In this document: piece after piece, positions 1 to 64,000 of the stretch
Position numbering within the stretch: the stretch's first letter is position 1
How the letters are laid out: each line of letters opens with the position of its first letter
Origin: Muribaculaceae bacterium
GTDB lineage: Bacteria; Bacteroidota; Bacteroidia; Bacteroidales; Muribaculaceae
Assembly (NCBI GenBank): GCA_022510425.1
Contig: JAFLTO010000010.1
Location: forward strand, 1-64,000
Length of the DNA: 64,000 bases
Direction: 5' to 3'
Position numbers and translations under genes: made by a program
The notes under the pieces: model-generated
Databases searched by the model: none
The model's input: only the letters and a program-made list of their open reading frames with translations
Told to the model about the DNA's origin: nothing

Positions 1-162
1 ATGTAACCGCTGCATTACAAAAATACTAAAGACCGATTCTGCTGTAACAGTTGAACCGGTCTTTATAAATCTACAAAAGTACAAATCCCTGAAATCCTTA
101 AAAAGGTGTACTTCAGTTAATGCTTACGGTTCAAGGAGTATGCAAAGCAAAATACCAATGTC

Positions 163-813
163 ATGTTCGTTGCTCCTTCTAATTCTGACTCTAGATCAAA
201 CAAAGATTTCTTTCTTCAGTTAAAAGAGTTTTCAGATTTTCAAGCTTTCAAATTCACTAAAACTTCAATTGCATGTTCGATCTATCAACCCTCAAATAAA
301 TCCAAATACTGGTTCACGAATATATCTGAGCCGGATAAATGCCGTTCCCTTGATTTCTCTTTTCTGATCCTTCATGACATGGGACAATGGAAGAATTCCA
401 AACAAACTCCTGTCAACAAAATAATCTCTTCAGCATTACCGGTTATCCCTGAGTCCAAAGACTCGGCTGTGATAATGCATGCAGGTCCTCTAAAACGAAA
501 TTCATTTTTCCGGGATGAATTCAAAGTGGCAAAAGAAGCTCTTTCTGGATTTACACATATATCTGTTCCATGGTATCACAATCCTTCTAACATATACAGA
601 TTCGATTTCCCTGAAGATAAAATAAAATTCTATAACAACCTTATAAAATATAGAAACAGAAAATCTTTCCCTCACTATCCAAATGCAAATGTAAAATATC
701 TGTATTCCCTCTGGCTCAGGGGTCTTCCACTCGAAGCCATATATTGGTATGCTTCCGAAACATCCTTCTATAAATCCCTTGCTATCTTCAACAATCTTTA
801 TCCCTCCGGTTGA
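163..813 (+). pseudogene. Truncated phage terminase large subunit-like fragment (tentative)
   Basis: The order of motifs resembles the C-terminal half of the TerL ATPase plus nuclease linker: SFLILHDMGQW (Walker-B-like), then PVIPESKDSAVIMHAGPLKRNSFFRDEFKVAKE, then FTHISVPWYHNP, then LPLEAIYWYASETSFYKSLAIFNNLYPSG. No N-terminal Walker A, and the ORF stops where an EYPxDxxEAF-like motif would be expected. Confidence 0.4.
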
Positions 814-1027
814 TAGGTATAGGCCTTATAGACTCGAAACTCCAATTATCCTATAGTTTAAGTTTAAAAGATAACACACATCTTGATTCCGGCATTGGTA
901 ATTTTGCATACCGTCTTGAAGGTATCGGCGCCCGGGACAGGTATAAAGCCCTGTTTAGGATGGAATCTTCGTCGAGGCCTGAATAGACGCAGTGCAAGAG
1001 AGCACGACTGTTGCTAATCTGTCATCA

Positions 1028-1105
1028 AAAGTTTGCCTTAGATGTGTTTCGCACAGGGTGCGTTCGTCCTAAAGTTTGCCTTAGCTGTGTTTGGCACAGG
1101 GTGCG
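1028..1105. repeat. Two tandem copies (35 bp, period 43) of AAAGTTTGCCTTAGmTGTGTTTsGCACAGGGTGCG
   Basis: Copies at 1028-1062 and 1071-1105 differ at two positions. Each holds a small dyad CGCAC-AGG-GTGCG (one mismatch in copy 2). Confidence 0.85.
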
Positions 1106-1113
1106 AAATAATT

Positions 1114-1341
1114 TCAAAGCAAATCTGATTGGCTTACAGATTCATTGACATCGTTGACAAACTGCCGCATGAATCCCTGGGAGGAATCCTGCCTGTTGTA
1201 TGTTATTCCAACAAGGAAAAAGATTGGATCCATATTCTCCAATTCCTAATAAGCTTCTGCAGGTATTTCGAAAAGGTCAAAAAGATTAACCACAGCTACT
1301 CGCTGTCCCACAGGGGTGATTCTGGTGCGTGTCGGGCTCAT
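1114..1341 (-). pseudogene. Possible degraded minus-strand reading frame, 75 codons with one internal TAG
   Basis: Minus-strand translation: MSPTRTRITPVGQRVAVVNLFDLFEIPAEAY*ELENMDPIFFLVGITYNRQDSSQGFMRQFVNDVNESVSQSDLL*. It looks more protein-like than the plus-strand ORF 1129-1344. Family not recognised. Confidence 0.3.
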
Positions 1342-1674
1342 TAAGTATAGGGCCCCCGAAGCGGTAGGGCTTCCCAACCCTGATAAGGGCGTTAGCTATA
1401 CAATCTTAATTAATATGTGTTATCTTAAAATTGCACATATTTTCAAAGGCATAGGTTGACATTCTTCTTTGTCATCCCTATGCCCTTTTTATTTCCTCCA
1501 ATCCCCATCATCCCTAATCCCCAATCCCCCATCCCTAATCCCCCATCATCCCTTATATCCTTCACAACCCGACGTTAAGTTCTAACTTAACACATCCCTC
1601 AACCTAATCCCTCAACCCCAATGCCTTTGCAAATGCAATTTGCAAATTTCCCTTAAAGTACATATCTTTGTTTT

Positions 1675-2571
1675 ATGAAAGACTTTATATCACCTCTGTC
1701 GGATTTCGGGTTTTATAATCTTTATGGAACTGAACGTGGGAAAGAGAATCTTATTGAATTGCTCAATTCAATTCTCCACGAACGTCTGGGATATGAAAGT
1801 ATCGTTGACCTCAAACTCAATCCCACTGAAAACAAAGGATTGAATCCGGATCGGAAAACAACACGATATGATGTGCATTGCATCACTGAGAAAGGGCACC
1901 GTATCATAGTGGAAATGCAGAACAACTGGCATCAGAACTTCGACAACCGGATTTTCTATTACGGAGTGGAGGCAATCAGCAGGCAGGACAGCCGGCTCGA
2001 CAGCAACAAGGTTTGGGATTTTTCTATAGATCCTGTGGTGACTATTGCAATATGTAATTTCCATAACAGAAAGTCACCCGACCGTGCGGTTAATTTCTAC
2101 ACTTTCCGTGAAGAGGAAACCAACGAAAGATATGGTAATCAGCTCAGCCTGGTATTTTTGCATTTACCTGCTTTCCCTGATATTGAGGAGGAATGCGAAA
2201 CTTTTTTGGAAAAGATAATTTACAGCATGAAGAATATGGAAAGTATACAAACAATGGAAAAGATACCTTTCTCCACCGGGGAAGGCGATTTCTTTTCGCG
2301 TATAGCAGAAAGGAGCCGTTATAGTGCTTTGGACGAGGATGAACGTCTTGCCTATGACCGGTGGCTAAAACATGAGAATGACAGGCTCCTTGAACTCGAA
2401 TATGCCCGTAGGGATGCAATAGAAAAGGGTTTAGCTGAAGGAAGAGCTGAAGGTATTACTGAAGGTAAATGGGAAATTGCCAAATCTATGGCTAAGGATG
2501 GTCTATCACTTGAAAAAATCAGCCAATACACCTGTATCCCTATAGAAGAACTCAAAACAAAACTTAATTGA
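1675..2571 (+). CDS. Rpn family recombination-promoting nuclease / PD-(D/E)XK nuclease family transposase (PDDEXK_2)
   Basis: N-terminus MKDFISPLSDFGFYNLYGTERGKENLIELLNSIL, core RYDVHCITEKGHRIIVEMQN, and the C-terminal EKGLAEGRAEGITEGKWEIAKSMAKDGLSLEKISQYT tail typical of the family. Confidence 0.88.
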   Translation: MKDFISPLSDFGFYNLYGTERGKENLIELLNSILHERLGYESIVDLKLNPTENKGLNPDRKTTRYDVHCITEKGHRIIVEMQNNWHQNFDNRIFYYGVEAISRQDSRLDSNKVWDFSIDPVVTIAICNFHNRKSPDRAVNFYTFREEETNERYGNQLSLVFLHLPAFPDIEEECETFLEKIIYSMKNMESIQTMEKIPFSTGEGDFFSRIAERSRYSALDEDERLAYDRWLKHENDRLLELEYARRDAIEKGLAEGRAEGITEGKWEIAKSMAKDGLSLEKISQYTCIPIEELKTKLN

Positions 2572-2599
2572 TTGCTCTCAATCAATTTAATCATATCAT

Positions 2600-2646
2600 G
2601 AGGCTCCCCGACAATCTATAAAGTTCTATCCGGAGCCTCTTTTTTA
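2600..2646 (+). terminator. Rho-independent terminator after the Rpn gene
   Basis: GAGGCTCC (2600-2607) pairs with GGAGCCTC (2632-2639), followed by TTTTTT. Confidence 0.75.
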
Positions 2647-2704
2647 TTTCATCCAATCCCTCTCATCCCTCATACTTCATCCCCAATCCCTATTATCCCT
2701 AATT

Positions 2705-2825
2705 CTCTCCTCAGTGGCGGAGCCACTGAATATGGATAACCCATTGGTCGATATGAGCATCGCGAATATCGAGCTGTGGGTATCCGGCCTCGGTATCCAC
2801 CTCTCCTCAGTGGCGGAGCCACTGA
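2705..2825. repeat. Two copies of the palindromic 25-mer CTCTCCTCAGTGGCGGAGCCACTGA, 96 bp apart (REP-like)
   Basis: Identical copies at 2705-2729 and 2801-2825. Each contains the hairpin TCAGTGGC-GGA-GCCACTGA. Confidence 0.85.
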
Positions 2826-3024
2826 ACGGGGGATGGGGATGATGCCCCTTGGATCCTATGGCTCTTCCACTCGCTACGCTCGTTCCGACCCATAGGTTAT
2901 TCTCATGCAGGCGTTCCACGCCTCATCCCTAATCCCTCATCCCCAATACTTCATCCCCAATACTTTTTTTATTCCCTTTATATTAAACTATTTATCTCTT
3001 GCGTTATCTAATAAATTGAACACC

Positions 3025-4272
3025 ATGAATAAACATCTACCTAACAATATCAACATACATAAAATTAAAGATCTTAAGCTTAGCGACATTAAGGCAATGT
3101 CGGCTAATATCAAGCATATAAAGCTTAAATGGTATCAATGGGCTATCGTGGTGGTGATTTTTTTATTGATTGCCGGAGGTATTGTATGGATATGCCTTCC
3201 CAAACCGGTTGAACCTGAATATCCGGTAGTAGCGATAGAAACAGTTGACACCGATAATGTCAATATTTATGGTGAATATGTGGGAAGAGTAAATGCGCAG
3301 CAATTTGTAGAGGTCAGGGCTCGGGTGGAAGGTTACCTTGAAAAAATGCTCTTCGATGAGGGTACCTATGTAGAAAAGGGACAGACTTTATTCATAATCG
3401 ACCCGCTGCTTTATAAAGCCAACGTGGAAAGTGCTAAAGCTCGCCTCAACAAAGCAAAGGCTCAGGCTTTGAAAGCTGAAAGAGATTTAAACCGTATAAA
3501 ACCTCTATACGAAGAGAACGCAGCAAGTCAACTCGACCTGGATAATGCAGTAGCGGCCTATGAAACCTCGCATGCCGATGTAGTGATTGGCGAGGCTGAT
3601 CTTACGCAAGCTGAAATGGTGCTGGGCTACACTTCCGTAAAATCCCCCATTTCAGGTTACATCTCCGAAAGAAACGTGGATATCGGTACTCTGGTTGGTC
3701 CCGGTGGTAAGTCTTTGTTGGCAACTGTGGTGAAGACCGACACTGTCAGGATTGATTTCAGTATGACAGCATTAGACTATCTGAGATCAAAAGACCGTAA
3801 TGTCAATATCGGTAAGAAAGACTCTACGAGAAACTGGGATTCCTATGTGACAGTGACTTTGGCCGACGGCAGGGAATATCCATACAAAGGTTTGGTGGAT
3901 TTCGCAGATCCGCAGGTCGATCCCCAAACAGGCACTTTCTCTGTCAGAGCTGAGATGCCAAATAAGGACAGGGAACTTTTGCCCGGACAGTTCACAAGGG
4001 TCAAGATGCTTCTTGATGTAAGGGAAAATGCCGTAGTGGCCCCTTCGCGTGCTTTGGAAATTGAAAAGGGCGGTGCATACATTTACGTGGTAAGACCCGA
4101 CAGCGTGGTGGAACGAAGATATGTTGAAATTGGTCCCGAACTCGAAAACACCACTGTCATTGAAAGAGGTTTGGGAAAAGGTGAAAAAATTGTTGTGGAA
4201 GGTTTTCATAAACTCAATCCCGGCATGAAGGTGAATCCGGTGGTCTTGTCAAATGATTCAATCGCGGAATAG
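3025..4272 (+). CDS. RND efflux periplasmic adaptor (MexA/AcrA family)
   Basis: Membrane anchor followed by GEYVGRVNAQQFVEVRARVEGYLEKMLFDEGTYVEKGQTLFIIDP; first gene of an RND operon. ATG at 3025 preferred over the track start. Confidence 0.93.
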   Translation: MNKHLPNNINIHKIKDLKLSDIKAMSANIKHIKLKWYQWAIVVVIFLLIAGGIVWICLPKPVEPEYPVVAIETVDTDNVNIYGEYVGRVNAQQFVEVRARVEGYLEKMLFDEGTYVEKGQTLFIIDPLLYKANVESAKARLNKAKAQALKAERDLNRIKPLYEENAASQLDLDNAVAAYETSHADVVIGEADLTQAEMVLGYTSVKSPISGYISERNVDIGTLVGPGGKSLLATVVKTDTVRIDFSMTALDYLRSKDRNVNIGKKDSTRNWDSYVTVTLADGREYPYKGLVDFADPQVDPQTGTFSVRAEMPNKDRELLPGQFTRVKMLLDVRENAVVAPSRALEIEKGGAYIYVVRPDSVVERRYVEIGPELENTTVIERGLGKGEKIVVEGFHKLNPGMKVNPVVLSNDSIAE

Positions 4273-4274
4273 GA

Positions 4275-7200
4275 ATGAAATCTGATTTCTTTATTGACCG
4301 TCCTGTCTTTTCGATTGTCATATCAATTGTGATTGTGATTGTCGGGGTGATCGGTCTTTCGCTTTTGCCGATTGACCAATATCCCGATATCGTGCCTCCT
4401 TCGGTCAAAATATCCGCTTCATATCCGGGAGCCGACGCTCAGACTGTAACCCAGGCGGTCGCCACACCTATTGAACAGGAATTGAACGGTTCCCCGGGAA
4501 TGCTGTATATGGAATCCACGAGTTCAAATTCCGGTGCCTACAATGCATCTGTCACTTTTGACATCGGCACCGACCCCGATATTGCAGCAGTGGAAATTCA
4601 GAACAGAGTGAAAAAAGCCGAGGCCCGGTTACCTGCCGAGGTGGTCAAAAATGGTATCTCTGTAGAGAAAGAGGCCTCAAGCAGATTGATGACTATCACT
4701 CTGCTTTCAAGCGATCCCAAGTTTGATGAAATATATCTTTCCAACTATTCAACTCTTAATGTCTTGGATATGTTGAGGCGTATCCCGGGGGTAGGCAGTG
4801 TCACCAATGTCGGGAGCCGTTATTACGCAATGCAGATTTGGGTACAACCGGATAAACTGGCTGATATGGGTATTACGGTGAAGGACCTTCAAAACGCTCT
4901 GCAAGATCAAAACCGCGAATCCGCTGCCGGAGTTTTTGGCCAGGCTCCAATGGAAGGTATCGATGTCACAATCCCTATCACTGCCCGAGGAAGGCTTTCC
5001 ACTGTGGATGAATTCGAGCAGATTGTGGTGAGAGCGAATCCCGACGGCTCTATAATTAGGCTTAAGGATGTGGCAAGAATTTCACTTGAGGCTCAATCAT
5101 ACAACACCGAAAGCGGTATTAACGGTGAGAATGCCGCAGTGATGAATATTAATCTTTTGCCGGGTGCTAACGCGATAGAGGTTTCAAAGAGGGTGAGGCA
5201 GGAGATGAAAGATCTGAGCAAGAATTTCCCGGAGGGTATAACTTTTGACATACCTTTTGATGTCACCACTTATATTTCCGAATCAGTGCATCACGTTTAC
5301 CGCACTCTCTTCGAAGCTGTAATCTTGGTTATCATAGTGGTGTTCTTCTCTTTGCAAAGCTGGAGAGCCACTGTTATTCCTATGGTGGCGGTTCCTATCT
5401 CTTTGATAGGTACTTTCGGCGTGATGCTCCTTTTCGGATTCTCTCTTAATATGCTCACCCTTCTGGGTCTGATTCTTGCCATCGGTATTGTCGTAGACGA
5501 TGCCATTGTGGTGGTTGAGAATGTCGACAGGGTGATGCGTCAGGAAAAATTGTCGCCACGGGAAGCCACTAAGAAAGCTATGAGTAATTTGGGTGGCGCC
5601 TTGGTGGCCATGTCTTTGGTGCTTTGTGCGGTCTTCGTGCCCGTGAGTTTCCTGTCAGGCATCACCGGAATGCTATACCGTCAATTCACTGTCACCATTG
5701 TGGTATCGGTGATTATTTCCACTATCGTGGCCTTGACTTTAAGCCCGGTGATGTGTTCTCTGATGTTGCGTCCCGAGACAAAGAAAAAGCATAAGATTTT
5801 CAGAAGAATCAATATTTGGCTTGCTAAAGGAAATAAGATTTACGCTAAACTTATTGTTAAATCCCTCACTCGTTCGAAAAGGGTTATCGCAGCTTTCGGT
5901 ATGATCCTTATCGCTATCTGGCTCTTCAACCGATTCCTGCCCCAAAGCTTTATCCCTCAGGAAGACCAGGGATATTTCACTGTGGAACTGGAGCTTCCGG
6001 AAGATGCCACGATTGAAAGAACACGGAAAGTGACTGAGCGGGCTATGGACTTTTTAATAAATGACCCGGATATTGATTATGTGTTGAATGTAACCGGTTC
6101 GAGCCCGCGTTTAGGCACATCGCAGGCAAGAAGCCAGCTGACCGTTATCTTGAAACCTTGGGAGGAAAGAAAATCTTCCATGGATAAGATAACAGAAAGA
6201 GTGAAGAAGGAATTCTCGCGATATCCTGAAAGTAAAGTTTATCTTTCCCGGCCGGCTGTGATTCCGGGATTAGGAGAGTCGGGTGGCTTTTCATTTGCTT
6301 TGGAAGCAAGAGGAGATGCAACTTATGCCGATGTGCAAAAGGCTGCCGACACTCTCATGTATTATGCTCGTCGACGCCCGGAATTGACAAGCATGGCTTC
6401 TTCAATGCAGAATGACATTCCGCAGCTGTATTTTGATGTAGACAGAGATAAGGCTCGTCTGCAAGGTGTTCAGATGTCTGATATCTTCACTACCATGAAG
6501 ACATTCACCGGTTCTGTTTATGTCAATGACTTCAATCTCTTCAACCGTATCTACCGAGTTTATATCCAGGCTGAAGCCCCCTACAGGGCTCGAAAAGAAA
6601 ATATAGGTCTCTTCTATGTCAAGGGTACCGGCGGAAAAATGATTCCTATATCTTCTTTGGGTAACACTAACTACACTGCAGGTCCGGGTACCATCAAGCG
6701 GTTCAATATGTTCACCTCAGCACCTTTCACGGGAGAGGCCGCACATGGTTATAGCTCCGGTCAGGCTATGAACGCTATCGAAGAAATTGTGGAACAACAT
6801 CTCCCCGACAATATCAGGATTGAATGGAGTGGGCTATCTTACCAGGAAAAACATGCAAGCGGAAAAACCGGTCTCGTTTTGGGTCTGGCGTTCATTTTCG
6901 TGTTCCTTTTCCTGGCTGCTCAATATGAAAGCTGGACAATTCCGATTGCAGTGTTGTTGACTTTGCCCATAGCTTGTGTGGGTGCTTATATCGGTATTTG
7001 GTTGTTAGGGCTTGAAAACAACATATATTTCCAGATTGGTTTGGTTATGCTTATCGGGCTCGCGGCCCGTAATGCAATCCTTATTGTGGAATTTGCAAAG
7101 GAAGAAATGGATAAGGGAAGAGATGTGGTGGGAGCTGCACTCACGGCTGCACATCTTCGATTCCGTCCCATAGTCATGACCTCTTTGGCCTTTATCTTGG

Positions 7201-7376
7201 GCCTTATACCTTTGGTTATTGCCTCAGGACCCGGTTCTGTGAGCCGTCAGGGTATAGGCACCGGGGTTTTCTTCGGGATGGTAACGGCCATTACTGCCGG
7301 TATCATTTTCGTGCCATTCTCTTTCGTCTGGATCTATAGAATCAAAGATTACGTCAAGACAAGAAGAAAGAAATGA
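4275..7376 (+). CDS. RND efflux inner-membrane transporter (HAE-1/AcrB family)
   Basis: 1033 aa, MKSDFFIDRPVFSIVISIVIVIVGVIGLSLLPIDQYPDIVPPSV, GIVVDDAIVVVENVDRVM. Confidence 0.97.
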   Translation: MKSDFFIDRPVFSIVISIVIVIVGVIGLSLLPIDQYPDIVPPSVKISASYPGADAQTVTQAVATPIEQELNGSPGMLYMESTSSNSGAYNASVTFDIGTDPDIAAVEIQNRVKKAEARLPAEVVKNGISVEKEASSRLMTITLLSSDPKFDEIYLSNYSTLNVLDMLRRIPGVGSVTNVGSRYYAMQIWVQPDKLADMGITVKDLQNALQDQNRESAAGVFGQAPMEGIDVTIPITARGRLSTVDEFEQIVVRANPDGSIIRLKDVARISLEAQSYNTESGINGENAAVMNINLLPGANAIEVSKRVRQEMKDLSKNFPEGITFDIPFDVTTYISESVHHVYRTLFEAVILVIIVVFFSLQSWRATVIPMVAVPISLIGTFGVMLLFGFSLNMLTLLGLILAIGIVVDDAIVVVENVDRVMRQEKLSPREATKKAMSNLGGALVAMSLVLCAVFVPVSFLSGITGMLYRQFTVTIVVSVIISTIVALTLSPVMCSLMLRPETKKKHKIFRRINIWLAKGNKIYAKLIVKSLTRSKRVIAAFGMILIAIWLFNRFLPQSFIPQEDQGYFTVELELPEDATIERTRKVTERAMDFLINDPDIDYVLNVTGSSPRLGTSQARSQLTVILKPWEERKSSMDKITERVKKEFSRYPESKVYLSRPAVIPGLGESGGFSFALEARGDATYADVQKAADTLMYYARRRPELTSMASSMQNDIPQLYFDVDRDKARLQGVQMSDIFTTMKTFTGSVYVNDFNLFNRIYRVYIQAEAPYRARKENIGLFYVKGTGGKMIPISSLGNTNYTAGPGTIKRFNMFTSAPFTGEAAHGYSSGQAMNAIEEIVEQHLPDNIRIEWSGLSYQEKHASGKTGLVLGLAFIFVFLFLAAQYESWTIPIAVLLTLPIACVGAYIGIWLLGLENNIYFQIGLVMLIGLAARNAILIVEFAKEEMDKGRDVVGAALTAAHLRFRPIVMTSLAFILGLIPLVIASGPGSVSRQGIGTGVFFGMVTAITAGIIFVPFSFVWIYRIKDYVKTRRKK

Positions 7377-8770
7377 AATTAACATATAAATTCCTTATCA
7401 TTTCAATTGTGGTGGTATTGGCGGGGTGTTCCGGAGTGAAGAATCTCACCAAACCCCAACTTCAGCTTCCCATTTCTCTTGAAGAGGGGGAATCTCTGGA
7501 TTCGCTAACTATTGCCGACCTGGGATGGTGGGAATTCTATGGAGATGATTATCTGAAAGAGATTATCAACCGTGTGTTGAAGGAAAATAAAAATCTCCTG
7601 ATAGCTGCTGAAAGGGTAGAGCAGGCAAGGTATCTCTACAAAGTTGATAATGCAAGCCTTTTCCCGGAACTTTCTTTCCGTCTGCCATGGAATCATGAGA
7701 CCAATCATTATTACAAGGAATTGGACTTGATTGACCCTGAAATCGGTGTAAAGGCCACAATCAATTGGGAAGTGGACCTTTTCGGAAGTCTTCGTTGGAA
7801 TAAAAAGAAATCCATGGCTCAATACCGGGCTTCATTAGATGAGGAAAGGGCTATGAGAATGGTGCTGGTGGCCGAGACAGCCACAGCTTATTTCAGACTG
7901 GTGGCTCTCGATAACGAACTCTCAATCGTGAAATCCACGATGGAAACACGTGAAGAAGGCGTTCGTCTGGCCCGGCTCCGTTTTAACGGGGGCCTTACTT
8001 CAGAAACTGTATATCAACAGGCCCAGGTGCAATATGCCACAGCGGCAGCCCTTATCCCTAATCTCGAATATAATATTAAAGTGGCTGAAAATCAACTTCT
8101 GCTTTTGATGGGTTCCCTTCCTGATCAAGAAGTGAAAAGATCGTCAGGACTGAAAGACAACTCATTGCCGCAAAGGCTTCCATTGGGCATACCGTCAGCA
8201 CTGCTGGAACGGCGACCCGATATAAAGGCATCTGAAGAAAAATTGCAGGCCGCAGTGGCAAATGTGGGCTACACTTACGCAAAGCGATTCCCTTCTCTGA
8301 ATATAGAACTCACCGGGGGTCTTGAAGACAATGATTTCAAGAACCTTTTCCGTTCTCCTTTCAGTTATGTGGCGGAAAATTTTGTAGCTCCTTTATTTGA
8401 TTTCGGGAAAAGAAAAAACAGATATAAGGCAGCAATAGCCGCTTATAATGAATCCCGATTGGATTATGAGCAAAAGGTGCTGCAAGCTTTCAATGAGGTA
8501 GACAACGCTCTCATGCGATATAATTCCGCACGGCGGGCTGTCACCAAAGATACCGAACTTCTCGAGGCTGCCGATAAATATCAGGAACTCACTTGGAAAC
8601 AATATCGGGGTGGGACTATCAACTATATTGATGTGCTCGATGCTCAACGAAGATATTTCGATGCTCAAATCGCCCGTATGAATGCCATTCGTGATGAACA
8701 TTTCGCTCTTGTGCAGCTTTATAAAGCTCTGGGCGGTGGCTGGCAATTAGAAAATGAGGAAACTAATTGA
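7373..8770 (+). CDS. RND outer-membrane efflux lipoprotein (NodT/OprM family)
   Basis: Lipobox VVVLAGCSG, LLIAAERVEQAR, RRPDIKASEEKLQAA; overlaps the preceding stop by 4 bp. Confidence 0.93.
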   Translation: MKLTYKFLIISIVVVLAGCSGVKNLTKPQLQLPISLEEGESLDSLTIADLGWWEFYGDDYLKEIINRVLKENKNLLIAAERVEQARYLYKVDNASLFPELSFRLPWNHETNHYYKELDLIDPEIGVKATINWEVDLFGSLRWNKKKSMAQYRASLDEERAMRMVLVAETATAYFRLVALDNELSIVKSTMETREEGVRLARLRFNGGLTSETVYQQAQVQYATAAALIPNLEYNIKVAENQLLLLMGSLPDQEVKRSSGLKDNSLPQRLPLGIPSALLERRPDIKASEEKLQAAVANVGYTYAKRFPSLNIELTGGLEDNDFKNLFRSPFSYVAENFVAPLFDFGKRKNRYKAAIAAYNESRLDYEQKVLQAFNEVDNALMRYNSARRAVTKDTELLEAADKYQELTWKQYRGGTINYIDVLDAQRRYFDAQIARMNAIRDEHFALVQLYKALGGGWQLENEETN

Positions 8771-8831
8771 TGATTATGTAGGTGTAAAACCTATTTTTCG
8801 GTATATTTGCCGTGCCTTTCATCAATTGAAC

Positions 8832-10262
8832 ATGAGACATTTTTTCACTTCCCTTCTGATATTGGGAGCCTCCATATCTGCTTTGGCTCAGGTGAGTCTG
8901 GATTCCTGTAGAAATATGGCTTTAAGAAACAATAAGTTGATCCGTATGGCTCAGGAAAACCTTAAGGGGGCTTCTTCACTTAAAGACGCTGCCAAAGCGG
9001 CTTATCTCCCGGGAATTGATTTCACCGGAACATATTTCTACAATCAACGTATCATTAATCTCCTTGGAGAGGATGCCAAACTTCCCACTATGAGTTTCGA
9101 TCCCTCCACAGGTTCATATCAGTATAATATTGTTAAAGGGCCAGACGGAAAACCTGTTATCAATCCTGAAACCGGCAGCTATATCCCCTCGGAAGTGGCA
9201 GTTATCCCCAAGGAGGCTTTAAGCTACGACATTCATAATGTTTTTGCAGGAGCTTTTACTCTGACTCAGCCTGTGTATATGGGCGGTCAGATAAGGGCGC
9301 TCAATCAAATTGCCGGTTTCGGCGAAAAAATTACCTCTGCCATGAGCAACAACGTGACTCAAGAAATCATCTATTCCGTTGACGAAGCTTATTGGACTGT
9401 GGTGTCTCTCAGAGAAAAGAAAAAACTTGCTGAAAGTTTCGTTGCGCTCACCGATTCACTTTGCAATAATGTAAGAATCATGCTTGAGGAAGGTGTGGCG
9501 ACTAAAAGCGATCTGCTTTCGGTAGAAGTAAGGGTAAACGAGGCAAATATTGCTTTGGTAAAGGTAGATAACGGCCTCACACTTTCCCGTATGGCTCTTG
9601 CTCAGATTTGTGGGTTGCCTCCTAATACTCAAATGGAACTCTCGGATGAGAATCTCCCCCAAGCGACCCCACAATCCTTCGGACGCGATGTGAATATCGA
9701 AGATGTATATTCACGTCGTCAAGACCTCGAAATCATTCGCCAGACTATCAACCTCCTCAAAAGTCGGGAGAAGTTATCGTTGTCGGAACTATTGCCTAAA
9801 ATAGCGGTAGTGGGAGCTTATGAATTCTCAAATCCGAATGTTATCGATGGTTTTAAGAAAAGATTTGGTGGCGGTTTCAGTGTCGGTGCAATGCTGCAGG
9901 TTCCTATCTGGCATTGGGGCGGCGATTACAAAAGATATAAGGCTGCAAAATCTAACACCACAGCCCAACGACTCCTTTTGGAGGACCTCGAAGAAAAGGT
10001 GCAACTTCAGGTAAGTCAGGCTCAATTTTCTCTCGACGAGGCAGAAAAAACTTTCAAAATGGCGTCCCTTAACTTAAAGAAAGCCGATGAAAATCTTTAT
10101 CAGGCTCAAATAGGTTTCAAGGAGGGTGTTCTCACCACAAGTGATGTCTTGGCTGCACAGACGGCTTGGCTCGGTGCTAATTCAGAAAAAATCGATGCCG
10201 AAATCGGTATAAGACTGGCTAACACATATCTCTCCAAAGTGCTTGGCGATATGCCTTATTGA
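8832..10262 (+). CDS. TolC family outer-membrane protein
   Basis: Signal peptide MRHFFTSLLILGASISALAQ and an OEP coiled-coil pattern. ATG at 8832 preferred over the 8754 track start, which overlaps the upstream gene. Confidence 0.9.
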   Translation: MRHFFTSLLILGASISALAQVSLDSCRNMALRNNKLIRMAQENLKGASSLKDAAKAAYLPGIDFTGTYFYNQRIINLLGEDAKLPTMSFDPSTGSYQYNIVKGPDGKPVINPETGSYIPSEVAVIPKEALSYDIHNVFAGAFTLTQPVYMGGQIRALNQIAGFGEKITSAMSNNVTQEIIYSVDEAYWTVVSLREKKKLAESFVALTDSLCNNVRIMLEEGVATKSDLLSVEVRVNEANIALVKVDNGLTLSRMALAQICGLPPNTQMELSDENLPQATPQSFGRDVNIEDVYSRRQDLEIIRQTINLLKSREKLSLSELLPKIAVVGAYEFSNPNVIDGFKKRFGGGFSVGAMLQVPIWHWGGDYKRYKAAKSNTTAQRLLLEDLEEKVQLQVSQAQFSLDEAEKTFKMASLNLKKADENLYQAQIGFKEGVLTTSDVLAAQTAWLGANSEKIDAEIGIRLANTYLSKVLGDMPY

Positions 10263-10316
10263 TATATTTTTAATCCGAATGGAAAATTGAATCTTTGAAA
10301 ATGAAAATTTCTCATT

Positions 10317-11357
10317 ATGGAATCTCATAATACTTCCACCCCTCTCTCCAATCCTCAAAACAATGAAGAAGCTGTGTCGGCCAAAGACCGGATGCTTATT
10401 CTCACTATTGTTGTGGTGATCCTTATATTGGCCGGACTCGCTATCCTCGGTTTTCTCGTTATAAAACAAGGTCCCGACACAGTACAAGGGCAGGCCGATG
10501 CCACTGAAATTAGAATTTCCGGCAAACTTCCCGGTCGTGTGGAAGAAATTTTTGTAGAGGAAGGCGACAGGGTGAAGAAAGGTGATACCTTGGTTCACAT
10601 TCATTCCTCTTTGGTAGATGCCCGTTTGGGTCAGGCTGAAGCTATGGAAAGTGCTGCACAGGCTGCCAACGCCAAAGTGGATGCCGGAACACGATCTCAG
10701 ATTGTTAAAGCTGCTTATGAACTTTGGCAACAGGCTCTTGCGGCTGAAGGTATAGCCAAGAAAACCTACGACCGTATGGAAGCTTTATATGCAAAAGGAG
10801 TGATCAGTGAACAGAAACGAGACGAAGCTAAGGCTGCCTATCAGGCTGCTACTGCGGGTGTGGCAGCTGCGGAAAGTCAATATTCTCTTGCAAAGGCAGG
10901 TGCTCAAAAAGAAGACAAAGAGGCGGCCGCTGCTATGGTGAATGTGGCTAAAGGGGGAGTAAACGAAGTGACAGCCCTCCTTGAGGACCAATACCTTGTG
11001 GCCCCTTACGACGGGGAGATAACGGAGATTTATCCTAATGTTTCTGAGCTTGTGGCAACCGGCGCCCCGATTATGTCGTTGCAGAAAGACGACCATTGGG
11101 TGGTGTTCAATGTAAGGGAAACCCTATTAAAGGATATCACCACGGGCACCGTTTTGAAAATTCGTATCCCGGCTTTGGATATTGTGACTGATGCAAAAGT
11201 ATTCTACATTAAAGATTTGGGCACTTATGCTAACTGGCAGGCCACAAAGTCAACGGGAGATTATGATGCACGCACTTTCCAGGTTAAGGCAAAACCGACT
11301 GAAAAGATAGAAAATCTGCGCCCGGGTATGTCAGTAATCCTCGAAAACCATAAATAA
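10317..11357 (+). CDS. HlyD/EmrA family periplasmic adaptor
   Basis: Single N-terminal TM, ISGKLPGRVEEIFVEEGDRVKKGDTLVHI, C-terminal NLRPGMSVILE. Confidence 0.9.
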   Translation: MESHNTSTPLSNPQNNEEAVSAKDRMLILTIVVVILILAGLAILGFLVIKQGPDTVQGQADATEIRISGKLPGRVEEIFVEEGDRVKKGDTLVHIHSSLVDARLGQAEAMESAAQAANAKVDAGTRSQIVKAAYELWQQALAAEGIAKKTYDRMEALYAKGVISEQKRDEAKAAYQAATAGVAAAESQYSLAKAGAQKEDKEAAAAMVNVAKGGVNEVTALLEDQYLVAPYDGEITEIYPNVSELVATGAPIMSLQKDDHWVVFNVRETLLKDITTGTVLKIRIPALDIVTDAKVFYIKDLGTYANWQATKSTGDYDARTFQVKAKPTEKIENLRPGMSVILENHK

Positions 11358-11407
11358 TACCCAATTCTCCATCCCTCATACCCCAACCCTCATCCCTCAT
11401 CCCTATT

Positions 11408-12559
11408 ATGAAGGCAATATTCATAAGAAGCGTACTCCAATTGGTGAGAAGACCTATTTATTGGGTCGCTTTCTTCTTATTGCCTTTGTTCTGCTTCATG
11501 CTTCTCACAAGCCTTATGCAGGAAGGACTGCCCTCGAAAGTTCCGGCTGCTATGATTGATAAAGATGGTTCTTCTCTTTCACGCAATGTAACCCAAAACC
11601 TCGGTGGTATGCAAATGGTTGACCTTAAAGAATCATGCAACAGCTACACTGAAGCGAGGCATCTTATGCAGAAGGGGGATATTTTTGGATTTTTCCTGAT
11701 ACCTGAAAATTTTGAAAGAGACTTGTTGTCGGGCAGAAAACCGGTAATTACTTTCTACACCAATATGACTTATTTCGTGCCTGCTTCAATTCTTTTCAAG
11801 ACATTTAAAACCACAGCGCTCTATACAAAAGCCGGAGTGGCAATGACTGTTTTGGAATCAGTGGGGGCTTCGCCTCAAGAAGTCACGCCTTTGCTTCTGC
11901 CGATTAATATTCAGGCAAGAGGTATCCATAATCCTGGACTGAACTATGCTATATATCTTTGCAATTCTTTTATCCCGGGGGTGTTGGAATTAATGATTTT
12001 TTTAGTCACTTGTTTCAGTTTAGGACAGGAAATAAAATACGGCACGTCATCAAAACTTCTTGCTATGGCTAAGGGCTCGATTGTGAAAGCTCTCTTTGCC
12101 AAACTCCTTCCACAAACTTTGATATGGATTGTCATAGCAATTTTTATGGAGTCATGGTTGTTCGGTATAAACGGTTATCCGGTTTATGGCTCTTGGTTCT
12201 GGCTTACTCTCTCCGAAATAATGTTTGTTTTGGCTTGTCAAGGTTGGGCCCTCTTCTTCTTCGGGGTATTGCCTAATCTTCGACTTTCTTTATCGGTGAG
12301 TGCTCTGTTGGGTATCTTGGCCTTCTCGATCGCTGCTTTCTCTTTCCCTGTGCAAAGCATGTATGGGGCTATCAGCATATTCTCTTGGATTTTGCCGGTG
12401 CGTTACAACCTGCTCATTTATATCGACCAGGCTCTCAATGGGGTGGATATATATTATTCGAGAATATGGTTTGTTGCATATATCGTTTTCATGATTCTTC
12501 CGTTCACCATGCTATGGAGAATTAAACGTGAAATGTTAAAACCGGTCTACGCTCCTTAA
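11408..12559 (+). CDS. ABC-2 type transport permease
   Basis: LVRRPIYWVAFFLLPLFCFMLLTSLMQEGLPSKVPAAMIDKD, then a six-TM C-terminal half with SFIPGVLELMIFLVTCFSLGQEIKYGT. Confidence 0.9.
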   Translation: MKAIFIRSVLQLVRRPIYWVAFFLLPLFCFMLLTSLMQEGLPSKVPAAMIDKDGSSLSRNVTQNLGGMQMVDLKESCNSYTEARHLMQKGDIFGFFLIPENFERDLLSGRKPVITFYTNMTYFVPASILFKTFKTTALYTKAGVAMTVLESVGASPQEVTPLLLPINIQARGIHNPGLNYAIYLCNSFIPGVLELMIFLVTCFSLGQEIKYGTSSKLLAMAKGSIVKALFAKLLPQTLIWIVIAIFMESWLFGINGYPVYGSWFWLTLSEIMFVLACQGWALFFFGVLPNLRLSLSVSALLGILAFSIAAFSFPVQSMYGAISIFSWILPVRYNLLIYIDQALNGVDIYYSRIWFVAYIVFMILPFTMLWRIKREMLKPVYAP

Positions 12560-12572
12560 AATTTGCGTCTCC

Positions 12573-13781
12573 ATGAACATGTTCAAGCAATTGTTTAAGG
12601 TTTATTGCCAGGAATTCAGGCTCGTGATCCGTGATCCCGGCATCATAATATTCTTTCTTTTCCTTCCTTTGGCCTACCCGGTGATATATTCACTCATATA
12701 TAACCCCGAACTCGTGCGTGAAGTGGCTGTTGTTGTGGTTGACAATGATCGCTCGTCGATAAGCCGTGAGTTAGTGCGAAATTTCGATGCTACCCAGGAA
12801 GCATGGGTGATCGGTTATGCCGCTGATCTGGCTGAGGCACGCAGGGCTATGGATAATCATGATTGTTATGCTATACTTGAAATACCCGAGGGTTTCGGAA
12901 AACGCATAGACAATAACCAGCAAGGGGAAGCTGTGCTTTATTGTGAAATGAGTCTTTTGCTAAGGTATCGATCTTTACTGGTGGCTTCTACTAATGTGGC
13001 GCAGGCTATGGGTGCAGAAATACTTTCCGAGAAAATAGATTTGATTGCTCCTTTGGCTGAAACCATTGTAGACGGTGATCTTATGCCGATAAAGAATATA
13101 ACGATGGGTAATATTGAAGGAGGTTTCGACTCATTTATTATGCCAGGTGTTCTTATCCTCATTTTGCATCAATGCATAATTCTTGCTTCTGGAATGGCTG
13201 GCGGCGCTAAACGGGAACGACCATCTTTAATCGGATACAATTCTTTCAATGAACAACCATCGGTGTTGATGACAATGTTTGGCCAAATGCTTTGCTACAT
13301 CACCATTCTTATGGTGCCTATAATATATCTTGTTCATTATGTTCCGCTTATGTTCTCCTTCCCGATGGCTGGAAATCTTTTCGAGATACTGATGTTCCTT
13401 TTGCCAATGGTGTTGGCTTGTGTGGGTCTCGGTTGGTGTTTCCAAGGGGTAGTATGGGAAAGGGAAGCGGTTTTTGTGCTTTGGGTTGTCACTTCTGTGA
13501 TTTTCCTTTTCCTGTCCGGACTTACCTGGCCGCGCTATGCTATGCCCGGTTTCTGGAAAGCCATAAGTGATTGTATACCGGCCACATGGGGCATGGAGGG
13601 CTTCATTAAGATGAATACCAACGGAGCCTCCTTGGCTCAGGTGAGCAAATGTTATATTAATCTTTGGATCTTGGCGGGAACTTATATGATGGCAGCTTAT
13701 TGTGTGCAACGATGGGTGGTACGTCCCTCTGTGCTCAAAGGATTCAATGCCTATCCAAAAATCAAATCCGATTCCATATGA
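12573..13781 (+). CDS. ABC-2 type transport permease
   Basis: LVIRDPGIIIFFLFLPLAYPVIYSLIYNPELVREVAVVVVDND; tandem with the preceding permease. Confidence 0.9.
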   Translation: MNMFKQLFKVYCQEFRLVIRDPGIIIFFLFLPLAYPVIYSLIYNPELVREVAVVVVDNDRSSISRELVRNFDATQEAWVIGYAADLAEARRAMDNHDCYAILEIPEGFGKRIDNNQQGEAVLYCEMSLLLRYRSLLVASTNVAQAMGAEILSEKIDLIAPLAETIVDGDLMPIKNITMGNIEGGFDSFIMPGVLILILHQCIILASGMAGGAKRERPSLIGYNSFNEQPSVLMTMFGQMLCYITILMVPIIYLVHYVPLMFSFPMAGNLFEILMFLLPMVLACVGLGWCFQGVVWEREAVFVLWVVTSVIFLFLSGLTWPRYAMPGFWKAISDCIPATWGMEGFIKMNTNGASLAQVSKCYINLWILAGTYMMAAYCVQRWVVRPSVLKGFNAYPKIKSDSI

Positions 13782-13922
13782 ATATATCTTGTGGAAAATG
13801 ATTTTATTGATATTTCGCGATTGCGATATGTTAAAAATTGGAGATAATTATGGTGTGGAATTAACATAACATTGTTAAAAATGTGAGAAAAATATGTTAT
13901 AAAGCAAAAAAATAACTTGTTT

Positions 13923-13955
13923 TTTGTTGCAAACTAAAAATATATATTAACTTTG
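13923..13955 (+). promoter_or_regulatory. Bacteroidetes-type sigma-ABfr promoter
   Basis: TTG at 13927-13929 (TTTG at 13923-13926) upstream of TAACTTTG (13948-13955); 18-21 bp spacing. Confidence 0.65.
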
Positions 13956-14005
13956 CACCGTTTTTGATAGCAAATATTGTTTTATTATTTTAATTTTTAT
14001 TTGAG

Positions 14006-14227
14006 ATGAAAAAAGTATTTCTTTCACTTGCAGTTATTTGCAGCGTAGCTCTCGTTAGCTGTGGTGGTAACAAAGCTGAAAAAGAAGAGGCTCAAGAAGA
14101 AGCCGCTCCTGTTGAGGAAGTAGTAGCAGACGCAGCTGTTGTATCTGACACACTTGCAAACGATTCAGTTGTTAACGACACTGTTGTTGCTGTAGCTGCT
14201 GAAGCAGCTCCTGCTCAGGCTCAATAA
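14006..14227 (+). CDS. Small Ala/Glu/Val-rich putative lipoprotein, 73 aa
   Basis: MKKVFLSLAVICSVALVSCGG lipoprotein signal followed by a low-complexity acidic tail; own promoter and terminator. Confidence 0.75.
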   Translation: MKKVFLSLAVICSVALVSCGGNKAEKEEAQEEAAPVEEVVADAAVVSDTLANDSVVNDTVVAVAAEAAPAQAQ

Positions 14228-14262
14228 TGCGACTCTAAGCAAGAAAAAAGACAAAAAGCAAA

Positions 14263-14302
14263 GATAGCCGGTTTTCTCTATGAGAAGGCCGGTTTTCTTG
14301 TA
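14263..14302 (+). terminator. Rho-independent terminator after the small lipoprotein gene
   Basis: CCGGTTTTCTC-TATG-GAGAAGGCCGG hairpin (with G-U pairs) followed by TTTTCTTGT. Confidence 0.65.
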
Positions 14303-14356
14303 TTATATATTATTATGAGTGCGTGTTATCTATTTTTTGATTAATTTTGCATAGTT

Positions 14357-15274
14357 ATGAACAAGACTCAAAAAATTATTATTTTCGGCGGTGCCGGTGC
14401 TGTGCTATGCCTTATCGCACTTGTAATTATTCTTATCATTAATAATGCCAGTAGAACTGATCAGGTAAATGAGGCCAGAGCAGAAATGGAAAGCTTGAGG
14501 CTTGCCAACGATCGCCTTATGCTAACCAATGAGTTTAATCAACTCAACGCCGATTTCAGTCAATACGAAGACCAGCAGATATATCTCAAAAACGACTCGC
14601 TGGTGCAACAATACAATGAAGCTCGATTGAAAGTGGAGGGGCTTTTGGCTGAACTCGATGAGCAGAAGAAAAACAATGCCGCCAATCGTAAAAGAATCAA
14701 AGAACTTGAAGGCGAAATTGCAACCCTCAAAGGTATAGTGAAACATTATCTTGAAGAAATCAGGCGTCTCGGAGAAGAAAATGAAGGGCTACGGCAGGAA
14801 TTGGCTCAATCTAACGAAAGAAATGAAAAACTCTCCACTCAATACACTCAGGCCACAACTCAGAACAAGGAGCTTTCACAAACTGTGAAATTGGCCAAAA
14901 AACTTAACATAACCGGTCTTTCTTTCCAGGCTTACAATAAAAAAGGAAAAACCGAAAAGAATATCACTAAAGCAAAACAATTGGGTGTGAGTTTTATTGT
15001 GAGTCCTAACAATACGGCGAGTGCCGGAATGAAAGATTTCTACATTCGGATCCTTTCTCCTGAAGGAGCTTTGCTCGGTGGCGACATTTCTTTTGAATTA
15101 GACGGAAGCAATGTGGCAGCCACAGCCAAACGCCAGATGGAATACGCTAACGAAGAATTAAGTGTAAGTGTGTATTGGGATGTGAACACCACCCTTACAC
15201 CTGGAGATTATACCGTGGAGGTGTTTGCCGACGGCTACAGGTTAGCTTCCCGCCATTTCACAATGAAAAAATAA
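14357..15274 (+). CDS. Membrane-anchored coiled-coil protein of unknown function
   Basis: N-terminal TM, then a long Glu/Leu-rich coiled coil (RKRIKELEGEIATLKGIVKHYLEEIRRLGEENEGLRQEL) and a compact C-terminal domain. Confidence 0.75.
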   Translation: MNKTQKIIIFGGAGAVLCLIALVIILIINNASRTDQVNEARAEMESLRLANDRLMLTNEFNQLNADFSQYEDQQIYLKNDSLVQQYNEARLKVEGLLAELDEQKKNNAANRKRIKELEGEIATLKGIVKHYLEEIRRLGEENEGLRQELAQSNERNEKLSTQYTQATTQNKELSQTVKLAKKLNITGLSFQAYNKKGKTEKNITKAKQLGVSFIVSPNNTASAGMKDFYIRILSPEGALLGGDISFELDGSNVAATAKRQMEYANEELSVSVYWDVNTTLTPGDYTVEVFADGYRLASRHFTMKK

Positions 15275-15313
15275 TAACAGCAATAACAACACTAACAACC
15301 CCAACAATAATAT

Positions 15314-17803
15314 ATGAACATCTCTTATAAATGGCTCCGTCGCTTTATAGATTTTGATTTGGATCCTTATCAACTCGCTGCAGTGCTTACTTCTCTGGGC
15401 CTCGAATGTGATAATGTAGAAGAAGTAGAGTCAATTCCCGGTGGCCTTAAAGGTATCGTTATCGGTAAGGTCTTGACTTGTGAACCTCACCCGGATTCCG
15501 ACCATCTTCACGTCACAACCGTCGACTTGGGCAATGAGGTCATTGAAACTATTGTCTGTGGTGCTCCTAATGTAGCTGCCGGTCAAACTGTGGTGGTGGC
15601 AACCGTGGGGACGATACTTAAAATGGGGGACAAGGAACTCAAAATCAAGAAATCTAAGATTAGGGGTATAGAGTCTGCCGGGATGATATGTGCTGAAGAT
15701 GAAATTGGGGTAGGTAAGTCTCACGATGGTATTATTGTTATAGATAAAGAGATTACTCCGGGTACTCCTGCCGCTTCCTATTTCAATGTTGAAAGCGACT
15801 ATATGCTTGAAGTTGAATTGACTCCAAATCGTGTCGACGCGGCATCTCACCTTGGAGTGGCACGCGATCTGAAAGCTTATCTCTCTTGTAGATTGGCTGA
15901 GAAAAATTCATCTGAAATGCCCCCGGAGGTGCGAATACAGTCTGTAGAGGCTTTTGCTCCCGATAAGAATGATGGAGCTATTAAAATACAAGTGGACGAC
16001 CCCGTCGCTTGTCCTCGTTATTCCGGAGTAACTATTCGTAACGTCAAAGTGCAGGATTCTCCTGAATGGTTGAAAGAACTTCTCATCACGGTGGGTCAAC
16101 GACCAATCAACAATATAGTTGATATCACCAATTTTATCCTTATGGGGTTGGGACAGCCTCTTCATTGTTTCGACCTTTCTAAAATCAAAGGTGAAAAAAT
16201 TGTGGTGCGTACATGTCCTTCCGGTACTAAATTCACCACTCTCGACGGTGTTGAACACACCCTCCATGAGAAAGATCTTATGATTTGCGATGCAGAGAAA
16301 CCGATGTGTATCGCCGGAGTTTTCGGTGGCCTTGATTCAGGTGTCACTGAAGTCACAACATCAGTCTTTATTGAAAGCGCTTATTTCAATCCAACATGGA
16401 TTCGTAAGACTGCCCGTCGTCACGGCCTTTCAACTGATGCTTCATTCCGTTATGAACGTGGAGCTGATCCTTCTATCACTGTTTATGCCGCTAAACTTGC
16501 CGCCCTGTTGGTGCAGGAACTTGCGGGAGGCGAAATATGTGGAGAAGTGGAAGATTTGTATCCATCCCCGATTCTGCCTGCCGAAGTGGATCTTTCACTC
16601 CGCTATTGTGAGGACCTTATCGGAAAGAAGATTCCTGAAGATTTGGTTGTTTCCATTTTAAAGGCACTTGATATAAAAGTGGAGAAAGATCAAAATGATT
16701 CAGATATATTAAAGCTCCGCATACCCACATACCGAGTGGATGTTACCAGGCCTTGTGATGTGGTGGAGGATATTTTGAGGGTTTACGGATACAACAATGT
16801 GGAATTCGGAACAGAGATGCATTATTCTCCTTCTCATCATTCTCCCACCGACACCGATTATGCCTTAAGAGAATTGGTGAGCAATCGGCTTACAGGGGAA
16901 GGTTTCATGGAAATAATGAACAATTCTTTAAGTTCAACAGGTTACTACGAGAATAATGAGGAACTTCCGCTCGATTCAACCGTATTGGTAATGAATCCTT
17001 TGAGCTCTGATTTGGCTGTGATGCGTGCCACTCTGCTTTATGGCGGTTTGGAATCTATCGCATATAATATTAACCGCAAGGCTGAAAACCTTCGTTTCTA
17101 CGAATTTGGAAATGTATATACAAAGAAACAAGGTGTGGAATCAACTCCTGAAAATCCGTTGAAACCTTTCTCGGAATGGATGGAGCTTGGCATGTGGCTT
17201 ACCGGTGATTTTATTTCTCCTTCATGGAACCGCCAGAAAATTGAAGCATCACCTTTTGACCTTAAAGGTATCGTAGAAAATATTTTCCAGGTTTTAGGAC
17301 TTCCTGAAAATGCTGTTGCTCAGACCCAAGACAGCAGTGTTCTAATGGATGTAAGACTAAATTATACAACTCGTCAAGGGAAACGTATTGGCGAATTAGG
17401 TGTTGTCAGTGCAAAAATTCTTAAGAAATTCGGAATCAGTCAACCCGTATTCTTTGCCACCCTGAATTGGACTGAGATAATGAAACTTGTGGCCAACCAC
17501 AAAGTTACGTATACTCCCCTCCCAAGAACACAACCCGTTAAACGAGATCTCGCTCTCCTTATAGATAAATCCGTTACTTTCGCACATATCGAAGAGATAG
17601 TTTATAAGGCTGAAAAAAAACTCCTTAAGAATATCACCCTGTTCGATGTCTATGAAGGGAAGAATCTTCCTGAGGGAAAGAAGAGCTATGGCATAGCTAT
17701 CACCTTGCAAGATGATGAAAAGACCATGAACGACAAGCAGATCGATGCCGTGATGCAAAAAATAATCAAGGCTCTTGAATCTTCCGGAGCTACTCTGCGT
17801 TAA
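15314..17803 (+). CDS. pheT: Phenylalanine-tRNA ligase beta subunit
   Basis: MNISYKWLRRFIDFDLDPYQLAAVLTSLGLECDNVEEVESIPGGLKGIVIGKV; full-length 829 aa. Confidence 0.98.
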   Translation: MNISYKWLRRFIDFDLDPYQLAAVLTSLGLECDNVEEVESIPGGLKGIVIGKVLTCEPHPDSDHLHVTTVDLGNEVIETIVCGAPNVAAGQTVVVATVGTILKMGDKELKIKKSKIRGIESAGMICAEDEIGVGKSHDGIIVIDKEITPGTPAASYFNVESDYMLEVELTPNRVDAASHLGVARDLKAYLSCRLAEKNSSEMPPEVRIQSVEAFAPDKNDGAIKIQVDDPVACPRYSGVTIRNVKVQDSPEWLKELLITVGQRPINNIVDITNFILMGLGQPLHCFDLSKIKGEKIVVRTCPSGTKFTTLDGVEHTLHEKDLMICDAEKPMCIAGVFGGLDSGVTEVTTSVFIESAYFNPTWIRKTARRHGLSTDASFRYERGADPSITVYAAKLAALLVQELAGGEICGEVEDLYPSPILPAEVDLSLRYCEDLIGKKIPEDLVVSILKALDIKVEKDQNDSDILKLRIPTYRVDVTRPCDVVEDILRVYGYNNVEFGTEMHYSPSHHSPTDTDYALRELVSNRLTGEGFMEIMNNSLSSTGYYENNEELPLDSTVLVMNPLSSDLAVMRATLLYGGLESIAYNINRKAENLRFYEFGNVYTKKQGVESTPENPLKPFSEWMELGMWLTGDFISPSWNRQKIEASPFDLKGIVENIFQVLGLPENAVAQTQDSSVLMDVRLNYTTRQGKRIGELGVVSAKILKKFGISQPVFFATLNWTEIMKLVANHKVTYTPLPRTQPVKRDLALLIDKSVTFAHIEEIVYKAEKKLLKNITLFDVYEGKNLPEGKKSYGIAITLQDDEKTMNDKQIDAVMQKIIKALESSGATLR

Positions 17804-17813
17804 AGATATCTCT

Positions 17814-17860
17814 AAAAATAATGATGGGAGGAAAAAATCATTCCTCCCATCATTATTTTT
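17814..17860. terminator. Bidirectional terminator between convergent pheT and der
   Basis: Perfect 20-bp stem AAAAATAATGATGGGAGGAA / TTCCTCCCATCATTATTTTT with a 7-nt loop; it abuts the der stop codon. Confidence 0.92.
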
Positions 17861-19176
17861 TATTTGTCTCTCATAAAAATCTGGATAGGGGTTCCGTGGA
17901 AATCCCATTTCTCTCGTATTTTATTCTCCAGAAATCTTCTGTAAGGCTCTTTCACCCATTGGGGGAGATTGCAGAAGAATACGAAAGTGGGTATAATAGA
18001 TTCCTTCAACATGGTGACATATTTTATTTTCACAAACTTTCCTTTATTAGATGGTGGTGGAGTTTGAGCCACAACTTCCAACATATATGTGTTGAGTTGT
18101 GAAGTGGGAATTATACGTTTTCTATTATTCCACACATCCAGTGCAGTTTCAAGCACCTTGAAGATTCTTTGCTTAGTGAGAGCTGATGTAAAAAGAATAG
18201 GAAAGTCTGTAAAGGGAGCAAATTTGTTTCTGATAGCTTCTTCATACCTCTTTTGTGCAGTCAGGGAGCGATCTTCTATCAAATCCCACTTATTGACACA
18301 TACCACAAGTCCTTTCTTATTTCTCTGAATCAAAGAGAATATGTTAGCATCCTGTGCCTCAATGCCTCGTGTGGCATCTATCATCAATATACAAACATCA
18401 CTTGCCTCAATGGCTCTAATAGATCGGATAACACTATAATATTCTATATCCTCGTTCACCTTGTTTTTCTTTCTGATACCGGCGGTGTCAACGAGATAGA
18501 AATCAAAGCCGAATTTATTGTAACGATGATAGATCGAATCCCGGGTTGTGCCGGCTATATCTGTCACAATGTGCCTCTCTTCCCCTATAAAGGCATTTAT
18601 CAACGAAGACTTACCGGCATTAGGACGACCAACGATAGCGAATTTTGCAACATTATCCTCAGGCTGATCATCGGCTTTGGGTTCCGGCATATCAGCTATA
18701 ATTTTGTCCAAAAGGTCGCCTGTGCCGCTTCCGTTGGCCGACGATACTTCCACGGGTTCTCCCAGTCCCAGGGAATAAAATTCCGGAATATTGAATCGAG
18801 CATCCCCTTTGTCTTCTTTATTTGCTACAAGTATAACCGGTTTCTTTGATCTTCTCAATATCTGGGCAACTTTGTCGTCCAGATCAGTTACTCCGTTTGA
18901 AGCATCTACGACGAATAGAATCACATCTGCTTCTTCAATGGCAATCTCTACCTGCTTGTTGATCTCCGATTCAAATACATCATCGGAATTGACAACCCAG
19001 CCGCCTGTATCCACGATTGAGAATTCCTGTCCGCACCAATCCACTTTACCGTATTGGCGGTCGCGGGTTGTTCCCGCAGTGTCGTCCACTATCGCTGAAC
19101 GTGTCTGTGTTAATCTATTAAATAATGTGGATTTCCCTACATTAGGTCGTCCAACTATTGCTACTAACCTTCCCAT
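17860..19176 (-). CDS. der: Ribosome biogenesis GTPase Der
   Basis: Two G domains ([14 protein letters not shown] and [14 protein letters not shown]) and a KH-like C-terminus. Confidence 0.98.
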
Positions 19177-19187
19177 TTGTAAGTCTA

Positions 19188-19229
19188 ACGTTTAGAGTTT
19201 AAAGTTTAATGTTAAGAGATAAGAATAAA
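19188..19229. repeat. Degenerate heptamer tract (ACGTTTA GAGTTTA AAGTTTA ATGTTAA GAGATAA GAATAAA)
   Basis: Period-7 pattern read directly in the der-era gap. Confidence 0.6.
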
Positions 19230-19233
19230 TCTC

Positions 19234-20157
19234 CTACTCCATGTAACCGAATGCCTTGAGCTTGTTCTCTCTGTTTCTCCAGTCTTTTTCCACTTTAACG
19301 AAAATCTCAAGATACACTCTCTTTCCAAAGAATCTTTCTATATCCTGACGTGCTTCGATTCCTACTTTCTTTATCTTATCGCCTCCTTTACCGATTATAA
19401 TACCTTTTTGAGTATCGCGCTCTACGTATATCACGGTCATAATATGGATGGAACTTTCTGTCTCTTCAAATTTTTCAACCACCACTTCAGAACTGTAGGG
19501 TATTTCCTTCTCATAGTTCAATAGAAGCTTCTCTCTTATAATTTCAGTCACAAAGAATCGTGCAGGCTTGTCGGTAAGGGCATCTTTGCCGAAGAAGGGA
19601 AGGGAAACAGGCAGAAGTTCCACAATTCTCTTCATGAGGTTATCTATGTTGAACTTCTCGGTGGCACTTGTAGGGAAAATTTCAGCCTTCGGAAGTCTCT
19701 CGTGCCACTTGTCTACCAATTCTTGCAGCTCAGCATCATTTTTCAATAAATCAATTTTATTAATAACCAATAGCACGGGAACATCTTCTTTGCTCACTCT
19801 GTCAAGAAAATCCTTGTTCTTTTCAGGATCCTCCACTACATCTGTCACGTAGAGAAGTATATCAGCATCTGTAAGAGCTCCTTCTGAAAAACCCAACATT
19901 GATTCCTGGAGCTTATATTTCGGTTTTAAAACTCCCGGGGTGTCTGAAAACACAATCTGATATTCAGGAGTGTTAACTATACCGGTTATCCTGTGGCGTG
20001 TAGTTTGTGCTTTTGAAGTTATTATGGAGATTCGCTCGCCAACTAAATCATTCATAAGCGTGGATTTACCCACATTCGGATTCCCTACTATATTTACAAA
20101 ACCTGCCTTATGGGGTTGTTCAGGTTGTTCCGATAATATTTTTACATCTTCTTCCAT
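19234..20157 (-). CDS. era: GTPase Era
   Basis: [44 protein letters not shown] domain IIIGKGGDKIKKVG. Start at MEEDVKIL (20157) preferred. Confidence 0.97.
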   Translation of the reverse strand: MEEDVKILSEQPEQPHKAGFVNIVGNPNVGKSTLMNDLVGERISIITSKAQTTRHRITGIVNTPEYQIVFSDTPGVLKPKYKLQESMLGFSEGALTDADILLYVTDVVEDPEKNKDFLDRVSKEDVPVLLVINKIDLLKNDAELQELVDKWHERLPKAEIFPTSATEKFNIDNLMKRIVELLPVSLPFFGKDALTDKPARFFVTEIIREKLLLNYEKEIPYSSEVVVEKFEETESSIHIMTVIYVERDTQKGIIIGKGGDKIKKVGIEARQDIERFFGKRVYLEIFVKVEKDWRNRENKLKAFGYME

Positions 20158-20233
20158 AATTTTTGTTTTTAATAAGAGGCAGGAAATAGCTTCCTGCCCT
20201 CTGTGCATATCAATTCTTCTATATAATTTTAAC

Positions 20234-20265
20234 ACAAAAAAAGAAGAGTGGTTCACGAACCACTC
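20234..20265 (-). terminator. Rho-independent terminator overlapping the 3' end of fabH
   Basis: On the minus strand GAGTGGTTC-GT-GAACCACTC is followed by TTCTTTTTTT; the fabH stop codon lies inside the hairpin. Confidence 0.8.
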
Positions 20266-21365
20266 TCATCAGCTTTTTCAGTTTTTTCAACCTTTTCGGC
20301 TTTCTCTTTTTCTTTCTTTTCTTTTTCCCTACGTTTTTCCTCCTCTTTGTCTCGTTTGAGTTGTTCTTTAGTCGGTTTGGTATCGAATGCCCATATTAAA
20401 TACATAGCACCCCAGGTGAAACCTGCACCAAAGGCAGTGAGAAGGATTTTATCCCCTTTCTTAAGACGGTATTTGAAGTCATCAAGACATAAAGGTATGG
20501 TAGCAGCCGAAGTATTACCGTATTTTTCGATATCGATCAACACTTTCCGATCATCTATCTTGGTTCTACCTGCCACAGCCTCTATAATCCGGAGGTTAGC
20601 CTGATGAGGGACAAGCCAATCCACTTCTTCAATGCTAAGATTGTTGCGTTTCATCACCGAAAGGGTGGATTGGAGCATATCTCTCACGGCATGCTTATAC
20701 ACCACTCTTCCTTCTTGATAAACGAAGTGTTCTTTTGCAGCAACAGTTTCATGTGAAGCGGGTTTGACACTTCCACCGGCTTTCATCACCAGATGTGAGA
20801 GCCCTGAACCATCCACATGGAATTCTCCATCCATCACTCCCACCGGTTCGTCGGTAGGCTCTATGAGGACACATGCTGCAGCATCTCCAAATAGTGGACA
20901 CGTGGCTCTGTCTTCATAATCCACCATGCTTGTCATTTTTTCGGCACACACCACAATGATCTTCTTATAAAGCCCTGCCTGGATGTATGCTCTGGCTGAT
21001 TGTACTGACACAATAAACCCGGCACAAGCCGCCTGTATATCATATGCATAACAATTTACAAGGCCGCAATTATGAGCAATGATTGAAGCAGTGGATGGAA
21101 AACGGTAATCCGGGTTGGATGTGCCGCAGATAAGCAGTTCTATTTCTTCCGGTTTGGTGCCCGTTTCTGCAAGCAGTTTTTCCACAGCTTTTATGCCAAG
21201 GAAACTTGAACCTTTACCGGGCTCTTTAAGCACCCTCCTCTCTTTGATACCCACGCGTGTGGTGATCCACTCGTCGTTGGTGTCAACCATTTTTGAGAGC
21301 ATCTCGTTGTCGAGTATGTCGTCGGGCACGTATGAAGCGATACCGCTTATCTTTGCGTTAAGCAT
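20253..21365 (-). CDS. fabH: Beta-ketoacyl-ACP synthase III with highly charged C-terminal tail
   Basis: NAKISGIASYVPDDILDN, YDIQAACAGFI, VPHQANLRIIEAV, FGAGFTWGAMYL; extra ~45-residue Lys/Glu-rich tail. Confidence 0.96.
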   Translation of the reverse strand: MLNAKISGIASYVPDDILDNEMLSKMVDTNDEWITTRVGIKERRVLKEPGKGSSFLGIKAVEKLLAETGTKPEEIELLICGTSNPDYRFPSTASIIAHNCGLVNCYAYDIQAACAGFIVSVQSARAYIQAGLYKKIIVVCAEKMTSMVDYEDRATCPLFGDAAACVLIEPTDEPVGVMDGEFHVDGSGLSHLVMKAGGSVKPASHETVAAKEHFVYQEGRVVYKHAVRDMLQSTLSVMKRNNLSIEEVDWLVPHQANLRIIEAVAGRTKIDDRKVLIDIEKYGNTSAATIPLCLDDFKYRLKKGDKILLTAFGAGFTWGAMYLIWAFDTKPTKEQLKRDKEEEKRREKEKKEKEKAEKVEKTEKADESGS

Positions 21366-21390
21366 GATGCTTGAATGATTGCTTGTGAAT

Positions 21391-21573
21391 TTAAGCCTTT
21401 ACTTTGTCGATCACCTGACGGCCACGATAGTATCCACACTCGCCGCAGATTGTGTGCCATACATGCCAAGCTCCACAGTTGGGGCATATTGCTATAGTAG
21501 GAATCAAGGCCATATCGTGAGTTCTACGTTTAGCCGTACGGGTATGTGATTGTCTTCGTTTAGGATGTGCCAT
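21391..21573 (-). CDS. rpmF: 50S ribosomal protein L32
   Basis: MAHPKRRQSHTRTAKRRTHD and the CPNCG..H..C..CGYYRGR zinc ribbon. Confidence 0.97.
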   Translation of the reverse strand: MAHPKRRQSHTRTAKRRTHDMALIPTIAICPNCGAWHVWHTICGECGYYRGRQVIDKVKA

Positions 21574-21628
21574 ATCTCTTAATTATTATTATATTCGTAT
21601 TACTTTGTTATCTATCTTTTATCTCTTA

Positions 21629-22159
21629 TTAATCCTCTTCAACTCCGGCTTCCATATCGGCATCTACATCATCGAGGGCTGCCTCCACTTCTTCATCTCC
21701 GGTGGAGTTGGCTCTATTTTTATGTAGTGCTGCAAGCATGGCTCGGTTACATTTACCCATTGGATGTACATGCCTCAAAGGTATAGTCAGCACTATTGTA
21801 TCATAAAGCATATACGCTACGTTAAGGTAATTGTCGGAATGGGGTATCACCAAAAGATCGTCGCTTTCATCATTGTAGCCATCTCCGTATTTCACAGTTA
21901 TGTGATATGTGGTGTCAACTTCATGATCTATTGGATCCAAGCAACGGTCGCATGGTATTTTGAGCATCCCTTTGCATGTGAATGTGCAGTCGTAGGTCTC
22001 GTTCTTCTTTTCAAGATCCAGATGCACCTTTACATCGCTGCTAATAACGTCGGGATTCTCCATGTTTTTGAAGAATTCAGTGCCGCATTCGAAATCCTGT
22101 TCATATTTGCCGTCGCCTAAAGACGCCAGCTGAATCTTATAAGGCGCAAATTTTCCCAC
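21629..22159 (-). CDS. DUF177 / YceD family protein
   Basis: IPCDRCLDPIDHEVDTTYHI with upstream position relative to rpmF and fabH. Confidence 0.88.
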   Translation of the reverse strand: MGKFAPYKIQLASLGDGKYEQDFECGTEFFKNMENPDVISSDVKVHLDLEKKNETYDCTFTCKGMLKIPCDRCLDPIDHEVDTTYHITVKYGDGYNDESDDLLVIPHSDNYLNVAYMLYDTIVLTIPLRHVHPMGKCNRAMLAALHKNRANSTGDEEVEAALDDVDADMEAGVEED

Positions 22160-22189
22160 TTTTTGAGAATTTTACGGGTTTTTGACTGG

Positions 22190-22261
22190 TACCTCCGAGG
22201 AGAATCGAACTCCTATCTAAAGTTTAGGAAACTTCTATTCTATCCGTTGAACTACAGAGGC
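22190..22261 (-). tRNA. tRNA-Arg (anticodon CCU)
   Basis: Reverse complement GCCTCTGTAGTTCAACGGATAGAATAGAAGTTTCCTAAACTTTAGATAGGAGTTCGATTCTCCTCGGAGGTA folds as a cloverleaf: anticodon loop TTCCTAA, T-loop GTTCGATTC, discriminator A. Confidence 0.93.
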
Positions 22262-22405
22262 ATTCTGCATGCTGAATCTTCCCCCTTGAGTGAGGGCTTA
22301 TGTCAGCGGTGCAAAATTAGACAAAAAATTGTTTCTAACCAAAAAATTATGGATTGCACTCTTATTCACAATTTTTTACTTACCTTTGCCTCAAATCCCT
22401 GTGCC

Positions 22406-22897
22406 ATGAAAAAATTTGAAATAAAGGCTTTAATCAAAGAAGTTTCTTTTGACGAGTTAAATGAATTAGACCGCCGGTTAGTAGAAACCGCTAAGGAAGC
22501 AACCCGACGTGCTTATGCACCTTTTTCGAAATACAATGTTGGGGCCGCTATTTTACTTGATAACGGAAGAGTGGTGGAGGGTAGCAACCAGGAAAATGCA
22601 GCTTATCCTTCCGGATTATGCGCCGAAAGAACTGCCGCGTTCTTTGCTTCATCTTCAAATCCCGGTATCGCATTCAAAAAGATTGCAATAGCTTCATGGA
22701 TAGATCCCGGATCCGATAGGGATTGGGAAGAGGGGTTCCAGAAACATCCCGTGTCTCCTTGCGGGGGCTGCCGACAGGCTCTTTTGGAATACGAGCATCT
22801 ATTTGGCGACATAGAGGTGATACTTTATGGTCGCGACAAAGTCTACATTCTTCCTTCTATAAAATCCCTTCTTCCTCTGGCTTTCACCGAATTTTAA
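22406..22897 (+). CDS. cdd: Cytidine deaminase
   Basis: APFSKYNVGAAILLDNGRVVEGSNQENAAYPSGLCAERTAAF, SPCGGCRQALLEY. ATG at 22406 preferred; the track extension runs through the tRNA. Confidence 0.94.
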   Translation: MKKFEIKALIKEVSFDELNELDRRLVETAKEATRRAYAPFSKYNVGAAILLDNGRVVEGSNQENAAYPSGLCAERTAAFFASSSNPGIAFKKIAIASWIDPGSDRDWEEGFQKHPVSPCGGCRQALLEYEHLFGDIEVILYGRDKVYILPSIKSLLPLAFTEF

Positions 22898-22968
22898 CTT
22901 AAAGAATAAAAGTTAATTTATCACCCGGGAAAGATTTTGAGAAAAATTTTTTAATTAGGAAGGATCAT

Positions 22969-24306
22969 CTATATTTCGAGGAAGAATGTTTCGAGCCAGA
23001 TAAAGGCCATACCTGCCAAATAGCCGGATAAGGCCATCAAGGAAATTCGCTTCATATACCAACCGAAGGGTATCTTCTCAATTCCCATTGCGACGACACC
23101 GGCAGCCGAGCCAATGATAAGCATACTTCCTCCTACACCTGCACAGAATGTTAGTAAGTGCCAGAAGAGACCATCCTGTAAGAAGTAAGATGTATACACC
23201 GGATCTAAGGAGGCTTCCACCACAGTCTGATCCACAACCGGATACATGTCCATACAAGCGGCCACCAAGGGTACATTGTCTACTATAGAAGACAGTATAC
23301 CGATAATGCCATTGATCATGTAAGCATTGTGGAATGTTTCGTTTAGCCACATAGCCAGACTGTTAAGAATTCCGGCTTGACCCAGAGCCGCCACAGCCAT
23401 AAGGATACCGAGGAAGAAAATGATGGTATCCATATCTATATGATGGATAATCCCGGAAATCCTGCCGTCCATCTTTCCGTCAAGCTTGTTTTTCTTTACA
23501 ATTATTTCTGTAATCACCCATAACACTCCCAAAGAGAGCAGGATACCGATATAGGGTGCCAGATGAGTCAAAGCCTTGAAAACGGGCACGAACAATAAGC
23601 CTAAAACGCCGCAGACAAGGATTATTAAAGAGAGTTTTCGATTATTCACATAAAGGTCGTAACCGGTTCTATATCCAGGGTCAACTACGGCTACTATCGG
23701 TTCAGGCTTGATCATCGTGGAGGCGATGATCAATGGCACAATTACAGAAACCACTGACGGTAACAAAAGATTTATAATCAGATTCACTGATGTGACATAA
23801 TTCTTCATCCAAAGCATGATGGTGGTGATATCGCCGATTGGCGACCAAGCACCTCCGGCATTGGCCGACAAAACGATAACGGACGCAAAAATCCATCTCT
23901 CTTTTTGCTCTGAAAGCAATTTCCTCAACATCATCACCATGATGATGGTGGTGGTCATATTGTCGAGTATAGCCGAGAGAAAGAAAGAGATAAACGCAAG
24001 CATCCACATGAGCATTCTCTTATTGGAAGCCTTGATATTGTCAACAATGAATCTAAAGCCGCCATATCGGTCTATTAATTCAACTATTGTCATCGCCCCT
24101 ATAAGGAATACCACTATTTCACAAGTGTCTCCCAATGCTTCCACCATCTCGGTGGAAATCAGCGGGTCGTCACCACACACAGCGTAAACTGCCCACAACA
24201 AACCGCACATGATTATGGCTATACTGGCTTTGTTGACGGATAGTATATGTTCTCCGGCAATGAAAAGATATCCTACTACGAATATCGCGATTAAGGCGGC
24301 AATCAT
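22969..24306 (-). CDS. NhaD-type sodium:proton antiporter
   Basis: Multi-TM; LSANAGGAWSPIGDITTIMLW, FLSAILDNMTTTIIMV, SIVDNVPLVAACM. Confidence 0.9.
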   Translation of the reverse strand: MIAALIAIFVVGYLFIAGEHILSVNKASIAIIMCGLLWAVYAVCGDDPLISTEMVEALGDTCEIVVFLIGAMTIVELIDRYGGFRFIVDNIKASNKRMLMWMLAFISFFLSAILDNMTTTIIMVMMLRKLLSEQKERWIFASVIVLSANAGGAWSPIGDITTIMLWMKNYVTSVNLIINLLLPSVVSVIVPLIIASTMIKPEPIVAVVDPGYRTGYDLYVNNRKLSLIILVCGVLGLLFVPVFKALTHLAPYIGILLSLGVLWVITEIIVKKNKLDGKMDGRISGIIHHIDMDTIIFFLGILMAVAALGQAGILNSLAMWLNETFHNAYMINGIIGILSSIVDNVPLVAACMDMYPVVDQTVVEASLDPVYTSYFLQDGLFWHLLTFCAGVGGSMLIIGSAAGVVAMGIEKIPFGWYMKRISLMALSGYLAGMAFIWLETFFLEI

Positions 24307-24466
24307 GACCTTCCTTTATTGGTTTTTAGGTTAGAGGAAAATTATTAAAGGCAAAATTAAGAAATTTACGGGGATAAAGATTAAAATTTTAAGCCAATTT
24401 TTAGGGAAGAGTTCTTAGTGAATGCGGCTTATAGCATAGCTTTTGAGATGAGTTCAAAAAATAAAA

Positions 24467-26953
24467 TCAAGAGGGATCCACATCGTAATGAATAACAGAG
24501 GATTTCATTTCCGGTGTCTGTGAAATCGAAGTATAAATCTGTCGCAAAATGTCTTTCACTTTTTTCATTGAAACTCCCACTTCCATCTTAAGCATTATAC
24601 TTTGAATGTAATAGGAAGCGATACGAGACACATAAGGTTTTTCGGGCCCCAAAACTCTATCACCAAAAACTTTTCTAAGCGCCATTGTGAAATCAATTGC
24701 CGCCTTGTCACACATTTCAGGATTTTTATTCCTGATAAAGATGTTTATTATTTTGGTGAAGGGAGGATAGGCATATTTCCTTCTCTCTTCTATTTCATTA
24801 TCATAATATCCTTTGTAATCATGATTCTTGACATGATGGAGCACCTCATGCTTAGGGTTTACAGTTTGTATAAGCACTTTCCCTTTGTCTTGCCGTCTGC
24901 CCGCACGTCCTGCCACCTGTTCAAGCATATTGAATGCCCTTTCATTACTACGGAAATCCGGGAAATTAAGAAGGGTGTCGGCATTTATTACCCCCACCGT
25001 TGAAACATCTCCGAAATCCAGACCTTTCGACACCATCTGCGTCCCGATCAGAATGTCGGTGTAATGTCGGGCAAAATCTTCGATTATATTCTGATATGCA
25101 TCCTTATTGCGGGTGGTGTCCAAGTCCATACGTGCCACGTTATATTCCGGGAATTCATCCTTGATTTCTTCAGCAATTCTCTCTGTGCCGTATCCGAATA
25201 TCTTAAGGCCGTTTTGTCCGCACGCCGGGCATAGAGGTGGAAGAAGAGTGGCATAACCACAATAATGGCATCTAAGCATCCCCAGGTTTTTATGATAGAC
25301 CATGGATACATCACAATGAGCACATTTGGGAGTCCATCCGCATTGTTCACATATCACTACAGGAGCGAACCCGCGACGGTTCTGAAACAGAATAACCTGA
25401 CGGTTATCTTTCATGGTGGAAAGAATCCTTTCTCTCAAAGGATATGATAAGGTGCCTTTCACCTCTTTCTTTTTCCTCATCTCCTTCATATCTATAATCT
25501 CCACTTCCGGAAGCACAGAGCCCTCATAGCGTTCCATCAATTTCACAAGTCCGTATTTTCCCTCCAAAGCCTTGAAATAGGTTTCTATGGCAGGCGTAGC
25601 AGAACCTAAAAGAGATTTAGCTCCATGCATTCGGGCAAGCATAAGGGCTGCATCCCTTGCATTATAGCGTGGATTAGGGTCATATTGCTTAAAGGAAGAT
25701 TCATGTTCCTCGTCAACCACCACCAACCCTAAATGAGAGAATGGAAGGAATATCGAGGAGCGTACACCTAAGATTACCAGCGGTTCATTAGTTGTGAGAA
25801 GGCGCCGCCATATGTCTACTCTCTCAGAATCCGAAAACTTTGAATGGTATACAAGAAGTCGGTTTCCGAACACTTTACGGAGCCTGTCGGAAAGCTGTGT
25901 GGTCAGTGATATTTCCGGCACAAGAAACAGAACTTGATTGCCGGCTTCCAGGGCTCTGGCCATTAAATGCATGTAGATTTCCGTCTTGCCGCTACCCGTG
26001 ACACCATGCAGGAGTTGAATTGATTGATTCTTGAAGCCTTCGTCTATTTCTTTAAGTGTCTTTTTCTGAGGATCAGATAAAACAGGCAGGTGTATTGTGT
26101 TATTTCTTTCCTCTTCAGCATCAAACCTATTGATGGTTTTCTTATCTATCTTGAATATTTCTTTATCTACCAGAGCTTTTATCACAGAAGGTGATACCTC
26201 AGCCGCATCTGAAAGTTGCTGGCGGGTGATACTCTTAAGTTTTTGTGTGGTATTCATCCATCCTGACAGATCCAGATAGGTAAGCAATGCTTTTTCCTGC
26301 ATCCTTGATCTTTTTACAAGATCGAAACACTCATGAAGCCTTTCCTGATCGTGTCTTGGAAAGTTTAAACTCACCACAGTGATTTTCTTAGGGCGGTATC
26401 GTTCAGCAATCCTTTCATCGATTTCAAGAATACCTGCATCAAGCATTGGCATTACTGTCTTTGCAATATTTTTTATTCCCGATTCGGCTTCAAGCTCATC
26501 CATGGTAAGGCGCTTATGGTCTTGCATCACCATGAGCACAAGGGCTTGATGGTCGGTTAATCGGAAAGGATTTGTTTCATCCGGTTCATAATCCGGATTA
26601 AGAGTAATCCGTGTTTCGCTTTCAGGCTTCAGACCTGTGGGTATAGCAGCTTTATAAACTTCCCCAGGGGTACAGAGATAATAATCCGATAGCCATTTCC
26701 AAAAATTTAGTTGTGGATAACGAAGGATAGGTTCGGGATCTAAAACCGATACTACGGGTTTCACCTCATAACCCATGGGTGCGTTTGTATGAAGGGCCTC
26801 CACTATTGCGGTGTAATATTTCTTTTTACCGAATTGCACCAAAACCCTAGAACCTACTTGCACATCATCCTGAAGGTTCTCAGGGATGGAATAAGTGTAG
26901 GACGAATAAAGGGGTAGAGGAAGAATTACATCTACGAAACGCTGTATGCTCAA
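24467..26953 (-). CDS. priA: Primosomal protein N' (helicase PriA)
   Basis: LLHGVTGSGKTEIYMHL, DEEHESSFKQ, Cys-rich ICEQCGWTPKCAHCDVSMVYHKNLGMLRCHYCGY, LIGTQMVSKGLDF. Confidence 0.97.
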   Translation of the reverse strand: MSIQRFVDVILPLPLYSSYTYSIPENLQDDVQVGSRVLVQFGKKKYYTAIVEALHTNAPMGYEVKPVVSVLDPEPILRYPQLNFWKWLSDYYLCTPGEVYKAAIPTGLKPESETRITLNPDYEPDETNPFRLTDHQALVLMVMQDHKRLTMDELEAESGIKNIAKTVMPMLDAGILEIDERIAERYRPKKITVVSLNFPRHDQERLHECFDLVKRSRMQEKALLTYLDLSGWMNTTQKLKSITRQQLSDAAEVSPSVIKALVDKEIFKIDKKTINRFDAEEERNNTIHLPVLSDPQKKTLKEIDEGFKNQSIQLLHGVTGSGKTEIYMHLMARALEAGNQVLFLVPEISLTTQLSDRLRKVFGNRLLVYHSKFSDSERVDIWRRLLTTNEPLVILGVRSSIFLPFSHLGLVVVDEEHESSFKQYDPNPRYNARDAALMLARMHGAKSLLGSATPAIETYFKALEGKYGLVKLMERYEGSVLPEVEIIDMKEMRKKKEVKGTLSYPLRERILSTMKDNRQVILFQNRRGFAPVVICEQCGWTPKCAHCDVSMVYHKNLGMLRCHYCGYATLLPPLCPACGQNGLKIFGYGTERIAEEIKDEFPEYNVARMDLDTTRNKDAYQNIIEDFARHYTDILIGTQMVSKGLDFGDVSTVGVINADTLLNFPDFRSNERAFNMLEQVAGRAGRRQDKGKVLIQTVNPKHEVLHHVKNHDYKGYYDNEIEERRKYAYPPFTKIINIFIRNKNPEMCDKAAIDFTMALRKVFGDRVLGPEKPYVSRIASYYIQSIMLKMEVGVSMKKVKDILRQIYTSISQTPEMKSSVIHYDVDPS

Positions 26954-27558
26954 AAGAAATAGGCTAATTGAATAAAGCCGCCTCGCGGTTGGGCTGAATA
27001 GTTGTCGAGTTTAATGGTTCTTACCTGATAGCTCACCCCCCAGGAATAACCACCCGAAATTTGGTAATGTTCAAAAAGTTCCACACCTCCGGCTACTTGT
27101 ATAGCCACATATCCTGTGGGATATTCGATAGCGGGACAATTGTTGGTGCCTAAGGTGAAATTGAAAACCGGTCCGGCATACACCAAAGGAGCAATTATAC
27201 GTTCAAGCCCGTTTAGACGAGTCCATTTGAACTTAAGATTAATTGGTATTTCAAGAGTATGAAGCCAAACATTTTGGTTCTCGATACCATCGATGCTCCA
27301 AATTTTATGATCGCCGAAATTTACATGAGCACCATGCATGTTGTAACGGACACCCAAGTCAACACCGAATCCGATACCGGGTATCATGAGTTCCCCGGCC
27401 AATCCGGCATCAAACCCTGTGAGCATTGAAGTTGAAGCTATATCCTGCTTCCAATGGAGAGTTGAGAAGTTGACTCCGGCAGTTGGACCCCAGCGGAATT
27501 CCGCCGAGGCACCCAAGACCGTAAGTGTCAATAATAATATAGCAAATAGTTTACGCAT
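26950..27558 (-). CDS. Outer-membrane beta-barrel (PorT-like) protein
   Basis: Signal peptide, FRWGPTAGVNFSTL, terminal aromatic ...IQLAYFF. Confidence 0.8.
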   Translation of the reverse strand: MRKLFAILLLTLTVLGASAEFRWGPTAGVNFSTLHWKQDIASTSMLTGFDAGLAGELMIPGIGFGVDLGVRYNMHGAHVNFGDHKIWSIDGIENQNVWLHTLEIPINLKFKWTRLNGLERIIAPLVYAGPVFNFTLGTNNCPAIEYPTGYVAIQVAGGVELFEHYQISGGYSWGVSYQVRTIKLDNYSAQPRGGFIQLAYFF

Positions 27559-27564
27559 GTTCTT

Positions 27565-28170
27565 TTAGAACAAATAGGCTGCTGTGATAGTCCAGTAATT
27601 GTTGTGATATTTCACAGGAACGCTATCGATTATTTTTTCTGCAATGGAGTTCATACCGAAACCATAGGAAGCACCGATTTGAAGATGTCTGGCAAATTCC
27701 AGACCCAAACCTATGTTCCAAACAGTCTGGAATGTTTTAGTCTTCATCGCATCGATAGTGTTCTTGTCAAGTTTGAAATCAAACGATGGACCTGTGAAAA
27801 GATAAGGGGCCAGAAATTTTCCAACTAATGGCAGGCTGAATTTATATTTCAAATTCAAAGGTATCTGAATGAAATTTCTGTTCTTGGAAATATTTTCCTC
27901 AGCATTATTCACGGTGGTAAGTGTAGAGGAATTCATATAGGCATATTGTAGACCAAGGTCGAAACCCAACCCGATAACAGGTGCAATATATTCCATCATC
28001 ACCCCGCCGGTGAAACCAGCACGGTTATTTTTATTGAAGACAGACATGTCTGCGCTGAGATGATTCACGTTAGTTCCAAGTTTCACACCGAAACGGAGGC
28101 CGGCATCTGCCACTCCTATCCCCATAACCGCTACAAGGACTACCGCAATTATTTTCTTGATTGATTTCAT
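27565..28170 (-). CDS. Outer-membrane beta-barrel (PorT-like) protein, tandem paralogue
   Basis: Signal peptide, LRFGVKLGTNVNHLS, GFGMNSI, terminal ...ITAAYLF. Confidence 0.8.
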   Translation of the reverse strand: MKSIKKIIAVVLVAVMGIGVADAGLRFGVKLGTNVNHLSADMSVFNKNNRAGFTGGVMMEYIAPVIGLGFDLGLQYAYMNSSTLTTVNNAEENISKNRNFIQIPLNLKYKFSLPLVGKFLAPYLFTGPSFDFKLDKNTIDAMKTKTFQTVWNIGLGLEFARHLQIGASYGFGMNSIAEKIIDSVPVKYHNNYWTITAAYLF

Positions 28171-28281
28171 AATTATTTAGATATGTTAGAATGCAAAGTT
28201 AATAAAAACTTTGAAATGCAATGAAAAATACACATTTTTGCATTTGATTTGTTATAGAAACATAAGTTTATTTTATTGAGT

Positions 28282-28626
28282 ATGGAAGAAAATACACAAA
28301 ATAATCAAAACGAAGAGACTTTAAAAATCACTGAGAAAGCGATAGAGATGCTTAAGACTGTATTCGATCCGGAGATTCCGGTGAATGTCTATGATTTGGG
28401 TTTGATTTATAAGATAGATTATCAACCTGACGATAAGAGTCTTCATGTTGATATGACACTCACTGCCCCTCATTGCCCTATGGCTGATTTCATTATGGAG
28501 GATGTGCGTCAGAAGCTTCTTAGTGTTGATGGTCCCGAAAAACTGGATCTCCGTTTGGTTTTTGAACCCGAATGGAATCAAGATATGATGAGTGAAGAGG
28601 CAAAATTAGAGTTGGGATACCTGTAG
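28282..28626 (+). CDS. MIP18/SufT-like (DUF59) iron-sulfur cluster assembly protein
   Basis: MLKTVFDPEIPVNVYDLGLIYKIDY, LTAPHCPMADFI. Confidence 0.92.
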   Translation: MEENTQNNQNEETLKITEKAIEMLKTVFDPEIPVNVYDLGLIYKIDYQPDDKSLHVDMTLTAPHCPMADFIMEDVRQKLLSVDGPEKLDLRLVFEPEWNQDMMSEEAKLELGYL

Positions 28627-28663
28627 GAAGAGGATATTATAGATTAGGTTAGGAAAAACTGTT

Positions 28664-29416
28664 ATGATAGGAGAGAAGGCTACATATTTTTTAAGCGATC
28701 TGCATCTCGGAGCACCTTATATGAAAGATACCCGTGAGAATGAATTGCGTATAGTAGCTTTCCTGGAATCTATAAAAAAGGACGCCGACACCATATATCT
28801 CCTTGGTGATATCCTTGATTATTGGTATGAATACAAATATGTGGTGCCTCGGGGTTATGTAAGATTCTTCGGTAAATTAGCAGAACTTGCTGATTCCGGT
28901 GTGAATATTATATGGCTCAAAGGCAACCACGACATCTGGATATTCGATTATCTTCCCAATGAATTGGGGATAGAAGTAATCGATGGAAGCATCGTTGAGG
29001 ATATATACGGAAAGAAATTCTTCCTTAGTCATGGTGACGGTGTTGGAACCCTCGAACCCTCTTTTAAATTCATCAGATCACTTTTCAGAAATAAATTCTG
29101 TCAGTGGGCATTTTCCGGAATACATCCGCGCTGGACAGTGCCTTTTGCTTATAGTTGGAGCGCTCACAGTCGTAAAGAAGGGGAGTCCAGAGGGGTTCCC
29201 GATGAATCTTTACTAAGAAATATCAGGGAATTTGTAAAAGATTATAAGCGCTCACATCCCGAAATCGATTATTATGTATTCGGCCACATACATGTTCTTA
29301 GCCGTGAAGAGATTGAATCGGGTTGCGAGATGATAGTGCTTGGTGAATGGATCCGAACATTCAGTTATGCCCGTTTCTCTTTGGAATCGGGGCTCGAGCT
29401 CCTGAAATGGAAATAA
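28664..29416 (+). CDS. lpxH: UDP-2,3-diacylglucosamine diphosphatase
   Basis: Metallophosphoesterase motifs SDLHLGAP, LLGDILDYWYEY, KGNHDIW, FGHIH. Confidence 0.85.
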   Translation: MIGEKATYFLSDLHLGAPYMKDTRENELRIVAFLESIKKDADTIYLLGDILDYWYEYKYVVPRGYVRFFGKLAELADSGVNIIWLKGNHDIWIFDYLPNELGIEVIDGSIVEDIYGKKFFLSHGDGVGTLEPSFKFIRSLFRNKFCQWAFSGIHPRWTVPFAYSWSAHSRKEGESRGVPDESLLRNIREFVKDYKRSHPEIDYYVFGHIHVLSREEIESGCEMIVLGEWIRTFSYARFSLESGLELLKWK

Positions 29417-29466
29417 ATTATGCTTTAAATTTTTGTTCACGTTTGTGTATCATTGGGCCATTAATA

Positions 29467-29571
29467 TCACCTCAGTTCGAAGATGATTGCAAGGGCTATG
29501 ATAGCTAAAACAGCGATTGAAACAATTATCCAAGTGAGCTTTTTCTTTTTTGAGTTGGTATTATTATCCAT
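29467..29571 (-). CDS. Putative 34-aa single-TM small protein
   Basis: Absent from the ORF track (below its length cutoff). Reverse-strand frame: MDNNTNSKKKKLTWIIVSIAVLAIIALAIIFELR*; basic N-terminus then one hydrophobic helix. Confidence 0.5.
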   Translation of the reverse strand: MDNNTNSKKKKLTWIIVSIAVLAIIALAIIFELR

Positions 29572-29659
29572 ATTTATTTCTTTTTGGAAATCCAGTTGGC
29601 AAAGTTAAGCAATTAACTATATGTTGTGCAACATATTTGGGGATTTTAATGGAAATTTA

Positions 29660-29691
29660 TTTGGTGGAGGAATTTTTCTGCCTTACCTTTG
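29660..29691 (+). promoter_or_regulatory. Bacteroidetes-type promoter upstream of a candidate sRNA
   Basis: TTTG (29660-29663) - 20 bp - TACCTTTG (29684-29691). Confidence 0.6.
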
Positions 29692-29697
29692 CAGTGA

Positions 29698-29795
29698 ACC
29701 TAAAGACAATCTTTTTTACCTTAAGATTAATTTTACCTGTAGAAACTTATAAAGGAGGGTGCGACCGACGAGGTTATCACCCTTCGTTTTTATTA
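29698..29795 (+). ncRNA. Candidate intergenic small RNA of about 100 nt (speculative)
   Basis: Promoter upstream; ends in the GGAGGGTG / CACCCTTC hairpin followed by GTTTTTATT; no ATG-initiated ORF inside. Confidence 0.35.
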
Positions 29796-29800
29796 TTTGG

Positions 29801-30517
29801 TTAAAACTGTATTGATTTGAAAAGATATTCTGCCATAAACCAGTCTTCAGGAGTGTCAAGATCTATGCTTCGTGATGCAGCCATTTCATAAGGCACGATT
29901 TTCTTGAATTTCGACATCGGCGATTTATAAAGCGATTCTGGTGTGATTACATATACTGCTCCATTGTATTCCCACACTTTGGGTGCATCTTGTCTTCTTG
30001 AGAACTGACCCTCTCCCTTAGAAAGATGAAGAAATCCGTTACTATTCATTTCGAAAAGATTGAAATAGGGATTGGCTTTTGATTCCTTCACGCTCACAGC
30101 CATATCGATTCCCGAATTCCATAGCCTAAGGGTGCCTTCTATATCTTCTAACGTGCGGAAAGGGGAAGTGGGTTGCAGAAGCACCACCTTTTCAAATTCA
30201 ATGCCGCGAATTTTATATTCATCGAGCACATGAAGTATCACAGAATAAGTTGAGGCTGTGTCTGAAGCAAGTTCAGCCGGTCGCATGAAAGGAATTTCTA
30301 AATTATGTCTTTCAGCTTCTGCCTTAATATCATTTGAATCAGTGGATACGAAAACAATATCATCAGGTTGTGCACAATTCAAAGCTTGTTTCACAGTTCT
30401 GCTCACAAGAGATTCGCCGCAAAAAGGTTTCAGGTTTTTATTTGGAATACCTTTGCTGCCACCTCGTGCAGGAATAAGCCACAGCGTTCTTCGGGATTCC
30501 TTTAAATGAGAAGCCAT
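29801..30517 (-). CDS. Acylneuraminate cytidylyltransferase-family protein (NeuA/PseF/LegF-like)
   Basis: LWLIPARGGSKGIPNKNLKPFCGESLVSRTVKQAL, VSTDSNDI, LLQPTSPFRTLEDI. Confidence 0.88.
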   Translation of the reverse strand: MASHLKESRRTLWLIPARGGSKGIPNKNLKPFCGESLVSRTVKQALNCAQPDDIVFVSTDSNDIKAEAERHNLEIPFMRPAELASDTASTYSVILHVLDEYKIRGIEFEKVVLLQPTSPFRTLEDIEGTLRLWNSGIDMAVSVKESKANPYFNLFEMNSNGFLHLSKGEGQFSRRQDAPKVWEYNGAVYVITPESLYKSPMSKFKKIVPYEMAASRSIDLDTPEDWFMAEYLFKSIQF

Positions 30518-30523
30518 GTCAGT

Positions 30524-31504
30524 TTATCTGTTGTAGATTCCGGGTTTATATTTGGCAAGGTGTGATGGCTCGCAGATCCAATTGATTGTTTTTTTTAGAC
30601 CCTCTTCTAAGCTCACTTGTGGAGACCATCCTGTTAGTTCTTTGATTCTTTTATTATCTCCAAGGAGACGGAACACCTCGCTTTTAGAAGGACGTAATCG
30701 TTCCGGATCTTTAATCCACTTCACATCTGCATCCATAAGATGAGCGATGGTATTAAACACGTTTTCCATTGAAATTTCTCTGCCGGTGGCAATGTTTATT
30801 TCCAACCCAGCAGTATTGGATGCCTGAGCAATATCAATGAATCCCCTGCAAGTATCTGTTACATAATTGAAATCACGAGTAGGAGAGAGGTCTCCCACTT
30901 TAATTTCTCTTATTCCCGAAGCAATTTGAGATATAATAGTAGGTATAATGGCCCTTGCACTTTGTCGTGGTCCATAGGTGTTGAAAGGACGTACTACAGT
31001 GACATCCAAATTGAAAGCGTTATAGAAACTGAGTGCTAAGGCATCAGCTCCAATTTTAGTGGCTGAATAGGGACTTTGAGGTTGCCTCGGATGCTTTTCG
31101 TCTATTGGTACATACCTGGCTGTGCCATACACTTCAGAAGTGGATGTGACGAGCAATTTTTGATGGCCATGCTCCCTGGCCGCCTGACACATATTCAGTG
31201 TGCCCTTGATATTGGTGTCGACGTATGAATCAGGAGCTATGTAACTGTATGGTATGGCTATAAGGGCAGCAAGATGGAAAACAGTATCTGCTCCTTCTGT
31301 GAATCGGCGGCAGAATTCAGGGTCGCGAACATCTCCGCTCCAGATATCGAGCCCTTTGTGAGGTGCTATTTCTTCGAGCCAACCCCAATTGTTGAAAGAA
31401 TTGTATTGGGAGAGAGCCCTTACATTGCAATCCCTTGCGAGAAGTGCTTCCACAAGGTGGCTTCCGATAAAACCATCAGCGCCGGTGACAGCTACGTTTT
31501 TCAT
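30524..31504 (-). CDS. NAD-dependent epimerase/dehydratase, LegB-like 4,6-dehydratase
   Basis: VTGADGFIGSHLVEALLARDCNVRALSQYNSFNNWGWLEE, TSTSEVYGTA, YSATKIGAD. Confidence 0.85.
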   Translation of the reverse strand: MKNVAVTGADGFIGSHLVEALLARDCNVRALSQYNSFNNWGWLEEIAPHKGLDIWSGDVRDPEFCRRFTEGADTVFHLAALIAIPYSYIAPDSYVDTNIKGTLNMCQAAREHGHQKLLVTSTSEVYGTARYVPIDEKHPRQPQSPYSATKIGADALALSFYNAFNLDVTVVRPFNTYGPRQSARAIIPTIISQIASGIREIKVGDLSPTRDFNYVTDTCRGFIDIAQASNTAGLEINIATGREISMENVFNTIAHLMDADVKWIKDPERLRPSKSEVFRLLGDNKRIKELTGWSPQVSLEEGLKKTINWICEPSHLAKYKPGIYNR

Positions 31505-32445
31505 TTAATGAACTGTGTGTCCGATTCTTTGAAAGAATGAAGGTGTCTACGCTTCTTTTCCTCGAAAATTTCAGAAATCTTAAAGAAAATGCCTGTTTCT
31601 TCCACGTCTCCGAATTCATGGTTTACCGCGGTTCCAAATACTTTCATCGTATGAGAAAGAGACATGTAAGCATTAACCAATGGAGGGATATTCCTGCCTA
31701 AGCTCCGTATGGTCTGGTTAAGAATTTTGTAGTCTTCACGAAAATCCTTTCCTGTGAAAAGCTTTTGTATATGTTCTGATTTGGCATCATTGGGAAGCTC
31801 TTCGAGAGGCCACACCAGTTTTTGGTCGTCGTGAAAATATTTATGCAGAAATCCCAGCAATATATCCCTGGCTTCTTTGCCGTAAGAGGGATACATGGTA
31901 ACTTTTCCAAAGAGATATTTTATTTGTGGATAAAGCACTGTCAATGCTCCGAGACCATCCCAAAGATTATCCAAAACATAAATAGCCTTTGTGTTGGATC
32001 GGGTGCTTTGATAGTCTATTGAGACAAAGGATCTGCCGAGCTCAAGGGTATTGGGGAGAAGTTCATTGAGAAATTTTTCGGAAAAACCGAACATATGGGA
32101 AGTGGCAATATTGGGGACATTATCCTTGAACTTTATATCCTCCCCTAAAATGAAACGATATCCCCCAACGATTTCTTTATCGTTTGGATCCCACACAATA
32201 AGTTGGCGACAAGGAGTTTCCATTGTGTCGAATTCATCGATATCGCACTCTAATCCTGTGCCTCCGCCGGCATCGCGGAATGCGATTTCTCGGAGCCTTC
32301 CGATTTCTTTCATGGTGTTGGGAGCGTTAAATGCATCCACCACATAGACTTCATTATCACCTTTATTGGCTTTCCGTAACAATCGTTGCGGAGTCAATTC
32401 GCTGATTATTAGGTCTCTATCTATGGGGTCTATGATTTTTTGCAT
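31501..32445 (-). CDS. GNAT-family N-acyltransferase (OlsB/GlsB-like lipid acyltransferase)
   Basis: EVYVVDAFNAPNTMKEIGRLREIAFRDAGGGTGLECDIDEFD, LELGRSFVSIDYQ. Confidence 0.65.
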   Translation of the reverse strand: MQKIIDPIDRDLIISELTPQRLLRKANKGDNEVYVVDAFNAPNTMKEIGRLREIAFRDAGGGTGLECDIDEFDTMETPCRQLIVWDPNDKEIVGGYRFILGEDIKFKDNVPNIATSHMFGFSEKFLNELLPNTLELGRSFVSIDYQSTRSNTKAIYVLDNLWDGLGALTVLYPQIKYLFGKVTMYPSYGKEARDILLGFLHKYFHDDQKLVWPLEELPNDAKSEHIQKLFTGKDFREDYKILNQTIRSLGRNIPPLVNAYMSLSHTMKVFGTAVNHEFGDVEETGIFFKISEIFEEKKRRHLHSFKESDTQFIK

Positions 32446-32565
32446 GCTCTTGGCTTATGAAAATCATCGGAATAGGTGCAAATTTAAGAAAAAAACTATA
32501 TCTCTCAAAAATAGACTTGAGATTAATAGCGTTAAATAATTATATAACCTCTAAAATAATAATAA

Positions 32566-32955
32566 ATGAAAAGAATAGGTGTGGCCATATGGCTGATGAT
32601 GGCTGTTTTTGTTGCGGTTTATGCTGCCGATAAAACAAAAGGTCAGATTAAATTTGAAGAAACCACATATGATTTCGGCAATATACGAGAAGACGGCGGT
32701 AAGGTGTCACATGAATTCACCTTCACCAATGAAGGCAGCGACCCCTTGAAAATCACGAGTGCTAAAGCCGAATGCGGATGCACCACACCGGAATATCCCA
32801 AGGAAGAAATCGCCCCGGGAGAAACAGGCATTATCAAAGTGACATATAATCCTTTGGGAAGGCCCGGAGGATTCACAAAAGTTATAACTGTGAGATGTAC
32901 CGGAAATCCGGGTAAAGTAAATCTAAAAATCAGGGGTACAGTCTTGCCTAAATAA
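32566..32955 (+). CDS. DUF1573 domain-containing secreted protein
   Basis: IKFEETTYDFGNIREDGGKVSHEFTFTNEGSDPLKITSAKAECGCTTPEYP. Confidence 0.88.
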   Translation: MKRIGVAIWLMMAVFVAVYAADKTKGQIKFEETTYDFGNIREDGGKVSHEFTFTNEGSDPLKITSAKAECGCTTPEYPKEEIAPGETGIIKVTYNPLGRPGGFTKVITVRCTGNPGKVNLKIRGTVLPK

Positions 32956-33016
32956 GGGAATTTCACTTTATTTCCTTATTTTTAATTAATTTTGCATTTG
33001 ATTCGGCATCTTTGAA

Positions 33017-34129
33017 TTGAATATGGAACATCCGGAGAACGATTCCCAATATAAAGGCTTGCAGGTGAATGCCGGGGTAATTTCACAGCCGGTCATCAAT
33101 CCTTATAAGAACAGAAGAAGGGCTGTTGCTCCTGCTCTGACTGTAAATGATTATGTGGAGGGTATACTTAAAGGTGATGTCAGCATTCTTGGTAGGGCTG
33201 TCACTTTAGTGGAAAGTACTGCAGAACAACATCAGTCGGTAGCCCAGGAAGTAATTGAGAAATGCTTGCCTTATTCCGGGAAATCCAGGAGAATTGGCAT
33301 CACAGGAGTGCCGGGAGCCGGTAAATCAACCTCTATAGATGTTTTTGGACTCCATGTCATCAGAAACGGTGGTAAACTGGCAGTGCTTGCCATCGATCCA
33401 AGCAGTGAACGTTCGAAAGGAAGCATCCTTGGTGACAAAACCAGAATGGAAAAACTTTCCCTTGAAAAAGATGCTTTCATTCGTCCTTCCCCTTCTGCCG
33501 GTTCATTAGGCGGAGTGGCAAGAAAAACCAGAGAAACAATTGTGCTATGCGAGGCAGCAGGATACGACAATATTTTTGTTGAGACTGTAGGTGTGGGTCA
33601 GAGTGAAACCGCCGTTCATTCCATGGTGGATTTTTTCTTGCTTATCCAGCTTGCCGGAACCGGTGATGAACTTCAGGGAATTAAAAGAGGCATCATGGAA
33701 ATGGCTGATGGTATAGTTATAAACAAAGCAGACGGCGACAATGTGGAAAGAGCAAAACTCGCTGCATCTCAGTTCAGGAATGCATTGTTTCTTTTCCCAC
33801 CTTCCCCGAGTAAATGGAAACCGGAAGTCATTACCTACAGCGGTTATTATGAATTAGGTATTGATATTGTCTGGGATATGATAGACAGATATTTCGCTTA
33901 TGTCAAAAAGACCGGTTATTTCGAGAGGAAAAGAAACGAGCAGGCGAAATACTGGATGATGGAAACTATCGATGAGCAGTTAAGAAATCATTTCTATTCT
34001 GTTCCTGAAGTTAGGGCACTTTTAGAACAGAAAGAACTCAGGGTGCTCAATAACGAGCAGTCGTCATTCACGGCCGCCAGAGATGTTCTGGAATGCTATT
34101 TTAAAAGTTTAAATAAGAAATCAGAATAA
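33017..34129 (+). CDS. meaB: Methylmalonyl-CoA mutase-associated GTPase MeaB
   Basis: IGITGVPGAGKSTSIDVFG, VLAIDPSSERSKGSILGDKTRM, VETVGVGQSE. Confidence 0.95.
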   Translation: MNMEHPENDSQYKGLQVNAGVISQPVINPYKNRRRAVAPALTVNDYVEGILKGDVSILGRAVTLVESTAEQHQSVAQEVIEKCLPYSGKSRRIGITGVPGAGKSTSIDVFGLHVIRNGGKLAVLAIDPSSERSKGSILGDKTRMEKLSLEKDAFIRPSPSAGSLGGVARKTRETIVLCEAAGYDNIFVETVGVGQSETAVHSMVDFFLLIQLAGTGDELQGIKRGIMEMADGIVINKADGDNVERAKLAASQFRNALFLFPPSPSKWKPEVITYSGYYELGIDIVWDMIDRYFAYVKKTGYFERKRNEQAKYWMMETIDEQLRNHFYSVPEVRALLEQKELRVLNNEQSSFTAARDVLECYFKSLNKKSE

Positions 34130-34171
34130 GGGATAAAGTAAAGGCAGGAAGAAATTAAGGATTTTCAGGAA

Positions 34172-35989
34172 ATGGCAAATAAACTTTGTGAAATAGTGCC
34201 TCGACACGCATTTTCCAGGAAGGATGATGAAGCCTATCGGTTTTGCTGGCGTAAGGAAGGAGAATGGATGAAAACTACCTGGGAAGAATTTAATGCGCAG
34301 ATTAATGTGGCGGCCCATGCATTGCCACAATTGGGTCTCCTCGAGAAAGACACTATTGCCATTTGTTCGCCTAATACCCCACAGATATTAATAGTGGAAT
34401 TCGGAGCCTTCAACAATCGCATAGCCGTGATCCCTATCTACTCCTCATCATCGCAAGAACAGTTTGATTTCATCGTAAATAATGGCGGTGCACGGGTATT
34501 GTTTGTAGGGGATTCCCATCAATATCCTTTAGCATATAATTATTGGAAAAAACATCCCCAAGACGTAGCCAAAATCATAGTATTTAAAAACGATGGTTTG
34601 GAACTTGAAAAAGATGATACTGTTTCTATCTATTGGGATGATTTCGTGAGATTGGGAATGGAGGCCTCAGAAGATGTTAAAAACGAGGTGAAGCGCAGAA
34701 GGGAAGAAGGACTTCCGGAAGATATGGCAACCTTGATTTATACATCGGGAACCACCGGGGAACCAAAAGGGGTGGCAATAACCCACTCAAATTATAATGC
34801 GGCAATGGCAGCTCATTTGGAACTATTGACCCAGGTTTCAGATAAAGACCTCTCTATGGCTTTTCTGCCTATGAGCCATATCCTTGAAAAGGCCTGGTGT
34901 TTCTTCTGTATGACCAAAGGTATCGCCATAGCGATTAATTACGATCCCAGAGTGATCCAAGACACTATCCATAACGTGCATCCCAACATTATGTGCTGCG
35001 TGCCCAGGTTTTGGGAAAAGGTATATGCCGGAGTCAAGGAAAAGATCGAGAAGATGGGTAAATTCCAAAGATCTCTGGTGAAAAGAGCAATAAAAATTGG
35101 TGAAAGGAGAAATCTGGAATATAAGAGACTCGGAAAGAAAGCTCCCTGGTGGCTTGAAAAGGAATATCAGTTCTGGGATTCAAGAATTTTCAGTAAAGTA
35201 AAAAAAGCCATTGGTATACCAAATCCGAATATGTTCCCTACAGCGGGAGCTCCGTTGAGCGACAGGATAGTGGAGTTTATGAGGGCCATCGGTGTGGATG
35301 TGGTGATTGGATATGGACTGAGCGAAACCACGGCCACAGTGAGCTTCTATCCCAATGTAGGTTATGAAATCGGAACTGTAGGTGTGCCATTGCCCGGTTT
35401 GAAAGTCAGAATAGACAAAAACGGGGAAATATTGGTGAAAGGAGACACTGTCACTCCGGGATATTACAAAAATCCGAAAGCTAACGAACAAGCATTTACC
35501 TCCGATGGATATTTCCGCACCGGTGATGCCGGATATTTCACAAGGGATGGGGCATTAGTGCTTACTGAAAGAGTGAAGGATTTGTTCAAGACTTCCAATG
35601 GTAAATATATAGCGCCTCAGATGCTTGAAAGCCGACTTGCTGAAAACAAATTTATAGATGAAGCGGCCGTGATAGGCGACCAACGAAAATATGTCACTGC
35701 TCTTATAGTTCCCAATCTTTCACAATTAAGAAAATGGGCGCAAAGCAAAGGTATTGAAGATCAAAGTGCCGACAGTCTTGCTAAAAATCCGGAAGCCATA
35801 GCTTTTATACAGTCTGAAATAAATAAAGTGCAGGAAGGTGTGGCTGAATACGAGAAGATAAAGAAGATCACCTTGTTGCCACATCATTTTTCCATTATGA
35901 ATGGTGAGGTGACCAACACCATGAAAGTGAGAAGACCAATCGTGGCAAAACGATATTCCAAAGAAATTGAAGCAATGTATACATCATGA
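34172..35989 (+). CDS. Long-chain acyl-CoA ligase (AMP-binding)
   Basis: ATLIYTSGTTGEPKGVAITHSN, GYGLSETTATVSF, GDAGYFTRDGALVLTERVKDLFKTSNGKYIAP. Confidence 0.94.
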   Translation: MANKLCEIVPRHAFSRKDDEAYRFCWRKEGEWMKTTWEEFNAQINVAAHALPQLGLLEKDTIAICSPNTPQILIVEFGAFNNRIAVIPIYSSSSQEQFDFIVNNGGARVLFVGDSHQYPLAYNYWKKHPQDVAKIIVFKNDGLELEKDDTVSIYWDDFVRLGMEASEDVKNEVKRRREEGLPEDMATLIYTSGTTGEPKGVAITHSNYNAAMAAHLELLTQVSDKDLSMAFLPMSHILEKAWCFFCMTKGIAIAINYDPRVIQDTIHNVHPNIMCCVPRFWEKVYAGVKEKIEKMGKFQRSLVKRAIKIGERRNLEYKRLGKKAPWWLEKEYQFWDSRIFSKVKKAIGIPNPNMFPTAGAPLSDRIVEFMRAIGVDVVIGYGLSETTATVSFYPNVGYEIGTVGVPLPGLKVRIDKNGEILVKGDTVTPGYYKNPKANEQAFTSDGYFRTGDAGYFTRDGALVLTERVKDLFKTSNGKYIAPQMLESRLAENKFIDEAAVIGDQRKYVTALIVPNLSQLRKWAQSKGIEDQSADSLAKNPEAIAFIQSEINKVQEGVAEYEKIKKITLLPHHFSIMNGEVTNTMKVRRPIVAKRYSKEIEAMYTS

Positions 35990-37101
35990 TAACGCAGGAA
36001 CAATATAAGGAAGCCACAGAACGCAAAGATGCTTTAAGGAGATATCTTGATATCGATAATAAAAGGATTGAGGTGGAGGAAGAAGAACTCCGCACCCATG
36101 TGGCCGATTTCTGGGACGACCGTGAAAAAGCCGAAGCACAGATGCGTAAAATTAAGGAACTTCATTTCTGGATTGATGAATATGAGGAACTCGAGAAAAT
36201 GACCGAAGAACTAACTTTGGCATTCGATTTTCTTAAAGAGGAACTTGTGACAGAAGATGAGATAGATGCATTATATGCCAAGCTGATTGATAAGATCGAG
36301 AAGTTGGAATTGCGCAACATGCTTCGAAGGGAGGAAGATAAATTAGGAGTTGTTCTGAAAATCAATTCCGGAGCGGGTGGCACAGAGAGTCAGGACTGGG
36401 CTCAGATGTTGATGCGGCTTTATCTTAGGTATGCGGAAAAACATGGGTACAAGACATCTGTCGCTCAACTTTTGGAAGGGGATGATGCCGGTATCAAATC
36501 AGTCACGATCAATATCGAAGGCGACTATGCCTACGGATTCCTAAAAAGCGAAAACGGAGTGCATAGACTTGTTCGTGTGAGTCCATACAATGCTCAAGGG
36601 AAACGTATGACATCTTTTGCATCAGTTTTTGTCACTCCCTTGGTTGATGACACTATTGAAATCAACGTGGAACCGGCAAGAGTCTCTTGGGATACTTTCC
36701 GCTCGGGAGGAGCCGGTGGTCAGAATGTGAACAAGGTTGAATCCGGTGTGCGTCTTCGTTATCAGTATAAGGATCCTTACACCGGCGAGGAGGAGGAAAT
36801 CCTTATTGAAAATACCGAGACACGCGACCAACCCAAGAATAAGGAAAATGCCATGCGTCAGCTCAAGTCAATCCTATATGACAAGGAATTGAAACACCGC
36901 ATGGAGGAACAGGCCAAAGTGGAGGCGGGTAAGAAAAAAATTGAATGGGGAAGTCAGATACGAAGTTATGTGTTCGACGACCGCCGTGTCAAGGATCATC
37001 GAACCAACCATCAGACTTCAGACGTGGGAGGTGTAATGGATGGTGAAATCGATGATTTCATCAAAGCTTATCTAATGGAATTCGCAGCCACAGAAGCATA
37101 A
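35986..37101 (+). CDS. prfB: Peptide chain release factor 2, single uninterrupted frame
   Basis: GSGGAGGQNVNKVESGVRL-type GGQ motif (SGGAGGQNVNKVES), EEEELRTHVADFWDD; the usual frameshift stop codon is absent. Confidence 0.96.
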   Translation: MITQEQYKEATERKDALRRYLDIDNKRIEVEEEELRTHVADFWDDREKAEAQMRKIKELHFWIDEYEELEKMTEELTLAFDFLKEELVTEDEIDALYAKLIDKIEKLELRNMLRREEDKLGVVLKINSGAGGTESQDWAQMLMRLYLRYAEKHGYKTSVAQLLEGDDAGIKSVTINIEGDYAYGFLKSENGVHRLVRVSPYNAQGKRMTSFASVFVTPLVDDTIEINVEPARVSWDTFRSGGAGGQNVNKVESGVRLRYQYKDPYTGEEEEILIENTETRDQPKNKENAMRQLKSILYDKELKHRMEEQAKVEAGKKKIEWGSQIRSYVFDDRRVKDHRTNHQTSDVGGVMDGEIDDFIKAYLMEFAATEA

Positions 37102-37106
37102 GGGAA

Positions 37107-37988
37107 ATGAAGCCGATAGTGTTTTCTACAGATCATAATTATGTGATGCCTACTTGTGTCACGATCCATTCCTTGCTACTTAATGCAAACCCTGGAGTAA
37201 ATTATGACATCTATATTATTATAGATCCTGATGTTACGGAGGAAGATAAAAATAAATTAAGAAAACAAGTAGAGGTTGATAACAAAGAAAGCGAAATAAA
37301 CTTTTTAGAGATAGGAGACACATTTGATTCCGGATTCGAGATCAGGGATATTTCAAGGGCTTGCTACAATCGTTTGATGATCCCTTGGCTTTTGCCACAA
37401 TATGATAAGGTGGTTTATAGCGATGTGGATATAATTTTCACGGGGAATATTTCAGAAGTATATGATACTAATTTAAACGATTCGCTTGTAGCCGGAATTG
37501 GTGGCAAGTCATGGACCAAAGGACTTATAAAAAAATACTTGGGTAAAATAGGTGCAGACCCAAGTGAATATATCAACAGCGGTTTTCTCTTAATCAATGC
37601 GAAAGCTCAGAGGGAAGAGAACCTGAAGCAAAAATATCTTGATCTTTCTAAGAAGAAATTCATATATCAAGACCAAGATATAATCAATTTAGTTTGTAAA
37701 GGAAGGATATCGAAGCTTCCGGAAATTTATAATGTGAATCCGGCCGAATATTATAAATATGCGCCCGGCAAACCAAAAGTGGTGCATTTTTTCGGATTTA
37801 AGCCATGGAATCATTTCACCTATAGTTGGATATTATGGTGGAACATATATGATAGTTCCATCGTATATGATGCCAATTATAACCATAAAATAAGCTCTGA
37901 AATTCTAAGATGGGATGCTGTGATTGATACAAAGAAAAAGGCGCTAAAACAGAAACTTAGGTTTATGCAGCAATATTTCAAAGCTTAA
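37107..37988 (+). CDS. Glycosyltransferase family 8
   Basis: MKPIVFSTDHNYVMPTCVTIHSLL, VVYSDVDIIF, YINSGFLLIN. Confidence 0.92.
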   Translation: MKPIVFSTDHNYVMPTCVTIHSLLLNANPGVNYDIYIIIDPDVTEEDKNKLRKQVEVDNKESEINFLEIGDTFDSGFEIRDISRACYNRLMIPWLLPQYDKVVYSDVDIIFTGNISEVYDTNLNDSLVAGIGGKSWTKGLIKKYLGKIGADPSEYINSGFLLINAKAQREENLKQKYLDLSKKKFIYQDQDIINLVCKGRISKLPEIYNVNPAEYYKYAPGKPKVVHFFGFKPWNHFTYSWILWWNIYDSSIVYDANYNHKISSEILRWDAVIDTKKKALKQKLRFMQQYFKA

Positions 37989-38004
37989 CATGCTATAGAG
38001 TTTT

Positions 38005-38931
38005 ATGATAGACTATAGGAAAATATTGGGTACAAGGAAGTTCAGGATGTCAGTCTTGAGTCTATTATCCTGGGTTCCGGACAGATTTATGCTAAGGATC
38101 CAATATTTGATGCAGACCGGGGAGAGGCTACATTTAAAAAATCCCATAAAATTCAATGAATTTATCCAATTATATAAGCTCCATTATAAGAATCCTTTGA
38201 TGCATAAATGTGTCGACAAGTTTGAGGCGAGGGAATTTATAAAGGAGCGTGGATTGGAATCATTTTTGGTACCTCTCATTGGTGTTTATGACTCCGTCGA
38301 GGAAATAGATTTCAAAGGATTGCCTGATAAATTTGTAGTAAAGACAACCGACGGAGGCGGCTCTGTAGAAGTTAAGGTAGTTCATGAAAAGGGGAAAGAG
38401 GATTTAGAGAAGTTAAGAAAAGAACTACAGGAATGGATGAAATTTCCGAAGCCACGCAAACATATCGGTAGGGAATGGGCCTATGAAAATGACTATCCAC
38501 GCCGTATTATAATAGAGGAGCTACTTGAAAATAATGATGGTAATCCTGATATCGATGATTTTAAATTCTTTTGTTTCGGGGGAAAGTACAAAGTACTCGA
38601 ATGGCATAAAGACCGTAATACAAACCACAGTGCCGCTCACTATGATGAGAACCTGAATTTTCTTCCGGAATTTTATACTTACAAAGTGATGCACAAAGAC
38701 CATCCCTTGCCGGATAATATCGGAGAGATGGTTAAGATAGCAGAAAAATTGTCGGAAGGTTTTCCATTTGTCAGGGTAGATTTATATAATGTGAACGGAA
38801 AGATATATTTTGGAGAAATGACTTTCTATCCTGCATCAGGTTATTTCGTCTATCGTCCCGAAGAAATAAATACATGGCTCGGTTCTTTCTTTAAAGATCT
38901 TAACCATGAATTCATTGCGCGCCCAAAATAG
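38005..38931 (+). CDS. TupA-like ATP-grasp family protein
   Basis: LPDKFVVKTTDGGGSV, PRRIIIEELLENNDGNPDIDDFKFFCFGGKYKVLEWHKDR, FGEMTFYPASG. Confidence 0.87.
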   Translation: MIDYRKILGTRKFRMSVLSLLSWVPDRFMLRIQYLMQTGERLHLKNPIKFNEFIQLYKLHYKNPLMHKCVDKFEAREFIKERGLESFLVPLIGVYDSVEEIDFKGLPDKFVVKTTDGGGSVEVKVVHEKGKEDLEKLRKELQEWMKFPKPRKHIGREWAYENDYPRRIIIEELLENNDGNPDIDDFKFFCFGGKYKVLEWHKDRNTNHSAAHYDENLNFLPEFYTYKVMHKDHPLPDNIGEMVKIAEKLSEGFPFVRVDLYNVNGKIYFGEMTFYPASGYFVYRPEEINTWLGSFFKDLNHEFIARPK

Positions 38932-39029
38932 GCTTTTCAATATCTAAAAAATTTATAATTGATTAATGAAGCTTTAAACCCGTAATTGCGTTCAGTTGTT
39001 ATATTTATAAAAATATAAAACAGACAATT

Positions 39030-39842
39030 ATGAAAAAAGTAGTTATAATGGGAGCCTCGTCGGGAATGGGTTACGGCGTGGCCGAAGCTTTGGCTTCTCG
39101 TGGTGTGAAAGTAGGAATTGCCGCTCGTCACACAGAGTCTATGAAAGCCTTGAAGGACAAATATCCGGAATTTGTAGAATTTGCTCAAATAGATATTACT
39201 AAACCCGAAGCAGTTGGGCAACTTAATGATCTTATCGAGGAACTCGGGGGTATGGATATCTATTTCCATGTAGCCGGTGAATATAGCGAAAATCTTTATT
39301 TGGATCCTGAAACCGACGTTCAGGTAGCTGCTTGCAACTGTTGCGGTTTTGCCAGAATGATATCCACCGCTTACAGATATTTCCGGACCAACAAGAAGAA
39401 AGGGCAGATAGCAGCAATAACTTCGGTTGCTGGAACTCGTGGTATCGGACGTCTGGCTGCTTATTCTTCTTCAAAGAAATTCGGTCAATGGTATCTTGAT
39501 GCTCTCGAACAAATGAGCAATGCCGAGAAAACAGGCATCACATTCACTGATATACGTCCGGGATGGGTGAGAACACCTTTGGAGAACCCGGATGAAAACT
39601 ATCCTATGAATATGACTATCGACTATGTAGTTCCCAAGATCATCAAGGCAATAGTAAGGAAATATAGGGTGGCTGTGGTAGACTGGAGATGGAATATTTT
39701 CACCGGTGTATGGCGTTCTATACCTCAGGCAGTTTGGGTAAGAATGAATCCAACAATATCTACACCTGATGCTGATTATCCATCAGTAAGACAAATGAAA
39801 AAGGAAGTGAAATCGGGAGAAGTAAAATCTGTGGTTTCCTGA
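39030..39842 (+). CDS. SDR family NAD(P)-dependent oxidoreductase
   Basis: VVIMGASSGMGYGVAEALASRG, YSSSKKFGQWY. Confidence 0.92.
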   Translation: MKKVVIMGASSGMGYGVAEALASRGVKVGIAARHTESMKALKDKYPEFVEFAQIDITKPEAVGQLNDLIEELGGMDIYFHVAGEYSENLYLDPETDVQVAACNCCGFARMISTAYRYFRTNKKKGQIAAITSVAGTRGIGRLAAYSSSKKFGQWYLDALEQMSNAEKTGITFTDIRPGWVRTPLENPDENYPMNMTIDYVVPKIIKAIVRKYRVAVVDWRWNIFTGVWRSIPQAVWVRMNPTISTPDADYPSVRQMKKEVKSGEVKSVVS

Positions 39843-39864
39843 CCGGAGATTATAATCTTCTTAG

Positions 39865-40284
39865 TTAAAATTTCCGTAAAGTAATTAGGGACTCATCATT
39901 CCGCATGATGAGTTTCTTTTTGTCTAAATACATCACCTCGAATTCCACGGGGTTGGAATATATCCCATATTTGGTGAGATTATACAAACCTTCAGGAGTT
40001 TCCACATAAGGGAAATCAAGGTAAATCAAATTATCTTTATATATAAAATTTGCTTCTGACAAAACACCGCCATAATATGAAAGATTACATACATGAAGGT
40101 AAAAATTATAATAGAATTGACTGTCGGCAACATTTTCAACTTTTTCTTGATGCTCTATTTCCATGATTTGCCATCGGCCGTCGAGATGTCCGTTGATCGG
40201 AGCTTTTTGGCAGCAGACAGCTGTCAATAAACTTAAAACCAAAGAAAGTTTAAAAAAGATATATTTATTAAAAATTTTCACCAT
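39865..40284 (-). CDS. Lipocalin-like putative lipoprotein
   Basis: LSLLTAVCCQKAPINGHLDGRWQIMEIE. Confidence 0.65.
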   Translation of the reverse strand: MVKIFNKYIFFKLSLVLSLLTAVCCQKAPINGHLDGRWQIMEIEHQEKVENVADSQFYYNFYLHVCNLSYYGGVLSEANFIYKDNLIYLDFPYVETPEGLYNLTKYGIYSNPVEFEVMYLDKKKLIMRNDESLITLRKF

Positions 40285-41840
40285 TTGATTAATCCGGTTT
40301 TCCCTAAAGAAATCATTACACCGAAATTATTGCCCAATAATTTACCGGCATCCCAAGCCAAGGCAGCCTGAGCGAACCAACCTTTCAATTTCTTTTGAGG
40401 ATGGTAACTCACTTCTATCAGCCCACTAAAATTATTAAGTACATTTTTATAAGGATATCTATAAGTACCCCAGTTTTGACTTATTGTAAACAAGGCTCTC
40501 CAGTTTAATTGAGGAATCGGATTTCCTTCCAATCCCAAATGATAAGCTATAAAGCGTGTATTATAAATATAAAGGCGATGATTGGAGTTATAAAGCGGTG
40601 AAAGGGCGAGGGGAGTTCCTATTCCCATACCCCAGTTTTGCCATGAGGAAAATAAATAATGATTGTAATAATTATCACCTCCGCTCACTTGTTCCGGTAT
40701 TTCAGGTGTCCAGTCATGGTTTACTGAACCAGTCTGGTCTTTCATATAAATATATTCCAGTACAAAATTGGAGACAAACGGATTGCGAGGGAGCTCGACT
40801 TCTACCCCCCACTGAGCATCTTTCCAGCCGTATTCAAATGTCATTTGTGAATGATCCTCGAAGTAATGTTCAAAATATCCCTTGATACTCCAATCGGCCT
40901 GTGGTTTCCATTGAAGGGTGATATAGTACATTCCTACCATATTGCCCTGTACATTGGTTTGTTCTCCATTGGGGGTATCACTTCCTCCGGACAAGGGTAT
41001 TATCGCCTTTAACCAGTCGATAAATTTTGTAGGCATATGAATCACCTTGCCATCTTTATATATAGTGCCCCCGAACTGAGTGCCCATTTCTATTCCAATA
41101 TCCACCAATAAAGGGAACTTCTCCTGATTGCCTCCTCTGAGCCATAAGCCACGGGAATTATATAAGATTCCCTCTGATCTTTGGAATTCCGGTGCTACCC
41201 ATGATTTTTCCCAATTGGAATCAGTGAATTTACCATATGCCAGATAAGCGTTTACCCAGAACCAGTTTTTAGTACCCCAAAAAGGAGCAAATCCAAAAGT
41301 GCCAATCCTCAACTGTGGTATTGGCATATTATTACCGGAGAACAAAAGATTGCCGGATGAAAGACGGGGATTATTATAACTTCCCCACACCTCTTTTGCT
41401 CCGGCAAATGCATATAAACTTCGATATTTGATTTCACCATAAAGTTGATGGATATTGAAAGGGGCAGGTACGTTCCACCCTCCCAAGATATCGGCACCGG
41501 CTCCCCAGGAAAATCGGGATTCGGAGTTTAGAGGTTTGGTGATTCTTCCTCTCACCCAACCATTGTTTTTCTTTGGAGTGCCGAGCCCTTGACGGTTGCT
41601 CACCAGCCAGAAGGGAGTGTAATCGCCACTTGAAAAAGATGAATTCGCTTCCACAGTGTAAGTAAGCGACCTTAAGGAATCCTTAGACTCTTCGGTAGTG
41701 GCAACTGCTTGAGGCAATGTGATTGCAATAAGAGCAATCAATATGAAAACTCTTAGTCCATGTTTTGTATGGGCATAGTCAATCACTGGGAAATATAATC
41801 GATTATTTTGCAAATTTAATATTAAAAGGGGATAATCCAA
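40278..41840 (-). CDS. Capsule assembly Wzi-family outer-membrane protein
   Basis: LTYTVEANSSFSSGDYTPFWLVSNRQGLGTPKKNNGWVRGRI, YGEIKYRSLYAFAGAKE. Confidence 0.85.
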   Translation of the reverse strand: MDYPLLILNLQNNRLYFPVIDYAHTKHGLRVFILIALIAITLPQAVATTEESKDSLRSLTYTVEANSSFSSGDYTPFWLVSNRQGLGTPKKNNGWVRGRITKPLNSESRFSWGAGADILGGWNVPAPFNIHQLYGEIKYRSLYAFAGAKEVWGSYNNPRLSSGNLLFSGNNMPIPQLRIGTFGFAPFWGTKNWFWVNAYLAYGKFTDSNWEKSWVAPEFQRSEGILYNSRGLWLRGGNQEKFPLLVDIGIEMGTQFGGTIYKDGKVIHMPTKFIDWLKAIIPLSGGSDTPNGEQTNVQGNMVGMYYITLQWKPQADWSIKGYFEHYFEDHSQMTFEYGWKDAQWGVEVELPRNPFVSNFVLEYIYMKDQTGSVNHDWTPEIPEQVSGGDNYYNHYLFSSWQNWGMGIGTPLALSPLYNSNHRLYIYNTRFIAYHLGLEGNPIPQLNWRALFTISQNWGTYRYPYKNVLNNFSGLIEVSYHPQKKLKGWFAQAALAWDAGKLLGNNFGVMISLGKTGLIKW

Positions 41841-41868
41841 ATTTTGACCGATGGCTATCGGTTAACAA

Positions 41869-41900
41869 TTTGAGTTTTCACTTAAAAAAGATTATCTTTG
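41869..41900 (+). promoter_or_regulatory. Promoter of the EPS export operon
   Basis: TTTG (41869-41872) - 20 bp - TATCTTTG (41893-41900). Confidence 0.7.
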
Positions 41901-41952
41901 CAGTTGGCAAATGGCAAAGATAATAGAACTATAAGGTAGGTTAAAAAAAGAT

Positions 41953-42804
41953 ATGAATATAACAAAGATACTCAAAGCCTCTGTGTTGTTTTTGACGTCT
42001 GTTTTGATTTTCGGAAGTTGCGGCACTCCTAAAAATGTGTCTTATTTTCAGGATATAGCCACTGAAGAGATAGTGATTCCGTCGACAGGAGGAATTATTA
42101 TAAGACCAAATGATAAATTAAGTATCACGGTAAAAACCATGGAACCGTCACTTTCGGCTTTGTTCAATCTTCCTGTAGTGACAGAAAGATTCGTAGACAA
42201 TATGGCCGTTAACTCTACGGCCAGCGGTAATATAAAGAACAACACTGCCACTTCTTCTGCACTCTCTAAATATACCGTTTCTCCACAGGGTACTATAGAT
42301 TTCCCCGTCTTAGGTGAAATAAAAGTGGCAGGAATGAACAGATTTGAGCTTGCCGGTTTTATAAAGGGTGAACTGATGGGTAGGAATCTGGCTAAAGACC
42401 CGGTTGTGACAGTAGAATTCATAAATATGGGTATCTCTATTTTGGGAGAGATAAAAAATCCGGGGCTTTATGACATCAATCAGGATCAGGTTAGCATAAT
42501 AGAAGCAATATCAATGGCCGGAGATTTGACTATGACAGGCAAGAGAGATAATGTTTCTGTTTTGAGAGAGACTCCTGAAGGAGTGAAAACCTACAGATTG
42601 GATCTCACTAATTTTAAAGAACTCTCGCAATCCCCCGCATATTATCTACAACAGGGAGATATAGTATACATAGAACCCAATGATATGAAAAAAAGGGAGT
42701 CAACCACGAATGGTAATAATGTCTACAGCACCAGTTTCTGGATTTCAGTGGCTTCTCTTCTTACATCCATCACCACTACTATTGGCGTCTTTGTGTTGAG
42801 ATAA
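41953..42804 (+). CDS. Polysaccharide export outer-membrane lipoprotein (Wza family)
   Basis: Lipobox SCGTPKNVSYFQDI, YTVSPQGTIDFPVLGEIKVAGMNRFELAGFI. Confidence 0.94.
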   Translation: MNITKILKASVLFLTSVLIFGSCGTPKNVSYFQDIATEEIVIPSTGGIIIRPNDKLSITVKTMEPSLSALFNLPVVTERFVDNMAVNSTASGNIKNNTATSSALSKYTVSPQGTIDFPVLGEIKVAGMNRFELAGFIKGELMGRNLAKDPVVTVEFINMGISILGEIKNPGLYDINQDQVSIIEAISMAGDLTMTGKRDNVSVLRETPEGVKTYRLDLTNFKELSQSPAYYLQQGDIVYIEPNDMKKRESTTNGNNVYSTSFWISVASLLTSITTTIGVFVLR

Positions 42805-42840
42805 AGGATCTTATCAGTCATCATCAGTAAGGGAATAAAA

Positions 42841-45210
42841 ATGGAAAATAATTCTAATAACAATAAACAGTCAGAGGAAATCACAAATTTTGAATTTAAA
42901 GATTTCTTAAGGTTATGTCTTGATAAGTGGTATTGGTTTGCTATATGTGCTGCCTTTGCTGTAGGTATAGCTCTCTTCTATATATATTATAAACAACCGG
43001 AATATAAAAGATATGAGCAGATTCTTATCAGCGATCAAGATTCCGGTAGTGGTATAGGAGACGTGGCCGGGGCATTCTCTTCTTTGGGACTTTTTTCAAA
43101 AAATTCCAACGTATTCAATGAGCTCCTCACAATGACATCTCCGGCTGTGCTTTATGAAGTGGCTGATTCATTGCAACTTGATATGAATTATTCCGAGAGA
43201 GATGGTTTACGCAAAAAAACTTTGTATGGCACGAATCTGCCTTTCAAGGTTGATATGTTGGACATTGATCGTCAGGGAACCGCTTCATTTAGAATCAAAC
43301 AATCATCCAACGGGGATATGGAATTTTATAAATTCCAGAGAATCACCCCCGATGGGAAAATAAAATATAAGGATGAGATAAAGGTGCCTGCCGGCACGAC
43401 AATGGTTCCTACTCCTTTGGGTAACATTAAGATCACACCAAATCCCAGTTATATCCCGGATGGGAAAGACGGTGACAAGGTTATTAATGTTGGAAAAATG
43501 GCAATGCAGAACACTGTGGAACTTTATGGACAGAAACTAAGTGGGGACTTGGCTGATGATGATGCCGATATCATAGAACTTTCCATAGAGGACGTTTCAG
43601 TTCAACGTGCTGTGGATATCTTGAATTATGTGTTGTTGGTTTACAACCAAAATTGGGTAGATGATAAGAACCGGATCGCGAATGCCACTTCAAAGTTTAT
43701 TGAGGAACGCCTTGACATTATTCAGAAGGAATTGTCGGAGGTGGATCATTCCATCGCTGCTTATAAAAAGGAAAACGGTATACCTGATGTGCAAGTCCAG
43801 TTGCAAACTTCAATGGAATTGGGTTCGAAAATGGAGTCGGATCTGATGCAGACAAGCACTGATTTGAGTATCGCCAAATATATGCAGGAATTCCTAAATA
43901 AAAATAATGACATCAACACTGTTTTGCCTGCTAATTTAGGTGTGAGAACCGGAGAACTATCTGTCCAGATTGCTGCTTATAATGAACTTCTGCTGAATCG
44001 TAACACTATTGCCAACAATTCTTCTGATGCTAATCCTTTGGTGCAGAGTTATGACAGACAGTTGCGTCAGATGAGAACAGCTATTGAAGCGTCAGTCAAT
44101 AATAGTATAGCAAATTTGCAGGAGCAAGTGGCTTATATGAGCGATGAAGTCAATAAGATGAATGCCACCATGTCAAGTGCTCCTTCCACCTATCTGCCTC
44201 TATTAACTGAAGAGAGACAGCAACAGGTGAAACAGGAACTTTATCTTTTCTTGTTACAAAAGAAAGAGGAAAACGAATTGACTCAAAAGTTCACTTCCGA
44301 CAATATCAAGATAATCACTCCCCCGATTGGGTCTCTAAAACCGGTTTCTCCACGTAAGGGCTTAATAATAATTGTGTCCTTAATTATCGGGTTTGGTGTG
44401 CCAATCATATTGTTGTATTATTTGGATTCAACCAATACAACAGTAAGAACCAAAAAAGATTTCACCGGAGTGCTAATCCCATATATGGGAGAAATACCAC
44501 AAGTGGGTACAAATTCAAATCTCAAGAAGTTATCAAATAAAAATATTCTGAAAAAGACTTCACGTGATGAACCTCCGATGGTAGTTGTGAGTGATGGAAA
44601 TCAAGATGCCGTTAATGAAGCTTTCAGAGTGGTGAGAGGTAATATAGACTTCATGTCAAAAAATAGTACCGGCACCAAAGTGATAATGGTCACTTCTATA
44701 AATCCGGGTAGCGGAAAAACGTTTATTGCTTATAATCTTGCCTTAAGTTATGGCTTGAAAAACAAGAAGGTCTTGTTGATAGATTGTGATTTACGTCATG
44801 GTTCTGTATCACAATTGGTCGGAAACCCTTCAAAAGGAATCACTTCATATCTTGACGGTGCTACAGAGAATTGGAAAGGCTTAGTTGTAAAGAGTAAAGA
44901 GAATTCGAATGTAGACGTATTACCTGTGGGCTCTATTCCACCTAATCCGGCAGAACTTATTGAAGAAGATAAATTCCCGGCACTTTTGGAGAAAGCAAGA
45001 AAAGATTATGATATCATACTACTGGATTGTCCGCCTGTGAATGTGGTTGTGGATACCCAAATAATAGCCCCTCTTGCCAATGCCACGATCTTTGTTGTTA
45101 GAGTGGGTCTGCTTCAAAAGACCTCTATAAAGGAACTGGATGAATTCTATCATGATCAGAAGTTCAATAACATGAGTGTTATCCTTAATGGTATTGAGGC
45201 GCCTAAGTAG
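42841..45210 (+). CDS. Wzc-like chain-length determinant / BY-kinase-type ATPase
   Basis: Wzz domain plus Walker A SINPGSGKTFIAYNLALSYG, VLLIDCDLRHGSVSQL, IILLDCPPVNVV; ends at NGIEAPK*. Confidence 0.93.
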   Translation: MENNSNNNKQSEEITNFEFKDFLRLCLDKWYWFAICAAFAVGIALFYIYYKQPEYKRYEQILISDQDSGSGIGDVAGAFSSLGLFSKNSNVFNELLTMTSPAVLYEVADSLQLDMNYSERDGLRKKTLYGTNLPFKVDMLDIDRQGTASFRIKQSSNGDMEFYKFQRITPDGKIKYKDEIKVPAGTTMVPTPLGNIKITPNPSYIPDGKDGDKVINVGKMAMQNTVELYGQKLSGDLADDDADIIELSIEDVSVQRAVDILNYVLLVYNQNWVDDKNRIANATSKFIEERLDIIQKELSEVDHSIAAYKKENGIPDVQVQLQTSMELGSKMESDLMQTSTDLSIAKYMQEFLNKNNDINTVLPANLGVRTGELSVQIAAYNELLLNRNTIANNSSDANPLVQSYDRQLRQMRTAIEASVNNSIANLQEQVAYMSDEVNKMNATMSSAPSTYLPLLTEERQQQVKQELYLFLLQKKEENELTQKFTSDNIKIITPPIGSLKPVSPRKGLIIIVSLIIGFGVPIILLYYLDSTNTTVRTKKDFTGVLIPYMGEIPQVGTNSNLKKLSNKNILKKTSRDEPPMVVVSDGNQDAVNEAFRVVRGNIDFMSKNSTGTKVIMVTSINPGSGKTFIAYNLALSYGLKNKKVLLIDCDLRHGSVSQLVGNPSKGITSYLDGATENWKGLVVKSKENSNVDVLPVGSIPPNPAELIEEDKFPALLEKARKDYDIILLDCPPVNVVVDTQIIAPLANATIFVVRVGLLQKTSIKELDEFYHDQKFNNMSVILNGIEAPK

Positions 45211-45212
45211 GA

Positions 45213-46439
45213 ATGGTATATATAATACCTTTAATATTATTCACCATAGGAATAGTCCGCTATGATTATTTGAAAATCAATAGAGGAAAGTTATTCCTTT
45301 GGGGAATTATATGTGTCTATTTGATACTTTTGGGTGGTCTTAGATACCAATTGGGAGAAGATACCCATCAATATATCTGGGCATATGATAAGATAAATCC
45401 TTTGAATGAATTCAAACCAATAGATTTCCAAAGGTCAAGGTTTGCTCCGGGATTTCTTGTCATTTTTGCATTTTTCAAGATGCTGTCGCCTGAAATCGTG
45501 TATTTCCAATTATTTGAGGCAACTGTAGTGAATATAGTGGTTTTCTATTTCTTTTATAAGAATAGTAAAAATATCTACTTTGCCGGTGTTATATATTATT
45601 TTTTTCTTTACATATTATTTAATTTTCAAGAACTTAGGGAGGCCATGGCGGTTTCAGTGTTCCTGCTGGCCTGGCCTGCCTTTAAGCAAAATAAATGGGT
45701 TATTTGGTATTTGGCTTCTATCCTTGCGTTTTCCATGCATCTATCGGCAATTATAATGTTCCTATTGCCTGTAATCACTTTACCTGGTGTCAGAAACCTG
45801 TTCACATTCAGCCCTAAAAAGACTGCTATTATAATAATTGGAATTTTGGTGGTGACTTATGTAATATATCAGAGATTCTTTGTATATATTCAATTGTTAG
45901 CTATTTCCGATGCCATGTCGGAAAGGGCACAAGCTTATGGAAGCCATGATTTAGGGGGTGCGCTTTCCAATATAAAAATGGTGCTCGCCACAATTTTTGA
46001 ATATGCCTTTTATCCTCTTATTGTACTTTATATATTATACAATAATAACAAAAACAAAAAAGAGAATAACTTCAACAAATTGGATGCTTTCGTGCTCTGT
46101 AATATATATGTTGTTTTCTTCTCTCTATTTGTGATTGTTGGCGGAAGACTCAAAAATTATTTTTTCCCATTCGTAATCCTTCTTTTGAGTGATTTTATAT
46201 TTTCCGCAGTGAGAGTAAAAGGGAAGAAATATGCATTCAATATTTTATTCTGGTTTGTTTTCTTTCTTCCGATGTTTGCACTTCATAGTTATAGAGTGCT
46301 TTACACAAAAATTAACCGAAGCGGAACCTTAAGAACCTATATGGCTTTATACCCTTATAATTCATATATCTATAGGACTGATGATTATGATCAGGAAAAA
46401 ACCTATCAAATGATTTTCAGGCCTAATCGAAGAAGATAG
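45213..46439 (+). CDS. EpsG-family polysaccharide polymerase (Wzy-like)
   Basis: Multi-TM, LGGLRYQLGEDTHQYIWAYDKI, FQELREAMAVSVFLLAW. Confidence 0.85.
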   Translation: MVYIIPLILFTIGIVRYDYLKINRGKLFLWGIICVYLILLGGLRYQLGEDTHQYIWAYDKINPLNEFKPIDFQRSRFAPGFLVIFAFFKMLSPEIVYFQLFEATVVNIVVFYFFYKNSKNIYFAGVIYYFFLYILFNFQELREAMAVSVFLLAWPAFKQNKWVIWYLASILAFSMHLSAIIMFLLPVITLPGVRNLFTFSPKKTAIIIIGILVVTYVIYQRFFVYIQLLAISDAMSERAQAYGSHDLGGALSNIKMVLATIFEYAFYPLIVLYILYNNNKNKKENNFNKLDAFVLCNIYVVFFSLFVIVGGRLKNYFFPFVILLLSDFIFSAVRVKGKKYAFNILFWFVFFLPMFALHSYRVLYTKINRSGTLRTYMALYPYNSYIYRTDDYDQEKTYQMIFRPNRRR

Positions 46440-46452
46440 ATGGAAGGATCTG

Positions 46453-47238
46453 TTAATAAAAATGAATATGTCCCTTACTAAGATCATATCTTAGATCAGA
46501 ATTTCTTTCACCCACTTTATGAGCCGGTATTCCTGCCATAACTGAATATGGAGCCACATTTTTAGTGACAATAGAACCTGCACCCACCACGGCACCTTCG
46601 CCAATTTTCACTGAATAAAGAACCGTGGACCTTGGACCTAACCAACAATAGTCTTCAATTTCAATGGGACCTCTTTTCCCGGCTTTGCTTCGGAAAAAAG
46701 GATCGTTATAATCATGGGAACCGGTCCATAAATTTACAAAATTTCCCAACTGAACATTTCTTCCGATTCTAATATAACCCCTTCTGGCATCCAATACACA
46801 GTTATCACCCACGATAGCTCCTTTCTCCAATATCAGATTATAAGTGCCACGTATTTCCGCTCCATAATGAATTTTTGCACCCTTTTCCATTTTCACCAAA
46901 AAGACTTTCTTGTAGAGGAAATTGCGAATGGAATGGGAGGGAATATATCCTATTTTAATCAGTATATATCTTTCATAAGATGATAACAGACTTATAAATA
47001 AATCTAAGAATCTTATAATTATGGATTTCTTTCCCTGCGTTTGTTCATCCTCTGTTTTTGGCGGCTCTATAGGAGTTGGTGATCGGAGGATTTCCAAATC
47101 CTTTTCATAAACCCTCTTGCTTTTCCTCCGCTCACGTTTCAAATGAATAATTATAATTGGAGATAAAAACAATAAAAGAATCCATTTGCAAAGAAATATG
47201 AAATATAATACACCTAAGAAAATCCACAAAAGTGCCAT
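46453..47238 (-). CDS. Membrane-anchored hexapeptide-repeat acyltransferase
   Basis: LbetaH repeats with DYCWLGPRSTVLYSVKIGEGAVVGAGSIVTKNVAPYSVMAGIPA. Confidence 0.9.
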   Translation of the reverse strand: MALLWIFLGVLYFIFLCKWILLLFLSPIIIIHLKRERRKSKRVYEKDLEILRSPTPIEPPKTEDEQTQGKKSIIIRFLDLFISLLSSYERYILIKIGYIPSHSIRNFLYKKVFLVKMEKGAKIHYGAEIRGTYNLILEKGAIVGDNCVLDARRGYIRIGRNVQLGNFVNLWTGSHDYNDPFFRSKAGKRGPIEIEDYCWLGPRSTVLYSVKIGEGAVVGAGSIVTKNVAPYSVMAGIPAHKVGERNSDLRYDLSKGHIHFY

Positions 47239-47267
47239 TATCTCAAAAATTTTAAGCTATATTAAAT

Positions 47268-48524
47268 TCAAATTTCTTTGAATATTGCCCAGTCAGATTT
47301 ATCCAATGTTACATTGAAGTCGGTAATTCCTGAATATTGCTGTTGATTGTTTGAAGTGAGATCAATCACTTTTTTATTAGCCAATAATTCAAGAGTTATC
47401 TTTTGTTTCTTAGTGACATCACGATTGACAATCACAATATATTTCTCACCATTATTCTCTATCCGGGATACAACCACACCGGCAGCCCCTGTTCTCACCA
47501 TCGAGAAGGGTCCAATACTTCCGGAAAGTTTATGTGTTCCTTTATAAATTTTATCGCCCGTATGCCTTACTTCTTTGACATCACATTCAAGGAAAACATT
47601 ATTAAATTTTTTAATCTGATTATTAACCTTCTGGGCAGCATACCAAGCCTTAGATCTCTTACCTTTCAAGTCGACTAAAGCCGATTGGAAATTTTCACCT
47701 CCACTTGATTTCCTCATACCGTATGACCAGTATACAATCCCTTGAGCACCATATGCCAATGCATTATAGGCCTGAAACCTAAAGTAAGCTTCTGTGGGAG
47801 TGGGTCTGGAATATCCTTCCGTGGTATAAGCTATGCTTTCACAAAAAGTCCAGAATGGCCGATTGTTTTTTTGAGAAACCGAGGAAAAATCTTCCAAATC
47901 AGAGTAAAATTGATCATATTCCACTGATGTCTTCTTATTGCGAGTGATGATAGGATAGAAATCATAGGAGAAACAAGCCGGAGTAAACATCTTTTGGAAT
48001 ATTTCTGCATATTCCGACATATTTTTCACTCCCGGAATATTGTTGGATATATTTCCAAATAAATTTACATAAATAAATTTATTAGTATCCTCTTGGAAGA
48101 ATAATTTATATTGTTGGCTTAATTCGGGCCACGTCCTAAACAAGGGTTCATCCTTTAGGAGCCATCCACCTAAATGAGGATTGTCTTTGAAAGCAGATAT
48201 GTAAGATTGTCTTACATCTTTGGTAATGAAATTAGGATTTGAAATCAAAAACTTTAAATTCATATCCCCCAACATATTGAAGATATTGTTGAAATATGCT
48301 ACCGATCCTTGAGATGTGGTGAGATTAAACCCACAATCCACCAATTCTTGAAAAGCCTGCGGTGAAGGTTGCAAACCATCCGGCAGTGGGGAAACAGCCA
48401 TTATGGTTATTTCACCGGGAGTGGGATTATGGTAGGGTAAATTAGAGCCGCTAATATATTTTTGAGCTGAGGCTGCAAAGACACTTAAAAATATAATTGC
48501 ACCAATCAATAAATTATTTTTCAT
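47268..48524 (-). CDS. Secreted TIM-barrel glycoside-hydrolase-like protein
   Basis: Signal peptide MKNNLLIGAIIFLSVFAASAQ, LGGWLLKDEPLF, AYNALAYGAQGIVYWSYG. Start at 48524 preferred. Confidence 0.65.
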   Translation of the reverse strand: MKNNLLIGAIIFLSVFAASAQKYISGSNLPYHNPTPGEITIMAVSPLPDGLQPSPQAFQELVDCGFNLTTSQGSVAYFNNIFNMLGDMNLKFLISNPNFITKDVRQSYISAFKDNPHLGGWLLKDEPLFRTWPELSQQYKLFFQEDTNKFIYVNLFGNISNNIPGVKNMSEYAEIFQKMFTPACFSYDFYPIITRNKKTSVEYDQFYSDLEDFSSVSQKNNRPFWTFCESIAYTTEGYSRPTPTEAYFRFQAYNALAYGAQGIVYWSYGMRKSSGGENFQSALVDLKGKRSKAWYAAQKVNNQIKKFNNVFLECDVKEVRHTGDKIYKGTHKLSGSIGPFSMVRTGAAGVVVSRIENNGEKYIVIVNRDVTKKQKITLELLANKKVIDLTSNNQQQYSGITDFNVTLDKSDWAIFKEI

Positions 48525-49656
48525 TCTTATTAAAAACATATAATAGGTTATAAATCTCCAAGTGCTTTTGAGCTACTGCATTAACATCATACTCTTTTAC
48601 TGCAATCTGACGTGACTTAATCCCCATTTTCTTTCGTTTGTCGGGATTATTAATCAATTTTCGCAAAGCCTTGGCTATTTCTCCAGGAGAATGAGGATTA
48701 ACAAGGTACCCATTCTTTTTATTATCCACAGTGTCACGACAACCCACTGAATCTGTGGTAACCAAGGGTAATCCACAGGCCGATGCCTCTATGAGAGATT
48801 TGGGCACTCCTTCCCTATAAAAACTCGGGAAACACATTATATCGCTTTGAGACAAAAGTTCCGGGATATCATTCCTATGTCCAAGCCATTTTATGTAGGA
48901 ACCATCGGTCAATGACTCCATGTCTTCCTTTGACAATGCGTTGGGATTATTTGACAAGTCTCCACAAAGCAGAAATTCTATTTTCCCTTCATATTCAGGA
49001 CGAAGAATCTCAGCGGCTGCAACCAAATCCTCTACTCCTTTTTCTCTCAACATCCTGGCTGTGAAGATTATTTTTAAAGGATCATTATGTTTCTCTTCTC
49101 CAGGAACATATTGTTTTAAATCGACGCCGGAACCTTTAATGAAAAATCGGAAACACTTGTTGGCTATACCATTATCCATAAAAAGCTTTTCGTCATCATG
49201 ATTTTGGAATATCACAGCTGCATTTTTACGTCTCATACCCACTTTAAGCATCTGCTGGATACCTTTGGAGATAATTTCATTTTTCTCCTCGCCGAAGAGA
49301 GTGCCCAAACCACTGACAGCAAACAAAACTCCTTTTGTCTTAATCATTTTAGCAGCCAATCCTCCCCACATCATATTTTTCAAGCCCACTAAGTGAATTA
49401 TGGCATCCGGATTTTTTTTGAATAGATCCATAAGGAATTTTAAGAGCCTCAGCTCATCTTTAGGATTCATTCCGGTGGGATTGATTGGCAATTCCAGATA
49501 TTTAAATCCCATTCCTTCTATTTCCTTTCTACGCCCGGTGTTTTTAGTCACTAATGTCACATCCCAACCCTTCTCACGGGCTAACAATGCAATATGTGTG
49601 CGATGAGATAGAAAAAATCTATCCTCATTGATTATCAATAAAAGCTTCTTTGACAA
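48514..49656 (-). CDS. Glycosyltransferase family 4
   Basis: IIFTARMLREKGVEDLVAAAEIL, FPSFYREGVPKSLIEASACGLPLVTTDSVGCRD. Confidence 0.93.
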   Translation of the reverse strand: MSKKLLLIINEDRFFLSHRTHIALLAREKGWDVTLVTKNTGRRKEIEGMGFKYLELPINPTGMNPKDELRLLKFLMDLFKKNPDAIIHLVGLKNMMWGGLAAKMIKTKGVLFAVSGLGTLFGEEKNEIISKGIQQMLKVGMRRKNAAVIFQNHDDEKLFMDNGIANKCFRFFIKGSGVDLKQYVPGEEKHNDPLKIIFTARMLREKGVEDLVAAAEILRPEYEGKIEFLLCGDLSNNPNALSKEDMESLTDGSYIKWLGHRNDIPELLSQSDIMCFPSFYREGVPKSLIEASACGLPLVTTDSVGCRDTVDNKKNGYLVNPHSPGEIAKALRKLINNPDKRKKMGIKSRQIAVKEYDVNAVAQKHLEIYNLLYVFNKNEK

Positions 49657-49713
49657 AATATATGCGTCTTAAAATAACAAGTAAAGTTAATAAACTTCTT
49701 GCATTGACAAAAA

Positions 49714-50322
49714 TTAAGATGAGATTTGATCAATAAATCTAATGACTTTAGCCGGGTTACCCGCAGCTATACAATTATCGGGGAGGTCTTTCACAACCAC
49801 GCTTCCCGCTCCTATTATAACATTATTACCGATTTTAACATCACCGATAATATTGACATTGGCTCCCAATACAACATTATTACCTATTGTGGCTCTTCTT
49901 TCATCTATTTGTCCAATGGTGGTGAGATGAATAAAACTGAAATTGTCCCCTATCTCCTTAGCATTGATAATGGTGGAATAAGGATGAGAAAAAACCACTC
50001 CTTTCCCTATCTTACAATTTGGTGAGATTGTAAAGTAGCGGTCACCCGGACGCCACCATCCAATCAAGGCTGAAATTATGGGACCCACTCGATAATAAAA
50101 GAGAGTCCTGTAATATCGGTCGTTATGAAGAAGATAAACAAGTGCGGAAAAATCGTTCAGATTTATTTTAATTTTCTTTTTTAATTGTTCTACATCGGAC
50201 ATTATCAATAAATGATACTTTTTTCGTAAAGCCACAATAAGATGTGGAATATACAATAAAATAAATAAATAAGCCTTTAATAACTTCAAGAAATCCCTGA
50301 GGCTCTTTTTATTGATTCCCAT
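49714..50322 (-). CDS. Serine O-acetyltransferase-like (CysE/LbetaH) protein
   Basis: NCKIGKGVVFSHPYSTIINAKEIGDNFSFIHLTTIGQ, IIGAGSVVVKDLPDNCIAAGNPAKVI. Confidence 0.88.
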   Translation of the reverse strand: MGINKKSLRDFLKLLKAYLFILLYIPHLIVALRKKYHLLIMSDVEQLKKKIKINLNDFSALVYLLHNDRYYRTLFYYRVGPIISALIGWWRPGDRYFTISPNCKIGKGVVFSHPYSTIINAKEIGDNFSFIHLTTIGQIDERRATIGNNVVLGANVNIIGDVKIGNNVIIGAGSVVVKDLPDNCIAAGNPAKVIRFIDQISS

Positions 50323-50388
50323 AATTCAAAAGACTGTTTAAGAACTCAAAATTAACTAAATTTGAGCAAATGACATTATAATCTCATT

Positions 50389-50420
50389 TTTGCTAATAAA
50401 CCGATATTTTGGTAAATTTG
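50389..50420 (+). promoter_or_regulatory. Promoter of the plus-strand GT4 gene inside the minus-strand EPS block
   Basis: TTTG (50389-50392) - 20 bp - TAAATTTG (50413-50420). Confidence 0.65.
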
Positions 50421-50449
50421 TCTTTACCAATCAAAAATATGGGAAACAT

Positions 50450-51502
50450 ATGAAGATATCCTATATAACTCGACTAAAAAACAAGGAGCAGGTGACTGGA
50501 GCTCATTTCTACGATAATCAACTGATAAAAATTGTAGGAGAAGGCACTTCCCATGAAGTCAAGGATCTTTCTTTCAACATAGGGAAGTGGGACAAAAATC
50601 TCGCCATAGCCCCTTTTCTCTACATTGGGCAAGCAGCAAAAGAAAAAGACACTGACATATTTGTGTTTAACAGTATCTCTTTCATGCGCTTTATGTTCCT
50701 TCCTTTCTTCATAAAATATTTTAAAAAGAAAAAGACTATAGTGATCCATCATCATTTCATGCACCGACAGCTCAAAGGTCTGAGAAGAAAGATTTATAAA
50801 ACTTTTGAATGGAATTTCTTGAAACAGATGGATAAAATTGTGGTTGCAAGTCCTTATGTTTACGACGACCTTAAAAATATTTTTCCAAAAGAGAAATTAA
50901 TGTTATTTCAGATTCCCTTTGAAAACAGTCCTTTATATAAGCCTGACCCTATCAAAGGTAATCTTACTTATATGGGCACTATAGAATACAGAAAGGGACT
51001 TACTTTTCTTATTCAAGCATTGATTTTATTGAAAAAAAGAGGTAAAGAATATCCCCTCACAATAATTGGTAAAGTGTTTGAACCAGCTTATTATGAAAGG
51101 ATAAAACAAGAGATTGAGAAGAATAATTTGAATGTAAAATTCACCGGTTTCTTATCGAAAGAAGAAAAGGAAAAGATTTTATCCCAGACCGACGTTTTTG
51201 TTTTCCCCTCACTTTTGGAGGGTTATGGAATGGTGCTGGTTGAAGCACAGACATATGGACTTCCCATTGTGTCTTTTGACAATTCCGCTATGCCATATAA
51301 TGTAAAAAATAATATAAATGGATTTACGGTACCTACCGGAAATGTAGAATTGTTTGCAGACGCTATTGAAAAGACCATTGAAGATCGTGAGCTTAGGAAC
51401 AGGTTGTCAATCGGAGCCTTAGAAAATCTGAAATCTCAAAATACTTTTCCTCAATTTGAAAAAGAAATTATAGAGGAATTCAATGATTTAAAATTTGGAT
51501 AA
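50450..51502 (+). CDS. Glycosyltransferase family 4
   Basis: LTYMGTIEYRKGLTFLIQAL, FPSLLEGYGMVLVEAQTYGLPIVSFD. ATG at 50450 (MKISYITRL) lies downstream of the promoter. Confidence 0.92.
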   Translation: MKISYITRLKNKEQVTGAHFYDNQLIKIVGEGTSHEVKDLSFNIGKWDKNLAIAPFLYIGQAAKEKDTDIFVFNSISFMRFMFLPFFIKYFKKKKTIVIHHHFMHRQLKGLRRKIYKTFEWNFLKQMDKIVVASPYVYDDLKNIFPKEKLMLFQIPFENSPLYKPDPIKGNLTYMGTIEYRKGLTFLIQALILLKKRGKEYPLTIIGKVFEPAYYERIKQEIEKNNLNVKFTGFLSKEEKEKILSQTDVFVFPSLLEGYGMVLVEAQTYGLPIVSFDNSAMPYNVKNNINGFTVPTGNVELFADAIEKTIEDRELRNRLSIGALENLKSQNTFPQFEKEIIEEFNDLKFG

Positions 51503-51518
51503 AAAAGTTTTTAACCCG

Positions 51519-52976
51519 TCAGGCCCGGGACATATTGGGTTTCTTAAAAAATTTTGAAAATTTATTGGTTATCTGCTGTAGGAAGGGATTTTTAAATACA
51601 AAGTATTGTACAATAATGGTATAGATACCTGTAATTACTCCACTTACAATTAAATCACACCAATAATTTATATTTAAATTAAAGTATAAAATTGTTAGCA
51701 ACAGTGCTAATGGGATATAAGCCACTAAGGATTGCAACAATTTGGAAGCTGGGAATTTTCCTTTGATGATTTTATTAAGAGCTATTTGAGATAAAATTAA
51801 TATTGTAGCCTCAGACGCTACCCAAGCTATGGCTGATCCCACGCTCATTAGTTTTGGTACCAATATAATGTTTAAAGCTACACTCACCGAGGCTCCTATG
51901 GAGGCATTGATCATTATGGTCTTATCTTCCTTTAGAGGCATTAAACCTTGGATCACAGTGATCTGAGAGAGGCCTATAATCAACATCATCGGCATGACTA
52001 TTCTCATGGGAGTTATGGCTCCTTCATATCCGGGTCCGGAAATTAATAAAATTATATCCGGAGCATAGACTATGGTGAAAATGATTACAGGAATTGAAAA
52101 TGCAAACAATAAATTTGTTGATTTTTGTAGAAGTCCCTTAAATTCATCATGTTTATTCTGAGCCAAAAGTGAGCTCATACGGGGGACTATAACACTGGTG
52201 ACGCCTGTGAAGAATGCAAGAAGAATAGAATATAATTTAATAGCAGTAGTGTAATAACCTACTTGGGTGTCGTTGGTTGAAAATCCCAAATACACTACAG
52301 TGAAGGATGTGCATAATGAAGTGACTACAAAATAGATGCCGATAATGAAGAAAGGTTTTATTAGAACCTTCAGATTGATGCCCTTGAAACTGAATTTGAC
52401 AAACTTACGTGAATGAACAGTATTTATAATTGCATTGACAGCCACCATCAAGACAGTGAGAAGATAATAGGTGGTGTAGTCATTTGCAGATTGTATGAAA
52501 ATGAATATAGATATCACATACAGACACTTTACAAAAATAGTTCTATATGTGATATATTTAAAGTCTTCCAATCCTTTATAAAACCATTCGATAAGCATAA
52601 AATTTCCGACGAGCCTTATGGCACCATACCACATCATCTGCTGGTTTTCTCTTAATGTGGGTATGGTGTAGGTGCAACAGACAAGTACCCCAAGCACCAC
52701 AAAAGTAGAAATGGCATTTAATGTGAATAGTGAGCTGAAAGAGTTGGTCAAGGAGATTCCCCTGGCTCGGTCTGCAGCCATTTGACGATTGCCCATCAGA
52801 TTTATTCCCATCATAGAGACAAGAATAAAATAGTTGATGATATTGTCGATAAAATTACAAAGACCAATATTGGTTACACCTAATACACGGGAAACATAGG
52901 GATAGACCAACAACGGGAAAACATAATTCGACGTCGTCAGGATTGAAATAAAAAATACATTCTTTTTAAGACCCAT
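51519..52976 (-). CDS. Oligosaccharide flippase (Wzx, MOP superfamily)
   Basis: MGLKKNVFFISILTTSNYVFPLLVYPYVSRVLGVTNIGLCNF. Start at 52976 (MGLKK) preferred. Confidence 0.93.
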   Translation of the reverse strand: MGLKKNVFFISILTTSNYVFPLLVYPYVSRVLGVTNIGLCNFIDNIINYFILVSMMGINLMGNRQMAADRARGISLTNSFSSLFTLNAISTFVVLGVLVCCTYTIPTLRENQQMMWYGAIRLVGNFMLIEWFYKGLEDFKYITYRTIFVKCLYVISIFIFIQSANDYTTYYLLTVLMVAVNAIINTVHSRKFVKFSFKGINLKVLIKPFFIIGIYFVVTSLCTSFTVVYLGFSTNDTQVGYYTTAIKLYSILLAFFTGVTSVIVPRMSSLLAQNKHDEFKGLLQKSTNLLFAFSIPVIIFTIVYAPDIILLISGPGYEGAITPMRIVMPMMLIIGLSQITVIQGLMPLKEDKTIMINASIGASVSVALNIILVPKLMSVGSAIAWVASEATILILSQIALNKIIKGKFPASKLLQSLVAYIPLALLLTILYFNLNINYWCDLIVSGVITGIYTIIVQYFVFKNPFLQQITNKFSKFFKKPNMSRA

Positions 52977-52980
52977 TCTA

Positions 52981-53688
52981 TTATGGTGTGGTGTAATCAA
53001 TTACATCATCATTTATATCACGATAGTAGCCGGTATGCTTCACTTTAATACCTGCCCCCGAATATATTAACGAATAAGGCTCACATTCTATTTTCTTGTT
53101 CACTAAAGTATTTGCAGCTACAGTGCATCTGCTTGGTATTTCAGTATTTTTATAAAACTTACTAAAAGATCCTACCCATACTTCGTCTCCAAACTTGATT
53201 TTTCCAAATCCTTTAGCATGTTTTGTGCCGTCTTCAGATTTAAGCGAATGAAAATCAGTGTCGCATAAAAATGACTCCCATCCAAATCTTGCTGTATGCC
53301 CTATGGTTATTTCATGATAACAAACCAACTTCATTCCATATGAATTCTTGAAATCATCTCCTAATGTAAGTTTGCCATATTTTCCTATTGAAAGACCGGC
53401 ATTTGCTCCTATCCCAGCCTTTCCTTGAAAAATTATAGTGCCTTTATTCTCTAAAACTATCCCCTTCCCTTTATAAATTGAAATAATAGGAAATCCAAGG
53501 CGTATCATTCCGGTTTTTATGGGGCCTTCTATTATATATTTCCCCTTACCTATCACTTTTGCATGATATAAAATAATGGGAAGCTTTAGAGCCTGTTTGA
53601 AGGGTAGATGTTTTAAATTAAAATATATGGAATAGGGCAAAGAATAAAGGATTTTTCCAATGCCTTTTAATTTTGTAAAAGAACTCAT
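52981..53688 (-). CDS. Hexapeptide-repeat acyltransferase
   Basis: LbetaH repeats: GTIIFQGKAGIGANAGLSIGKYGKLTLGDDF, FGDEVWVGSFSKFYKNTEIPSRCTVAANTLV. Confidence 0.85.
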   Translation of the reverse strand: MSSFTKLKGIGKILYSLPYSIYFNLKHLPFKQALKLPIILYHAKVIGKGKYIIEGPIKTGMIRLGFPIISIYKGKGIVLENKGTIIFQGKAGIGANAGLSIGKYGKLTLGDDFKNSYGMKLVCYHEITIGHTARFGWESFLCDTDFHSLKSEDGTKHAKGFGKIKFGDEVWVGSFSKFYKNTEIPSRCTVAANTLVNKKIECEPYSLIYSGAGIKVKHTGYYRDINDDVIDYTTP

Positions 53689-53778
53689 CGGATTTTTTTA
53701 TTAATAGTTCTATTTTTATAACAAAAAAAAACGGAATTAATTATATTTGCGATATCAATTAACCAACCTCATCCTTTC

Positions 53779-54657
53779 ATGATACTAAGATTTAAACTTA
53801 TATTCCTAGGAGTTCTTTTTTTTAATATGTTTTTACTGTCAAGTTGTGACACTGATGAGCCTATTCCTAATCTTGATGTAGATGATTATCTCAACAATTC
53901 TTCGGGGTTTGATGACTCCGACGATGAAAATTCGGGGTTATGTTCTATTTTATTAAGTGACTGTGAGAGCTATGACAGTGTTAACGATAGAATTTGGTAT
54001 TATAATGTGATTTTACCACCCGGTTATTCGGAAGAAAATGAATATCCTGTGCTTTATCTGCTTCATGGACGTTGGCTTGGCCACGGCTTTTGGGTAGATA
54101 AATTAGAAATATGTGAAACAATCGATCCCTATTATAAAAACAATCTATTTGATGTGATAGTAGTGATGCCGGAAGGTTGGGATACCTATTACCTTGATGA
54201 TTATCATAGCGGTATTAAATATGAATCCTATTTTTGGAATGATTTTGTACCCCTCATAGAAAATAATTATCCAATAAAGAAGGATTACAATTCAAGATAT
54301 ATCGGGGGTATTTCAATGGGTGGATATGGGGCTGCTTATTATACCTTTAAATATGGGATGTTTTCATTCTGTTATAGTGCCAGCAGTCCTTTCGATGGAA
54401 ATGGCAATCCTTTAAGCCCTCCTGTCTATGATTTTATAGATCTTGAGACTGACGAGTTCCCAAATTTTATTATAGATATCGGTATGGAGGATTTTTTAAG
54501 AGAAGTCAATATAGATGCTAATTTGATTCTTGCTTCTTTTGGTATTCCTCATGAATTTATAATCCGTAAGGGAGGTCATGATGCAGTTTTTTGGAAAGGA
54601 TCTCTTCAAATCTTATTCGATCGTTTGTCATCTTTTATTGCTCAAAATAAAGATTAG
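53779..54657 (+). CDS. Secreted lipoprotein esterase (FrmB/feruloyl-esterase-like alpha/beta hydrolase)
   Basis: Lipobox LLSSCDTDE, YPVLYLLHGRWLGHGFW, nucleophile elbow GGISMGGYGAAY. Confidence 0.88.
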   Translation: MILRFKLIFLGVLFFNMFLLSSCDTDEPIPNLDVDDYLNNSSGFDDSDDENSGLCSILLSDCESYDSVNDRIWYYNVILPPGYSEENEYPVLYLLHGRWLGHGFWVDKLEICETIDPYYKNNLFDVIVVMPEGWDTYYLDDYHSGIKYESYFWNDFVPLIENNYPIKKDYNSRYIGGISMGGYGAAYYTFKYGMFSFCYSASSPFDGNGNPLSPPVYDFIDLETDEFPNFIIDIGMEDFLREVNIDANLILASFGIPHEFIIRKGGHDAVFWKGSLQILFDRLSSFIAQNKD

Positions 54658-54679
54658 GAGCAGGTATTTAGAAATATAA

Positions 54680-54721
54680 AGACACCGAACTGAAATTAGC
54701 TCGGTGTCTAAGTAATCTTTT
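54680..54721. terminator. Terminator between convergent esterase and fba genes
   Basis: AGACACCGA (54680-54688) / TCGGTGTCT (54701-54709), then AAGTAATCTTTTT. Confidence 0.75.
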
Positions 54722-54775
54722 TCGCTTATTCCGGGCCGGATAACCGGCTATTAAATTTTTCCTATATTTACTTTA

Positions 54776-55780
54776 TTAGTCAGCTGCCTTGCCGTCGCTT
54801 CCAAGCACGTTGATGATCTTATGCTTGTAGAGTTTTTCCATCTCGTCGCGAGCCGGGCCCAGATATTTCCTTGGATCGAATTCAGCAGGATTGTCGTTGA
54901 ATGCCTTACGGATAGCGGCTGTCATAGCAAGACGGCTGTCGGAATCGATGTTGATCTTTGATACATCCATTTTTGCTGCCTTGCGGAGCTCTTCTTCGGG
55001 AATGCCGATTGCATCAGGCAATTTACCACCGTTTTCTGCAATAATCTTTACATATTCCTGGGGCACTGATGAAGAACCGTGGAGAACGATCGGGAAACCG
55101 GGAAGTTTCTCTTCAACTTTTTCAAGCACGTCGAATGCCAATGGAGGAGGAACCAATAGACCTGTCTTCGGATCACGGGTGCATTGTTCTGGTGTGAACT
55201 TATAAGCACCGTGAGAAGTACCGATGGAAATAGCAAGACTGTCTACTCCTGTTCTTGTTACAAAATCTACCACTTCTTCAGGATCAGTGTAAGTGTGATG
55301 GTCGGAGCTTACTTCATCTTCCACACCGGCGAGAACACCGAGTTCACCTTCCACTGTGACATCATATTTGTGGGCATAGTCCACTACCTTCTTAGTAAGA
55401 GCTACATTCTCTTCATAAGGGAGATGGCTGCCATCAATCATAACTGATGAGAAACCATTGTCGATGCAATCTTTGCAGAGTTCGAAACTGTCACCATGGT
55501 CAAGGTGAAGAACTATCTGCGGATGTTCCCAACCTAAAGATTTAGCATATTCCACAGCTCCTTGAGCCATATAGCGTAGAAGAATAGGGTTAGCATAATT
55601 GCGGGCACCTTTTGATACTTGGAGTATCACAGGGCTCTTTGTGTCAGCCGCAGCTTTGATTATAGCCTGGAGCTGCTCCATGTTGTTGAAGTTGAATGCC
55701 GGGATTGCATAACCTCCGTGCACTGCCTTGGCAAACATTTCCTTGGTGTTGACAAGACCTAATTTCTTATAATCTACCAT
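54776..55780 (-). CDS. fba: Class II fructose-bisphosphate aldolase
   Basis: VHGGYAIPAFNFNNMEQLQAI, HLDHGDSFELCKDCIDNGFSSVMIDGSHLPYEENV, VLHGSSSVP. Confidence 0.96.
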   Translation of the reverse strand: MVDYKKLGLVNTKEMFAKAVHGGYAIPAFNFNNMEQLQAIIKAAADTKSPVILQVSKGARNYANPILLRYMAQGAVEYAKSLGWEHPQIVLHLDHGDSFELCKDCIDNGFSSVMIDGSHLPYEENVALTKKVVDYAHKYDVTVEGELGVLAGVEDEVSSDHHTYTDPEEVVDFVTRTGVDSLAISIGTSHGAYKFTPEQCTRDPKTGLLVPPPLAFDVLEKVEEKLPGFPIVLHGSSSVPQEYVKIIAENGGKLPDAIGIPEEELRKAAKMDVSKINIDSDSRLAMTAAIRKAFNDNPAEFDPRKYLGPARDEMEKLYKHKIINVLGSDGKAAD

Positions 55781-55921
55781 CTTGTTGTGTTTTGTGCGAC
55801 TCTGCGCGGTTCATTTATGCAAATATAAAAAAATTGCTTTTTATATGCAATTTTTACTTGATTTTTGAATCCACCATCTTCAGCCCCTAAAACATTATCC
55901 CTTATTCCTTATCCTTTATCT

Positions 55922-56830
55922 TTATCTCTTGAAATAGCTTTTGCGTAATTTATAGTAATCTTTTTTCTTTTGATTCCCTATTAATTTTATTCTTGATGTC
56001 AGGAAAAGATTATATATACCATTACAAATCAAATTCCCTGTCTTCGAAAAGTTGCGTCTATAATAAATTTTTCTGCTCTCTTCGAGAAGTCGGGTTTTAA
56101 ATTCAGACTGGTAGGCTTCCGAACCACTAAATGATTTGCTTTCTAAATGGAGGATTCGTGCAGAAGGCACACTGTAGATTTTAAAGCCGGATTTTCTAAT
56201 TCTTGCACATAAGTCAGTCTCTTCAAAATACATGAAAAATTCAGGGCTGAAAGAACCGGTTGTTTCCAAAATTGATTTCTTCACCATTAAGTCTGCCCCG
56301 GTGATATACCCGACTGACACCGGCTTCGACGTAACATTATAGAAATGTTTTGTTTTGCCATATAGTATTTCTTGAGGCTTATTATTGAATAATTCGTTGA
56401 TTTCCCATAAAATACCCGGCAAAAACATCTTATAGGAAAGGGTGGGTTGCTCGTTCTCGTCATATAAATTACCACCACAAGCTCCCACATTTTTATGATT
56501 GTCTAAAAAATCAGATAGGATTTTGATGGCATTATTAAGTAAGAGGGTGTCAGGATTGAGAAAAAATATATTTCTGCCTTTTGCAATCTTTAAGCCTTCA
56601 TTATTTGCTCTGCCAAATCCAATATTTTTATTTAATGCGATAAACTTAAATGAAGGAAATAAATTGTCAGGAATAGATTTCTTGATTTTTTCTTCGAAAT
56701 CCGGTTCCGAGTCATTGTCTACCACAATGACTTCGTATGTTATTTCCCGGGTTTTTTCAATTATGGATGTAACACAATCGCAAATGAGATTGGCCGTCTT
56801 ATAATTTACTATGATGACACTTACATCCAT
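55922..56830 (-). CDS. Glycosyltransferase family 2 (rhamnosyltransferase-like)
   Basis: VSVIIVNYKTANLICDCVTSIIEKT, GFGRANNEGLKIAKGRNIFFLNPDTLL. Confidence 0.93.
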   Translation of the reverse strand: MDVSVIIVNYKTANLICDCVTSIIEKTREITYEVIVVDNDSEPDFEEKIKKSIPDNLFPSFKFIALNKNIGFGRANNEGLKIAKGRNIFFLNPDTLLLNNAIKILSDFLDNHKNVGACGGNLYDENEQPTLSYKMFLPGILWEINELFNNKPQEILYGKTKHFYNVTSKPVSVGYITGADLMVKKSILETTGSFSPEFFMYFEETDLCARIRKSGFKIYSVPSARILHLESKSFSGSEAYQSEFKTRLLEESRKIYYRRNFSKTGNLICNGIYNLFLTSRIKLIGNQKKKDYYKLRKSYFKR

Positions 56831-56877
56831 TTTTCAGTTATGAGTGAAAATTGAAGAACAGCCCTGTGTTTTCGGAT

Positions 56878-57930
56878 TTATACGCCGTAGTAAGAACGGA
56901 ACCAAGCCACTGTTTGATGAATACCATCTTTCAGGCTCGTGGATGGAGTGAATCCCGTCACTTCAGACAAAGCAGTTGAATCGGCATATGTGCGATATAC
57001 GTCTCCTGGCTGCATGGGTTGCATGTCTTTTTCAGCCTCCCAGCCGATTTCTTCTTCAATTGTGGAAATGTAATCTATAAGCCGGATCGGATTTTGACTA
57101 CCTATATTATAAATTCTATAGGGAGCAGAGGAACATGAGGGATCCATATTGTGGGAATCCCAGTTGCTGTCGGCTTGAGGAATTATATGAATTATTTTGG
57201 TGATACCTGTCACAATGTCTTCTATATATGTGAAATCACGCCACATATCCCCATGGTTAAACACTTTTATCGGGCGTTTATTCATAATGGCATCTATAAA
57301 GAGATGCGGCGACATATCAGGCCGTCCCCAGGGGCCGTAAACTGTGAAGAATCTTAATCCGGTCACCGGTAAGCCGAACACGCATGAATAAGAATGGGCC
57401 ATCATTTCATTGCTTTTTTTAGTGGCCGCATAAAGGCTCACGGGATGTGCCGTGCCGTCTTTTTCCGAGAAGGGGTTCTTTCCGTTCAATCCATAGACAC
57501 TTGATGAGGAAGCAAAGACAAGATGTTTTACGCCTGTATTCCTACATCCTTCCAGAATATTGAGAAAACCGTTGATATTATTTTCTATATAAGCTTGAGG
57601 ATTGGTGATGGAATATCTCACTCCGGGCTGTGCCGCCAGATGCACCACGCAGTCAAATTTCTCTTCCTCAAATATTTTCGATAAAGATTTTTTTTCTTTT
57701 ATATCAGTGCGTATGAAAGTAAGATTGGACCAGATATCACTCACTACCGGTATATTCCACTCCCTACTTTCATTTCCTATACCGAGCACTTTCAACCTTC
57801 CATATTTAAGGTTAGGGTCATAGTAGTCGTTGATATTGTCAATACCCACGACATCATTATCTTCTTTCACAAGTCGCCCTACAACAGCGGAGCCTATAAA
57901 ACCGGCTGCCCCGGTCACTAATATCTTCAT
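56878..57930 (-). CDS. NAD-dependent epimerase (UDP-glucuronate 4-epimerase-like)
   Basis: MKILVTGAAGFIGSAVVGRLVKEDNDVVGIDNINDYYDPNLKYGRL, YAATKKSNE, TVYGPWGRPDM. Confidence 0.93.
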   Translation of the reverse strand: MKILVTGAAGFIGSAVVGRLVKEDNDVVGIDNINDYYDPNLKYGRLKVLGIGNESREWNIPVVSDIWSNLTFIRTDIKEKKSLSKIFEEEKFDCVVHLAAQPGVRYSITNPQAYIENNINGFLNILEGCRNTGVKHLVFASSSSVYGLNGKNPFSEKDGTAHPVSLYAATKKSNEMMAHSYSCVFGLPVTGLRFFTVYGPWGRPDMSPHLFIDAIMNKRPIKVFNHGDMWRDFTYIEDIVTGITKIIHIIPQADSNWDSHNMDPSCSSAPYRIYNIGSQNPIRLIDYISTIEEEIGWEAEKDMQPMQPGDVYRTYADSTALSEVTGFTPSTSLKDGIHQTVAWFRSYYGV

Positions 57931-58053
57931 GTCATAGTTACAACTCGCAGAATCGTATCATCTACAATTTTGCGGTTATATTTAATTCAATACAAAAAAA
58001 TGTGAGTCAATTCCCGCAAAGGAATCACCTCATTCTGTGCAAAGTTATATATT

Positions 58054-59424
58054 TTATTGTTGTTGTGCAACGATTTTCTTTTTTTGGGGATTGAAGAGGA
58101 TGGTGACGATACCTCCAATCACCATCACTATAATTGAAACTATCAATACTAATGAGGAACCACCTGCGTGGAGTAACACCGGAATAAAGAAGACACCCAA
58201 CACTGCTCCCACTTTACCGAGAGAGGCTGCAATACCGCTTCCCAGTCCTCTATCGGCAACCGGATAAACTTTCGGTGGCAAGACAAAAGTGATAAGGTGC
58301 GGACCCATATTAAGAAACAACTCAAAAGCCATAAAGGCTATAATGGAGATCCATTTTGCCCAGTGATGATCATAAGCCAACAGAAGTATCAATAAAAACA
58401 GTCCACTCAAAAAGAATCCTATCCACTGAATCTTGGCAGCATCCATCTTTTTGATTAGAAATAGACCCAAAATAAATCCCGGAAGTATTATGCAGGATAT
58501 CCAAAGGGTAATTTCCACAGAGGATGTCACTTTCATTAATGGATCCTCTCCCGCTGAAGTATGTTCAAGTCCCAATGCCAATACCAGAATCGGAAGAAAC
58601 ACTCCGATTCCATAAACTCCTAATCCTTCACAAGCCCAAGGAATACCTGTGAAGATTATGTTTTCCCAATTGCGTTTGAGGAAACCGGGTTTTGTGCCTC
58701 CTCCCTGGTGATGCTGAATCTCATCAGGAGTCAGGTCTTCGGTGGTGACGTTGACATTATTGCCCAAAAAATGATGAGCGTCAATCTCTGCCAGTGCAAC
58801 CTTGCCTCTTTCCAATAGCCATTTAGGACTTTCCCAGAAATAGATTCTTGACACCACCATCACTCCTGAAATGATAATCATGATCCACATCATTCTTGGC
58901 CAAAGATCGGCCGAGGTCCAATCCCTTACCATCAAAAAGCAGATGCCGGCTACAAGAATATTGCCGAATGCACTTGCAGCTTTAGCCAATCCAACCATGA
59001 AAAACACCCATTTCGTAGGCATTAATTCAGAAATGTAATTAGAATCGAGACTGTATTCTCCCCCTATTCCGAATCCCATAAAGAAAAGACAGATAATAAG
59101 GACGGGTAAGGATGGCCAAATCAAAGTGACTACAGCTGACGCACACACAATAGCCGGACAAAGACGGAAGAAAAACAAATAGCCATAACGGTCGGACAAT
59201 TTTCCTAAAATGGTGGATCCAACCATTATGCCAATAAGATCCATCGCTCCCACCAATCCTTGCATGAATGATGAGAGTTCCGGATGCGCCACCAATTGGT
59301 ACAAGGGAATGATTACCGAAACGAGAGTAGCAAGCCCGGTACCGATGAGCTGACCCAGCGACGCAACTCCGGTTATGAAGTAATGTCGCCAGGTCAACGG
59401 CGCATCATCTATTGTGTAATTCAT
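58054..59424 (-). CDS. MFS transporter
   Basis: 12-TM pattern, GSTILGKLSDRYGY, GIGGEYSLDSNYISELMPTKW. Confidence 0.9.
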   Translation of the reverse strand: MNYTIDDAPLTWRHYFITGVASLGQLIGTGLATLVSVIIPLYQLVAHPELSSFMQGLVGAMDLIGIMVGSTILGKLSDRYGYLFFFRLCPAIVCASAVVTLIWPSLPVLIICLFFMGFGIGGEYSLDSNYISELMPTKWVFFMVGLAKAASAFGNILVAGICFLMVRDWTSADLWPRMMWIMIIISGVMVVSRIYFWESPKWLLERGKVALAEIDAHHFLGNNVNVTTEDLTPDEIQHHQGGGTKPGFLKRNWENIIFTGIPWACEGLGVYGIGVFLPILVLALGLEHTSAGEDPLMKVTSSVEITLWISCIILPGFILGLFLIKKMDAAKIQWIGFFLSGLFLLILLLAYDHHWAKWISIIAFMAFELFLNMGPHLITFVLPPKVYPVADRGLGSGIAASLGKVGAVLGVFFIPVLLHAGGSSLVLIVSIIVMVIGGIVTILFNPQKKKIVAQQQ

Positions 59425-59465
59425 GGATAAATTTCGTTTGGCTTTAATTAAAGCCCGGGCTGTTC

Positions 59466-60527
59466 TTATTTGGAAGGAGCCGGTGCAGGTTCAAAGAATC
59501 TGTATGCCGGGAAGAGGAAAATCCATGTGGCCACACAGAATGGACCTGTCAATGTCGGGAACCCCATAGGAGTGAAGAACACGTTCATGGCTGCCTGAAC
59601 AAAGACAGTGGCAATAATGCCGCATAAACACCATATGGCTGCCTTCCATGAGAAGTTACAGAATGTTGCACCAAGAGCAATACCTGTCAAAACAGCAGAG
59701 AAACCGTAAAGACCATTTGCGATGTCGACTCCGGGTCCTTGCCAAATTATTGCTATGAAAAGTGAAAGTGCAGATGCGATTGCTGCCCATAGGCAAGCTC
59801 TCCAACTGCTCACTGCCAATGCCGCGAGGAAGAAGATTCCGCAAACCCAAGATTTAATGAGGAAAACCTGTGATATTCCTCTCAACCAATATATCACGAG
59901 ATCACCGAACGCCAGAGATACGTTTTCATCACGGAAATGCTCTATGACTCCTACGTAATCGGAGCTGCTTGCTACTAAATGCGGGAATTCCGGACTCCCC
60001 ATATCCACCGGAGGGAATCCGCTGAACACACGTGCTGAAAGAAGGAAAATCCATGTGGTTGCCACAAAGGGGAATGTGAACGATGATATTTTCCATCTGC
60101 CTAAAATATTATCCATTCCTGATTTTGCAATAGTGGAAAGTGCTGCACAAAGAATCAGACCGATCCACATCCATACTGTAGCACCCAAAAATGTAGGAAA
60201 CGCGCATCCCACCAAAGCTCCGTTGAATCCCCAAAGTCCTTGAGCACCTCCTTGATCTGGCAATTTAAGGATATATCCGGTCAAAGTGGAAACGAATACA
60301 CCCGCTATACAGCCCCAGCATACTAAGCCTTGGCCTTCCATATAAGCACCCCAGATAATACCGCAAAGGAAGAGTAATCCGGTCCACATATTGTCTTGGA
60401 ACATCACCTGGCCTACTCCACGCAGAAGTGTGCGTGGGAATTCTTTAAACGACGGACGTTTCAATGTGTCGTCAACGTCTTGTTTCAGTTCTTGTTGAAC
60501 GTCTTTTACTTCATCTTTTATATCCAT
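59466..60527 (-). CDS. Urea transporter (UT family)
   Basis: GLWGFNGALVGCAFPTFLG and GLYGFSAVLTGIALGATF internal repeats typical of the family. Confidence 0.85.
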   Translation of the reverse strand: MDIKDEVKDVQQELKQDVDDTLKRPSFKEFPRTLLRGVGQVMFQDNMWTGLLFLCGIIWGAYMEGQGLVCWGCIAGVFVSTLTGYILKLPDQGGAQGLWGFNGALVGCAFPTFLGATVWMWIGLILCAALSTIAKSGMDNILGRWKISSFTFPFVATTWIFLLSARVFSGFPPVDMGSPEFPHLVASSSDYVGVIEHFRDENVSLAFGDLVIYWLRGISQVFLIKSWVCGIFFLAALAVSSWRACLWAAIASALSLFIAIIWQGPGVDIANGLYGFSAVLTGIALGATFCNFSWKAAIWCLCGIIATVFVQAAMNVFFTPMGFPTLTGPFCVATWIFLFPAYRFFEPAPAPSK

Positions 60528-60551
60528 ATGTTTAGTTATTATGTTTACTGT

Positions 60552-61412
60552 CTAAGTTGCAGTGGGTACCGGAGTGGGAGTAGTACCCGAGGTTCCGGTA
60601 TCAGCAGGTTGAGGATTGGAATCATTTTTGGAATCTGTTGGAGTGTTATCATCATTATCTCCGTCACTCACTTCAGGAGTATTGTAAAACACAGGCCCGT
60701 CTATCGACTCTCCCTGCTGTTTGGTTCTTGTAAGAAGGTTGGTTACATACACCGTAAATATCGGGAACATCATCATTCCTAATGCGGCCAGCAACACCGA
60801 CAATATTCGCCCCACAGGAGTTACAGCCACAATATTAGAGCCGACGGTTGTTGCGTCCATACATGCCCACCAAAGTGCGTCCTGGTAGTCTTTAACCAGA
60901 GGATTCACATGATGTTCAAACACGTAGAAGGCCAAAGAAGCGAAATAGATAGTGAAAATGAGAGTGGCGAGATAAGAGATGAAAAGGCCGGTGGCCTTGT
61001 TATAGGTAAACCAACTCACCACTATAGACATGGCATAACCACCTCTTATCAATGGTATATAATGCAAAGCATAAGTCACCTGGGGTGAGAAGGTCCATCC
61101 ATAAAAGGAGATGATGGAGTTATAAGGTATAGAGACTAAAAAGAATATGAAGCGATTGCGTATATAACGCCATTTGTTGTTTGCGAGGAAAAATTCAACG
61201 AAGAAATCAAACAGGAATACGATACAAATCCAAAACTGGAATTTAATGAACCTGGGTTCAAGATAGAAAGCTTCATTATCGAATGTGTCGATGGAAATCC
61301 TGACCACTAAAAACACAGAAAGAAACAAAATCAGGATATGAAGGAATGCATATACTCCCTTATCCTTTAGGCTTTCTTTTATCTTATGTAGCTGTGTCGT
61401 GTTCGGGTTCAT
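60552..61412 (-). CDS. Voltage-gated-like ion channel / potassium channel family protein
   Basis: Six-TM layout with pore helix DALWWACMDATTVGSNIVAVTPVGRILSVLLAALGMMMFPIFTVYVTNLL. Confidence 0.85.
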   Translation of the reverse strand: MNPNTTQLHKIKESLKDKGVYAFLHILILFLSVFLVVRISIDTFDNEAFYLEPRFIKFQFWICIVFLFDFFVEFFLANNKWRYIRNRFIFFLVSIPYNSIISFYGWTFSPQVTYALHYIPLIRGGYAMSIVVSWFTYNKATGLFISYLATLIFTIYFASLAFYVFEHHVNPLVKDYQDALWWACMDATTVGSNIVAVTPVGRILSVLLAALGMMMFPIFTVYVTNLLTRTKQQGESIDGPVFYNTPEVSDGDNDDNTPTDSKNDSNPQPADTGTSGTTPTPVPTAT

Positions 61413-61618
61413 GTTTGCGGGAGTTTAAATGCCGTATACTCCGTGCAATTTTCAAAATTACACCCAATTTGTTAAAATCACAATTTAAAATGAAAAAAAT
61501 AATATCTATACATAGATTTTTAGAATTCCCCCGTGCAGATTCTTTACTAATTATGTATCTGGGAAATGAATGGTTATCAAGAAAAAGGTTTTAACAAATT
61601 TTATTAGACGATTTCGAA

Positions 61619-61646
61619 TTGTAAAAGTCTTATTTATTTACCTTTG
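61619..61646 (+). promoter_or_regulatory. Promoter of the DUF3737 gene
   Basis: TTG (61619-61621) - 17 bp - TACCTTTG (61639-61646). Confidence 0.55.
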
Positions 61647-61670
61647 CACCCTAAGAAAATATATCTCTAC

Positions 61671-62522
61671 ATGAAAACAATAAAGAATGAAGAATTTGGG
61701 GGCGAGCGTCCGCTTTACGGCTCCCATGACCTTAGACTTGAAAATGTTACCATTCATGCCGGCGAAAGTGCCTTGAAAGAATGTAGCAATATAGAAGCGA
61801 TTGATTGTAGATTTGAAGGTAAATACCCTTTCTGGGAAACAGACAATTTTAAGATAAAGAATTGTTTATTCACAGAGGGTGGGCGTGCTGCAATTTGGTA
61901 TTCTCGTAACATGATTATGGAAGACACCTTGGTGGAAGCACCAAAGATGTTCCGTGAAATGGATAAAATGGAAGTGAGGAATGTCACAATTCCCAACGCT
62001 CTTGAAACCCTTTGGATGTGTAGGAACGTCACTCTCCGCAAGGTACAGCTGGATAAGGCCGATTATCTTTTCATGCACTCTTCCGACATTGATATAGACG
62101 ATTATAAGCAGAACGGCAACTATTCGTTCCAATATTGCAAGAATGTGGTGATTCGCAACGCCACAATCTATAGCAAAGATGCTTTCTGGAATACTGACAA
62201 TGTCACCATCTATGATTCCTATGTCACCGGTGAATATCTGGGGTGGTATTCGAATAACTTACGTCTTGTGAACTGCCGTATCGGCGGTACCCAAGCTTTA
62301 TGCTATGCTAAAGGATTGATCTTGGAAAACTGCACCTTTGATGAGGATGCCGACCTTTGTTTCGAATATTCCGACGTGCATGCCGAGATTAAAGGAAATG
62401 TCACAAGCATCAAAAATCCTACTTCAGGAAAAATAGTTTGTGATAGTGTAGGAGAGATAATACTTGATGAAAATATCAAACAACCGGCCAACTGTGAAAT
62501 CATAGTAAGAAATCAAAAATAG
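61671..62522 (+). CDS. DUF3737 family protein (right-handed beta-helix-like)
   Basis: MKTIKNEEFGGERPLYGSHDLRLENVTIHAGESALKECSNIEAIDCRFEGKYPFWETDNFKIKNC. Confidence 0.9.
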   Translation: MKTIKNEEFGGERPLYGSHDLRLENVTIHAGESALKECSNIEAIDCRFEGKYPFWETDNFKIKNCLFTEGGRAAIWYSRNMIMEDTLVEAPKMFREMDKMEVRNVTIPNALETLWMCRNVTLRKVQLDKADYLFMHSSDIDIDDYKQNGNYSFQYCKNVVIRNATIYSKDAFWNTDNVTIYDSYVTGEYLGWYSNNLRLVNCRIGGTQALCYAKGLILENCTFDEDADLCFEYSDVHAEIKGNVTSIKNPTSGKIVCDSVGEIILDENIKQPANCEIIVRNQK

Positions 62523-62570
62523 ACTATATCAAGACAACTAACATAGGGGACACACCACAAAAGTAAAAAA

Positions 62571-64000
62571 TTGAACTTCCTTTTCAAAGAAAAGAGGGAT
62601 TTAGCCACAGTTATACATGGGAAACAGCCTGTGGGGCGAAGGGAACAGCTCCGATTGGCTGTTTCTTTGAGTATTCCGGCTATTGTGGCCCAGATTTCTG
62701 CCATCGTGATGCAATACATAGATGCATCGATGGTGGGAAGTCTTGGTGCGCTTCCTGCAGCTTCAATAGGGTTGGTCACCACTTCCACTTGGATTTTTTT
62801 TGGCTTGGTGTCTGCTTGTTCTGTAGGGTTTTCAGTTCAGGTGGCTCACCTTCTCGGGGCCGGGAACCCTAAGGGAGCCCGGGAGGTTCTTCGGCAGGCT
62901 CTTGTTGCGGCCTTTTTTTATAGTCTGATATTAGCAGCCGTAGGAGTGGCTATCAGTTGGCGTTTACCAGTGTGGCTGGGTGGCGAACCGGCCATCCGTC
63001 ATAATGCCACACTCTATTTCCTGATTACAGTTGCTGCCATGCCACTGTTTCAATATAGCTACCTGAGTGCCGGAATGTTGAGAAGCAGCGGTAATCTCGT
63101 TTTCCCGGGTATTATCGGTACAATCATGTGTGTGCTGGATGTGGTTTTTAATTTTTTTCTTATTTTTCCCACTCGGGAGATACATGTGTTTGGTCACTCA
63201 GTCACTATGCCCGGCTTTGGCTTCGGAGTATGGGGGGCTGCTTTGGGAACATCATTGGCTGAAGGGGTCGGAGCTGTCATAATGCTTTGTAAATTGATTT
63301 TCTTTTCCAAAGAGATGAGGCTCACAAGCGAGAAAGGTAGTTTCGGCTTAAAACGTGGATGCATGAAGCGTGCCTTCCATATAGGATTTCCGTTAGGCAT
63401 TGAAAGATTCTTGACCTCAGGTGCACAAGTCATGATAACTATAATAGTTGCCCCCCTGGGGGCAGCTTCCATAGCCGCGAATGCCTTTGCTGTCATTGCA
63501 GAGAGTATCTGCTATATGCCCGGGTATGGGATAGGAGACGCCACTACCACTCTTGTGGGACAAAGCATAGGAGCCGGCAGGCAGAAACTCACTCGTCAGT
63601 TTGCATGGACCTCAACATGGCTCGGTATGGGAGTTATGACAGCTTTGGGAGCCTTGATGTATGGTATAGCACCATGGATGATGGAGATCATGACCTCAGA
63701 CCATGAAATTATACACTTGGGGGTGGTTGCTCTACGTACCGAAGCATGGGCCGAACCCATGTATGCAGCTTCGATAGTGGCTTATGGAGCTTTTGTAGGA
63801 GCGGGCGACACCTTGATTCCCAGCTTTATGAACCTTGGAAGCATGTGGGGCGTTAGAGTAGTATTAGCGGCTCTCCTGGCTCCTGTGTATGGTTTGCATG
63901 GAGTGTGGATAGCAATGGCAATAGAACTCACTTTCCGAGGTATAATTTTCCTTATCCGTCTGAAAAGTGGAGCATGGATGCTACGTATTAACAAATTAAA
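62571..64000 (+). CDS. MATE family efflux transporter (3' end beyond window)
   Basis: Not in the ORF track because no stop lies in the window. Continuous frame from TTG 62571: LNFLFKEKRDLATVIHGKQPVGRREQLRLAVSLSIPAIVAQISAIVMQYIDASMVGSLGALPAASIGLVTTSTWIFFGLVSACSVGFSVQVAHLLGAGNPKGAREVLRQ... Confidence 0.9.
   Translation, partial: MNFLFKEKRDLATVIHGKQPVGRREQLRLAVSLSIPAIVAQISAIVMQYIDASMVGSLGALPAASIGLVTTSTWIFFGLVSACSVGFSVQVAHLLGAGNPKGAREVLRQALVAAFFYSLILAAVGVAISWRLPVWLGGEPAIRHNATLYFLITVAAMPLFQYSYLSAGMLRSSGNLVFPGIIGTIMCVLDVVFNFFLIFPTREIHVFGHSVTMPGFGFGVWGAALGTSLAEGVGAVIMLCKLIFFSKEMRLTSEKGSFGLKRGCMKRAFHIGFPLGIERFLTSGAQVMITIIVAPLGAASIAANAFAVIAESICYMPGYGIGDATTTLVGQSIGAGRQKLTRQFAWTSTWLGMGVMTALGALMYGIAPWMMEIMTSDHEIIHLGVVALRTEAWAEPMYAASIVAYGAFVGAGDTLIPSFMNLGSMWGVRVVLAALLAPVYGLHGVWIAMAIELTFRGIIFLIRLKSGAWMLRINKL

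Follow-up and report, generated by a model that had tools for sequence, protein, structure and literature searches.

The window, by which we mean the whole 64,000-nucleotide stretch of DNA analyzed, carries the features listed in Table 1 on either side of a conserved 44-nt core. Comparison with related genomes confirmed that the interval from 29697 to ~29791 on the plus strand is an independent sRNA gene in this Muribaculaceae genome. A preliminary description of this DNA had proposed a new intergenic sRNA here, with a TTTG-N20-TACCTTTG promoter, a hairpin with a U-rich tail, and no ATG-initiated ORF between the two. The promoter with its 20-nucleotide spacer and the hairpin are present in the window sequence as described, and GTTTTT stands directly 3' of the hairpin arms. 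The 5' end of the sRNA is placed from the promoter and the 3' end from the terminator, so that transcription would start at 29697. The interval also proved to be free of ATG-initiated ORFs. It is crossed by a TTG-started frame of 84 amino acids, and a small coding ORF was rejected here because orthologues have indels of lengths not divisible by three, which indicates that this frame is not coding.

Table 1. Features of the sRNA locus and the basis on which each was assigned (coordinates are those of the window).
Feature	Position	Strand	Basis
Cur/BT4338-type palindromic operator TATGTTGTGCAACATA, 13/14 consensus positions	29620..29635		Consensus match, orthologue spacing
-33 element TTTG	29660..29663	+	Upstream of -7 box in nearly all orthologues
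-7 box TACCTTTG (TAnnTTTG)	29684..29691	+	29/29 genus orthologues
sRNA gene, ~95 nt	29697..~29791	+	Covariance model R1 match 29697-29793, E 5.9e-15 (the window copy is one of R1's own training sequences)
Near-invariant core ACAATCTTTTTTACCTTAAGATTAATTTTACCTGTAGAAACTTA, 44 nt, predicted FopS-pairing region	29706..29749	+	Orthologue alignment, predicted pairing with FopS 5' region
Intrinsic terminator hairpin and U tail	29754..29791	+	Covariation; strand from G-U pairs
Outer terminator arms, GGAGGGTG with CACCCTTC	29754-29761 with 29778-29785
Inner terminator pairing, ACC/GGT	29764-29766 with 29772-29774

A DNA search with the locus gave matches in 34 of 61 relatives. Alignment of these loci revealed a conserved cassette that extends from the palindrome (window 29619) to just past the hairpin; the flanks and the neighboring genes vary around it and the core is near-invariant. 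The cassette mostly lies downstream of an LpxH-like gene in Muribaculaceae, and in other families it is found beside glnS or other genes. All 29 genus orthologues examined have the TAnnTTTG -7 box, and the core, ACAATCT(5-7)ACCTTAAGATTTTTTACCTGTAGAAACTTAT, is almost invariant among orthologues. A covariance model built from the orthologue set found the gene in 245 of 297 Muribaculaceae genomes, representing 29 of 30 genera, usually as a single copy per genome. With a wider core pattern, records from Bacteroides, Phocaeicola, Prevotella, Segatella, Paraprevotella, Barnesiella, and Muribaculaceae were retrieved. Outside the Bacteroidales, this core pattern was absent or at chance level, with two isolated matches among the genomes searched. 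The orthologues share ancestry and are not independent observations. One genome of the same genus (G025, contig C7) carries the sRNA gene twice in tandem, ~480 bp apart (L002).

The terminator provides information about both structure and strand. In its outer helix, changes on both sides were observed in 7 of 8 pairs, and 0 of 500 shuffles reached the observed values. Among the helix variants there are G-U combinations and no A-C mismatches, which indicates that it is the plus-strand transcript that is conserved. The predicted plus-strand RNA also folds better than its shuffles (z -2.8), and the minus strand folds no better than shuffles (z -0.7). Folding predicts hairpins inside the core as well; the core columns are invariant and neither back nor oppose these. 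The preliminary description had named covariation in the hairpin and conservation of the -7 box as checks, and had made the sRNA depend on promoter and hairpin being conserved together. Both were found in the orthologue alignments, and they occur jointly. The conserved promoter, the near-invariant core, and the covarying terminator thus bear out an intergenic sRNA. Since the hairpin lies 15 bp past the stop codon of a minus-strand cytidylyltransferase gene, one could suppose that there is no sRNA here, just the terminator of this convergent gene and a chance promoter. This is scarcely credible and is already refuted by conservation: the operator, promoter, core, and hairpin have been retained as a unit at loci that are otherwise unrelated, the G-U polarity is that of the plus strand, and the hairpin travels with the sRNA at most orthologous loci where the cytidylyltransferase is replaced by other genes. 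In the source genome, the hairpin may also terminate the cytidylyltransferase transcript, as had been suggested.

The claim that this sRNA is new held in part. At the gathering score, Rfam had no match at the locus. A relaxed-threshold search matched it to RF04184 (BTnc060, a Bacteroides thetaiotaomicron sRNA) with 37.0 bits and an E of 3.3e-4. The core therefore belongs with an annotated RNA, but the score is far below the RF04184 gathering score of 228.9 bits, a value that neither the window copy nor the matches in 28 genomes of the order reach. Judged by its sequence, the window sRNA is a divergent homologue of BTnc060 and, by Rfam's rule, not a member of the family. The two RNAs have in common the core ACAAUCUUUUUACCUUAA..ACCU..GAAA, a Cur-type palindrome and promoter upstream of it, and a terminator hairpin directly after it. 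They differ in the third core block, which is CUAAUACCUAUUG in BTnc060 and UUUUACCUGUAG in the window copy, and in the terminator, and the window operator is located 16 bp further upstream. The RF04184 model begins ~135 nt before the core, further upstream than the proposed promoter, and the annotated BTnc060 RNA is longer than the RNA predicted in the window. No function of BTnc060 was reported in the literature searched, which lacked one paper expected on Bacteroides sRNA families.

Neither the Cur-type operator nor any function had been part of the preliminary description. Cur (BT4338) is a Crp-type master regulator with the proposed operator consensus wwwTATGTTnTAnAACATAwww (PMC3878776; PMC6989115), and its strongest target in B. 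thetaiotaomicron is fusA2 (PMC6989115). In the source genome, the sRNA operator is the best match genome-wide, and no other site fits the search pattern perfectly. Two sites have one mismatch; one precedes a glutamate dehydrogenase gene and the other lies between a pullulanase-like gene and the Bacteroidota EF-G2 gene fusA2, the product of which matches NCBIfam EFG2_Bacteroid. In all 29 genus orthologues, the operator center is 56-57 bp upstream of the -7 box. The orthologue operators match 10 to 14 of the 14 consensus positions, compared with an average of 8.9 in shuffles, which reach 11 in 2.8% of cases. Outside the genus, 59 of 139 loci have a Cur-type palindrome 40-41 bp from the -7 box. 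In part of Prevotella/Segatella (e.g. L105, L135, and L137), the palindrome conserved at 62-63 bp from the -7 box, on its upstream side, is a different one, TTGTGTGSGCACACAA; on the evidence of this palindrome, another regulator has replaced or joined Cur at these loci.

The source genome encodes exactly one CRP-family protein, with cNMP_binding and HTH_Crp_2 domains, and this lone protein is probably Cur. An operator upstream of the promoter and a CRP-family protein in the genome are what a member of the Cur regulon should have, and both were found here. The sRNA thus appears to be switched by Cur, and we infer Cur binding at the operator as well as the sign of its regulation. On the minus strand, a 34-codon unannotated ORF (MDNNTNSKKKKLTWIIVSIAVLAIIALAIIFELR, window 29470-29571) likely encodes a single-span membrane peptide. 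It has its own -7 box, TAACTTTG (29607-29600), with the Cur-type operator ~20 bp upstream of that box, and the operator may serve both this ORF and the sRNA.

FopS sRNAs repress susC-like transporter genes by means of a 5' seed that pairs with the translation start codon (PMC11697453). When we searched for complements of the core, the matches included, among others, a locus identified by Rfam as FopS (RF04319). In reverse complement, the 5' region of FopS is CCAAUCUU..GUUAACCUUAAAUCUAAUACCAUGAAAAACAC, and the sRNA in most families has ACAAUCUUUUUUACCUUAAAA..CUAAUACCUAUUGAAAAC. From this block-by-block match, the conserved blocks of the sRNA all have their counterparts in a FopS target, with AUG replaced. 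The susC start region recognized by FopS is CAAUCUU..ACCUUAAA..CUAAUACC, and the sRNA core is similar to it but without AUG. Because of this resemblance, the sRNA would be expected to pair with the FopS seed and to sequester FopS.

In the example duplexes, the sRNA and FopS are predicted to pair over 29-39 bp. The mean pairing energy of 53 same-genome pairs is ~-28 kcal/mol, with a mean z of -4.7 relative to dinucleotide-shuffled sRNA; the reversed sRNA gives -10.3 kcal/mol compared with -28.0 kcal/mol for the real one. Full-length cofolding of the own-genome pair, with intramolecular structure included, gave -17.1 kcal/mol compared with -8.2 +/- 2.5 for shuffles (0/200). Conserved columns of the sRNA are paired with FopS in 0.84 of genomes and variable columns in 0.39. 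FopS of the window genus has an extra U, for which the pairing is -31.6 versus -25.9 with the sRNA of the genus and -28.4 versus -27.4 with other sRNAs. The extra-U FopS copies and the changed middle block of the sRNA of this genus thus fit each other best. All 38 genomes that have the sRNA also have FopS, and the 8 that lack the sRNA all lack FopS, a comparison that is small and phylogenetically confounded since the 8 are from distant families. The two properties looked for in a sponge, conserved extended complementarity to the seed and co-occurrence with FopS, were therefore both present. In pairing energy with FopS-a/b, the sRNA ranks first of 10,658 window segments, with other segments reaching -30.1, within 0.5 kcal/mol; for FopS-c, the sRNA is not among the best. 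Because pairing energy in a single genome is not unique, the argument depends on the pairing being recurrent and collinear across genomes that share ancestry.

Of 69 fopS promoters, 29 (e.g. L344 and L345 in the source genome; L318, L325, and L332) also have a Cur-type palindrome that matches 12 or more of the 14 positions, compared with 0.3% of shuffles. Most of these palindromes keep one of two distances to the -7 box, 24-27 bp in the window genus and 15-17 bp in other families, neither of which is the spacing in the sRNA promoter.

The sRNA could alternatively act mainly via an RRM protein such as RbpB, with the complementarity to FopS being secondary. This fits with a core that is largely single-stranded and A/U-rich, given that RbpB binds single-stranded sRNA regions and antagonizes FopS (PMC11697453). 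However, protein binding predicts neither collinear complementarity between two RNAs nor the paired change in FopS and sRNA of the window genus, and we regard this explanation as quite improbable.

We also examined complementarity to mRNAs, with susC genes located using TIGR04056. In the source genome, complementarity to FopS is higher at susC starts than at the starts of other genes (p 0.011 and 6e-5). By contrast, the sRNA is not complementary to the susC starts of this genome (p 0.93), and a direct sRNA-susC interaction thus found no support. A glutamate dehydrogenase gene of the source genome (L172, C1 ~106000) combines a Cur-type site with a leader that complements FopS, CACAATCTTCTAACC..TCTAATAACATGAAC (-27.1 kcal/mol), and is a candidate FopS target on these sequence features. 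Searches with the seed complement TTAAGGTAAAAAAGATTGT, allowing up to 3 mismatches, gave control-like counts. Matches to AAGGTAAAR-N(0-15)-ATG in 9 genomes were mostly near the reversed-pattern control, with no recurrent gene among the matches read, and a G-U-tolerant seed in 111 genomes mostly yielded one or two chance-like matches per genome.

Several transcripts are complementary to the sRNA itself. In the source genome, the 3'UTR of a susD-like gene (L193, C35 ~8260, minus strand) complements nearly the whole core (-38.9 kcal/mol, 0/300 shuffles); it is either an mRNA-borne sponge or target, or else an inverted sRNA gene copy that has decayed and has a degenerate -7 box. A second 3'UTR of this genome, before a terminator hairpin, is a near-perfect complement of the 5' half of the sRNA (L270, C34 ~212288; -27.2 kcal/mol, 2/300 shuffles), and in genome G004 a 3'UTR before a terminator hairpin contains 17 nt of perfect complement to the 5' half (L238, C1 ~209400). 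A Bacteroides-type genome (G095, C5 ~239056) encodes on the minus strand of L279 a non-coding transcript with a TTTG-N19-TACCTTTG promoter and eight AGG(T/G)A motifs, which is strongly complementary to the BTnc060-like sRNA of that genome (-44.2 kcal/mol, 0/200 shuffles). The transcripts of L193, L270, and L279 may be sponges, targets, or decayed inverted gene copies. The 3'UTR complementarity means that FopS may not be the only partner of the sRNA.

These observations bear on the idea that this is a Cur-controlled trans-acting sRNA with mRNAs as its main targets, bound at AGGU sites in, for example, 3'UTRs, and that FopS is a decoy that limits it. The sRNA has three ACCU/CCU motifs in single-stranded stretches, and its complementarity to the two source-genome 3'UTRs, to the L279 transcript, and to the 17-nt site in G004 could be read in this way. 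However, the search in 9 genomes gave no recurrent site upstream of start codons, the seed matches in 111 genomes are mostly chance-like, and the 3'UTR sites could be decayed inverted sRNA gene copies, whereas the complementarity to FopS extends over every conserved block and is found again in many families. We therefore consider mRNAs unlikely to be the main targets.

Other RNAs offer points of comparison. FopS/GibS (RF04319; PMC11697453, PMC7366714) is like the window sRNA in its proposed circuit, its similar size, its single-stranded 5' part followed by a terminator, and, often, a Cur-type site in its promoter. The two are not homologous; the window core is complementary to the FopS seed and resembles the FopS target. 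The RF04319 model had no match in the window, nor in 29400-29900 even at E<=10. MasB (BTnc201), a Cur-activated sRNA of B. thetaiotaomicron, is likewise assigned to the Cur regulon and is ~100 nt long. Unlike the window sRNA, which is found order-wide and has an sRNA as its predicted partner, MasB is reported to be narrowly conserved and to have the mRNA of BT_1675 as its target (PMC10994844).

Taken together, these data make it reasonably probable that the sRNA is a Cur-controlled decoy, or sponge, for FopS that relieves repression of polysaccharide utilization loci (PULs) at carbon limitation. The gene stands alone, with a predicted sigma-ABfr promoter and a putative operator upstream for Cur, the CRP-family regulator of carbon limitation. 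At carbon limitation, Cur would increase the level of the sRNA, the core of which would pair with the FopS seed over 29-39 bp and sequester FopS. With FopS titrated, susC and other mRNAs repressed by FopS would be translated. Pairing of the two RNAs in the cell is predicted, and we infer the direction of the effect, that the sRNA acts as decoy rather than as target. More tentatively, with chances slightly short of even, this could be a switch common to the order Bacteroidales, in which a multicopy FopS and a decoy that mimics the start codon region are both wired to Cur so that starvation releases susC translation.

Elsewhere, sponges and target mimics such as SroC and the chbBC trap for ChiX are RNAs that imitate the target of a regulatory RNA and titrate the regulator. 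Compared with these, the window sRNA is a free-standing gene with a CRP-type carbon-limitation operator, it is found in Bacteroidota, and its partner is a multicopy sRNA. No FopS sponge, nor any such RNA in Bacteroidota, was described in the literature searched. The gene is a divergent homologue of an annotated sRNA, and the decoy function is a new and testable proposal.

How FopS repression is lifted at polysaccharide loci is only partly explained so far, by RbpB antagonism. If the proposal is true, a Cur-controlled decoy would form a direct link between the master regulator for carbon limitation and the post-transcriptional control of PULs in dominant gut bacteria, and, as far as the literature searched shows, no sRNA sponge would have been described for Bacteroidota before it. 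BTnc060, which is annotated and unexplained, would gain a function that can be tested in B. thetaiotaomicron.
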